37,125 bases of DNA, taken from positions 1 to 37,125 of the IMG/VR virus record IMGVR_UViG_3300044974_000662. One strand, 5' to 3'. Under the pieces are notes generated by a model. The model was given only the letters and a program-made list of their open reading frames with translations, was not told the origin of the DNA and made no database searches. Origin of the DNA: a virus. A program made the translations under genes and the position numbers. This document shows positions 1 through 37,125 of this stretch, piece after piece. How positions within the stretch are numbered: the stretch's first letter is position 1; every line of letters starts with the position of its first letter.

Positions 1-231
1 CCGTTTGAAATGCGCCGCCGGTTCAAAATGCAGAGCGGGCGGCTTGAGTGTTTTAACCACCGAGCCCGAGCGCAAATTTGTTGCTGCACGGGACCGCACG
101 AGCACCGGCAACTGCGGGCGTGGTTTCTGTCAGACGAGGCACAGAGCTTTTGCGACCTGATCGGCTGCACCCTCGACCCCGCCGAAATTTTCGCCAGCAC
201 CATAAAACACCACAGCGGAGGAAAACAATGA
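1..231 (+). CDS. Hypothetical early protein, 5'-truncated by the window edge
   Basis: The open frame enters from the left edge and stops at 231. It is the diverged homologue of the complete 140-aa protein at 33945-34367: both share PFEMRRRFKMQ near the middle, a Cys-rich CCTGPHEHRQLRAWF stretch and DLIGC near the C-terminus. Roughly the first 64 residues are missing here. The conserved Cys and His residues (C-C-x4-H-x-H) could bind a metal, but I recognise no family. The next gene starts at 228, so stop and start overlap, as in the right-hand copy. Confidence 0.75.
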   Translation, partial: PFEMRRRFKMQSGRLECFNHRARAQICCCTGPHEHRQLRAWFLSDEAQSFCDLIGCTLDPAEIFASTIKHHSGGKQ

Positions 232-410
232 GCAGCTACGAAATGGAAGTTGAAGATTTTCTGACGGACCTTAAGCGCAAGCTCGCGGTGGTTGAGCAGC
301 AAAACCAAGACCTGCGCGAAGTAAACAGCCGTTTGACTTTGGCACTCGACGAAGCGTTGGCCATCGCTCGCCGTTATCGCGGCGGCAACACCGAGGAGGA
401 AACACTTTGA
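228..410 (+). CDS. Small coiled-coil-like early protein (60 aa)
   Basis: A 60-residue, highly charged protein beginning MSSYEMEVEDFLTDLKRK. Heptad-like spacing (VVEQQNQDLREVNSRLTLALDEAL) suggests one long helix or coiled coil. The start is set by a good GGAGG Shine-Dalgarno about 6 bases upstream and by the matching start of the near-identical copy at 34364. Only the last few residues differ between copies (TEEETL against TEEHEL). Function unknown. It overlaps both neighbours by a few bases, so it is probably translationally coupled in the early operon. Confidence 0.8.
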   Translation: MSSYEMEVEDFLTDLKRKLAVVEQQNQDLREVNSRLTLALDEALAIARRYRGGNTEEETL

Positions 411-790
411 GCAATCTCGTAGAGGGAATGTTGGTCGGGTCAGTGGGCTTTGGGGAGTCCATCCAAGCTGGCCCGGCCAACTATTCTGCGGAAGACGCTA
501 TGGCTCGGAGCATCGTTCGGCTTGAGTGCGAGGCCGAGGAGTTGAAGGCTAGCCTGGCAATGGGCGAGGCCGAGCGCGACTTGCTGCGGGCTCAAGTCAG
601 GACGGGCGAGGGTTTGTTTACCGCGCTGCTCAAAACCATTGGCCAACTCCGAGAAGAAAAGGCTGAGTTGCTTGTTAAGGTGGTCAACCTACAAGGGCGC
701 AGCCGGCGCGCAACGCTTGACGAAATATCTGAGTCGGTCCGCGAGAAGTATGACCCCGAATACGAATTTGGAGGCCGCGAGGATGAGTAG
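407..790 (+). CDS. Hypothetical early protein with central coiled coil (127 aa), TTG start
   Basis: The start is TTG, overlapping the previous stop as TTGA; the copy at 34543 has the same arrangement. The N-terminus (LVEGMLVGSVGFGESIQAG) and C-terminus (SVREKYDPEYEFGG) are conserved between copies. The centre is Glu/Leu/Arg-rich, predicted helical, and about 30 residues longer here than in the right copy (97 aa). The length change sits in the coiled-coil segment, where indels are tolerated. Function unknown; no catalytic motif seen. Confidence 0.75.
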   Translation: MSNLVEGMLVGSVGFGESIQAGPANYSAEDAMARSIVRLECEAEELKASLAMGEAERDLLRAQVRTGEGLFTALLKTIGQLREEKAELLVKVVNLQGRSRRATLDEISESVREKYDPEYEFGGREDE

Positions 791-1184
791 CATGAGCCGC
801 AACAAGGGCGCACGCGGCGAACGCGAGGTGGCCGATCTAATCAAGGACGCCAGCGGCGGCGTCTTTGCCGCTCAACGTGGCTGCCAGCACGCAGGACGCT
901 TTGCCATTGGCGTGGCCTCGCCTGATGTGCTGACTGACTTACCTCTGCACCTTGAGGTTAAGCGCACGGAGAAGCCCGCCGTCAAAGCAGCCTGGGCGCA
1001 GGCGCTGGCAGACGCCGGCATTGAGAAAGAACCCTGCGTGGCAATCCGCTGGAACGGCGGCGAATGGTTGGGCCTTGTACGACTCTCGCACCTTGTCGCG
1101 GCCTTGGCCGAAATCTCGCGCCTCAAGACAACACTTTCGCAGTTGGAGAAACGGTTAAAGGAAATCGCTGACTCAACTGCTTAA
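783..1184 (+). CDS. Putative Holliday-junction resolvase / PD-(D/E)XK-type nuclease (133 aa)
   Basis: The N-terminus SRNKGARGEREVADLI, followed by a Gly-rich stretch, SPDVLTDLPLHLEVKRTEK and a C-terminal helix, fits the fold of small phage resolvase-like nucleases: E in GEREV, D in SPDVL and ExK in LEVKR are the likely metal and catalytic residues. I chose ATG 783, which overlaps the upstream stop by 8 bases and matches the start of the copy at 34829. The two copies are almost identical. By family knowledge such enzymes resolve recombination or replication intermediates before packaging. The last 30 residues (ISRLKTTLSQLEKRLKEIA) look like a coiled coil. The call rests on motifs only. Confidence 0.7.
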   Translation: MSSMSRNKGARGEREVADLIKDASGGVFAAQRGCQHAGRFAIGVASPDVLTDLPLHLEVKRTEKPAVKAAWAQALADAGIEKEPCVAIRWNGGEWLGLVRLSHLVAALAEISRLKTTLSQLEKRLKEIADSTA

Positions 1185-1196
1185 CACAAAAAAAGA

Positions 1197-1222
1197 CCCG
1201 CCGAGGCTGGAACCTCGACGGG
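1197..1222. promoter_or_regulatory. Conserved GC-rich hairpin in the leader before the recombination module
   Basis: CCCGCCGAGG, loop CTGGAA, CCTCGACGGG form a ten-pair stem with one C/A mismatch. It is preceded by seven A residues and is not followed by a T tract on the + strand, so as a terminator it would work on the minus strand. The + strand gene starts 15 bases downstream. The same hairpin is conserved at 35243-35268 even though the following genes are unrelated, making it the exact left boundary of the exchanged cassette. It may be a leader structure, an attenuator or a recombination foothold. Confidence 0.6.
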
Positions 1223-1237
1223 CGATTAACACACACA

Positions 1238-2164
1238 ATGGAATCGACTCAATTAAGCGTGTCAAGTGGCACAAATACAGTGGCAGCCTATCATCGGCAA
1301 GCCACAGACGTGGCCGGTGTCTGCAAGGACATCGTGCATCAAACGGCACAGAGCATCGGTGGGCGCAAATACGTCCGTGTTGAAGGCTGGCAGGCTATCG
1401 CTACCGCGCACGGCTGCGTGGCCTCGGCCCGAGACGTGGAGAAGATCGAGGGCGGCTGGCGCGCAATCGGTGAAGTCAGGCGCATGGACACCGGCAGCGT
1501 CATCGCCACTGCCGAGGGCTTTCTCGGAACCGACGAGCCCGTCTGGGCCAAGCGGCCCGAATACGCCAAGCGCGCAATGGCGCAGACTAGGGCAATCAGC
1601 CGCGCCTGCCGCTCGGCCTTTGCTCATGTGGTGGTGCTGATCGGTGGAGGCCTGGAGACAACGCCCGCCGAGGAAGTTCCAGCGGAAGGCTTCAGCGACA
1701 GCCCGCGCCCTGCGCCGTCACCGCGCCAAGTCCCGCGACTTGCCGAGGAGATCATCGACGTGGTGGCCGAGCGGGTAGAACCCAAAGCACCCATCCGCAA
1801 AAAGCAGCCAGTGGCGGCAATGGACGAGGGAGCAGATTGGACAACGGCTCGCTTCATCAAGGGCAACCGCCAAGACAAGACGAGCAAGGCTGGGAAGAGC
1901 TACACCCAGTGGGGCGTATTCGTAGAGATTGACGGCGCAGAAAAGGCCGAATGGCTCAACACCATTGACCGCGACCTTGGCGCAACCGTGGACGCGCTGG
2001 AGGCAGGGGAAAACGTGTTGCTGCAAGTCAAGACTGATGACTACGGGCGCAAGCTCGGGGCGATTCGGACGGCGGATGTGCCGACCAAGCATGAGGAGAA
2101 GGCTTCAGACAAAGACATCGAGTGGGGCAAGGGCGGCTCCGATGACTCCAGCATACCTTTTTGA
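1238..2164 (+). CDS. Putative ssDNA annealing/binding fusion protein (308 aa)
   Basis: The N-terminal about 150 residues hold KYVRVEGWQAIATAHG and YAKRAMAQTRAISRACRSAFA, a pattern I associate with an uncharacterised phage family often found where recombinases sit. After a Pro-rich linker, residues about 200-290 (from TTARFIKGNRQDKT to LGAIRTADV) look like a single small beta-rich, OB-like domain. The protein ends DDSSIPF, like the acidic tip of single-strand binding proteins. In the right-hand copy the same place is held by an ERF protein plus a separate SSB-like protein. I infer this one protein combines both roles. It lies directly before a nuclease module. The N-domain function is not proven. 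Confidence 0.6.
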   Translation: MESTQLSVSSGTNTVAAYHRQATDVAGVCKDIVHQTAQSIGGRKYVRVEGWQAIATAHGCVASARDVEKIEGGWRAIGEVRRMDTGSVIATAEGFLGTDEPVWAKRPEYAKRAMAQTRAISRACRSAFAHVVVLIGGGLETTPAEEVPAEGFSDSPRPAPSPRQVPRLAEEIIDVVAERVEPKAPIRKKQPVAAMDEGADWTTARFIKGNRQDKTSKAGKSYTQWGVFVEIDGAEKAEWLNTIDRDLGATVDALEAGENVLLQVKTDDYGRKLGAIRTADVPTKHEEKASDKDIEWGKGGSDDSSIPF

Positions 2165-2180
2165 CAAGGGAGCATAAGAG

Positions 2181-2651
2181 ATGAAGACCTGTTTCAAATG
2201 CGGTCAGAGCAAGCCGCTTAACGAGTTCTATGCTCACCCACGGTGCCGCCAAGGCACTCTAAACAAGTGCAAGGAATGCGCCAAGATTGACGCTGGGCTG
2301 CACTACCAAAAGCAGATGCAAGACCCAGCGTGGATTGCCAAGGAGCGTGAGCGTCAGCGCATTAAACAGCGCGCTCGCCGCGCCGCCGGCAAACAATCGC
2401 CAGCCAAGCCCGAAAGCAAAAACGCTTGGCGCAAACGCAATCCGCAAAAGTCGCGGGCGCAGATCCGTGTTGGCCATGCCGTCCGCAAAGGAGCATTGCT
2501 TCGCCAGCCTTGCGAAGTGTGCGGCAGTGTTACTGCCCAAGCGCACCACGATGACTACGACCGCCCGCTTGATGTGCGTTGGCTATGCACAAAACACCAC
2601 GCAGAGCACCACGTTCGTGTGCGGCTCATGGAACTGGGGGTGGCAGCATGA
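2181..2651 (+). CDS. HNH-type zinc-binding endonuclease-like protein (156 aa)
   Basis: Two Cys pairs at the N-terminus (CFKCG and CKECAK) form a zinc knuckle. The C-terminal CEVCGS, AHHDDYDRPLDVRWLC and HHAEHH are the hallmarks of a widespread phage HNH/zinc-ribbon family related to homing endonucleases. The middle is Arg/Lys-rich, suiting DNA contact. An SD-like AGGGAG precedes the ATG. The gene is absent from the right-hand allele and lies inside the exchanged cassette, which fits a mobile nuclease. Its stop overlaps the next ATG as ATGA. Nicking or cleavage activity is inferred from the motif. Confidence 0.75.
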   Translation: MKTCFKCGQSKPLNEFYAHPRCRQGTLNKCKECAKIDAGLHYQKQMQDPAWIAKERERQRIKQRARRAAGKQSPAKPESKNAWRKRNPQKSRAQIRVGHAVRKGALLRQPCEVCGSVTAQAHHDDYDRPLDVRWLCTKHHAEHHVRVRLMELGVAA

Positions 2652-3463
2652 GCAACCTCACAGGCATCCACTACGATATGCCCGAGGCCGATTACCGCTC
2701 GGCCCCGGCGATTGCTGGAAGTGACGCAAAACACATCCTGCCGCCCAAAACGCCCGCGCACTACGCGGCCCACATGGCAGGGGAAACCAAGCGCGAGCCA
2801 AGCAAGGCAATGCTCCTTGGCACGATGGCCCACCTTGCCGTTCTTGAGCCTAGCAAGCTCGACACGGCCTTTGTTGAGCGGCCCGAGGGCATTGACCTTC
2901 GGACCAAGCTCGGAAAGGAGTGGCGCGAGTCTGTCGGCGCAATGCCTGTGCTCGACCAGGACGAGGCTAGGGCCGTGCGGGGAATACGAGACAGTATCGC
3001 CGCAAACAAAGCGGCAAGGGAATTGCTCGCTGGCACAAAAAGCGAAGTGTCGGTCTTTGGCGACTCGCGCAGCGGGCTGGCAATCAAAGGCCGCGTGGAC
3101 GCGATGAAGGAAGGTGTCCTTGTGGACGTTAAGACCACAAGTGCGGGAGCGGACGCCAATGCGTTTTCGCGTCAGAGCTTCGCCCTCAACTACCACGTTT
3201 CGGCGGCTTGGTATTACTACCTTGCCACGCTCAACGATATGCCACCCAAGGCGTTTTACTGGATTGCCGTGGAAGTCGCACCGCCTTATGCGGTGGCCGT
3301 TTACGAAATTCACACTCAGGCGTTGCAGCTTGGCTTTCGCCAGATGACCGAGGCGTTGGAGCTTATCGCCCGCTGCGAGGACGAGGGCAACTGGCCTGGC
3401 TACGGCGACGAGGTGCAGACGCTCAACTTGCCCGCGTGGGCTTATGGGAAGGGGGCGGCATGA
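2648..3463 (+). CDS. RecE-like PD-(D/E)XK exonuclease (271 aa)
   Basis: The sequence follows the phage RecE/exonuclease VIII C-terminal nuclease family: an N-terminal Y-x-x-A-x-A-I-A-G-S-D motif, LGTMAHLAVLEP (the conserved His/Glu region), then KGRVDAM and LVDVKTTSAGAD, which supply the catalytic D and D-x-K, and finally NYHVSAAWYYYL (QxxxY-like). Such enzymes degrade one strand to make ssDNA for an annealing protein, and the annealing candidate lies just upstream. Start ATG overlaps the HNH stop. The right-hand copy (36130-36972) has an unrelated first 20 residues, so one allele boundary falls near AIAGSDAKHIL. Confidence 0.85.
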   Translation: MSNLTGIHYDMPEADYRSAPAIAGSDAKHILPPKTPAHYAAHMAGETKREPSKAMLLGTMAHLAVLEPSKLDTAFVERPEGIDLRTKLGKEWRESVGAMPVLDQDEARAVRGIRDSIAANKAARELLAGTKSEVSVFGDSRSGLAIKGRVDAMKEGVLVDVKTTSAGADANAFSRQSFALNYHVSAAWYYYLATLNDMPPKAFYWIAVEVAPPYAVAVYEIHTQALQLGFRQMTEALELIARCEDEGNWPGYGDEVQTLNLPAWAYGKGAA

Positions 3464-3717
3464 CCTGGCAACCCGAACTTATGTTTGGTGCGGAGCCAGA
3501 GACAAACCGCCGGCCAACACAAGCAGGGCGCATCCTTGAGTATTTGCGCGCAGGGAACCAGATCACGGCCTTGGAGGCGTTGGACGCCTTCGGTTGCTTC
3601 CGCCTGGCCGCTCGCATCCATGAGTTGCGGCGGGATGGGTGGGGAATTCAAGAGCGCACCGTGGAGACGCGGGGAGGCAAGAAGGTCGCAGAGTATTTTA
3701 TTGGAGGCGTGGCGTGA
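3460..3717 (+). CDS. Small winged-helix-like DNA-binding protein (85 aa)
   Basis: Begins MTWQPELMFGAEPETN. TQAGRILEYLRAGNQITALEALDAFG followed by LAARIHELRRDGWGI and a beta-rich tail (RTVETRGGKKVAEYFI) is the pattern of short phage winged helix-turn-helix proteins. ATG overlaps the exonuclease stop (ATGA), and the stop abuts the methyltransferase ATG. A second allele starts at 36969 and is cut by the window end. A regulatory or replication-accessory role is inferred from the fold only. Confidence 0.7.
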   Translation: MTWQPELMFGAEPETNRRPTQAGRILEYLRAGNQITALEALDAFGCFRLAARIHELRRDGWGIQERTVETRGGKKVAEYFIGGVA

Positions 3718-4905
3718 ATGATCTGTGCTTTCAACGCAAACGCAAGGGCCGACGAGTTGCCGCACCGAGAGCGGAACGTGGCGCTGAACGACGGGCTGAC
3801 TGTTCGCCAGCGTGCGGCAGTAGCGGGGGGGGGGATGGCCGTCCGCAGACTCACACCGCGAGAGTGCGAGCGATTACAGGGTTTTCCCGACGATCACACG
3901 CTCATCCCGTGGCGCGGAAAGTCGCCGCAGGACTGCCCGGATGGGCCGCGCTACAAGGCGCTGGGCAACAGCATGGCCGTCCCCTGCATGGCGTGGATTG
4001 GCAAGCGCATCGCCGCGCAGCACAAGCAGGGCGTGCGCTACCTCTCCGTATGCAGCGGGATCGAAGCGGCCTCGGTCGCATGGGAGCCGCTCGGCTGGGA
4101 GCCTGCGGCCTTTGCCGAGGTGGAGAAGTTTCCGAGCGCGGTCTTGGCGCATCACTGGCCGCAAGTGCCGAACTTGGGGGATATGACGCGCCATGAATCT
4201 TGGAACTTGGGAACAATCAACCTTCTGGTCGGAGGAACGCCTTGCCAATCCTTTAGTGTCGCAGGACTCCGCAAAGGACTCCACGACCCGCGAGGTGGAC
4301 TCATGCTTAAATTTCTTGAGATCGCTCAACGTCAGCGGCCTCAATGGATTGTCTGGGAAAACGTCCCCGGCGTCCTGTCATCAGACGGAGGAAGGGATTT
4401 TGGAGCCTTCCTCGGGGCGCTGGGGGACTTGGGGTATGGGTGGGCCTACCGGGTGCTTGACGCACAATGGTGCGGAGTGGCCCAGAGACGCCGCCGTGTG
4501 TTCGTTGTCGGATGTGCTGGAGACGGGGCCGCTGCCGCAACGGTTCTATTTGAGTCAGAAAGCGTGTGCCGGAATCCTGCGCCGAGCAGAGAAAAGGGGC
4601 AAGGAGTTGCCGCATTTACTCCGTCAAGCATTGCAAGCTACCGCGCAGGCTACGGAACACTGCGAGCCAATGGTGGCGACAACGGGGGGGGGAGCGAAGT
4701 GTTAGTCACTGCCGACACGGTGGGCGCATTAACAGATGGCGCGCACCAGGGGGGGGGCTTAACGGCCAAGATGCCTACACAGGCCGCATATTTGCCTGCG
4801 CTCGCCAACCCGCTGACTGCGCGGATGGGCAAGGGGATCAACACGACCTTGGACGAGGGGCAGACGCCGATTGTGTGCCAGAAAGGAAACACTAATGCCA
4901 AATAG
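3718..4905 (+). CDS. Circularly permuted cytosine-C5 DNA methyltransferase (395 aa)
   Basis: All hallmarks of a C5 methyltransferase are present but in rotated order. Motifs IX/X, normally C-terminal, come first: RRLTPRECERLQGFPD at residues 43-58 and KALGNSMAVP at 80-89. Then come motif I (LSVCSGIEAASVAWEPLGW, 109-127), motif IV with catalytic Cys176 (GGTPCQSFSVAG, 172-183), motif VI (WENVPGV, 213-219) and motif VIII (QRRRRVFVVG, 256-265). The variable target-recognition part is last. M.BssHII is, as I recall, a known permuted example. The gene carries G tracts of 10, 9 and 9 bases. An alternative start at 3835 lies directly after the first tract. The stop overlaps the next gene. Likely role: protecting phage DNA from host restriction. 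Confidence 0.85.
   Translation: MICAFNANARADELPHRERNVALNDGLTVRQRAAVAGGGMAVRRLTPRECERLQGFPDDHTLIPWRGKSPQDCPDGPRYKALGNSMAVPCMAWIGKRIAAQHKQGVRYLSVCSGIEAASVAWEPLGWEPAAFAEVEKFPSAVLAHHWPQVPNLGDMTRHESWNLGTINLLVGGTPCQSFSVAGLRKGLHDPRGGLMLKFLEIAQRQRPQWIVWENVPGVLSSDGGRDFGAFLGALGDLGYGWAYRVLDAQWCGVAQRRRRVFVVGCAGDGAAAATVLFESESVCRNPAPSREKGQGVAAFTPSSIASYRAGYGTLRANGGDNGGGSEVLVTADTVGALTDGAHQGGGLTAKMPTQAAYLPALANPLTARMGKGINTTLDEGQTPIVCQKGNTNAK
3825..3834 (+). repeat. Homopolymer tract of 10 G
   Basis: Ten consecutive G residues at codons 36-39 of the methyltransferase, immediately followed by an in-frame ATG at 3835. A tract this long is prone to slippage. Loss or gain of one base would put the upstream start out of frame, while translation from the ATG at 3835 would be unaffected. 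Confidence 0.95.
4193..4705 (+). CDS. Possible overprinted ORF inside the methyltransferase gene (170 aa, +1 frame)
   Basis: The +1 frame is open for 170 codons from an ATG. Its C-terminal half (AAVCSLSDVLETGPLPQRFY, LSQKACAGILRRAEKRGKELP) reads like a coherent helical protein. I recall very similar text in phage proteins annotated separately from methyltransferases, and the preceding EPSSGRWGTWGMGGPTGCLT is also familiar from them. The frame ends inside or just after the second G tract, where a one-base loss would let it run into the methyltransferase frame. I have no database check, so it could be a chance open frame in GC-rich DNA; this is a tentative overlapping gene. Confidence 0.35.
   Translation: MNLGTWEQSTFWSEERLANPLVSQDSAKDSTTREVDSCLNFLRSLNVSGLNGLSGKTSPASCHQTEEGILEPSSGRWGTWGMGGPTGCLTHNGAEWPRDAAVCSLSDVLETGPLPQRFYLSQKACAGILRRAEKRGKELPHLLRQALQATAQATEHCEPMVATTGGGAKC
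4684..4692 (+). repeat. Homopolymer tract of 9 G
   Basis: Nine G residues encode the Gly-Gly-Gly at residues 323-325 of the methyltransferase, in its variable region. One-base slippage would switch frames with the overlapping +1 ORF. Confidence 0.95.
4749..4757 (+). repeat. Homopolymer tract of 9 G
   Basis: Nine G residues at residues 344-347 of the methyltransferase. Before the tract the frame reads ALTDGAHQGGG. With ten G it would continue LNGQDAYTGRI, text I recognise from linear phage methyltransferases. As sequenced it reads LTAKMPTQAAYLPALANPLT, and the recognisable LTARMGKGINTTLDEGQTPI comes back further on. This suggests a past slip here compensated by a second indel near 4790. Confidence 0.9.
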
Positions 4906-5653
4906 AATCCTACGCGATTACACCGACAGCCTGTGCTTTGACGGCATCGGCGCGGAGGTCGAGCGGCTCTTTATACGCCTTTTGACCAAGGCCGATGACT
5001 ACGGACGCTTCCATGCCGATCCCCGGCTGGTCGCCTCGGCCTGCTTCCCGTTGGAGCAGGACATCGAGCCCAAGCAAGTCACCAAATGGCTCGATGAGCT
5101 TGAGCGGCGCGGCCTCATCCTGCGCTACGATGCGGAGGGAAAGCATTGCCTTTCAGTGATTAACTACGGCCAACGACTGCGAAATAGCCGCCTTAAATTC
5201 CCGCCGCCGGCTGACCAAGACCCCGAATGGCTGCCAACTCGCCGCGACTTGCCGCAACTCGCCGCAACTCGCCGCGACTTCCCGCCTGAATCCGAAACCG
5301 AAACCGAATCCCAAACCGAATCCCAAAAAGGGAAGCAGCGGGCGGCTGAAGCCGCTCCTCCGCTGCCGGTTTTGTTGGATACTGATGAGTTTCGGGCGGC
5401 TTGGAAGGATTACAGCGACTACCGCAAGCAGTGCAAGCTGCGCCGCCTCACTGCCATGAGCCTGCGCGACCAGTGGGCCGAAATGGAGGGCTGGGGCCAC
5501 GAGGTGGCCGTCGAGGCCGTCCGCACGACCATCCGCAAGGGATGGCAGGGGATTTTTAAGCCAAAGAACGGCACACACAACGGAACTAACGGAGCCGCAC
5601 CAGGCATCCGAGACAGAAAGGAACTACTCTATGACGGCACAGGCGATTGGTAA
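4895..5653 (+). CDS. Replication initiator-like protein with N-terminal winged helix (252 aa)
   Basis: I chose ATG 4895, which overlaps the methyltransferase stop and has AAAGGAAA upstream. Residues about 1-100 (SLCFDGIGAEVERLFIRLLTKADDYGRF, then LDELERRGLILRY) resemble the winged-helix region of phage replication organisers. A low-complexity centre encoded by tandem repeats (ESETETESQTESQ) follows, and then a C-terminal helical domain (EFRAAWKDYSDYRKQ to AVRTTIRKGWQGIF) typical of proteins that hand over to a helicase loader. The next gene is a DnaC-like ATPase, as in lambda O/P-type modules. The internal repeats may be the origin. Confidence 0.7.
   Translation: MPNRILRDYTDSLCFDGIGAEVERLFIRLLTKADDYGRFHADPRLVASACFPLEQDIEPKQVTKWLDELERRGLILRYDAEGKHCLSVINYGQRLRNSRLKFPPPADQDPEWLPTRRDLPQLAATRRDFPPESETETESQTESQKGKQRAAEAAPPLPVLLDTDEFRAAWKDYSDYRKQCKLRRLTAMSLRDQWAEMEGWGHEVAVEAVRTTIRKGWQGIFKPKNGTHNGTNGAAPGIRDRKELLYDGTGDW
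5236..5325 (+). repeat. Iteron-like tandem repeats inside the replication initiator; candidate origin
   Basis: Five consecutive 10-bp units at 5236-5285: AACTCGCCGC, GACTTGCCGC, AACTCGCCGC, AACTCGCCGC, GACTTCCCGC. They are followed by an A-rich repeat of GAAACC/GAATCC units to about 5325. Lambda carries its iterons and an adjacent AT-rich stretch inside the O gene, so a replication origin here is a reasonable inference. Simple codon-level repeat expansion in a linker is the alternative. Confidence 0.55.
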
Positions 5654-6392
5654 CGAAAGGCGCGGGTCAGTGACCAGCGAACAATTCAAAGGCAAGCTGG
5701 CCGCATTTCTGGCCGACTGGACCGAGGACTTCTACCGCTGCACGATGTGCGGGACCGAGGACAAGCTCATGCGGCGTAATGACCTGCTGGGCGAGCCCTT
5801 TGTCTGCTGGGACTGCACGGAGGCCAAGGAGGCCGAGCAGAAGACGCGCTGGGAGCGCATGGTTGAGTGGACCCGCCAATGCCCGAAAGCCTACCGGGAC
5901 AGCGATTGGAAGCTGCTGCCCTGCCGACACCTAATTAACGAAGTGCAGTCTTGGCAGTATCAGAAGCGCGGGGTGGTCTTTGCCGGGAGCCCTGGCGTTG
6001 GCAAGACCCGTCTGGCTTACATTATGCTGAAGCGCCTTCACGCGGAGGGCAAGCGAGTCCGCGCTATGACGGCGACTGACTTCGCGCTCGGCGTCCAAGA
6101 GCAGGGCGGCAAGCACAAGCTGCCCGAATGGCTGAAGGATTTGTGCGGCGTCTCGGTGCTGCTGCTGGACGATCTGGGGAAGGAGAAGCTCTCGGAGAGC
6201 GTGGTGGCGCAGTTGTTCCACGTCCTCGACAAGCGCATGGCCGAGGAACTGCCGGTGCTTATCACGACCAACTACAAGGGCCAGCACTTCATTGAGCGGT
6301 TCGGGGAATACGGCGAGCCGCTTTATCGCAGGCTGAAGGAGGCTTGCATTATCATGCCGGTGACGGCGCAAGAGGAAAGGATGGCGGCGTGA
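5631..6392 (+). CDS. DnaC/IstB-like AAA+ helicase loader (253 aa)
   Basis: A zinc finger of two Cys pairs (C37-x2-C40, C59-x2-C62) is followed by an AAA+ core: Walker A GSPGVGKT at 119-126, Walker B VLLLDDLGKE at 176-185, sensor 1 LITTNYKG and an arginine-rich end (YRRLKEACI). By family knowledge it loads the host replicative helicase on the phage origin. It overlaps the 3' end of the initiator gene by 23 bases. The Zn finger before the ATPase core probably mediates contact with the initiator or DNA. Confidence 0.85.
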   Translation: MTAQAIGNERRGSVTSEQFKGKLAAFLADWTEDFYRCTMCGTEDKLMRRNDLLGEPFVCWDCTEAKEAEQKTRWERMVEWTRQCPKAYRDSDWKLLPCRHLINEVQSWQYQKRGVVFAGSPGVGKTRLAYIMLKRLHAEGKRVRAMTATDFALGVQEQGGKHKLPEWLKDLCGVSVLLLDDLGKEKLSESVVAQLFHVLDKRMAEELPVLITTNYKGQHFIERFGEYGEPLYRRLKEACIIMPVTAQEERMAA

Positions 6393-6673
6393 GGACTTTC
6401 AAATGCGATTTTGGCGAGGGCGTAGCCTGCGAAGTGAAGGTGGCCGATGCGCTTCCAGAAAAAGGGAAGCACCACATTCAGAAGTCTCTGTGGAGCGGCA
6501 AGCCCACCCGCAAGGTTATTCAGCCATACATCTCGTGGATGAACTCTGTAAATCAGCTTCTTGCTGATGAATGGGGCGTGGTGCTTATGCACGTTTTTCA
6601 AACCTCGCCCAAGTGGCAGGAATGGGAAACGTGGACCTACGCTCCCAACAAGCAACCAGAGCGCATCCAATGA
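6389..6673 (+). CDS. Hypothetical protein (94 aa), GTG start
   Basis: GTG overlaps the loader stop as GTGA, so translation is probably coupled. The protein begins with FKCDFGEGVACEVKV and is rich in Trp in its second half (WMNSVNQLLADEWG, PKWQEWETWTY). No known motif was recognised. Its place in the replication operon suggests an accessory replication or metabolism protein. Confidence 0.65.
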   Translation: MRTFKCDFGEGVACEVKVADALPEKGKHHIQKSLWSGKPTRKVIQPYISWMNSVNQLLADEWGVVLMHVFQTSPKWQEWETWTYAPNKQPERIQ

Positions 6674-6873
6674 GCGAATCTCTCCGCGCATATATCGCCG
6701 CCCGAGGTCTTGACCAGGTATCGGTGCTCAACGAGCTGCAAGAGCACGGGGTGATTTCAGACAATGCCGTCAGCGTGGCCGAGGCAGGCAATGCAGGCGT
6801 GGCTATTGCTTGGCTGGAAAAACGCGACCAGCGGCGGTTGCGGCAGCGGGAGACGGCAAGGAGGGCGGCGTGA
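6670..6873 (+). CDS. Hypothetical small helical protein (67 aa)
   Basis: ATG overlaps the previous stop (ATGA). SLRAYIAARGLDQVSVLNELQEHGVIS looks like two or three helices and DNA-binding in flavour, with a basic C-terminus (RDQRRLRQRETARR). No family recognised. Confidence 0.6.
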   Translation: MSESLRAYIAARGLDQVSVLNELQEHGVISDNAVSVAEAGNAGVAIAWLEKRDQRRLRQRETARRAA

Positions 6874-7043
6874 GATATCTAAACACAGCGCCCGAGACTA
6901 CGCCTAATTACGGACGCAGTCCGATCCGCCCTGTAGGGGCGCGATATGCAAGGGAGCGGGCGACCAAGACCAAGCGAGATTTGGCCAAGGCTAAACGGCG
7001 AAGACTCATGCAAAAAAACAGCAGACGGAGGAACCGACCATGA
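6870..7043 (+). CDS. Hypothetical very basic small protein (57 aa), GTG start
   Basis: GTG overlaps the previous stop (GTGA) and the stop overlaps the following ATG (ATGA). The second half is extremely Arg/Lys-rich (ATKTKRDLAKAKRRRLMQKN), suggesting nucleic-acid binding. No family recognised; kept as a gene because of the overlaps at both ends. Confidence 0.5.
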   Translation: MRYLNTAPETTPNYGRSPIRPVGARYARERATKTKRDLAKAKRRRLMQKNSRRRNRP

Positions 7044-7552
7044 TTGACATTCGACGCTTCACCGCGATGGGCGAAAACCCCTTAGACAAATTGGAAACAT
7101 CCCATCGGCCAGACATGGCCGGCGAGATCGACACGCTGGCGCAGGAGTGGGCCGAGGATTTGGATCTGGTTGCTTGGCAAGTCGAGGCGCTGGGCCTAAT
7201 GCTGGCCGAATACCATTTGCGCGAGAGCCGGGAGACAGCGAGCAGGATGCTCATACCCATCGTTACTTATCTCAACGAGGCGAAAGGCAATAAGACGCTG
7301 CGCTATTACGCCTTCCTGCTGGCGGCGGGCGACACCAGCATCACGCTGGCGCATTCCTACTCGGAGTTGGCCCGCAAGATTGGCGTGACCAGGGCCGCAC
7401 TAAGCAAGGCCGTGATCGAGATGCAGGGCCAGCTTGGCCTGACCGCACATAACGGATTTCAGAAGAGCGAGCAGGCCCGCGAGAGTTCGCGGAAAGCCGC
7501 GCACCGTTCTTGGACAAAACGACAGGGAGAAAAGGAACACACACATGAATAA
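7040..7552 (+). CDS. Helix-turn-helix protein (170 aa)
   Basis: The C-terminal half contains SYSELARKIGVTRAALSKAVIEMQ, a clear helix-turn-helix of the kind found in regulators. The N-terminal 90 residues are acidic and helical. It is a candidate binder of the repeat cluster 600 bases downstream and could switch early and late transcription, but that is inference from position. The stop overlaps the next ATG by 8 bases. Confidence 0.65.
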   Translation: MIDIRRFTAMGENPLDKLETSHRPDMAGEIDTLAQEWAEDLDLVAWQVEALGLMLAEYHLRESRETASRMLIPIVTYLNEAKGNKTLRYYAFLLAAGDTSITLAHSYSELARKIGVTRAALSKAVIEMQGQLGLTAHNGFQKSEQARESSRKAAHRSWTKRQGEKEHTHE

Positions 7553-8129
7553 AGAGATTGAGAAGGCGGCAGCACAGGCGCTGGCCGAGGACATTAATGC
7601 CAAGCACGCGGCCATCATGGCCCTTGTGGACGGCGTAAAGGACACAGCCAAGGAGATCGGGGCAATGGCTAACGAGGTAGGCATGGCACTGACCAGCGCC
7701 CGCGACACTATCGGGCCAGCGTTCCAACATTGGCTGCGGGAGAACGTGACGATCAGCACGGCAGTGGCAGAGCGATACATTCGGCACCATGCTCATTACC
7801 ATCCTGACCAGTTGTTCTTGCCTGGCTTTAAGATGATCGAGGACAGGGCAAGTGTGGTGGCACAGGCCAAGGCTAACGCTGAAGCGGGAGGCGAGGGCGA
7901 TCAACCTAAGCAGGACGAAGTGCCAGACGTTAGCGTGAGGGACATTGCTGCCGGCTGGGTTTACGATGCGCGGCGTTGGTTCTCTCAGTTGATCCACAAG
8001 TTGCCGCCTGAGTCTATGAGCGCAGAGCAGATTGAGGACACGCTGCGCGTGGTCAAGCCGGTGCGGGACATGATTTGGGCTTATGAGAAGCGGCTGGTTG
8101 CGCTCAACGGAGGCGGCCAGTCTCAATAA
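7545..8129 (+). CDS. DUF3102-like protein (194 aa)
   Basis: The N-terminal region (ALVDGVKDTAKEIGAMANEV, FQHWLRENVTISTAVAERYI) resembles the phage and plasmid DUF3102 group, whose members often sit near DNA-binding or partition genes. The C-terminus is helical (DTLRVVKPVRDMIWAYEKRL). The final codons and the stop lie inside the first copy of the downstream repeat, so the gene and the repeat array overlap. It is a possible protein partner of that array. The family call is from memory and moderate. Confidence 0.6.
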   Translation: MNKEIEKAAAQALAEDINAKHAAIMALVDGVKDTAKEIGAMANEVGMALTSARDTIGPAFQHWLRENVTISTAVAERYIRHHAHYHPDQLFLPGFKMIEDRASVVAQAKANAEAGGEGDQPKQDEVPDVSVRDIAAGWVYDARRWFSQLIHKLPPESMSAEQIEDTLRVVKPVRDMIWAYEKRLVALNGGGQSQ

Positions 8130-8397
8130 GGGCATGATTGATAGTCTCAATATCAATGTGCCGCTTTGCGCCAGTCTCAATAAGAAGCCTGTAGAACCCT
8201 CCTTATTGAGACTGACTAAGGAATCTTTTCAAGTGGCGGAGCGCGAGGAGCTTGCGACTCGCGGAAAATCGGAGATTTTTTTGCGCTTTTTGGCCCTACT
8301 GAAAGGCCGCTATCACCTGTTGTCTCAATATCACGGTTTGATAATGAGACTGGCGTTATTGAGACTGGCCCCAGTCTCATTATCAACTGTTGAGACC
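8117..8397. repeat. Cluster of CCAGTCTCAATAAG-like elements in both orientations
   Basis: Copies on the + strand start at 8117, 8143 (core), 8171, 8321 (core) and 8371. Inverted copies are at 8202-8214, 8340-8353 and 8355-8367, with a degenerate one at 8389-8397. The core is AGTCTCAATAA or AGTCTCATTAT. Copies at 8355-8384 form a near-palindrome (GAGACTGG CC CCAGTCTC). Spacing is irregular (15-31 bases, with one gap of about 105), so this is not a CRISPR. The non-coding stretch 8130-8421 holds nothing else except the promoter. Operators, iterons or partition sites are all possible. Confidence 0.9.
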
Positions 8398-8407
8398 GCT
8401 GTATAAT
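8380..8407 (+). promoter_or_regulatory. Candidate late promoter overlapping the last repeats
   Basis: A perfect TATAAT lies at 8402-8407, with TTATCA (4 of 6 to TTGACA) at 8380-8385 and a 16-base spacer. The -35 box overlaps the + strand repeat at 8371-8384, and the degenerate repeat lies in the spacer, so a protein bound there would block or shape transcription. The predicted start near 8414 leaves a leader of only about 8 bases before the terminase small-subunit ATG. Confidence 0.5.
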
Positions 8408-8421
8408 TTTGACCACCCCCG

Positions 8422-8973
8422 ATGACTCTCACAAAACTGGCCGAAATCCTCGAATGTCGCAACGCGCAGATCACCGAATGGAAGGCGAGGGGGATGCCGG
8501 TCGATTCCCCGGAATCAGCCCAGCAATGGCTGACAGCCCAGGGGGTGAAGCGCCGCCGGGCGCACTTCCAGAACAGGGAAAAGTTGGCCGCCCCAGCCTT
8601 GGCAAACCTCGAGCGCGGCGCAAGGGCTCGGCTGGACCGAGCAGCGGAGGGCGAGGCAAGGCACTACGAACTGTGGAACGCGGCGGCCTACAGCGACAAG
8701 GTCGACAGCAAGACGGTAGCGGAACTGGCGACGAGTTGGCGGGACATGAGGAAAGCGGCAGCGCAGGCGGAAACCGAGTATCACCAGTTCTGTGCTCAAA
8801 ATCTGATAACGCTGAACAGGCAGGAAACCCTGACGGCGTTTCGGGCGCTGATTTCGTCGGCGGTGCAGGATTTTTCCACGAAACCATGGGGGCAGGAAGC
8901 GAGGGCGATACTGAACAGCCACTTGGCAACATTGCCCGCGAAATTGAAACTGGATCAACAGCAGAAGGCCTAG
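8422..8973 (+). CDS. Terminase small subunit-like protein (183 aa)
   Basis: The N-terminal LTKLAEILECRNAQITEWKARGMPV is a helix-turn-helix of the lambda Nu1 type, followed by a long charged helical region and a C-terminal segment (FRALISSAVQDFSTKPWGQEARAIL). It sits directly before the large subunit and overlaps it. By family knowledge it recognises phage DNA for packaging. The start ATG lies just after the promoter; no Shine-Dalgarno is visible. It is the first gene of the late operon. Confidence 0.75.
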   Translation: MTLTKLAEILECRNAQITEWKARGMPVDSPESAQQWLTAQGVKRRRAHFQNREKLAAPALANLERGARARLDRAAEGEARHYELWNAAAYSDKVDSKTVAELATSWRDMRKAAAQAETEYHQFCAQNLITLNRQETLTAFRALISSAVQDFSTKPWGQEARAILNSHLATLPAKLKLDQQQKA

Positions 8974-10670
8974 AGGAAATCTTTGCGGCGGCCCTCGAGG
9001 TCACGGTGCCGCCGCCTCGCCCAGGCGTGGTTCATTGGGCCGAGACAACGCTAAAGCTCTCCGAGCGCATTACCAACCTGCCCGGCACCTACTCCACGGC
9101 CCGCACCCCTTACGTGCGCGAAGTCTTGGAGTGCTTTGCCGACGAGCGTGTCCGCCGGCTGGCCTTGGTATGGGGGGCGCAAACAAGCAAGACCACGGCG
9201 ATCATCGTCGGGATGGCCTACAAATTGGATAACGACCCCGCGCCCTGCCTTTGGGTCATGCCTTCAACGCACTTGGCTAGGTCATTCTCTGAGACCCGGT
9301 GGATGCCCTTGATCGACCAGAACCCGAAGCTCGCCCGCCACAAGCAGGCAGACGCGGACAAATACCGCTTGCTCGAGCAGCATTTTGACCGCATGAGCGT
9401 GTGGTTCACCGGCAGCAACTCGCCGGCCTCGCTTTCCTCAAGGTCGATTGCCGCTTTGTGCATGGACGAGCTAGACAAGTTTCCCGCCAAGGGCGGCAAG
9501 GAGTCAGCACCATTGCAGTTGGCCGAGGCCCGCGTGGCCACCTATCCGCAGCACATCATCATAACGACTAGCACTCCGACCTACGAGGACGGGGCGATTT
9601 GGAGCGAATGGCTCAAAGGCGACCAGCGCAAATACTTTGTGCCCTGCGCTGGCTGCGGGGAGGCGTTTGTCATGGAGTGGGAGACGATCAAATGGTCTCA
9701 GAAGGCCAAGCAAGACAGTGATTGGAACATGGAGCTAGTGGCCGAGACCGCCCGCTGCCATTGCCCAGCTTGCGACCACGCGCATGGTGAAGACGATAAA
9801 GACGCAATGCTTGAGCGCGGCGAGTGGAAGGCGACCGACCTTGCCGCCGAGCCAGGGCGGCGCAGCTATCATCTGTCCTCGCTTTACGCTCCTTGGCGCA
9901 AATGGTCGGACTTGGCCGTCAAGTTTCTCCAAGACCGCGAAACACCCGGCGGCCTGCAAGACTTTTACAACCGCGAGCTCGCCCTGCCGTGGAAGCCTGA
10001 CGGCGCAATGATCACCACGCAGATGATCCGTGACCGCGTGGACGCCTCGCCTCGCTTTACCATAGGCGAAGCGCCCGAGGGCAAGATGGTGGGACGGCTC
10101 ATGTCCATTGACGTGCAGCAAACCGAAATGTGGTGGCTTATCCGCGAGCTACACGAGGACGGCTCGAGCTATCTGCTTGATTACGGGGCGATGGTCGGCT
10201 GGGACGGGGTGATGGATAAGTTCCGCCATTACAAGTGTTATCGCGGAATCGTGGACGCCGGTTACGCCGCAAAGACCCCCGCTGGCGTCTACGACTTCGT
10301 GGCCAAGTCCGGCGGCCTCTTTGTCGCCGCCAAGGGCCGCACCGTCAGCCAAGGGCTCCGAGAGCCATACAAGTTCCAACAGATCGTGTCTTCCGGGTCT
10401 GTGCTGTGGGCCGTGCAGTTTGACGCACACTTTTGGCAGGCCAGGCTTTACCACGACATCTTGCGCGACGGGCGCGGGCGTTGGTATTTGCCTAGGGACA
10501 TCGCCAAAGACTACGTGACGCAACTGCAAGGCGAGGCACTGATTGAAAAAGACGGGGAAGCGAAGTGGCAACGCCTTGGCCCGAACCACCTTGCCGACTG
10601 CGAAAAGATGGCGCTAGTGCTGATCGACAGCATCATGGCGCAGTTTAAGGCTAACAACGCCGCCCCTTGA
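8886..10670 (+). CDS. terL: Terminase large subunit, lambda gpA-like (594 aa)
   Basis: From residue about 30 the sequence matches the GpA packaging ATPase/nuclease. An ATPase part has the unusual Walker A WGAQTSKTT at about 96-104 (typical GpA: GAQxGKT) and Walker B AALCMDELDKFP. A zinc-binding pair set follows (PCAGCG and CHCPACDH), and then a nuclease part with SIDVQQTEMWW and DAGYAAKTP carrying the Asp residues. The frame is open back to 8409, but that part is the other frame of TerS. I chose ATG 8886, an 88-base overlap. The product cuts and pumps DNA into proheads. TGA is embedded in TTGACA. Confidence 0.9.
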   Translation: MGAGSEGDTEQPLGNIAREIETGSTAEGLEEIFAAALEVTVPPPRPGVVHWAETTLKLSERITNLPGTYSTARTPYVREVLECFADERVRRLALVWGAQTSKTTAIIVGMAYKLDNDPAPCLWVMPSTHLARSFSETRWMPLIDQNPKLARHKQADADKYRLLEQHFDRMSVWFTGSNSPASLSSRSIAALCMDELDKFPAKGGKESAPLQLAEARVATYPQHIIITTSTPTYEDGAIWSEWLKGDQRKYFVPCAGCGEAFVMEWETIKWSQKAKQDSDWNMELVAETARCHCPACDHAHGEDDKDAMLERGEWKATDLAAEPGRRSYHLSSLYAPWRKWSDLAVKFLQDRETPGGLQDFYNRELALPWKPDGAMITTQMIRDRVDASPRFTIGEAPEGKMVGRLMSIDVQQTEMWWLIRELHEDGSSYLLDYGAMVGWDGVMDKFRHYKCYRGIVDAGYAAKTPAGVYDFVAKSGGLFVAAKGRTVSQGLREPYKFQQIVSSGSVLWAVQFDAHFWQARLYHDILRDGRGRWYLPRDIAKDYVTQLQGEALIEKDGEAKWQRLGPNHLADCEKMALVLIDSIMAQFKANNAAP

Positions 10671-10686
10671 CATCCCCCGCCAGTGC

Positions 10687-10947
10687 GTGACGGATGCCGC
10701 CATTTTGGCCGAAGTATTTTCGGCCTCTGAACTTTCGCAACTGAAGGCCTCTTGCAAGAGCCAGATCCTTGCCGGCGGAGCTAGTCAGGCCTTTGTCGTT
10801 TCCTCATCAGTCGCCGGGCGAAGTGTCACCCTGCAACAGACCTACAACGCCTGGGATATGCTGGGCCTTATCGAGACCGCACTTGCCGTTGTTGCGGGTG
10901 ACATCGGCAACTCCCGCATGAGCAAGGCCCAATACGGAGTTTATTAG
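10687..10947 (+). CDS. Small gpW-like head-completion candidate (86 aa), GTG start
   Basis: Between terminase and portal, the place of lambda gpW. The protein has a helical N-terminus (ILAEVFSASELSQLKASCKSQIL), a beta hairpin (FVVSSSVAGRSVTLQQTYN) and a helical C-terminus. The start is GTG, 14 bases after a TTGACA. The length is close to the gpW group. The family assignment rests mainly on size, secondary-structure pattern and position. Confidence 0.6.
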   Translation: MTDAAILAEVFSASELSQLKASCKSQILAGGASQAFVVSSSVAGRSVTLQQTYNAWDMLGLIETALAVVAGDIGNSRMSKAQYGVY

Positions 10948-10949
10948 AA

Positions 10950-12455
10950 ATGGCCAACCTCATCGACAAAATGGCGAAGGCGCTGGGCTTTTCCCGCATG
11001 GTGGAAGCGGCCAACTGGCGGCCCGAGGAACGCTCGTGGGTGCAAACTCAAGCCCAAGACAGCCGCGTGGACATTTCCAACGGCGACCGCGTGCGTCTGC
11101 TCGGCCTTTCGCGCAAACTTTTCTACAACAACGCCATAGTCCGCTCGGCCATCCGCGACAAAGCGACTTACTCGGTCGGCTCGGCCATTGCCCCGCAGGC
11201 CAACAGTGGAGACCCCGAGTGGGACAACGCCGCCGAAGCCTGGTGGGCTGAGTGGAGCAAATACCCTGAGATCAGCGGCCGGCACGATATGCGCCGGCTG
11301 CAAATGCTGGTCAGCGAGGCCATCGATCGTGACGGCGAAATCTTTTGCATTTTGACCAACAAACGTGACGGCGACCCATGTGTGCAGATCGTCGAGTCGC
11401 ACCGGGTAGCCAATCCGCCCGACAAGCTCAACGAGATCGTGGACGGCGTGACCTTGGACCGCTTTGCCCGTCCGTTGGCCTATCACGTAGTTGAGGGCGA
11501 CACCTTTAGCCAACGCACAAGCCGAAGCATTCAAGCGGATCTAATGCTTCACGTTTACGAGCCCGAGCGTCCCGACCAGGTGCGCGGGTATCCCGCCGTG
11601 GCCGTGGCGCTGAACAACCTTCTCGACCGCGACGAACTTCTCCGCTTCGAGATGCAAGCGGCAAAGATCGGCAGCAGCATCGGCCTTGTCGTTCAAAACG
11701 CCACCGGCAGCACCGGGGCCGAAGGATTCTTTGGCGACCTCTCCAAGCAAGGCAGCGAAAGCCTGACACGAGAAACCGTCTTTGGGGGCGGCATGATTCC
11801 GCGACTTAAGGCCACCGAGCGCATCGAGAGCTTTATGATGAATCGCCCCAACGAAAAGTTGGACGCGCACCTTGAGCAATACATCCGCGCCGCCGCTTTA
11901 GGCCTCGGCCTGCCTTACGAATTTATTTGGGACACTTCCGCCGTTGGTGGCGTGGCCCAGCGCTTCATTATCCAAAAAGCCGCCCGCGCCTTCTCGGCCC
12001 GGCAAGACGTGCTGGTCTCCTCCTTCCTTGGCAAGCTCTGGAACTACGCGATAGCCAACGCCATGCGCCGCCGCGAACTGCCGCAGAATCCCAACTGGCG
12101 CAGCGTGCACTGGCAGACCCCGCGCAGCATTACGGTGGACGTGGGCCGCGAGGCCACCGCTCGCCGCGATGACGTGAAGGCGGGGCTAATGACTCTGGCC
12201 GACTTCTTTGGTGAGCAAGGTCTAGATTGGAAAACAGCCATGCGAGAGATCGCCGCCGAGCGTCAGTTCGCCGCCGAGCTCGGCGTGGTGGTCGGAGTAG
12301 AGCGGGCCGATGAGGCTGCCGTCATTGCGCCAGAGCCTGCCGTTGAAGCGCCTGCGCCAGTAGCGCCAACCGAAGACGCTGAGTTCTCTGCCCGCGCTCG
12401 CAAAAAGAAGCGGATTTACAAGCGCAAGCGGATGGAAAAAGCCCCCGCGGCTTGA
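10950..12455 (+). CDS. Portal protein, lambda family (501 aa)
   Basis: Characteristic portal features include LSRKLFYNNAIVRSAIRDKATYSVG near the N-terminus (compare lambda gpB NNGYARGAI), GEIFCILTNKRDG, IVESHRVANP, YEPERPDQVRGYPAVAVALN and a late GLGLPYEFIWDTSAVGG. The portal forms the dodecameric ring at one vertex through which terminase drives DNA. The C-terminus is strongly basic (ARKKKRIYKRKRMEKA). The gene lies 2 bases after the small connector gene. Its TGA is embedded in TTGACA. Confidence 0.9.
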   Translation: MANLIDKMAKALGFSRMVEAANWRPEERSWVQTQAQDSRVDISNGDRVRLLGLSRKLFYNNAIVRSAIRDKATYSVGSAIAPQANSGDPEWDNAAEAWWAEWSKYPEISGRHDMRRLQMLVSEAIDRDGEIFCILTNKRDGDPCVQIVESHRVANPPDKLNEIVDGVTLDRFARPLAYHVVEGDTFSQRTSRSIQADLMLHVYEPERPDQVRGYPAVAVALNNLLDRDELLRFEMQAAKIGSSIGLVVQNATGSTGAEGFFGDLSKQGSESLTRETVFGGGMIPRLKATERIESFMMNRPNEKLDAHLEQYIRAAALGLGLPYEFIWDTSAVGGVAQRFIIQKAARAFSARQDVLVSSFLGKLWNYAIANAMRRRELPQNPNWRSVHWQTPRSITVDVGREATARRDDVKAGLMTLADFFGEQGLDWKTAMREIAAERQFAAELGVVVGVERADEAAVIAPEPAVEAPAPVAPTEDAEFSARARKKKRIYKRKRMEKAPAA

Positions 12456-12472
12456 CATGAGCGCCCGCCTAT

Positions 12473-13327
12473 ATGGCGGAACTCAAATTTAACGGCATCA
12501 GCGTGGCCACCGTTGGCCCTGCGCTTGGTCACGAAATGTTCGTGGACGATACCACTTTGCTCCAGGCCGAACAGGCGGGCCTAGCCGGCAGCCCGGTCAA
12601 AGTTTTCGTCGATCACGACGAGTCGATTGATTCCCTTATCGGCTTTCTTTCCGGCTTTCGCATTGAGGAAGACCAACTGCGCGCCGACCTCGAGCTACTT
12701 ACCTCGCACCCGCAGGCTGAATTCTACGCTGAGATTCTAACAAAAGCGCCAAACCGCGTGGGCTTCAGCATGGCCTTTAGCGGCCAGCCTGAAGAAGTGG
12801 GCGAGCGTCGCTTTGCCCGTGTGGAAAATTTGGTCTCGGTCGATCTGGTCAGCCGCCCGGCTGCCAACGTGAACGGTGTATTCAAGGCCGGTCAGACCCC
12901 TCCAGTTGACACCCAAGCAGAGGGCATGACCGAAACTATCGCGTCCCAAGAAGTCGAGTTTGATGCCAAGGCCGCCCTTGAGGCGCTGACCGTAGTTGTT
13001 TCCAAGCTCGAGGAATCCGTTGCCGCCCTGGCCGCCGACCAAGCCGAGGCCGTCGAAGTTGAAGCCGCCCCCGAAGAAGTGAAGCCCGAAGAGGTTGCCG
13101 CTCCCGAGGCTGCCAAGCTTTGTGCGCTGTCCGCGAAAGTTGCCGAGCTCGAAATTGCCCTGGCCGCCAAAGGCAGTGAGGCCGTGGCCAGCAATGGTGC
13201 CGCCTCCGAAGACCCCGTTGAGCAGTTCAAAGCTGCCAGCGAGTCGAAGGACTGGAAGCGCGCCGCGCAAATCTTTTCCGCGAACAAGGCCGCGATCTAC
13301 CGCGCCCGCAACGCCAAGAATTTCTAA
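12473..13327 (+). CDS. Prohead protease fused to a scaffold domain (284 aa)
   Basis: Residues 1-140 resemble phage prohead proteases: KVFVDHDESIDSLIGF with candidate catalytic His48, RADLELLTSHPQAEFYAEIL, and RVGFSMAFSG with candidate Ser99, then ENLVSVDLVSRPAAN, the typical end of the domain. Residues 150-284 are Ala/Glu-rich and coiled-coil-like (SKLEESVAALAADQAEAVEV), as in scaffolds, ending with a basic tail that could bind the capsid protein. By family knowledge it guides capsid assembly and is then cleaved. It precedes the major capsid gene. The start lacks a Shine-Dalgarno but follows the TTGACA/CCCGCC element. Confidence 0.8.
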   Translation: MAELKFNGISVATVGPALGHEMFVDDTTLLQAEQAGLAGSPVKVFVDHDESIDSLIGFLSGFRIEEDQLRADLELLTSHPQAEFYAEILTKAPNRVGFSMAFSGQPEEVGERRFARVENLVSVDLVSRPAANVNGVFKAGQTPPVDTQAEGMTETIASQEVEFDAKAALEALTVVVSKLEESVAALAADQAEAVEVEAAPEEVKPEEVAAPEAAKLCALSAKVAELEIALAAKGSEAVASNGAASEDPVEQFKAASESKDWKRAAQIFSANKAAIYRARNAKNF

Positions 13328-13335
13328 GGGCCAAC

Positions 13336-13379
13336 CCCCGACGAAAAACCAACAACAACCCGAAAAAACCTAAAATAAT
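13336..13379 (+). promoter_or_regulatory. G-poor, CAA-rich leader of the major capsid gene
   Basis: The 40-odd bases before the capsid ATG are almost only C and A (ACCAACAACAACCCGAAAAA type), with no Shine-Dalgarno. Such unstructured leaders can drive strong SD-independent translation. A similar stretch precedes the SSB-like gene at 35846. Confidence 0.5.
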
Positions 13380-14228
13380 ATGGCAAACGTATTCGATTCA
13401 GCACTCGTCGTAGCGACGATCTCTGAACAGGTGCAGACGGTGCTCGCCAACCGGTTGGCCCCGCTCCGCATCTTCAGCACGGATTTCAGCAATGAAGTCC
13501 GCAAACCCAAGGACACCGTTCAGGTGCCCCTCGTCACCGCAACCTCCGCCACTGCGACCAACCCGACCGACTTCACGCCGGCTTCGGAAGTTACCGTGGG
13601 CAAGGCCACTGTGACGCTCGACCACTACAGTCAGTTCTTTGGCATCACTCAGGCCGATCTTGCCCTGGGTCATCGCCTCGAGAACTTGGTTCGTATCAAC
13701 CTGAACGCGCTGGCCGACAAAATCTTTGCCGTGGCGATCACTCCGATCACCACAGTCAATTTCGGTGCGGCCACAGTGACCACGACCACCATCACCCCTG
13801 GCAGCGGCCATCTGGCGACTCTTTGGAGCGCGATCAGCAAGAGCGACCGCAAGGGCTTGGTTGTTACTCCTGAGATCTACAGCAAGTTGATTCCCACCAA
13901 CGCCGACTTCCTGCCGCTCCAAAACGGAGCCTACGGATTCGACCAGGGCATCTACTACGCTAACAGCTTCAGTGGTGCAGTCACTGGCCTCGACGGCTTC
14001 GCGGTTTCGCCTGAAGCAGTTGCGGTGGCCTCGGCTATGCCAGTCATTGATCCGGCGGTTGCCAACCTGCTTTACGTCTCGGATTCCGTGACGCTCGAGC
14101 AGCTTGGCATGACGATCATGTATAACATCACAGCCAGCCAGTCCACCCGCACGGTGACTGCCTCCTGCGAAGTTATGTTTGGATCGGCAGCCGGTCTGAC
14201 CAGCGGAACCTGTGCGCTGATCATCTAG
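13380..14228 (+). CDS. Major capsid protein (282 aa)
   Basis: Identified by position (after protease/scaffold, before terminators) and by sequence style: an N-terminal helical stretch (VVATISEQVQTVLANRLAPL), RKPKDTVQVPLVTATSATATNP, TLDHYSQFFGITQADLALGHRLENL and a long beta-rich region with GLVVTPEIYSKLIP, ending MFGSAAGLTSGTCALII. This fits HK97-fold coat proteins of the group with an N-terminal delta-domain-like arm. The gene is followed by two intrinsic terminators, as expected for the most abundant transcript. The leader has no Shine-Dalgarno. Confidence 0.8.
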   Translation: MANVFDSALVVATISEQVQTVLANRLAPLRIFSTDFSNEVRKPKDTVQVPLVTATSATATNPTDFTPASEVTVGKATVTLDHYSQFFGITQADLALGHRLENLVRINLNALADKIFAVAITPITTVNFGAATVTTTTITPGSGHLATLWSAISKSDRKGLVVTPEIYSKLIPTNADFLPLQNGAYGFDQGIYYANSFSGAVTGLDGFAVSPEAVAVASAMPVIDPAVANLLYVSDSVTLEQLGMTIMYNITASQSTRTVTASCEVMFGSAAGLTSGTCALII

Positions 14229-14243
14229 TCTGTGCGTGTTCAC

Positions 14244-14278
14244 CTCCCGGCGGTTTGAGTGGCCCGCCGGGAGTTTTT
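14244..14278 (+). terminator. Intrinsic terminator after the capsid gene (first of two)
   Basis: A perfect 10-pair stem CTCCCGGCGG/CCGCCGGGAG with a 10-base loop is followed by TTTTT. It ends transcripts coming from the capsid gene, at least in part. Confidence 0.93.
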
Positions 14279-14294
14279 ATCTGGGTTTCGACCC

Positions 14295-14332
14295 AAGGGT
14301 CACGGTTCCACTCACCGTGGCCCTTCCTTTTT
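14295..14332 (+). terminator. Second intrinsic terminator in tandem
   Basis: Stem AAGGGTCACGGT/ACCGTGGCCCTT (one G-T pair) with a 7-base loop is followed by CCTTTTT. Together with the hairpin just upstream it separates capsid expression from the glycosyltransferase and head-tail genes, which start 8 bases further on. Confidence 0.85.
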
Positions 14333-14339
14333 GTAGCAA

Positions 14340-16064
14340 GTGGCAAAGATTCATCTCGGCATTATTGTAGGAAACGAAGCGGCCAACATCACCCGCTTCT
14401 TTGACAGCTTTCAGGCGCACGTTGATTCGATCAGCGTAGTACGGGCCTGCGGCAACCAGCCGCCCGACGAGACGTTGGACACAGCCAAAGCCCGAGGCTG
14501 CCTTGTGGGTGAGTATCTAAACGGCGAGACGGGCAAGGATTGGCCGCACGTCGATAACTTTGCCGCCGCCCGCAACCAAACCTTCGCCCTGGCTCCCGCC
14601 GGCACTGATTGGCTAATGTGGGCCGACTGTGACGATCTGCTGGCCGACTCGGGGGCCGAGACGCTGGCCAAGATCCGCGCCGGTCTTCCGATTGCCCAGG
14701 GAGCTATCTACGCGCCCTATGTGACCAACGCCAGCGGCAGCTACGCTAGGCGCATCCGCCTCGTCCACACGGATAGCTACAGCCAGTGGATCAATGCCGT
14801 GCACGAGGACATCGAAACAAAGGACGGCACAAAGAACACCTGGTGCGCGGAAATGCAGGTCATCCACCTTCCCGAAAACAACAAGCGCAGTAGCGTCACA
14901 CGCAACCGCGCCATACTTGAAAGCGTGCCGGCCGAGAAGCGGACGGGCCGCGAGTGGTGGTTTTTGTTCCGTGAGTGTGAGACGCAGCAGGACATCCCCA
15001 AGGCCATGGAGGCCGCGATCTACGCCACGGCCCACCCCGACCTCGGTGACGAAGAAAAGTTTGTTGCCTATCAAACCATAGGCCGATGGATCAAAGACGT
15101 GGACGAAGCCGAGCGCCCGCTGCTCGAGGCCGTGCGCCTCATGCCGCACCGCCGGGAGGGCTACGCCGAGCTTTGCAAAATGCACACGGCCAGAGGCGAT
15201 GCGGGCAAGGCACTAGCCTATGCTTACGCCATGGAGGCGCAACCTATGCCCGACGAGCCCTCTTGGACGCACGATGCTTCCCTTTATGGGTGGCGGGCGC
15301 ACGACCTGAAGACGTTGGCCCTGGCTAAAGCCGGCCACACCAAAGAGGCCGAGCGCATCCGCAAAGAATGGCAGAAGCGCCTTAAACCGCGCATTGCCGT
15401 GGGCCACCCGGCGGGCAGGGGGCAGAAGGACATCGAGGTCCGCAACCTATGGCTGGAACGGGCCGCGCACCCAGAGCGGGTGGCTTACTACTTCGGCATC
15501 TGCGAAAGCGACACAGAGATTGTCGAGCAGTTGCAGCACTACCCGCACGCATTAGCGCCCGCTGTTGCCGAGGGCCACAGCAGCGCCGTGGCCAACTACA
15601 ACGCCGCCGCCCGCGCCGCCACGGCATCAGGGGCGCGCATTTTTATCATGGCTCAGTCAGACGTTTACCCGCCGCACGGATGGGACGAGCAAGTGATCCA
15701 AGCCATGGCTCCGCACATGGACGAGCCCACCGTGCTTCACGTTTCAGATGGATTCAATAAGCCAGGCGAACAGCTAATGACCATCATGTGTTTTAACTGG
15801 CGGTGGTGGCTGGGGCGCGAATGGTTGCTCTGTCCCGAATACGACGGCTATTGGAGCGACACTGAGTTTAGCTTTCGAGCTTACCGCGACGGGACGGTCA
15901 AGGACGGCCGCCACATCAAGTTTTACCACGACCATCCAATTTTTACGGGAGCGGCAACGGATGAGTGTTATCGCCGCCAGCAGAACCCGGAGGCAAATGA
16001 ACGCGGCAAGGCCGTTTTTGCCCGCCGCAATCCCGACGCGGTTGCCCAAGGCTGGGTTCCATGA
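14340..16064 (+). CDS. Two-domain glycosyltransferase with central helical repeats (574 aa), GTG start
   Basis: Residues 1-200 form a GT-A-type domain: IHLGIIVGNEAANITRFFDS, then DNFAAARNQTFALA and the metal/nucleotide motif WADCDD at 94-99, as in family-2 enzymes of the WaaE-like group. Residues 200-380 look like TPR-type helices (GYAELCKMHTARGDAGKALA). From about 385 a second GT-like domain has ICESDTEIVEQL, NYNAAARAATASGARIFIM, AQSDVYPPHGW (D-x-D-like) and TEFSFRAYRDG. It is placed in the structural operon between capsid and head-tail genes. I infer sugar transfer to a virion protein; the target is unknown. No membrane segment seen. Confidence 0.75.
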   Translation: MAKIHLGIIVGNEAANITRFFDSFQAHVDSISVVRACGNQPPDETLDTAKARGCLVGEYLNGETGKDWPHVDNFAAARNQTFALAPAGTDWLMWADCDDLLADSGAETLAKIRAGLPIAQGAIYAPYVTNASGSYARRIRLVHTDSYSQWINAVHEDIETKDGTKNTWCAEMQVIHLPENNKRSSVTRNRAILESVPAEKRTGREWWFLFRECETQQDIPKAMEAAIYATAHPDLGDEEKFVAYQTIGRWIKDVDEAERPLLEAVRLMPHRREGYAELCKMHTARGDAGKALAYAYAMEAQPMPDEPSWTHDASLYGWRAHDLKTLALAKAGHTKEAERIRKEWQKRLKPRIAVGHPAGRGQKDIEVRNLWLERAAHPERVAYYFGICESDTEIVEQLQHYPHALAPAVAEGHSSAVANYNAAARAATASGARIFIMAQSDVYPPHGWDEQVIQAMAPHMDEPTVLHVSDGFNKPGEQLMTIMCFNWRWWLGREWLLCPEYDGYWSDTEFSFRAYRDGTVKDGRHIKFYHDHPIFTGAATDECYRRQQNPEANERGKAVFARRNPDAVAQGWVP

Positions 16065-16639
16065 AGCTGGAAATCCTTATTCCGACCATGCCGTCCCGAG
16101 CGGCCGTGCTAGAAAAACTGCTGTCCGTGTTGCGCCCACAGTTAAAAAGCTGCGTCCGCATTACGACCGACGATGGCCCTGGCACTGTTGGAATAAAACG
16201 CCAGCGGATGATTGAAGCGGCCCAGGGCGACTATGTGGCATTCGTAGATGACGATGATATGGTTGCGCCCGACTACGTTGACCGAATTCTTGCGTGCCTA
16301 AAAACCGACCCCGACGTGGTTGGAATTACCATGCACGTCACCATAGGCGGCGAAAACTACCGCCCGTCACCCATTTTTCGCCACAGCCTACGCTTCCGCG
16401 AAAATCACCACTGGCAGGGGCACAACCGCACCCCGCATCACCTTTGCCCCGTGAAACGCCAGGTGGCGCTGAAAAGTCGCTTTCCTGATATGATGTGGGG
16501 CGAGGACTACAACTATGCCCTCGGACTGCTGCCGCATTTGCAAACCGAAGAGTGGAGCGGCAACGAGCCAATCTATTTTTACAACTACGTGAGCAAGCAC
16601 TACGACCCGGCGTGGCTGGCCTTTGACTCGCGGGCGTAG
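16061..16639 (+). CDS. Family-2-like glycosyltransferase (192 aa)
   Basis: MKLEILIPTMPSR at the start, GTVGIKRQRMIEAAQGDYVAFVDDDD with the metal-binding Asp cluster at 63-66, and YVDRILACLKTDPDVVGITM follow the GT2/GT-A pattern. RFPDMMWGEDYNYALGLLP near the end supplies the usual ED acid pair. It is shorter than most GT2 enzymes and lacks membrane segments, so probably soluble. ATG overlaps the upstream GT stop by 4 bases, so the two are coupled and probably act in one pathway. Confidence 0.8.
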   Translation: MKLEILIPTMPSRAAVLEKLLSVLRPQLKSCVRITTDDGPGTVGIKRQRMIEAAQGDYVAFVDDDDMVAPDYVDRILACLKTDPDVVGITMHVTIGGENYRPSPIFRHSLRFRENHHWQGHNRTPHHLCPVKRQVALKSRFPDMMWGEDYNYALGLLPHLQTEEWSGNEPIYFYNYVSKHYDPAWLAFDSRA

Positions 16640-16642
16640 AGC

Positions 16643-16975
16643 ATGGCGACCCAACTTGATACCGCGCACGTCCTTGGCGTGGCCGCCTTGGCCGACATTG
16701 GCGGGGAAACCGTGACCATTGATGATGTGGACTACAAGGCCGTGGTCGGCTCGGTGGACGAGCGTGACGAATTGGCCGAGGGTGGTGTGCGCCAGATCCG
16801 CTCCGTCTCGGTCGCCGTTGCCCGCTCTGCCTTTGACCCTAGCTTTTTGAACCCCAACGGAAGCCTGCCCACCATGTGGAAGCGCATCACCGTCCGGGGC
16901 CAAGAGCTCCAAGTGGTAGGTGTATCGCAAGACTTGGCCGTGGTGGAGCTCACCGCCGGCGGCTTGGCAGAATAG
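16643..16975 (+). CDS. Head-tail connector candidate (110 aa)
   Basis: A short beta-rich protein (GETVTIDDVDYKAVVGSVDE, RSVSVAVARSAF, KRITVRGQELQVVGVSQD) in the position of the phage head-tail joining or stopper proteins, just before a gp10-like protein and the tail terminator. The sequence pattern (ITVRGQxLxVxG near the end) is typical for such stoppers. Family not named with certainty. Confidence 0.6.
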   Translation: MATQLDTAHVLGVAALADIGGETVTIDDVDYKAVVGSVDERDELAEGGVRQIRSVSVAVARSAFDPSFLNPNGSLPTMWKRITVRGQELQVVGVSQDLAVVELTAGGLAE

Positions 16976-16977
16976 CC

Positions 16978-17835
16978 ATGACCTCGCTGACAATCGATCT
17001 CAGCGACTTCGAGGCTCTGACTCCGCGCTTTCTTGAAATCACAAAGAAAACTTTAGCCGAGGCAGTCAAGCAACAGGCTGCGCTCTTACTCCGCGCCGAC
17101 AACGACGAAGGCCTGATTAAACAAACGGCCCCCAAAGGCTTGCAGGAGGCCAAGAAGCGCGGAGACGCCAAGGTCGAGCGCGATGTGCGGCGCGTCTTTC
17201 TTTCCCGAGCCACGGCCATTGCCATTGCCGACCGCGCCAAGGCCAAAGGGCTTAAGACTGCTTTCCGCAACAAGAACTACGACAACGTGCTGAAGATCTT
17301 AAACGGCCAAATGCCTGGCACGGCCAAGGTCAGCAGCTACACCCGGAACGGAAAACAGGTCGCCGCTTACACCCAGAAGAGGCAAGTCAGTTCCTTGAAC
17401 AACAACCGTCTTGGCTTTCTTTCCAGCGTGGCCGAAACGCCAGACCGCTCTGTGCACAAGTCTCGCCAGGGTCGCTTTAAGGAGGTGCGCCGCAATCGCT
17501 GGTCGCAACTAATTTTAAGCAAGGGCGCGCTCAATGCCTACATTGCCGAAATCAAGTCCCGCGTTGGCACCCTGAAAGCCGGCTGGCGACCCGCTGCCAA
17601 GCAGCTTGGTGTCAGCCTGCCTCCTTTTGTTAATGGCGTGACCAAGGCCAGCGGAAGCGTGGTGGTCAAACTCGACGGCGACAACCCGACCGTTACCATG
17701 ACCAACACGGTTCCAAACATTGACCGCATCTTAACCAAAGACGTTTTGGCTTTTCTCCAAAGTGGCCGCGAGGCCGCCTTGCAAACCTACATCGAGCGCA
17801 CCATGGCCGCCGAGTTGCAAAAGATTTCCGCATGA
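16978..17835 (+). CDS. Head-tail / minor tail protein (285 aa)
   Basis: I chose ATG 16978, two bases after the previous stop, rejecting the longer open frame. A basic, helical protein (KTLAEAVKQQAALLLRAD, RDVRRVFLSRATAIAIADRA) with a beta-rich end (SGSVVVKLDGDNPTVTMTNT, LTKDVLAFLQSGREAALQTY). It has the place and general look of HK97 gp10/lambda Z-like proteins that complete the tail-head joint, though longer than the usual about 140-200 residues. Stop overlaps the next ATG. Confidence 0.55.
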   Translation: MTSLTIDLSDFEALTPRFLEITKKTLAEAVKQQAALLLRADNDEGLIKQTAPKGLQEAKKRGDAKVERDVRRVFLSRATAIAIADRAKAKGLKTAFRNKNYDNVLKILNGQMPGTAKVSSYTRNGKQVAAYTQKRQVSSLNNNRLGFLSSVAETPDRSVHKSRQGRFKEVRRNRWSQLILSKGALNAYIAEIKSRVGTLKAGWRPAAKQLGVSLPPFVNGVTKASGSVVVKLDGDNPTVTMTNTVPNIDRILTKDVLAFLQSGREAALQTYIERTMAAELQKISA

Positions 17836-18713
17836 TCTATCGCTCTTTAGAATCGGCTTACGCCGCCTGGCTGGCCACCCGAACCGCAGGGACCGCTCTG
17901 GCCGATATTCCCGTGCGCCACGGCATCCCTACGACCGAGTTGGCTTTTCCTTGCGTCCTAGTTGCCGCGCAAAGCTCGGAGCTTGTGGATGGCGGAGTGC
18001 GCCGTCTTTCCCGAGTCAGTATTGATTTTTCGGTCATTACCGCAGCCAGCGCCACGCCTGGCTGGCAAGCCGCGCACAAGGAGCGCGTCTCTGCTTTGTC
18101 TGCCATCCTTGATGACCGCAACACTTCTGCCGCCTTGACCGCAATTAACGCGGCACAAAGCTCTTTTACCCTTTGGGGCTGGTTGCTCTCTGACTTTACT
18201 AGTGACGCATCGCCCAACCACCAGACCGATACTATCCGCGTAGTAGCCAGCGCGGGCGACCGGGTGGCCGGTGCCTCGACCCCAGGGCCGACCGCATCCC
18301 CGCAAGACTTTAGCGTACGGCACGAGATCGAGGAGCTCCTAGCCGCGCACTTGGCCGCTGAGTTGCCTTCAAGCGTGACCGACGATTACGAGGTGCAACC
18401 GTTCTATGCCGAAGCCACCGCCAAGCCTTACCGCATTGTGGCGGCCTGCGCCTCGGGCACCAAGCCCTTTGCCCAGCTTGACCGCTGGCAAGCCGCCTCC
18501 TCCGTGCACGTCCTCACCCCGGCCACCTACGACAACCGCCATGCCGACACAGTGGCCTTGGTCGAAGTAGCCTTGCGGACGCTGGTGACGCAGGACTTTA
18601 CCTCAAGCGACCTTACTGTTGCCGGCCTTTTGGAAAGCGATCACCGGGTGGACCGCGATCAAAACCGCATCAGCGATGTGCTCGGCCTTAACCTTTACGT
18701 TCAGATCAACTAG
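17832..18713 (+). CDS. Tail terminator-like protein with an internal duplication (293 aa)
   Basis: Two similar halves are visible. In residues 1-130, FPCVLVAAQSSELVDGGVRR, SIDFSVITAAS and HKERVSALSAILDDR; in residues 155-293, YRIVAACASGTKPF, SSVHVLTPATYDNRHADTVALVEVAL. Each half has the strand, strand, helix order of minor tail U/terminator proteins of about 130 residues. Such proteins cap the tail tube at the head end as a hexamer. The fused double copy would form a pseudo-hexamer from three chains, which is an inference. ATG overlaps the upstream stop. Confidence 0.6.
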   Translation: MIYRSLESAYAAWLATRTAGTALADIPVRHGIPTTELAFPCVLVAAQSSELVDGGVRRLSRVSIDFSVITAASATPGWQAAHKERVSALSAILDDRNTSAALTAINAAQSSFTLWGWLLSDFTSDASPNHQTDTIRVVASAGDRVAGASTPGPTASPQDFSVRHEIEELLAAHLAAELPSSVTDDYEVQPFYAEATAKPYRIVAACASGTKPFAQLDRWQAASSVHVLTPATYDNRHADTVALVEVALRTLVTQDFTSSDLTVAGLLESDHRVDRDQNRISDVLGLNLYVQIN

Positions 18714-18739
18714 GCAAGGTTGACACGCTGATTTAGGGC

Positions 18740-19288
18740 ATGAGCGCGACCTACGGCAGCACCGCTGGCTTTTCCAAAACAACCTCAAAGACCTTTGAGC
18801 GCGCTCAGGCTTTAGACAATCTTGGGGCCAACATTGCCAACGTCCTTAAGTTTGCCCGCACAGAAACCACGACCGAAACTGTCACGACGGTGTTTGGTGC
18901 ACCTGAAATCGGGGCCCTTGACGTGCTCGACGCGACCATTGTGCACTCCGTGGACGAAACCGTGATTGACCCTTCGGCCACTGGCACGGTTCCGCCTGCC
19001 GCCCGCACTTACAACCCCCGCGCCGAGGCTACCGCCACCGTGCTAGGCGCATTTACCGGGGCAACCTTTGAGCTCGACGGCATCACTTTTACCACTGACA
19101 GCCACGAACTTTCTGAGACCGCTGGCGACTTTCACAAGACAAGTATTCGCGGCACGAGCTTTGGGGCGGCCGGAAGCCTGACCGTGGGTTCAATCGCTGC
19201 CGGCGGCACGATCCGCACCGAGAAGCGTTTCAGCAATACCGATTTTGTCCGCACCACAAGCAATGTGGTTGCCTTTGCTGCCTCTTAA
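18740..19288 (+). CDS. Major tail (tube) protein candidate (182 aa)
   Basis: Thr/Ala/Gly-rich and almost entirely beta-like (TETTTETVTTVFGAPEIGAL, ATVLGAFTGATFELDGITFT, GTSFGAAGSLTVGSIAAGGT). It sits between the tail terminator and the two genes before the tape measure, which is the canonical place of the tube protein. The start follows a TTGACA at 14 bases and an AGGG that can act as Shine-Dalgarno. Assigned by order and composition. Confidence 0.65.
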   Translation: MSATYGSTAGFSKTTSKTFERAQALDNLGANIANVLKFARTETTTETVTTVFGAPEIGALDVLDATIVHSVDETVIDPSATGTVPPAARTYNPRAEATATVLGAFTGATFELDGITFTTDSHELSETAGDFHKTSIRGTSFGAAGSLTVGSIAAGGTIRTEKRFSNTDFVRTTSNVVAFAAS

Positions 19289-19292
19289 GCCG

Positions 19293-19541
19293 ATGACCGC
19301 AAGCGAACAAGCCGACCGCCTTTGCACGGTCTATGCCAAGCTGGCTGAGATGAACCACGAGAACCTGGTTTATCGCATCGGCTACGAGGCTTTAGGCAAA
19401 AGCGACCCAGCAAAGTTGGCCGACAAACTTTTGCAAGTAAGCCAGGGCAAGGCCAAGGCTGATCCTAAAGCTCCAGAAGATGAGGCCATCTGGGTGGCCG
19501 CCATGCTCAAGCTCGCTTCCCCCAAAGCCGATGCCAAATAG
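19293..19541 (+). CDS. Tail assembly chaperone candidate, first gene (83 aa)
   Basis: A small helical protein (TASEQADRLCTVYAKLAEMN, LADKLLQVSQGKAKAD). Two genes between tube and tape measure are usually the assembly chaperones (lambda G and GT). Here the two are separated by 9 bases with no visible slippery site, so the usual programmed frameshift seems absent. I chose ATG 19293; the longer open frame runs back into the tube gene. Confidence 0.55.
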   Translation: MTASEQADRLCTVYAKLAEMNHENLVYRIGYEALGKSDPAKLADKLLQVSQGKAKADPKAPEDEAIWVAAMLKLASPKADAK

Positions 19542-19550
19542 GAGGCGCGA

Positions 19551-20117
19551 ATGGATGCACTCGCTGCCGAAGCCTTCCTTAACGCCGAGCACCGCGTTTG
19601 CGGGCTCAAGATGCGTCCGCTTTCGCTCGGCCACGCCTTCGCCCTCGAGGCCGTAGGCAATCCCTTCTACCACGGCAAGGTCGGCACCTTCGACGAGTTG
19701 CGCGCCGCTGCGTGGACGTGCTCGCGCCCAGCATTGCTCCTGCCCGAGATGCACGGATGGCGCTACAACCTTTGGCGCTGGGGTACGGAAAAAAACAATT
19801 TCGACCAGGAGATCCAAGCGTGGAAAACCTACGTGGCCGACTACGTGGCCCCGCCCCAGCTTTGGAACAAGCAGCCCAAGGCCGGCGAAAAGCGCCCTGA
19901 CCCCTCCCGCATTCCCTCCAACCTCGCCACCGTGGTCCGCTTGATGCGCCTTGGCATGAGCGAGGAGCGCGCCTGGGCCACGCCAGTTGGAGTGGCAGCC
20001 TGGTATGAGGCCGCCGCCTTTGAATCTGAAAACGGCACCCGGCTCGACATCGTGAGCGACGGCGAGCGGCTGGCCATGATGCGGGCAAAACTTAACCGGG
20101 AGGTGAGCCGTGGCTGA
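19551..20117 (+). CDS. Tail assembly chaperone candidate, second gene (188 aa)
   Basis: Starts 9 bases after the previous gene with GGAGG upstream. Contains LNAEHRVCGLKMRPLSLGHAF, a Trp-rich centre (HGWRYNLWRWG) and RLMRLGMSEERAWATPVGVAAWY. The last motif resembles C-terminal parts of tail chaperones or of small proteins preceding tape measures in other siphoviruses. It overlaps the tape-measure GTG by 8 bases. Assigned mainly by order. Confidence 0.5.
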   Translation: MDALAAEAFLNAEHRVCGLKMRPLSLGHAFALEAVGNPFYHGKVGTFDELRAAAWTCSRPALLLPEMHGWRYNLWRWGTEKNNFDQEIQAWKTYVADYVAPPQLWNKQPKAGEKRPDPSRIPSNLATVVRLMRLGMSEERAWATPVGVAAWYEAAAFESENGTRLDIVSDGERLAMMRAKLNREVSRG

Positions 20118-21648
20118 AGTAAAAGTTAAAGTCACCGCGCAAAACGAAACCCGCACCGGCTTTCAACAGGCGCTTAACGAGGCCAAGTCTTTTGGCGCGG
20201 AAGCCACCCGCGCCACCACGATTGATGACGAGGCCGCCCTAGCCCCGCTGCGAAAGATACAGCAGCAGCTTCGGGACTTACGGGCGCAGGCCAGAGCACC
20301 GATTGAGGCTGATTCTCCTGGCGAGGCAACAGGGGATGGCGATGTGGCCAGCACGTCAGCTAGAGTCAGCGGTTCCCTCCGGGGATTAGCCACAGACCTG
20401 GCCAACGCCACTTCGCCGGCTCAAGCCCTTGAGGCCATCCTAAATCGCGTTAGCTCTGCTATGGGGGGACTGGTTGCGGCCACCGCCGGCTTCGCCATTG
20501 GCAGCGTCATCCGCCGAACCCTCGAGGACGCCGCTGCTGGACTTAATTCCCTGATCGACCAAAGCGAAGGCCTGCAACAAAAGTTTAGCAGCCTTTTGGC
20601 GCCGACTACTACGTTCAGCCAGCTTGCCAGCGCCGTACAGACTGCTGCGGCAGAAATTGAAGCTCTAAAAAAAGCCAATGAGGAATTGCAAAGCGGCTTC
20701 GGCTTTCAGTTGGCGGACTATTTAAGCACCTACGACCTTTCCACGACAGCCAACCAGGTAGCAGAAGGCGGCGAGCAAGCGGCCAAGGTGGCAGGCACAA
20801 CGGCCATCTTGGCCATGATGCAGCGGGAAAACCAACTTGCCAAAGCTAGAACTGACGAGGAGCGAACCCTTATAGGCCTGCAAGCTCAACGCGAACAATT
20901 CCGAGCGCAAGCCGTTAGGGCCTTCGGCCCCCAGGCAGGCGAGGCGTCCGACCGCCTCTTTGCCGCTCAAGACTCGCGGGGCGAGATCGACAAAGAACGC
21001 GAAAGCGCCAAGGCCGAGGCGTCCCTGCAAGTCCAAGCCGACAAGCAGCGCGCCATCAACCAGGACAACAAGCGCAGTCTCGAAGAGCGTCTAACCCGCG
21101 AAAAGCAGGGACTAGCCGACCTCGAGCAGTTTGGAGGTGCAGGCGTGGATCTGGCCCGCGAGCAAAGCGTGGCCAAAATTGCCGAACTGGAAAAACAGAT
21201 TGCCTCGGAAAAAGAACGCGCCGAAGCCACCGCCAAGCGCGAGGCCGAGCAGCGCGAAAAAGCGACCGAACGCGACACGCAATCTTTGGCCGGGCTTAAG
21301 CGCAGCACTCAGACACCCGACGAACGACGGGCCTCCCTTCAGGGAGAACAGTCTGCACTGCTAGACAACATCAGTAGTCTTGCCCCCGACGATTTCGCAG
21401 GCCGAGCCCAAGCCATTGCCGAGGCGCAAAGAATATCCAACGAAATGCAGGCACTCGGCGGCCAGCAAGGCGCGGGAGTTTCGGCGGCCTCTGGCTTGCA
21501 GCGTATCGGCTTTGCCTCCGAAGAATTTATTAACGCCCGCCCGGAAGACAAGACAGCCGAATCCCTTAAGCGGTCAAACGATTTTATTAAGCAAATCATC
21601 GAACTGCTTAAAAATCCCAACACCCTCGTAATGAAATCGGAGTTCTAA
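20110..21648 (+). CDS. Tape measure protein (512 aa), GTG start
   Basis: The longest helical tail gene: an N-terminal part of the usual kind (VKVTAQNETRTGFQQALNEA), a hydrophobic patch (AMGGLVAATAGFAIGSVI) that may insert in the host membrane, and a coiled-coil region about residues 250-420 rich in Glu, Lys, Gln and Arg. By the rule that tail length scales with tape-measure length, 512 residues imply a short tail of roughly 75 nm. It overlaps the previous gene and precedes the distal tail genes. No lysozyme or peptidase motif seen. Confidence 0.85.
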   Translation: MAEVKVKVTAQNETRTGFQQALNEAKSFGAEATRATTIDDEAALAPLRKIQQQLRDLRAQARAPIEADSPGEATGDGDVASTSARVSGSLRGLATDLANATSPAQALEAILNRVSSAMGGLVAATAGFAIGSVIRRTLEDAAAGLNSLIDQSEGLQQKFSSLLAPTTTFSQLASAVQTAAAEIEALKKANEELQSGFGFQLADYLSTYDLSTTANQVAEGGEQAAKVAGTTAILAMMQRENQLAKARTDEERTLIGLQAQREQFRAQAVRAFGPQAGEASDRLFAAQDSRGEIDKERESAKAEASLQVQADKQRAINQDNKRSLEERLTREKQGLADLEQFGGAGVDLAREQSVAKIAELEKQIASEKERAEATAKREAEQREKATERDTQSLAGLKRSTQTPDERRASLQGEQSALLDNISSLAPDDFAGRAQAIAEAQRISNEMQALGGQQGAGVSAASGLQRIGFASEEFINARPEDKTAESLKRSNDFIKQIIELLKNPNTLVMKSEF

Positions 21649-21650
21649 CC

Positions 21651-22292
21651 ATGTCACAATTTGAAACAACAGGCGGCGGATTTATCGACAGCGGAGATCG
21701 TCAGATTGAACGCAAGGTTGTTGTCACCACCAATGGCACGACACCAACAGCGCCTTCCTCTGATTTCCCGCTGACTAATGTCACAATCACCAAAGAGCCA
21801 GGCGGCATTCAGCGCGGGGTCTTTGAATTTACTCAAGCTGGCGAAGGCGGGGCTAGCTACAACCAATACGGCAAGCGCATTGAGCTCACGGGCGGCACGC
21901 GCGAAGTACCGATTCAGACACACGTTAAATTTGAGGCAATGACCGACTTGGAGGTTGTTCAGGTTCAACAGGCCGTAAACGAAGGCACATCCGCAGTACT
22001 AACGGGATTTACCCCTGACCAAGAGCTTCTTTATTCCTTTTTGTCTCGAAAGATTGAATACGTTTTAGCCCCTGCGGTTGTCGGGCGAGTTACTGAGGTC
22101 GAGTCAAATTTGCCGTCGCTTAGCATTATCGCCAAGGTGGCCGACCCGTCTGAGCTAACAGCACCGGACGACACATTTTGGATCTGCACCGCCGTCACGG
22201 CCTCTCCGATTGGCGACCGCTATGAGGTTACCAGAGAATACACTTTAAGTTTCAGCAGTTGGGCTGACGTGGAAACGCTTTACTCGTGGTGA
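21651..22292 (+). CDS. Distal tail protein candidate (213 aa)
   Basis: The first gene after the tape measure, starting 2 bases after its stop. Beta-rich (KVVVTTNGTTPTAPSSDFPL, QRGVFEFTQAGEGG, VVGRVTEVESNLPSLSIIAK), ending YEVTREYTLSFSSWADVETL. Place and composition fit a distal-tail or tip-complex component; the family is not recognised. Confidence 0.55.
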   Translation: MSQFETTGGGFIDSGDRQIERKVVVTTNGTTPTAPSSDFPLTNVTITKEPGGIQRGVFEFTQAGEGGASYNQYGKRIELTGGTREVPIQTHVKFEAMTDLEVVQVQQAVNEGTSAVLTGFTPDQELLYSFLSRKIEYVLAPAVVGRVTEVESNLPSLSIIAKVADPSELTAPDDTFWICTAVTASPIGDRYEVTREYTLSFSSWADVETLYSW

Positions 22293-22296
22293 GCTT

Positions 22297-22935
22297 ATGG
22301 CGCTATTTGAATCCATTCGGTTCACGCCTGGCCGGCCACTGACTAAAGAGCTCGGGTCCGAACGGCTAAATACCATCCTAACCGAGATCAAGCGCAACAA
22401 GCCCAAGGGCGAGCGCGGGATCTCGGTGCGGCAGGATGGGACGGGAACTTATATCGGACTTGCGGCTTCACTGCCTCAAGGTGGCGCCTCAGGCCCAGCC
22501 GTCACTCAGCCCTGGGACTTAGTCGCCCGCGTAGACCCCGACGCCGACCCAGAGGACGCAACGCCGCCATACCTTGTCCGCGTTCGCCCTGGCACGGCTA
22601 ACGGCATCCTGCCTAGCAACTGGGACGAGGAGTTTGAATATCCCGGCACTGGCTTGTGGTATGCCAAGGCGGTCATTGCCACGGACGGCGAGGCCGTCAC
22701 GGGTGCCAGCATAGTGATCAACGGCACTGCGCCAGCCGTGCAGCAGCCGGTGGAGTTTGGCATTGCCGCATCGGTGGAATATCTGTTTGGGCTGTTTTCA
22801 GAGGGCCAAGTTTATCGGGTGATCGGCGCGGGGCAAATTGTCCTGCCAACTCGCACTTGGCTAGTGACTAGCGCGGACCCTGTCGCCGCCCCCGGGGAGT
22901 CGCCTTACGACATCTATTATCTGCTCGGGCCATGA
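22297..22935 (+). CDS. Tail tip protein candidate (212 aa)
   Basis: Begins ALFESIRFTPGRPLTKELGS and ERLNTILTEIKRNKP, a helical start, followed by a beta-rich body (PPYLVRVRPGTANGILPSNW, WYAKAVIATDGEAVTGAS). Short start-stop distances place it in the same operon. The beginning resembles trimerising N-termini of adaptor proteins, but I recognise no family. Stop overlaps the next ATG by 4 bases. Confidence 0.55.
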   Translation: MALFESIRFTPGRPLTKELGSERLNTILTEIKRNKPKGERGISVRQDGTGTYIGLAASLPQGGASGPAVTQPWDLVARVDPDADPEDATPPYLVRVRPGTANGILPSNWDEEFEYPGTGLWYAKAVIATDGEAVTGASIVINGTAPAVQQPVEFGIAASVEYLFGLFSEGQVYRVIGAGQIVLPTRTWLVTSADPVAAPGESPYDIYYLLGP

Positions 22936-24764
22936 TCGCCTGGACAATCCCACGGGCAAAAGTCCTGACCGGCTACACTGAGGAGACGGCTGGCGACTCA
23001 GCCAGCAGCACTGTGAGCAGCGCGCAAACTGTAACAGGAGCCGGAGGAATAACTGTCAGCTTTCCTGCTTCTGGAACCACGACAACAAGCGGAATTTCTT
23101 ACACAAGCCACGGCGCAAGCGGGTCTACGACTTACTTCAGCTTTTTCTCTAGCCATTCAACTGCCGGAACAAGCGACTCGCCGCTCTATGACCCCACCTC
23201 TTCTGCCGAATCTTTTACAACCTCCTCAAGCGGAATCACTACAGCCTCGCTAATTTCTGTTGCCGCGCAAACTAGCACCACCACAACCGCCGAATACACA
23301 TTTGCGGTCAGCCTGACCACGGCCACCACTGGCTCGGGGTGGTCTTATTCCAGCAGCAGTTTTTTCACGGTTTCAACAGGTGCAACGGAAAACACGACGA
23401 GCGCACAAACAGGCACTGTCACCTTTGATGCCACAACCGAAAACGGCACAGTTCTTTCAAGTGGCTTGGCTGATACCATTTTGCAGGCCGCAGGCTCGGA
23501 GGTGATTTGGCATTACAGTTCAATCACGAATTGGAGCGGAATATCTGCCGCCACTGACCGCGCTACATCAACTACCCGGCTAACCATTTCGCCACTTGTT
23601 GTCTTAACGGCATTACCAAAGGTCACTGCCAGCACCAGCCAAGGCTCAACCGGGGTGGCGGGCAACTCATCGCACAGCTACAGTTACGCAGACAGCACAT
23701 ACCAGAGCCAATACACAACGACTGCGCCCACTAGCACCATTAGCACCTTTGTTCTTCTTGGAGATTTGCCCAACGAAACGCTGACCTTTACGCCAACCAT
23801 CGCAAGATCAACTACGGAATCGTTTGGCGTAACTCTCTTCTACAGCGATGCAAGCAATGTGGAGGCCACGGATGCGACCACCCGCGTTTTGAGTTTGGCC
23901 ACCGTGTCGAACAATGCAACTCCTGGCACGTTTTACAGTGGCTCCCTGCTAACTTGGGACGCGCCACGCACAACGACAACGGCCTACTCGCTCACGACCA
24001 CCGCGCCGATTGCTTTGTGTGAGGAATCGCAAAGCTCAAGTTCCTATACAGTTTCGGGCCAAACTACTGATTCAGACTTCCCCGGTAACGATGAGCGAAG
24101 CTCTTTTAGATCGGAGGGCGGATACACCAGCGGCAAAACCATAGACCAAAACACCTATCTGCCGCAGTTGCCCATTTGCGGGCTAACTATGGGAAACATT
24201 TTGTCTCAATCCAAATTTGTCCCGAGGGCGGCCAAGGTTGGAACGGCCAGCGGGTATTGGTTTGTCCTAGATGTTTCCGACACGCTTGAGGAAAGAACCT
24301 ACGTTTACGATGGCCGCTCGTTTCTGACCACTTTGATGCCAACCACAGGGCAGTACGTTACTTACAACAGCGACAGCATTACCTTTACCAAGTCCACCCT
24401 AATCTCCGGTCAGTCAGCCACGACCACCTCCAGCGCCATCCTGCAAGTGTCGGGCAATTCGACAACAACCGTTTTTGATTCTGGGCCGATTGGCATTTGG
24501 GGCGGATCACCGGCAGCGGGCGAAACCTTTGCCAACGTGGCCGGCACAGATGGCGTTTACCGCAACCGCATTGGCGGCGAAACATCATCCTTCCAGCGCG
24601 GGGCCACGACATTTTCCACCAGCTTGCCGCTATCTTCCTTTTTCCCCATCCAAGGATTTGGGCCACCCTTGGGCCAAGACGTTGAAACTCGTCCTTCATT
24701 TGGCTACTGGACCGAGGCCCGCAACAGCACGGCACTGCCGCCGACCATGCCGCCTAACGCTTGA
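22932..24764 (+). CDS. Ser/Thr-rich tail or fibre protein (610 aa)
   Basis: After a short N-terminus (IAWTIPRAKVLTGYTEETAG) the first 380 residues are dominated by Ser and Thr (for example SASSTVSSAQTVTGAGGITV and TAGTSDSPLYDPTSSAESFT) with repeated short beta-like strands. The C-terminal third is more ordinary (FVPRAAKVGTASGYWFVLDV, TYVYDGRSFLTTLMPTTGQY). No signal peptide. It is the last tail-structural gene before a glycosyltransferase and an RmlC-like gene, so its Ser/Thr side chains are plausible sugar acceptors. That link is inference. Base composition is less GC-rich than its neighbours in the Ser/Thr part. Confidence 0.7.
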   Translation: MIAWTIPRAKVLTGYTEETAGDSASSTVSSAQTVTGAGGITVSFPASGTTTTSGISYTSHGASGSTTYFSFFSSHSTAGTSDSPLYDPTSSAESFTTSSSGITTASLISVAAQTSTTTTAEYTFAVSLTTATTGSGWSYSSSSFFTVSTGATENTTSAQTGTVTFDATTENGTVLSSGLADTILQAAGSEVIWHYSSITNWSGISAATDRATSTTRLTISPLVVLTALPKVTASTSQGSTGVAGNSSHSYSYADSTYQSQYTTTAPTSTISTFVLLGDLPNETLTFTPTIARSTTESFGVTLFYSDASNVEATDATTRVLSLATVSNNATPGTFYSGSLLTWDAPRTTTTAYSLTTTAPIALCEESQSSSSYTVSGQTTDSDFPGNDERSSFRSEGGYTSGKTIDQNTYLPQLPICGLTMGNILSQSKFVPRAAKVGTASGYWFVLDVSDTLEERTYVYDGRSFLTTLMPTTGQYVTYNSDSITFTKSTLISGQSATTTSSAILQVSGNSTTTVFDSGPIGIWGGSPAAGETFANVAGTDGVYRNRIGGETSSFQRGATTFSTSLPLSSFFPIQGFGPPLGQDVETRPSFGYWTEARNSTALPPTMPPNA

Positions 24765-24782
24765 CACGCCGCCCGCCCGCGA

Positions 24783-25805
24783 GTGTTAGCCATAGCCACC
24801 TACGCAACCCGTTCGTATTTCCACTGCTGGCCCCAGTTCTTGAGGCGCATTGCCGCCGCCGCCGGCCATCACGCCGAGGCGCATTTTGTCTTGGCAACTG
24901 ACCAGAGTGACGAGGCAAAAGCGGCCATCGAGGCCGCAAGAGTTGAATTGCCCGAAGGCTGGCGCATCCAAGCTATTGCTCTGCCAATGGAGGACGGCGG
25001 GGTCGAGGGCAAGGACTACAAGGTGGACGCGCAAATGCGGATTGCCGCCCTCCAAGGCGCGGCCTTTGCCGCTGCCAGGAAGATCCGCGCCACGGCCCTG
25101 TGGTCTGTTGAGGCCGACAACCTTGTGCCGCCTGATGCCCTGCGGGTGGCCGAGTGGGCTTTGCAGATGCCGACCGAGGACGGGTCGCCTTACTATCAGG
25201 TGGCAGCGGTCACATACCCCAACGGACTCTTCCTTGGGGGATGCGGGACGCCACAGCGGCCAATCGAGGAGGACTTCAACGAGAAGGAACGCAAACTAAC
25301 GCCACGCCTAGTCCGCGCCTTGGAAGCCTGCCGAGCCCGACTCAAGGACTGCCAGGACAAAGCCATTGGCGAAAAGGAGAGCAAGCGCCTCGGGCGGCTG
25401 GCCGAGCGGGTGAAGAAATGCCAGCCAGACGGCAACGTCTTTGAAGTGAGCGGCAAACACGGTTGGCGCAGGCGCGGCTGGATGGACTTTGCCTACCCTG
25501 GCATCGGGCGCGGGGCCATTGTGCCGAGCGATTGGTGTGGGTTGGGCTGCACCTTAATGTCGGCGCGGGCGCTGGCCTTGGCGACCTTTGAGGGCTACGA
25601 CGGCAAAGGAACCCAAGACCTTTTCCTGTGCTGGCATCGGTGGCATCCTGCCGGCCTACGCATCGCAGCCATCGCGCACACTTGTGCGGATCACGTTAAG
25701 CGGGACGCCAAAGGCGAGATCGTCCACAACCGGGCGTATCACGAAACAGAAGGCGAATACCGAGGCCACCTTCGGCAACGTCAGCAGACTTGGATGCCAT
25801 GTTAG
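24783..25805 (+). CDS. Glycosyltransferase-like protein (340 aa), GTG start
   Basis: The N-terminal half reads as a GT-A fold: LAIATYATRSYFHCWPQFLRR, HAEAHFVLATDQSDEAKAAI, DAQMRIAALQGAAFAAARKI, then SVEADNLVPPDALRVAEWAL with an acidic E-x-D in the usual metal-binding place, followed by YYQVAAVTYPNGLFLGG. The middle has a charged helical insert (residues about 165-215). The C-terminal GWMDFAYPGIGRGAIVPSDW and TQDLFLCWHRWH could hold acceptor-site residues. The following RmlC-like gene overlaps it by 7 bases, suggesting one sugar pathway. No membrane segments. Confidence 0.6.
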   Translation: MLAIATYATRSYFHCWPQFLRRIAAAAGHHAEAHFVLATDQSDEAKAAIEAARVELPEGWRIQAIALPMEDGGVEGKDYKVDAQMRIAALQGAAFAAARKIRATALWSVEADNLVPPDALRVAEWALQMPTEDGSPYYQVAAVTYPNGLFLGGCGTPQRPIEEDFNEKERKLTPRLVRALEACRARLKDCQDKAIGEKESKRLGRLAERVKKCQPDGNVFEVSGKHGWRRRGWMDFAYPGIGRGAIVPSDWCGLGCTLMSARALALATFEGYDGKGTQDLFLCWHRWHPAGLRIAAIAHTCADHVKRDAKGEIVHNRAYHETEGEYRGHLRQRQQTWMPC

Positions 25806-26221
25806 CCCAGATCCGCCAACTGACGGCCCACCTCGATGAGAGGGGACGCCTAACCGAGATCCACCGCGCAAGCGATGACGCGCATGGCTATGGACAAGCC
25901 TACATCACCACGGCCTCGGCAGGCGTGGTCAAAGCCTGGCACAGGCACGCCCGGCAATGGGATCGGTGGTATTGCGTGGCCGGCGCGGCCAAGGTCGGCA
26001 TTCACAACGGCACAGACAGCCAGACGGTCATTCTTTGCGCTGACCACCCGCAGCTTCTTTTGATCCCGTCAGGGTTGTTCCACGGATTCACGCCGTGTCA
26101 TGGCCACACTTCAGCGGCCATTCTCAATCTTCCCTCGCACGAATACGACCCCGAGAATCCTGACGAGGAGCGCTTGGGGGCGTTTGACCTACCATTTTCT
26201 TGGGAAATTGCGAGCCGATAG
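25799..26221 (+). CDS. RmlC-like dTDP-sugar 3,5-epimerase family protein (140 aa)
   Basis: The cupin pattern of dTDP-4-dehydrorhamnose 3,5-epimerase is clear: DERGRLTEIHRAS, GVVKAWHRHARQWDRWYCVA with the conserved His region, IPSGLFHGF (family: IPxGFAHGF), and HEYDPENPDEERLGAFD, which matches the Y-x-PE-x-E ending. It is shorter than cellular RmlC (about 180 residues). It may work on a nucleotide sugar used by the neighbouring glycosyltransferase; some relatives are simple sugar-binding cupins. ATG 25799 overlaps the upstream stop. Confidence 0.8.
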   Translation: MLAQIRQLTAHLDERGRLTEIHRASDDAHGYGQAYITTASAGVVKAWHRHARQWDRWYCVAGAAKVGIHNGTDSQTVILCADHPQLLLIPSGLFHGFTPCHGHTSAAILNLPSHEYDPENPDEERLGAFDLPFSWEIASR

Positions 26222-26250
26222 GGCTTTGACACAACCGACAGGGCAAGGCC

Positions 26251-26778
26251 ATGCGCGTTTACGTCAACCTCGATTCCCGCGAGTTCGTTGTTTCTCCTGT
26301 TTTGTTGCAGCGGGTCAGCACCCTCTTTTTCACCCGCCGCGACATCGTTCCCGTCCAAGTTCAGTTTGTGCGCGGCGGCACTGTGGTTGAATTGGCAGCC
26401 GGGGCCACGGGCCAGATGGGGCTTAAAAAGACCTTCTCTGGCAGCTTTTTGGCCAACGACGCTGCCTTTACCAAGACCGGCACAGGCTCAACCACGGTTT
26501 ACCAGTTCGACCTCAACCTTAACACGACCAACCTCAATGCCGAATTCCCGCTTGACACTGAAGACAGCATATCGGCCAAGGTCGAAATTGAGTGGACCGA
26601 ATCTGGCACGACCTCCTCTACGCTGCCGACCTCCGCGACGATCTACAACGATGTGATCCGTGGCGGCGAAGGTGTGCCAACCGTGACCGCAGCCGCCTCG
26701 TTCAAGCTCCTTTCGGCGGACTCAAGCCTTTGGACGATCACCGTGGACAACGATGGAATTTTGACAGCGACCAAATAA
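26251..26778 (+). CDS. Baseplate/fibre-associated protein (175 aa)
   Basis: Beta-rich protein starting MRVYVNLDSREFVVSPVLLQ, with FFTRRDIVPVQVQFVRGGTV, a form common in upper-baseplate or fibre-base proteins, and ending ITVDNDGILTATK. The same C-terminal motif closes the 70-aa protein at 29556 (LSVDDDGVLTTTRL), so both may carry one shared docking element. Start follows TTGACA by 19 bases and an AGGGCAAGG sequence. Exact role unknown. Confidence 0.55.
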   Translation: MRVYVNLDSREFVVSPVLLQRVSTLFFTRRDIVPVQVQFVRGGTVVELAAGATGQMGLKKTFSGSFLANDAAFTKTGTGSTTVYQFDLNLNTTNLNAEFPLDTEDSISAKVEIEWTESGTTSSTLPTSATIYNDVIRGGEGVPTVTAAASFKLLSADSSLWTITVDNDGILTATK

Positions 26779-26788
26779 CGAAAGCCCA

Positions 26789-27847
26789 ATGAAACATCGC
26801 CTCTCAATCCTTTTCCTCGCCGCCGCCGCCCTAGCTGCCGCACCCGCCGCAGGGCAAACAGTGAAATCTTTAGGATACAACACAACGAATGGGCAAATCG
26901 TTTACAGTGGCACAAACGCGCTGACCTTCACCAACTCGCTTGGTTTTGCCACCAACGCCCGGGCGACCACGCGCACAAACTTGGGGCTCGGCGGAAGCGA
27001 CAGCGTTACCTTTAGCAATTTGTCACTTGGCGCAAATGGCAGTCTAGCGATAGGGGGGATGAATGTGACCGCTATAACCTCGGGCATAGACTTGGCATTT
27101 AAACGAGCAGGAAGCACTGAACTGGAACTAAAAACCAACGGGCTTGTCTTACACGTTGGTTCTTATTCTTTCAGTGGCGGCAACAGCAATGGAGTTTCGA
27201 CCACCCGCACCAACTTGGGTCTCGGGGGAACTAACACTGTAACCTTCAGCAACATTGCACTAAACAGCTTTCCCAGTGGTAGCAGCACTGGATTTGTCGG
27301 TCACACCGGCGGTCAGTTGTCACTCTACGGCACAAACGTCTCGACCTCGGTCCCTGCCTTTTACGGATGGTCGGGCTTTGAAAGCACCGCCTTTTCCGCA
27401 GCGACGGCGCGCACCAATTTGGAACTCGGCGCAACCAACAACGTAACCTTTTCCAACGTCACGGCCGCCGGAACCCTCGCAGTCAGCAACGCCGCCACCT
27501 TCTCCACCAACGTCTCCGTTGCAGGCTCCCTAACAGTCGGCTCCTTCACCACCACCACGCCCTCGACATGGGCTTTGGACGCCACCCAAACCGCAGCCGC
27601 GACCAATGGCGTATTGACGCTACCCAGCAACGCCAACGTGTTGAGAATTACAAACTCCAACACAATCTCTAGCGTCAGCAACGGCATCCTTGGTGCGTTC
27701 TATTTTTTGATCAACCAAAGCGGCACGAACGTGGTCATTTCAAACAGCGCAACGATTAAGGCGCGGGGCGCGACCAACATCACGCTTGGGGCCAACGAAT
27801 CGGCCACGCTCATCAGCACCACGGCCACCAACGCCTCCGCGCACTAA
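26789..27847 (+). CDS. Fibre-like repeat protein with a signal peptide (352 aa)
   Basis: The N-terminus (MKHRLSILFLAAAALAAAPA, then AGQ) has a basic start, hydrophobic core and an A-x-A/A-G-Q cleavage site, so it looks Sec-exported. After it come three copies of TRTNLGLGG..VTFSN at residues 61-80, 139-158 and 207-226, a repeat style typical of trimeric tail fibres (A-R-T-N-L-G-L-G). The rest is Thr/Asn/Ser-rich. An exported fibre-like protein is unusual, because virion fibres assemble in the cytoplasm. It could decorate the host surface or be released at lysis; the signal could also be an N-terminal hydrophobic docking helix. Confidence 0.7.
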   Translation: MKHRLSILFLAAAALAAAPAAGQTVKSLGYNTTNGQIVYSGTNALTFTNSLGFATNARATTRTNLGLGGSDSVTFSNLSLGANGSLAIGGMNVTAITSGIDLAFKRAGSTELELKTNGLVLHVGSYSFSGGNSNGVSTTRTNLGLGGTNTVTFSNIALNSFPSGSSTGFVGHTGGQLSLYGTNVSTSVPAFYGWSGFESTAFSAATARTNLELGATNNVTFSNVTAAGTLAVSNAATFSTNVSVAGSLTVGSFTTTTPSTWALDATQTAAATNGVLTLPSNANVLRITNSNTISSVSNGILGAFYFLINQSGTNVVISNSATIKARGATNITLGANESATLISTTATNASAH

Positions 27848-27851
27848 TCTT

Positions 27852-28667
27852 ATGACCATTAGTCCAAACAAATGGGAACTCGATGTGCAGGGTTATCTTA
27901 ACGTCTGCAACATTTCCGACAGCACGCCTCGCCAGCAGATCCGCGACTTTTCCAAGGGGGTGAATGACTTGGGACTATGGAATAGCATGGTCTGTTGGCC
28001 GTTGCGGTCTTCGCAGAACTATGGAAGTGGGACCACTGCGTTTTCGCTTGGTGGGTTGGGGACTTTTAATGGGGCGCTTACAAATGGGCCTACTTGGGGG
28101 AGTGATGGTGTGACGTTTGCCAGTTCAGCCCACCACATTAACGTGCCGAGCGCCGTTGGCGTCTTCAACGGCCAAGGCGCAGGGTGGTCGGTTGTAGCAG
28201 CCATTGATACCGACCGCACTGGCGGCGACATAACGCATACAACGCTTACCGCTTCAATTGGCGGCGGCACTGGCGGTCGCGTTAGCATCAACACTAAAAA
28301 CGTGGGCAGTAACCAATTTGCTGCGGGTGGCCGCCGATTAGATGCAGACACATTTGTCAGCAGCACGGCTAATTCAACCAATCAGCGCACTTACCTTGAA
28401 AACCGGAGTGATTGGAATGCAGGGACAGTGCGGTTGGTCGTGAACGGGACAGCACAAACTTCAGCGGCTTATTCCTCTGGCGCAGGCATCACGAGCGCGA
28501 CCGACTCTCAAGCGGTAATAATGGGCAACAGCCCTACAACATTCGCCGCTTTTACAGGAACAATTTCGTTCGCGCTAATCTGCCGAACCCTGCCATCGCT
28601 GGATGACGCAGAACGATTCCGCGATCTCTACAAAACCACCCTCGGCACTGGCCTGGGACTCCCATGA
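27852..28667 (+). CDS. LamG/concanavalin-like receptor-binding candidate (271 aa)
   Basis: The start is ATG 27852; the longer frame overlaps the upstream gene. SLGGLGTFNGALTNGPTW, GVTFASSAHHINVPSAVGVF, GWSVVAAIDTDRTGG, GTVRLVVNGTAQTSAAYSSG and the ending DAERFRDLYKTTLGTGLGLP have the strand pattern of LamG/concanavalin-like jelly-rolls found in phage tail proteins. Such domains usually bind glycans. Position after the fibre-like gene supports a host-recognition role. Assigned by pattern. Confidence 0.65.
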   Translation: MTISPNKWELDVQGYLNVCNISDSTPRQQIRDFSKGVNDLGLWNSMVCWPLRSSQNYGSGTTAFSLGGLGTFNGALTNGPTWGSDGVTFASSAHHINVPSAVGVFNGQGAGWSVVAAIDTDRTGGDITHTTLTASIGGGTGGRVSINTKNVGSNQFAAGGRRLDADTFVSSTANSTNQRTYLENRSDWNAGTVRLVVNGTAQTSAAYSSGAGITSATDSQAVIMGNSPTTFAAFTGTISFALICRTLPSLDDAERFRDLYKTTLGTGLGLP

Positions 28668-29011
28668 GCTACGAAACCATCAGCCGCACCATCGCCGTAG
28701 CGCCCGAGGCCGTGGTGACGCTTTTCCCTGCGCTTCTCGCTCAATACGGCGAAGCACTACCAGATGGACCGCGCGGCATCGTGACCATTGGCGGCCATTG
28801 GGATGACAGCGAAAGGACGCGCATCCGTGCGGCCTCGCTGGCTGACGGCACGATCACGGGCCAACCGCTCACAGATGGCCGCGTGGCCTTCACTTGCCTC
28901 TGGCAAGCCGACCTCGCCGCTGCCTTTGATAACGGCGGCATTGAGGGCGTGGATGAGTTGAGCGCGGAGGAACTGGCTGCGCTGACGCCGATACCGGAGG
29001 GTATGCCATGA
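28664..29011 (+). CDS. Hypothetical protein (115 aa)
   Basis: ATG overlaps the previous stop (ATGA) and the stop overlaps the next ATG. Acidic, with SYETISRTIAVAPEAVVTLF and an Ala/Glu-rich end (GVDELSAEELAALTPIPEG). It may be a fibre-assembly or accessory protein. No family recognised. Confidence 0.55.
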   Translation: MSYETISRTIAVAPEAVVTLFPALLAQYGEALPDGPRGIVTIGGHWDDSERTRIRAASLADGTITGQPLTDGRVAFTCLWQADLAAAFDNGGIEGVDELSAEELAALTPIPEGMP

Positions 29012-29202
29012 GTTTTCTTCATCAGCATCTTTCGACTGTTGAGCGTGGTGCGCTTGGGACGCTCGCCACCGGGGGCAGCGTGGCGGTTTCGTTTTTGAGC
29101 CAGTTTGAGCTTTATTTGCGGATCGGCGGGCTAGTGCTCGGTTTGGCGATTGGCGTGATCACTTTGCTGAGTGTTTGGCGCGACTTTAGAAACAAGAAAT
29201 AA
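29008..29202 (+). CDS. Small membrane protein, holin candidate (64 aa)
   Basis: Has a hydrophobic segment near residues 15-30 and a stronger one at about 37-56 (IGGLVLGLAIGVITLLSVW), ending in a basic tail (RDFRNKK). This is the layout of a class II holin. It sits upstream of the other lysis-type genes, with two virion-type genes in between. Which of the two small membrane proteins (this or the one at 29795) makes the hole cannot be told from sequence. Confidence 0.55.
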   Translation: MSFLHQHLSTVERGALGTLATGGSVAVSFLSQFELYLRIGGLVLGLAIGVITLLSVWRDFRNKK

Positions 29203-29203
29203 T

Positions 29204-29551
29204 ATGGCCGCCACGACATACGACATTCTGATTGAGCAGGGCGCGACTTACAGCCAAGTCATCACCTACAAGGACAACGGCGTGGCCGTGAACCTCACCG
29301 GCTACACGGCCAGAATGCAAGTGCGGGCCACCTTAGAGTCCGCAAGCACCTTGGTTGAACTGACCACGGCCAACAGCCGCATTGCTTTGGGCGGCACGGC
29401 AGGCACGATCACGCTTACAATCTCGGCCACCGACACCGCCGGCCTGACCGCCGGTCGAGGGGTCTACGATCTGGAACTAGTCAGCGGCTCCGGCATCGTC
29501 ACGCGCCTGCTCCAAGGCGTGGCGACCATTTCCCGCAACGTCACAAGGTAA
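29204..29551 (+). CDS. Beta-rich virion-associated protein (115 aa)
   Basis: AATTYDILIEQGATYSQVIT with NLTGYTARMQVR is a well-known pattern of small phage baseplate/Ig-like proteins, and GVYDLELVSGSGIVTRLLQG with a final ISRNVT completes it. The start is ATG 29204, one base after the previous stop. Related proteins lie at tail-tip or fibre positions. It probably works with the 70-aa gene that follows. Confidence 0.6.
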   Translation: MAATTYDILIEQGATYSQVITYKDNGVAVNLTGYTARMQVRATLESASTLVELTTANSRIALGGTAGTITLTISATDTAGLTAGRGVYDLELVSGSGIVTRLLQGVATISRNVTR

Positions 29552-29555
29552 CGTC

Positions 29556-29768
29556 ATGGCGGCTGAACTCGTCATCGAGGCAAGCACGGCAACCCTTGTT
29601 CTAGAGGTTAGCCAGGCGAGCGTCCTTGAGATCGGCGCGCCAGGGCCACAAGGAGCGTCGGCTGTCTTGGCCAATGGCGTGACCAGCGTGACCCTGCGGA
29701 CAGCCACCGGGGCCGAGTTTGCCCTAAGCGTGGATGATGACGGTGTGCTGACTACCACGCGGCTATAA
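29556..29768 (+). CDS. Small fibre-associated protein (70 aa)
   Basis: A collagen-like GAPGPQGAS in the middle and the C-terminal LSVDDDGVLTTTRL, shared with the end of the protein at 26251. The N-terminus is beta-like (ELVIEASTATLVLEVSQASV). Short proteins of this kind often follow the IEQGATY-type gene in phage genomes. Function not established. Confidence 0.55.
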   Translation: MAAELVIEASTATLVLEVSQASVLEIGAPGPQGASAVLANGVTSVTLRTATGAEFALSVDDDGVLTTTRL

Positions 29769-29794
29769 CCCCTTTGACACCTAGGCGTGAGTCT

Positions 29795-29956
29795 ATGGAA
29801 AAAGTCATCGAGCAACTCGGGCAATCTTCAACTTGGCGCGGCCTCATTCTCCTGGCGGGTGCGCTTGGGTGGCAGCTTTCGGAAAGCCACAACGAGGCCA
29901 TCATCGCCGCCGCGCTCGGTCTGGTCGGACTGATCAACGTCTTCCGCAAGGGCTAA
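29795..29956 (+). CDS. Small membrane protein, second holin/antiholin candidate (53 aa)
   Basis: Two short hydrophobic stretches (LILLAGALGWQL and AIIAAALGLVGLINVF) with a basic end. The ATG at 29795 lies 15 bases after TTGACA. A TTG at 29774 is in frame and would add seven residues (TTG is the first part of TTGACA), but ATG is preferred. Its stop overlaps the lipoprotein start, placing it in the lysis cassette. Confidence 0.6.
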   Translation: MEKVIEQLGQSSTWRGLILLAGALGWQLSESHNEAIIAAALGLVGLINVFRKG

Positions 29957-30096
29957 TGCGCGCCATCCTGTTGGCGCTTCTCGCGCTGGCCTTCACCGGC
30001 TGCGCGGGAACCAAGTTCAATTTGGGCTACGACTTCCAAGCGAAGCGTTTTTTTGCCGAGTTGGAAGCGCCTCTTGAGCCCGGCCTTAAAAAGTGA
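29956..30096 (+). CDS. Small lipoprotein, o-spanin (Rz1-like) candidate (46 aa)
   Basis: MRAILLALLALAFTGCAGTK has a lipobox (AFTGC) after a hydrophobic signal, so the mature protein would be about 32 residues, anchored by Cys15. Such short outer-membrane lipoproteins next to an amidase and holin are typical o-spanins and indicate a Gram-negative host. No clear i-spanin partner was seen. It overlaps the previous stop by 1 base and the amidase start by 4. Confidence 0.6.
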   Translation: MRAILLALLALAFTGCAGTKFNLGYDFQAKRFFAELEAPLEPGLKK

Positions 30097-30704
30097 AACT
30101 GCTGCAATGGTTAAATCGTTTATTCGCGGGCTCTCCCGCTGGCCGTCCACCGACCTCGCTGAAATCGTCATCGCCATCCAGCGCATCCTCCACGACCGGG
30201 CCGAGCATCAAGCCGAAGCCAAGCGCCCCAAGGTTCCGCGAAAAGCAACTCAACACGCCTAACGTCTCGGCTGGTCGCCGCATCACGCCAAAGGCCATCG
30301 TCCTCCACCACACCGCAGGAAGCTATGCCGGATCAGTCGCGTGGTGCATGGACCCGATCAGCAAGGTCAGCTATCACGCCATTGTGGCCCGAGACGGCAA
30401 GCGCACGGTGCTGGCAGATCCTGACGAGCGGACGTGGCACGCTGGCGTTTCGTCATGGCGCGGCAAGCGGAATCTGAATAGCTGGGCCATTGGTGCGGCT
30501 TTTGAGGGCGACACGAACAAGCGCGAGTTGGGCGAGCCCGAGATGGCCTCAATGGCGGAATACCTTGTGCCGATCATGCAACGCTACGGACTCACGCTGG
30601 CCGACGTGACCGACCACCGAACGGTTAGCCCGGGGCGGAAAGATGACTTGGCGGCGGGTGAGTTGGCGCGGTTTAAGGCGTATCTGGCCGAGCGGATGGC
30701 ATAG
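30093..30704 (+). CDS. N-acetylmuramoyl-L-alanine amidase endolysin (203 aa), GTG start
   Basis: An Amidase_2/PGRP-type domain with the zinc-ligand HHTAG (His72/73), YHAIVARDG (Y94-H95), TWHAG, and DHRTVSPGRKDD containing His175 and the acid/lysine pair near 183-185 that supplies the third ligand and catalysis. It cuts the amide between MurNAc and the stem peptide. A 60-residue Ser/Pro/Lys-rich N-terminal extension precedes the domain, with an amphipathic start (KLLQWLNRLF). The GTG overlaps the lipoprotein stop. Another open frame (30107-30262) lies over this extension. Confidence 0.88.
   Translation: MKLLQWLNRLFAGSPAGRPPTSLKSSSPSSASSTTGPSIKPKPSAPRFREKQLNTPNVSAGRRITPKAIVLHHTAGSYAGSVAWCMDPISKVSYHAIVARDGKRTVLADPDERTWHAGVSSWRGKRNLNSWAIGAAFEGDTNKRELGEPEMASMAEYLVPIMQRYGLTLADVTDHRTVSPGRKDDLAAGELARFKAYLAERMA
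30107..30262 (+). CDS. Possible overlapping ORF over the amidase N-terminal extension (51 aa)
   Basis: In another frame, ATG 30107 opens 51 codons: VKSFIRGLSRWPSTDLAEIV then AIQRILHDRAEHQAEAKRPK. The translation looks more like a normal helical protein than the Ser/Pro-rich amidase extension does. It could be a real small gene (lysis accessory) with the amidase starting further in, but no good in-frame start is visible nearer the amidase domain. Kept as tentative. Confidence 0.3.
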   Translation: MVKSFIRGLSRWPSTDLAEIVIAIQRILHDRAEHQAEAKRPKVPRKATQHA

Positions 30705-30820
30705 GTTTTGCGCCGTAGCTCAAGCGTGGCTTGATCTATTTGCCACTTTGTATGTCGACGGCATGAACACGTTGCGCGGACGTGTCGAAAAAACCGTGAT
30801 TTGTATGCACGTTGATGGCG
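30705..30820. other. Convergent intergenic gap
   Basis: The space between the + strand amidase and the end of the minus-strand operon. It contains a small hairpin ACACGT/ACGTGT at about 30765-30783 followed by A residues on the + strand, not a T tract. No clear terminator, gene or tRNA is seen. Confidence 0.5.
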
Positions 30821-30967
30821 TTACCGCCAAGTGAGCCAAAGAAAGCCGACATTTGCCAGCGCATAGCCGCCAAACGCCACGGCCATCGGCCCGTTGCCGT
30901 CGCGGGCGAAACCGCAGGCCGTCAGCACATACAGCCCAGTGCAAGCAAGCAGGGGCCAGAAGGTCAT
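30821..30967 (-). CDS. Small membrane protein ending the minus-strand operon (48 aa)
   Basis: Reading the minus strand from ATG 30967: two hydrophobic segments (FWPLLACTGLYVLTACGF and AVAFGGYALANVGFLWL) separated by RDGNG, ending WR. The ATG overlaps the stop of the HExxH protein as ATGA, the usual coupling here, which is why I accept this short frame. LTACG could be read as a lipobox, but a two-helix membrane protein is more likely. Function unknown. Confidence 0.6.
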   Translation of the reverse strand: MTFWPLLACTGLYVLTACGFARDGNGPMAVAFGGYALANVGFLWLTWR

Positions 30968-31308
30968 CTGTCTGCCCGGTGCTGCCCAATGGTCACCTTG
31001 CCATCGTTGAGACTAGCCGCCCACCGAACCACGACAGACACCAGACGTTCGTGATCACGCACGTTCTCCTCGGCCACGCACGGCATCGTGACGTGCGCGA
31101 GCTCGTGGGCGCAGATGCCCAACAAGTTGCCCTTGAGCGCGGCAGGGTGAAGAAACACGGTGCGCTTTTTGTAGTGTGCCATTCCTTCGCACAGTTCTTT
31201 GCTCGGCGGGCGCTGAACTCGGACGGTCCACCATTCTCCGTCAAACTTGAACCGCATCGAGGGCGGCCCTTTCCTGCGCTTACGCGGGGTGCTGGCGACC
31301 TTTGGCAT
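30964..31308 (-). CDS. HExxH putative metallopeptidase (114 aa)
   Basis: ICAHELAHV (HELAH at residues 68-72) is the zinc-binding helix of a minimal metallopeptidase. The upstream KRTVFLHPAALKGNLLG resembles SprT-like or toxin-associated peptidases. A third ligand may be the Glu or His in CVAEENVRDHERLV. I chose ATG 31308, one base after the previous gene's stop, rejecting the longer open frame. The N-terminus is basic (PKVASTPRKRRKG), possibly nucleic-acid-binding. Target unknown. Confidence 0.65.
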   Translation of the reverse strand: MPKVASTPRKRRKGPPSMRFKFDGEWWTVRVQRPPSKELCEGMAHYKKRTVFLHPAALKGNLLGICAHELAHVTMPCVAEENVRDHERLVSVVVRWAASLNDGKVTIGQHRADR

Positions 31309-31309
31309 C

Positions 31310-31558
31310 TTATTTGAGCCGGTAGTGCGGAACAGGGCGCGTCTGCGCGGCCAGCTTGATCGTGTAGCTGCGTTTTTCGGCCAGACCCGCTTCAACCATC
31401 CGCGCCAGGGAAGTTGATGTGCTGCACTCGCTACGGCCTCGGGCTTTGGACAGTTCCTTGCAAGTGAACCAACCGGGCGGGACGACCTCGGCCACCACCG
31501 TTCCAGCGGCTAGGGCTTTGCACCACCTGGCCAAGTCTGAGTCGGGCTTGGGCTTCAT
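31310..31558 (-). CDS. Winged-helix-like small protein (82 aa)
   Basis: WFTCKELSKARGRSECSTST and LARMVEAGLAEKRSYTIKLA fit a winged helix-turn-helix with a beta wing at the end (RPVPHYRLK). Start ATG overlaps the phosphoesterase stop as ATGA. It may regulate the minus-strand operon or serve as a phage DNA-binding factor. Confidence 0.6.
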   Translation of the reverse strand: MKPKPDSDLARWCKALAAGTVVAEVVPPGWFTCKELSKARGRSECSTSTSLARMVEAGLAEKRSYTIKLAAQTRPVPHYRLK

Positions 31559-32295
31559 AAAGGGAGCCTGTAATGCGGATCAAAAACCGCGATGTTCACA
31601 GTGCAGTGCGACCCGTTGTAATGTCCGTATGCCGCCGCGTGACGCCACCCGAGGGTCTGGCGGCGGTTGGCCGAGTAGCCTATGTCGAGCTTGATCCCGC
31701 AGCCGATATTGTAGCCCACGGCTTTTGTGTGAGTCCTGGCTGACTCCATAGCCACCCGGTGGGTGTGACCCATCACCATGCTGCGTCCCGACATCTCGCA
31801 ACAATCCCGAGCGGCAGAAACTCCATACAAAGATCCGTGGGTAAATCCCGTGTCGCCAAGCATGAAGACGCCCGCCGGGTGGACGCCGACGTAAGGCACG
31901 ACCTGGCACTTGATCTTGCCCATCTCATCCATGATCCGGCCCATGACGTGGCCAGCGGCGTAAGACAGCACGGCATTGGGCGAGTGGGCCAGTTCCGTAA
32001 GTCTCGCCTCATGGTTTCCTAGCAGGTAGACGTTCGGCTTGAGTGCCTTCAAAAAGGACAAGCCCTGCATCAGATCATCGGCTAGGTCGGCAGCATGGTC
32101 GGCGCTGTCGCTGTCTTTACGCGCTCCCGAGCGCAGGCAGCGGGCATCAATGGCATCGCCCAAGTGCAGAGTGAACTGCGGCTTCCACGCCTCCTTGAGA
32201 CGAAGCATGGCATCGAGGGCGCGGGGGTCGGCCTCTGCCCCGTGGGTGCAACTGACTGCCAGATATTTTTGCCAGCCTTTGGTCTTGGACGCCAC
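31555..32295 (-). CDS. Calcineurin-like metallophosphoesterase (246 aa), GTG start
   Basis: Metal-site motifs in order: VSCTHGA (residues 14-20), LHLGDAIDA (43-51), LLGNHEAR (91-98), FTHGSLYG and VMGHTHR. In the first motif the usual Asp of D-x-H is replaced by Cys16, while His18 is kept, so metal binding may be altered. The fold hydrolyses phosphomono- or diesters; substrate cannot be told. First gene of the only minus-strand operon. GTG 32295 lies 14 bases after a minus-strand TTGACA. Confidence 0.8.
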   Translation of the reverse strand: MASKTKGWQKYLAVSCTHGAEADPRALDAMLRLKEAWKPQFTLHLGDAIDARCLRSGARKDSDSADHAADLADDLMQGLSFLKALKPNVYLLGNHEARLTELAHSPNAVLSYAAGHVMGRIMDEMGKIKCQVVPYVGVHPAGVFMLGDTGFTHGSLYGVSAARDCCEMSGRSMVMGHTHRVAMESARTHTKAVGYNIGCGIKLDIGYSANRRQTLGWRHAAAYGHYNGSHCTVNIAVFDPHYRLPL

Positions 32296-32324
32296 AGTGC
32301 GGCGGGCTATGTCAAAAAAGACTG

Positions 32325-32330
32325 ACTATA
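32325..32330 (-). promoter_or_regulatory. Candidate -10 box for the minus-strand operon
   Basis: TATAGT (5 of 6 to TATAAT) on the minus strand in the divergent gap 32296-32382. No convincing -35 lies 16-18 bases upstream. The predicted start near 32318 would put the TTGACA element at the very 5' end of the mRNA. Confidence 0.3.
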
Positions 32331-32382
32331 CAATTTCACAAGAAGGCTTGCCTTATGCACCAAACCTCCTATTGATTGCCCT

Positions 32383-32736
32383 ATGCCGAATTGCCCCTGC
32401 TGCGGCCAACAACTGCCGCCCGAGCAGCCCGAGTGGCGCAAGGACGGCGAGGCTTTGGGGCGGGTGAGGGGAGCCATTGCCCGAATGCTGCAAGAGCCTG
32501 ACCCTCTGGCCGGCCTGCCCGCCCAGGCCAAGAAAGCCCTGTCGGCGGCAGGGATGGCGGGTGCGCCCGAGGCCATCGCCAAGGCACTTTCCGAAAATAT
32601 GGTGACGGTCAAGACCAAGGGGATCGGCCCCTGCACAATGCACCGTATCGAGCGATGGCTGGAGGGCAAAGGAATCGTCCGCGTCAGTAGGGACGAAAAG
32701 TTTTTTTACAAAAAGACAAAAAAGTGGTTGACGTAA
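32383..32736 (+). CDS. Hypothetical zinc-ribbon protein (117 aa)
   Basis: CPCCGQQLPPEQPE at the N-terminus provides a Cys-x2-Cys-type knuckle (C4, C6, C7). AKKALSAAGMAGAPEAIAKA and VKTKGIGPCTMHRIERWLEG look helical, the latter like a helix-hairpin-helix (KGIGPCTMHRIERWL) that could touch DNA, followed by a beta-wing and basic end. Divergent from the phosphoesterase operon. First gene of the segment leading into the early operon. Confidence 0.6.
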   Translation: MPNCPCCGQQLPPEQPEWRKDGEALGRVRGAIARMLQEPDPLAGLPAQAKKALSAAGMAGAPEAIAKALSENMVTVKTKGIGPCTMHRIERWLEGKGIVRVSRDEKFFYKKTKKWLT

Positions 32737-32756
32737 TGCAAGTGTGCTTGTATCAC
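32728..32756 (+). promoter_or_regulatory. Candidate early promoter
   Basis: TTGACG (5 of 6) at 32728-32733, a 17-base spacer and TATCAC (4 of 6) at 32751-32756. The predicted start is at about 32763, so transcript and the ATG at 32762 almost coincide; the second ATG at 32780 then becomes a likely start. It could drive the regulator cluster and early operon. Confidence 0.5.
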
Positions 32757-32761
32757 GCTAC

Positions 32762-33016
32762 ATGAACAAACGCACCCCAATGCAAAATAACGAAACCAAA
32801 GCCAGTATTAACTTACGCAAAGAGCGTAGCCCCGAAGCCACCGTGTTGTGCATCAGCCTGCCACGGATAATGAAAAACGCCATCGTTCGCCGGGCCAGAA
32901 ACCGCGATATGAGCGTGTCCACCATGCTCCGCGATTGGATCTTGCCGACCCTGCAAGACCGTGACGAGCAGTTTGCCGCCGAATGGCAGCGACGCATGAG
33001 CCGCATCGAATACTGA
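32762..33016 (+). CDS. Ribbon-helix-helix-like regulator (84 aa)
   Basis: ATVLCISLPRIMKNAIVRRA followed by RDMSVSTMLRDWILPTLQDR has the strand plus two-helix pattern of the Arc/MetJ fold. ATG 32762 is used, with ATG 32780 an alternative favoured by the promoter position. Lying at the head of the early region it may be a repressor. No clear partner toxin. Confidence 0.6.
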   Translation: MNKRTPMQNNETKASINLRKERSPEATVLCISLPRIMKNAIVRRARNRDMSVSTMLRDWILPTLQDRDEQFAAEWQRRMSRIEY

Positions 33017-33068
33017 TACGGCGCATTACCCACCTTCATGTCCGTAATAACAAGCCCACAGTGTCCAT

Positions 33069-33085
33069 CCGCTGAAGTTCAGCGG
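33069..33085. promoter_or_regulatory. 17-bp palindrome, operator candidate
   Basis: CCGCTGAA-G-TTCAGCGG is perfectly symmetric and sits in the gap between two ribbon-helix-helix-like genes. A weak promoter (TTCAGC at 33078, TAATAC at 33100) overlaps its right half, the classical place of a repressor site. Confidence 0.5.
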
Positions 33086-33136
33086 GAACATCAACAAAAT
33101 AATACAGCGTGTGAAAGCTCCAATACTCTATTAGTC

Positions 33137-33277
33137 ATGACATATAAAGAGACTACGACCTCCGTGGAAGTGTCTCCAGAACTAGCCGCTTGGCTCGACG
33201 AAAGATGCACAGAATTAGATGTTTGCGCCCTTTCCGTTCTGGTCGGTTGCGCTGAGTTTGTCATGCAGTCTGAATAA
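33137..33277 (+). CDS. Small ribbon-helix-helix-like protein (46 aa)
   Basis: TSVEVSPELAAWLDERCTEL followed by DVCALSVLVGCAEFVMQ matches a strand and two helices of a short RHH protein. I prefer ATG 33137; the frame is open from 33038, but that extension crosses the palindrome and has no protein-like pattern. Confidence 0.5.
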   Translation: MTYKETTTSVEVSPELAAWLDERCTELDVCALSVLVGCAEFVMQSE

Positions 33278-33279
33278 GA

Positions 33280-33489
33280 ATGCGTAATATGCCGAAACAC
33301 GCGCCAATACTCCTTCCTGTCTCAATCCGACTCCCTGCTCAAGTGGTGCAGGAGGCTCGGCAACAGGGGGAATTTGTGCGCGGCGGGGCCAGTCAGGTTT
33401 TAAGAACCTGGCTGGTCGCCGGCAAGGCCAAATTGACTCCTAAATTTTTGCGCGGTTCGTATGACGCGCCAATACACCCAAAGAAATAA
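33280..33489 (+). CDS. Small ribbon-helix-helix-like protein (69 aa)
   Basis: LLPVSIRLPAQVVQEARQQG and GGASQVLRTWLVAGKAKLTP show the strand-helix-helix layout again, with a basic tail. Two ATGs are possible (33280, 33289). It is the third such small protein in a row, so the cluster likely forms a regulatory circuit. Confidence 0.55.
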   Translation: MRNMPKHAPILLPVSIRLPAQVVQEARQQGEFVRGGASQVLRTWLVAGKAKLTPKFLRGSYDAPIHPKK

Positions 33490-33494
33490 AACAC

Positions 33495-33683
33495 ATGGAC
33501 CCCATCAACATCATCGCCGGAACGTCGGCGCTGGCTGCCCTCATCGGGCTCGCCTTCATGTCTGGTCATGAATATGGCCGCAAGGTTGGCATCACCACCG
33601 AGCGCAAGTTGGCCGATCATCGGGTAAGCGCGCTTCTTGAGCGCGAAAACCGCCGCGCCCCTCGCAGGAGGAACCGCAAATGA
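33495..33683 (+). CDS. Small membrane-anchored protein (62 aa)
   Basis: One hydrophobic segment (IIAGTSALAALIGLAFMSG) then a charged helical and very basic tail (ALLERENRRAPRRRNRK). Its stop overlaps the next ATG (ATGA). No family recognised. Confidence 0.55.
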   Translation: MDPINIIAGTSALAALIGLAFMSGHEYGRKVGITTERKLADHRVSALLERENRRAPRRRNRK

Positions 33684-33844
33684 GCATACGCCCGAGCGTC
33701 ATTGACCGTCGCGGCGAGCGGCCCTGTCTGCCAGCCAACGCCTTGCTGGTTGTCTGTGAGCGGCTGGCCCAGGGCGGCACGCCTTCGCTCCTTGAGCGCG
33801 TGGTCGCTGCCCTGGCTCAACTTCGCAACCGCATCAGCCAATGA
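33680..33844 (+). CDS. Hypothetical small protein (54 aa)
   Basis: Begins MSIRPSVIDRRGERPCLPAN and ends in a helix (SLLERVVAALAQLRNRISQ). ATGA overlap at both ends is the main reason for accepting it. Confidence 0.5.
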   Translation: MSIRPSVIDRRGERPCLPANALLVVCERLAQGGTPSLLERVVAALAQLRNRISQ

Positions 33845-33948
33845 CTCCGCACCCCCCGGATCAGTCTTTGCTCGCCCTGCTGATTCTGTGCGCGCTGGCC
33901 GTCCTGTGCGCGTGGACATTCGACACTCTCGTTCAACTGCTCAAATGA
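33841..33948 (+). CDS. Hypothetical membrane peptide (35 aa)
   Basis: MTPHPPDQSLLALLILCALA continuing VLCAWTFDTLVQLLK: a single transmembrane helix. ATGA overlaps at both ends link it to its neighbours. It is too short for a function call. Confidence 0.5.
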   Translation: MTPHPPDQSLLALLILCALAVLCAWTFDTLVQLLK

Positions 33949-34367
33949 TTTCCGAACTTGAAGGACTCACGGGCTCGGCCATCAACGGCAAGCCAATCAT
34001 GGCAACCGGGCATAAGTCGCCCGAGCGCAGCGGTTGGGAATTGCTTGCCTGGGCAATTTTGGAACAGGCGGTTGATGATCTGGCCACCTACTGTCGCTAC
34101 GGCCTAATTGATCCCCAAGGCAACTGTGGGCCGTGGCCGTTTGAAATGCGGCGGCGGTTCAAAATGCAGCGCGGGCGGCTGGAATGTTTCAACCACAAAT
34201 CCCGAGCGCAAATCGCTTGCTGCACGGGGCCGCACGAACACCGGCAGTTGAGGGCGTGGTTTATCAGCGGCGAAGCGCAAATATTTTGCGACTTGATCGG
34301 CTGCAATCTGCCTGCTGCGGAAATCTTTCAAAGCACGGTTAAACACCAAGCAGGAGGAATGAAATGA
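33945..34367 (+). CDS. Hypothetical early protein, full-length copy (140 aa)
   Basis: I chose ATG 33945, overlapping the upstream stop, over the longer open frame. Contains SERSGWELLAWAILEQAVDD-like helices (PERSGWELLAWAILEQAVDD), then the conserved RRRFKMQ, CCTGPHEHRQLRAW and DLIGC regions shared with the truncated copy at 1-231. A possible metal site of Cys and His. Function unknown. Confidence 0.7.
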   Translation: MISELEGLTGSAINGKPIMATGHKSPERSGWELLAWAILEQAVDDLATYCRYGLIDPQGNCGPWPFEMRRRFKMQRGRLECFNHKSRAQIACCTGPHEHRQLRAWFISGEAQIFCDLIGCNLPAAEIFQSTVKHQAGGMK

Positions 34368-34546
34368 GTTCTTACGAAATGGAAGTGGAAGATTTTCTGA
34401 CGGACTTAAAGCGCAAGCTGGCTGTGGTGGAACAGCAAAACCAAGACCTCCGCGAGGTAAACAGCCGTTTGACGCTGGCGCTTGATGAGGCGTTGGCCAT
34501 CGCTCGCCGCTATCGCGGCGGCAACACCGAGGAGCACGAACTTTGA
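34364..34546 (+). CDS. Small coiled-coil-like early protein, second copy (60 aa)
   Basis: Nearly identical to the product of 228-410, with many silent changes at the DNA level. This shows purifying selection on the protein and supports its reality. SD AGGAGG upstream. Stop overlaps the following TTG. Confidence 0.8.
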   Translation: MSSYEMEVEDFLTDLKRKLAVVEQQNQDLREVNSRLTLALDEALAIARRYRGGNTEEHEL

Positions 34547-34836
34547 GCACTCTCGTAGAGGGAATGTTGGTCGGGTCAGTGGGCTTTGGGGAGTCCATCC
34601 AAGCTGGCCCGGCCAACTATTCCTGCACCGAGGACGCAATGGCACGATCTATCGTGCGGCTTGAGTGTGAGGCCGACGAACTACGGGCCACGGTGGCCTT
34701 ACTTGAGGCAGAGCGTGAAATTCTGCGGGTCAAGCTCATGGCCAGCGCACGGACTGCAACGCTTGAGCAAGTCAGGGACTCGGTGCGGGAGAAATACGAC
34801 CCCGAGTATGAATTTGGAGGAGGCCAAGATGAGTAA
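34543..34836 (+). CDS. Hypothetical early protein, short allele (97 aa), TTG start
   Basis: Homologue of 407-790 with the same TTG start and conserved ends (LVEGMLVGSVGFGESIQAG and SVREKYDPEYEFGG), but about 30 residues shorter in the central coiled coil. Function unknown. Confidence 0.75.
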   Translation: MSTLVEGMLVGSVGFGESIQAGPANYSCTEDAMARSIVRLECEADELRATVALLEAEREILRVKLMASARTATLEQVRDSVREKYDPEYEFGGGQDE

Positions 34837-35230
34837 AATGAGCCGCAACAAAGGCGCACGCGGCGAACGCGAGGTGGCCGATCTAATCAAGGACGCCAGC
34901 GGCGGCGTCTTTGCCGCTCAACGTGGCTGCCAGCACGCAGGACGCTTTGCCGTTGGCGTGGCCTCGCCTGATGTGCTGACTGATCTGCCTTTGCACCTTG
35001 AGGTGAAGCGCACGGAAAAGCCTGCCGTCAAAGCAGCCTGGGCGCAGGCGCTGGCAGACGCCGGCATTGAGAAAGAACCCTGCGTGGCAATCCGCTGGAA
35101 CGGCGGCGAATGGTTGGGCCTTGTGCGCCTTTCGCACCTTGTCGCAGCACTGGCCGAAATATCGCGCCTCAAGACAACACTTTCGCAGTTGGAGAAACGG
35201 TTAAAGGAAATCGCTGACGCAACTGCTTAA
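34829..35230 (+). CDS. Putative Holliday-junction resolvase, second copy (133 aa)
   Basis: Almost identical to 783-1184, including GEREVADLI, SPDVLTDLPLHLEVKRTEK and the C-terminal coiled coil. ATG 34829 overlaps the upstream stop by 8 bases, as in the left copy. Confidence 0.7.
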   Translation: MSKMSRNKGARGEREVADLIKDASGGVFAAQRGCQHAGRFAVGVASPDVLTDLPLHLEVKRTEKPAVKAAWAQALADAGIEKEPCVAIRWNGGEWLGLVRLSHLVAALAEISRLKTTLSQLEKRLKEIADATA

Positions 35231-35242
35231 CACAAAAAAAGA

Positions 35243-35268
35243 CCCGCCGAGGCTGGAACCTCGACGGG
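35243..35268. promoter_or_regulatory. Conserved leader hairpin, second copy
   Basis: Same stem and loop as 1197-1222, including the C/A mismatch and the preceding A tract. After it the two alleles diverge completely. Confidence 0.6.
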
Positions 35269-35285
35269 CGATTGAAACACACACA

Positions 35286-35813
35286 ATGGAGACGAACCCA
35301 GAGAGCGTGTCAAAAACACGCAAACAGATATGCGCCGCCTTGGTCAAGGCCCAGAAAGGCTTTGGCCCGGCGCTCAAGAGCAGTCAAAACCCGCACTTCA
35401 AGAGCCGCTACGCCGACCTTTCGGCCTGCGTTGAAGCCGTGGTTGAGGCGTTGAACGACAACGGCATTGCCCTTACTCAGCACACACACCACGCCGAGGG
35501 TGGCGTTTGCGTGGAGACTATCCTAATCCACGAATCGGGCGAGGAGTTGAGCTTCGGCAAGCTCTTTGTGCCTTGCACCAAGCAAGACGCTCAAGGCTAC
35601 GGCAGCGCCATAACTTACGCCCGCCGCTACCAACTGCAAACCGCGCTCGGCATCGCGCCGGAAGACGATGACGGCAACGCGGCCAGCGCATCCGCTCCGC
35701 GCCCGGCTCCCAAGTTTTCTTACGCGGCTCGCGCCACGCAGGAAGCACCAAAGGCCAAGCCTAAACCCGCGCCAGCCCCAGCGGCGGCAGACGATGACCG
35801 CATTCCTTTTTAA
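35286..35813 (+). CDS. erf: ERF-family ssDNA annealing protein (175 aa)
   Basis: The ERF signature is clear: ALVKAQKGFGPALKSSQNPH, FKSRYADLSACVEAVVEALN, GIALTQHTHHAEGGVCVETI, then QGYGSAITYARRYQLQTALG and IAPEDDDGN. ERF proteins anneal complementary single strands in phage recombination and genome circularisation (P22 Erf is the type). The linker is Pro/Ala/Lys-rich and the end DDDRIPF copies the SSB acidic tip. It occupies the place of the unrelated 308-aa protein in the left copy and is followed by an SSB-like gene and a RecE-like exonuclease. Confidence 0.9.
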   Translation: METNPESVSKTRKQICAALVKAQKGFGPALKSSQNPHFKSRYADLSACVEAVVEALNDNGIALTQHTHHAEGGVCVETILIHESGEELSFGKLFVPCTKQDAQGYGSAITYARRYQLQTALGIAPEDDDGNAASASAPRPAPKFSYAARATQEAPKAKPKPAPAPAAADDDRIPF

Positions 35814-35845
35814 TCAACCAACAACGAACCAACCAAAAACACATT

Positions 35846-36127
35846 ATGGCAATTCAACTAAAAATCGACGTTAGCAAAATCAGCAAGCCCGACCTCTACC
35901 AGGGCAAAAAGGGCATCTACCTGGACGCAATCCTTTGGGAGAACCGCGACGGGCAAAGCCAATACGGAGACGATGGCTACATCACTCAGGGCATCAGCAA
36001 AGAGAAGCGCGATGCCGGCGAGCGCGGGCCGATCATCGGCAACTGGAAGCACATGGAGAAGAAGGCTGACGCGCCGAAGGCAAAGCCCCAGGCCGAGGAG
36101 ATGGCCGACACAGACATACCCTTCTGA
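35846..36127 (+). CDS. Small SSB-like protein (93 aa)
   Basis: AIQLKIDVSKISKPDLYQGK, GIYLDAILWENRDGQSQYGD and DGYITQGISKEKRDAGERGP give a short OB-like strand set, followed by an acidic tail ending DTDIPF as in SSB. It probably coats ssDNA for the ERF protein. The leader is C/A-rich without Shine-Dalgarno. No separate counterpart in the left copy, where a similar domain appears fused at the C-terminus of the 308-aa protein. Confidence 0.7.
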   Translation: MAIQLKIDVSKISKPDLYQGKKGIYLDAILWENRDGQSQYGDDGYITQGISKEKRDAGERGPIIGNWKHMEKKADAPKAKPQAEEMADTDIPF

Positions 36128-36129
36128 CC

Positions 36130-36972
36130 ATGCGAACCCTCAAATACGGAACCGCTGGTCTGTTTTACGACATGATCGAGCAGGAATATCGGGGCCAGAC
36201 GGCAATCGCTGGCTCGGACGCAAAGCACATCCTTTCGCCAAAGACGCCCGCACACTACGCGGCACACATGGCAGGAGAAACCAAGCGCGAGCAGACCAAG
36301 GCCATGATGCTCGGCACGATGGCCCATGTGGCCGTTCTTGAGCCGAACAAGCTCGACGCGGCCTTTGTGGAGAAGCCCGAGGGCATCGACTTCCGCACTA
36401 AGCTCGGTAAGGAGTGGAAGGAGTCTGTCGGCGCAATGCCTGTGCTTGACCAGGACGAGGCCCGAGCCGTGCGTGGAATCCGCGACTCAATCGCCGCAAA
36501 CAAAGCGGCGAGGGATCTGCTGGCCGATACGCAAAGCGAGGTGGCTCTGTTTGCCGAGCACCGCAGTGGCCTTTGGATCAAGGGCCGAGTCGATGCGCTC
36601 AAAGTGGTTGACGATATGGAGTGCGTTATCTGCGACGTGAAGACCACGAGCGCAGGGGCCGACTACAACACGTTCTCACGGCAGGCGGCATCGCTTAACT
36701 ACCACGTCAGCGCAGCCTGGTATTGCCATCTGGCGGGGCTGAACGGGTTGCCGCCGGCACGGTTCTACTGGATCGCGGTGGAGACGAGTGCGCCGTTTGC
36801 GGTTGCCGTTTACGAGATCCACCCCGACGCGCTGGATCTCGGCGTGGGCATGATGAATGGCGCGCTGGAACTCATCGCTCAGTGCGAGGACGCGGGCGCG
36901 TGGCCGGGCTATGCTCCACAGGTGCAGTGCCTCAACTTGCCGAGTTGGGTTTATGGGAAGGGGGCGGCATGA
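36130..36972 (+). CDS. RecE-like PD-(D/E)XK exonuclease, second allele (280 aa)
   Basis: Strongly similar to 2648-3463 from AIAGSDAKHIL onward, with a different N-terminus (RTLKYGTAGLFYDMIEQEY). The nuclease motifs LGTMAHVAVLEP, KGRVDALK, CDVKTTSAGAD and NYHVSAAWYCHL are present. It makes ssDNA for the ERF/SSB pair upstream. Stop overlaps the next ATG. Confidence 0.85.
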   Translation: MRTLKYGTAGLFYDMIEQEYRGQTAIAGSDAKHILSPKTPAHYAAHMAGETKREQTKAMMLGTMAHVAVLEPNKLDAAFVEKPEGIDFRTKLGKEWKESVGAMPVLDQDEARAVRGIRDSIAANKAARDLLADTQSEVALFAEHRSGLWIKGRVDALKVVDDMECVICDVKTTSAGADYNTFSRQAASLNYHVSAAWYCHLAGLNGLPPARFYWIAVETSAPFAVAVYEIHPDALDLGVGMMNGALELIAQCEDAGAWPGYAPQVQCLNLPSWVYGKGAA

Positions 36973-37125
36973 CTTGGCAACCCGAACTCATGTTTGCCGA
37001 GCCAGAGACAAACCGCCGGCCAACACAAGCAGGGCGCATCCTTGAGTATTTGCGCGCAGGGAACCAGATCACGGCCTTGGAGGCGTTGGACGCCTTCGGT
37101 TGCTTCCGCCTGGCCGCTCGCATCC
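36969..37125 (+). CDS. Small winged-helix-like protein, second allele, cut by the window end
   Basis: Same start as 3460-3717 (MTWQPELMF) with a one-codon deletion soon after (FAEPE against FGAEPE). From 36999 to the end the DNA is identical to 3493-3619. The 3' end is missing only because the window stops. Confidence 0.7.
   Translation, partial: MTWQPELMFAEPETNRRPTQAGRILEYLRAGNQITALEALDAFGCFRLAARI

Follow-up and report, generated by a model that had tools for sequence, protein, structure and literature searches.

The window is an IMG/VR virus record in its entire length (37,125 bases), and its two ends were homologous to each other. By blastn, positions 1-596 matched 34137-34734 (81.5%), 710-1265 matched 34756-35313 (91.6%) and 2706-3619 matched 36200-37125 (78%), and homology was absent between 1266-2705 and 35314-36199. 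On the left, the unmatched segment held most of the gene for a 308-aa protein together with an HNH endonuclease gene; on the right, it held the genes for an ERF annealing protein and a 93-aa SSB-like protein (Table 1). This agreed with the first-pass annotation, which had described two alleles of one locus with conserved flanks: all of the left and right ORFs that it named were present, the left flank, comprising a nuclease/resolvase gene and a hairpin, was conserved up to 1265/35313, and on the right homology restarted at position 2706, within codon 20 of an exonuclease gene, at the AIAGSDAKHIL stretch it had pointed to. The start of the left-flank gene was set at MSSMSRNKG by comparing both copies.

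Table 1. Positions in the window of the features of the left and right alleles and of the contig end
Feature	Positions	Strand	Basis or remark
Left-flank nuclease/resolvase (PDDEXK_15)	783..1184	+	PF24608, E 1.9e-6
Conserved hairpin, left edge of exchange	1196..1223		~20 nt before recombinase start
308-aa protein: candidate annealing domain, linker, OB-like tail, SSB-like tip	1238..2164	+	
N-terminal domain, aa 13-155	1274..1702	+	Predicted model, mean pLDDT 83, pTM 0.74
OB-fold tail domain, aa 201-277	1838..2068	+	pLDDT ~92
SSB-C-terminal-like tip DDSSIPF, within aa 301-308	2138..2161	+	Ending [IV]P[FY]
Left-allele exchanged cassette, without homology to right allele	1266..2705	+	blastn edges
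HNH endonuclease	2181..2651	+	phrog_2340, E 1e-34
PD-(D/E)XK exonuclease (DUF3799/exonuclease VIII PHROG)	2648..3463	+	PF12684, E 4e-31; phrog_412, E 6.5e-71
Right-copy flank nuclease/resolvase	34829..35230	+	PF24608, E 2e-6; phrog_244 (RusA-like resolvase), E 1.2e-13
Right-copy hairpin	35242..35269		Sequence identical to left copy
ERF annealing protein, right allele, ends DDDRIPF	35286..35813	+	PF04404, E 4e-25
93-aa SSB-like protein, ends DTDIPF	35846..36127	+	Position, tip, constant company of ERF in this phage group
Right-copy exonuclease	36130..36972	+	PF12684, E 7e-29
Contig end, exact 127-base copy of 3493-3619	36999..37125	+	blastn; assembly junction

The same annotation had read the left segment as a cassette swapped as a unit, and this held for the 308-aa gene, which is exchanged against ERF plus the SSB-like gene, but not for the HNH gene. 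Among relatives, an HNH gene stood in the recombinase slot in just one locus besides the window (L116:3130-3612), and in five others (L139, L142, L153, L166 and L174) it lay downstream, over 3 kb from where the exonuclease gene starts. We therefore rejected HNH as part of the cassette; it is a mobile inserted neighbour outside the exchanged module. The flanking resolvase was also found to be swapped, with a PDDEXK/RusA-like protein in the window and a phrog_1770 Holliday junction resolvase in relatives (L003:3360-3944 and L010:2238-2843).

A reading of both copies as parts of one genome was not borne out by the assembly. The exact match of the contig end to 3493-3619 halted after 127 bases; metagenome assemblers usually have 127 as their largest k, and contigs broken off at a branch point share one k-mer. 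Since the end repeat has the length of a typical assembly k-mer, the alleles probably derive from two co-assembled strains and not from one genome. Positions 3493-36998 most plausibly form a circular genome of 33,506 bp carrying the ERF allele, and positions 1-3492 are probably a branch from a second phage strain, joined at the shared k-mer. Tandem prophages are known to exist, and both alleles do lie within one contig, yet their residence on a single DNA molecule in that arrangement is improbable, given that the exact repeat breaks off at 127 bases, where the contig stops, and that related records, 32-39 kb long, carried one recombination module apiece. The allelic comparison holds, and a tandem duplication is unlikely. 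The assembly is probably lariat-shaped, with two strains in one contig, a form that escapes end-repeat tests, the initial 3.5 kb lying outside the circle. The large terminase (8409-10670) had its closest match in Akkermansia phage Moulinsart (32.5%), a weak hint, from sequence, of a Verrucomicrobiota host.

Domains of the 308-aa protein

Searches of Pfam, NCBIfam and PDB sequences with the 308-aa protein returned nothing, and the models for ERF (PF04404), RecT (PF03837), Rad52_Rad22 (PF04098) and SSAP_Sak/DUF1071 (PF06378) were not matched; nor did a profile search of PDB sequences give a match. Residues 16-156 matched phrog_19042, a family of 'unknown function', at E 5e-65. A full-length AlphaFold2 model built from 34 sequences had two confident domains and a disordered linker, the first domain spanning residues 12-135, and the N-terminal domain was also modelled alone from 43 sequences (scores in Table 1). 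Its predicted elements were, in order, a long helix (12-36), a beta-hairpin (38-45), a helix (48-57), three long strands (60-70, 73-82 and 88-97) and a long helix (108-135). In Foldseek searches of the PDB with this model, human RAD52 or yeast Mgm101 accounted for 14 of the 15 top matches, at modest values (E 0.005-0.04; query TM under 0.5, at 0.33-0.45; probability 0.89-1.0), and the remaining entry was a lipoprotein, not an enzyme. The core of the annealase superfamily is a beta-hairpin and a beta-sheet with helices (PMC11783212), and the modelled element order agrees with such a core, although TM did not exceed 0.45 and no E fell below 0.005. Structure prediction, which the first-pass annotation had proposed as a check on its reading of this domain, thus points towards an annealase-like arrangement, and no unrelated enzyme fold emerged. 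Invariant columns of the 43-sequence alignment included E49, W51, M114, T117, R118 and R125, mostly in the long helix.

Compared profile to profile, the N-terminal domain appeared to resemble RecT-like proteins weakly but specifically. The match to the 32 RecT-like proteins collected had an E of 1.4e-4 (probability 53%), or 2.6e-4 when the one protein that shares its tail was left out; controls gave 0.5-0.75 with reversed profiles and 0.5-0.7 with exonuclease and HNH profiles, and a larger alignment weakened the match to 1e-3 or 6e-4, the probability never exceeding 53%. The region matched comprised the strands and the helix with M-x-Q-T-R-A-I-S-x-A-x-R. An ERF profile gave no signal with the domain, even when the ERF set was widened by 22 loci; ERF and RecT-like profiles do not match each other either, so the missing signal between the N-terminal domain and ERF says little.

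For the tail, the full-length model has the strand pattern of an OB barrel (residues 201-277), with fold matches in the PDB to RPA, bacterial and mitochondrial SSB and gene V protein (E 0.003-0.03) and no match to the Pfam SSB family (PF00436). The [IV]P[FY] ending was found in 81 of 96 close relatives, usually after acidic residues, and in 2 of 1529 other ORFs of the same loci. The fold matches of the model and the IPF tip support an OB/SSB-like tail built into the protein, as originally suggested. In the same slot, 11 of 14 ERF proteins and nearly all of the SSB-like proteins also ended in [IV]P[FY], and the 93-aa protein of the window had no Pfam match. The tail and the 93-aa protein aligned at the IPF tip only, which lends no support to common descent of the two. 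Tails differed among relatives: OB-like in the window, ExoX-C-like in most (PF20600, E 9e-5, below its cut-off, in L008) and helical in others.

Occupants of the recombinase slot

To survey the locus we used the exonuclease, not the candidate, as bait, and obtained 80 viral loci, some of them near-duplicates. The gene 5' of the exonuclease encoded the new domain with an OB tail in 11, ERF with the 93-aa SSB-like protein in 14 and a RecT-like protein in 38; none of these 63 callable slots was doubly occupied. Three further loci were truncated there, and in the 14 distant loci none of the three types was detected at the sensitivity used. In 30 records, 29 of which carried the new domain, we found no ERF, Rad52 (PF04098) or Sak3 (PF06378), and the single RecT-like protein was in the record that lacked the new domain. 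In these slots and records, surveyed for mutual exclusion as the first-pass annotation had suggested, the new gene never stood beside ERF, RecT, Rad52 or Sak3, and the co-occurrence with ERF that would have spoken against its reading was not seen. Within the close group, ERF alleles came with a separate SSB-like gene, whereas fusion alleles did not.

A tree of the exonucleases implied about nine changes among the three states, at least five to six of them forced by well-supported branches, a count that recombination inside the exonuclease gene may have inflated; the set also included near-copies. The right-hand exonuclease of the window, from the ERF allele, grouped with that of L102, which has the new domain; the exonucleases of L129 (ERF) and L128 (new domain) likewise sat together, as did those of L103 (ERF) and L104 (RecT-like).

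Heads were also exchanged within single genes. When the tail alone was used as query, 12 loci were found, 11 with the new domain and one viral contig (L010/L104/L193) in which that tail follows a RecT-like head (phrog_561, E 4e-30). In the Leptospira plasmid NZ_MF974398, a new-domain protein is followed by Gp157, and its tail corresponded to the C-terminal part of an 'ERF family protein' in NZ_CP092677 and NZ_CP092164 (40% identity, E 2e-14), of which the former is likewise followed by Gp157; phrog_34817 was matched in its front half by the ERF of the window and in its back half by the Leptospira tails. Judged by sequence, these are two independent fusions in which the tail was kept and the head changed, and since both RecT and ERF can take the place of this head while the tail stays, the simplest reading of the head is a third annealase.

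The hairpin stood in front of all three recombinase types; next came AACACACAC(C)A-ATGGA, with no Shine-Dalgarno sequence. Its shape was kept despite sequence change: across the window and L102-L127, 95.5% of cells were paired, and changes on both sides occurred at seven of nine pairs, a result that none of 500 shuffles equalled. Rfam had no match for it. As a plain minus-strand terminator in general it was rejected, the T-run being absent in most relatives, though that reading suits the hairpins of the window and some relatives. A leader RNA or an exchange boundary is a candidate role.

Beyond this slot, the close family comprised 250 viral loci and the wide family at least 570 in viral contigs, with ten loci in bacterial genomes, mostly alphaproteobacteria. 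The new-domain gene adjoined a DUF3799 exonuclease in L009, a PHROG-named exonuclease in L091 and L092, and SSB in L093; it was followed by Gp157 and then SSB in L005, by Gp157 in L307 and L308, and by a PD-(D/E)XK nuclease in L309, and it lay between Gp157 and NinB/Orf in L097. Neighbours of the Gp157, Gam and SSB types have been reported beside erf and related genes (PMC8093625). In one part of the wide family (L194-L273), a conserved protein of ~154 aa lay downstream in 73 of 80 loci and a small DnaA-C-domain protein upstream in 71 of 80, and no recombination gene could be named among the neighbours. Where annotation of relatives was readable, in Leptospira and Thiothrix plasmids, it was 'hypothetical protein', and tblastn of a 50,697-record collection of named phages gave no match for the window protein or for two wide-family members. 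The new-domain protein very probably represents an unrecognised phage recombinase family present in hundreds of viral sequences.

A candidate family of annealing proteins

The first-pass annotation had nominated the N-terminal domain as a new type of annealing protein from its replacement of ERF, a proposal that slots, tree, head swaps, contexts and predicted fold all support. We consider it highly likely that the domain has a RAD52/RecT-type fold and constitutes a so far unrecognised family of single-strand annealing proteins of phages. Replacement shows equal need, not equal chemistry, and the domain could instead mediate recombination or protect DNA ends in the manner of Gam, Orf or RecO, enabling the use of host recombinases, a role that would suit Gp157, NinB/Orf and SSB as neighbours and an SSB-like tip suggestive of docking to host repair proteins. 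Annealases, however, are the best PDB matches of the domain, RecT-like annealases are its sole sequence link, and the accessory factors Gp157, NinB and SSB already adjoin the gene (L005, L097, L307), which together leave a mediator unlikely. With TM below 0.5 and E near 0.01, the likeness of fold might also be a chance alpha/beta match, the domain being an unrelated hitch-hiker in a hypervariable locus that takes up HNH genes too. Such a passenger is hard to reconcile with strict exclusion of ERF and RecT in 63 slots, with repeated switches, with two head swaps onto kept tails and with contexts conserved in unrelated hosts, and we regard it as very improbable indeed.

As an annealing protein, the 308-aa protein would act after the neighbouring PD-(D/E)XK exonuclease had resected a DNA end: the OB tail would cover the exposed single strand, and the N-terminal domain would pair the covered strand with a complementary one, R118, R122 and R125 of the long helix being the likely DNA contacts. 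The acidic IPF tip might recruit partners that normally bind host SSB, or engage the annealing domain. In other alleles the equivalent work would fall to ERF plus a small SSB-like protein, or to a RecT-like head joined to this OB tail. We infer DNA binding, annealing and oligomerization, as well as each step of this reaction. The exchange of alleles is an instance of the mosaicism usual among phages at gene boundaries, and the recombinases themselves probably assist it.

Phage annealases are known as a kind, but the new-domain family is not recognised as one in Pfam, NCBIfam, PHROG annotation or the literature found. With RecT-like proteins (PF03837; phrog_561) it shares the slot beside the exonuclease, the OB tail of L010 and a strand-strand-long-helix profile likeness, but it matches neither PF03837 nor a RecT PHROG and, at ~155 aa, is shorter than RecT-like heads. 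ERF (PF04404; P22 Erf) shares its slot, its downstream genes and, in Leptospira plasmids, its tail, and differs in having no sequence similarity to the domain even at profile level and, in this phage group, in having its SSB-like protein encoded separately. RAD52 and Mgm101, although the top fold matches of the model, have no sequence match to the domain, which is smaller than they are. The domain is a member of phrog_19042, which Leptospira proteins match over the length of its profile, but that family has no assigned function and a different C-terminal tail. Bacterial and phage SSB and RPA OB folds resemble the modelled tail, which shares the acidic IPF tip; unlike them, it lacks a Pfam SSB match and is fused to a candidate annealing head. 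A structural survey listed ~207,000 unannotated annealase candidates at TM >0.5 (PMC11783212), and the new-domain family may be among them, unnamed.

Phage annealases are reported to recognise the C-terminus of SSB and to rely on the SSB tail of the host (PMC10711431); a protein that brings an OB domain and a tip of its own might therefore meet this need itself. It is conceivable, though we hold it only tentatively and at rather less than even chances, that the new domain is a separate annealase family in which the proteins that have both OB tail and tip would combine annealase and SSB in one self-contained recombinase, freed from the need to match host SSB. If correct, the annealing assignment explains a common unknown gene of phage recombination modules and supplies editing candidates for bacteria in which Red-beta fails, together with a set of natural variants whose heads and tails have been swapped separately.

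In L170 (4803-5624), a 273-aa protein of phrog_3657 (unknown function) was encoded between a DUF3799 exonuclease and SSB, a placement that, by the same logic, makes it another candidate annealase.
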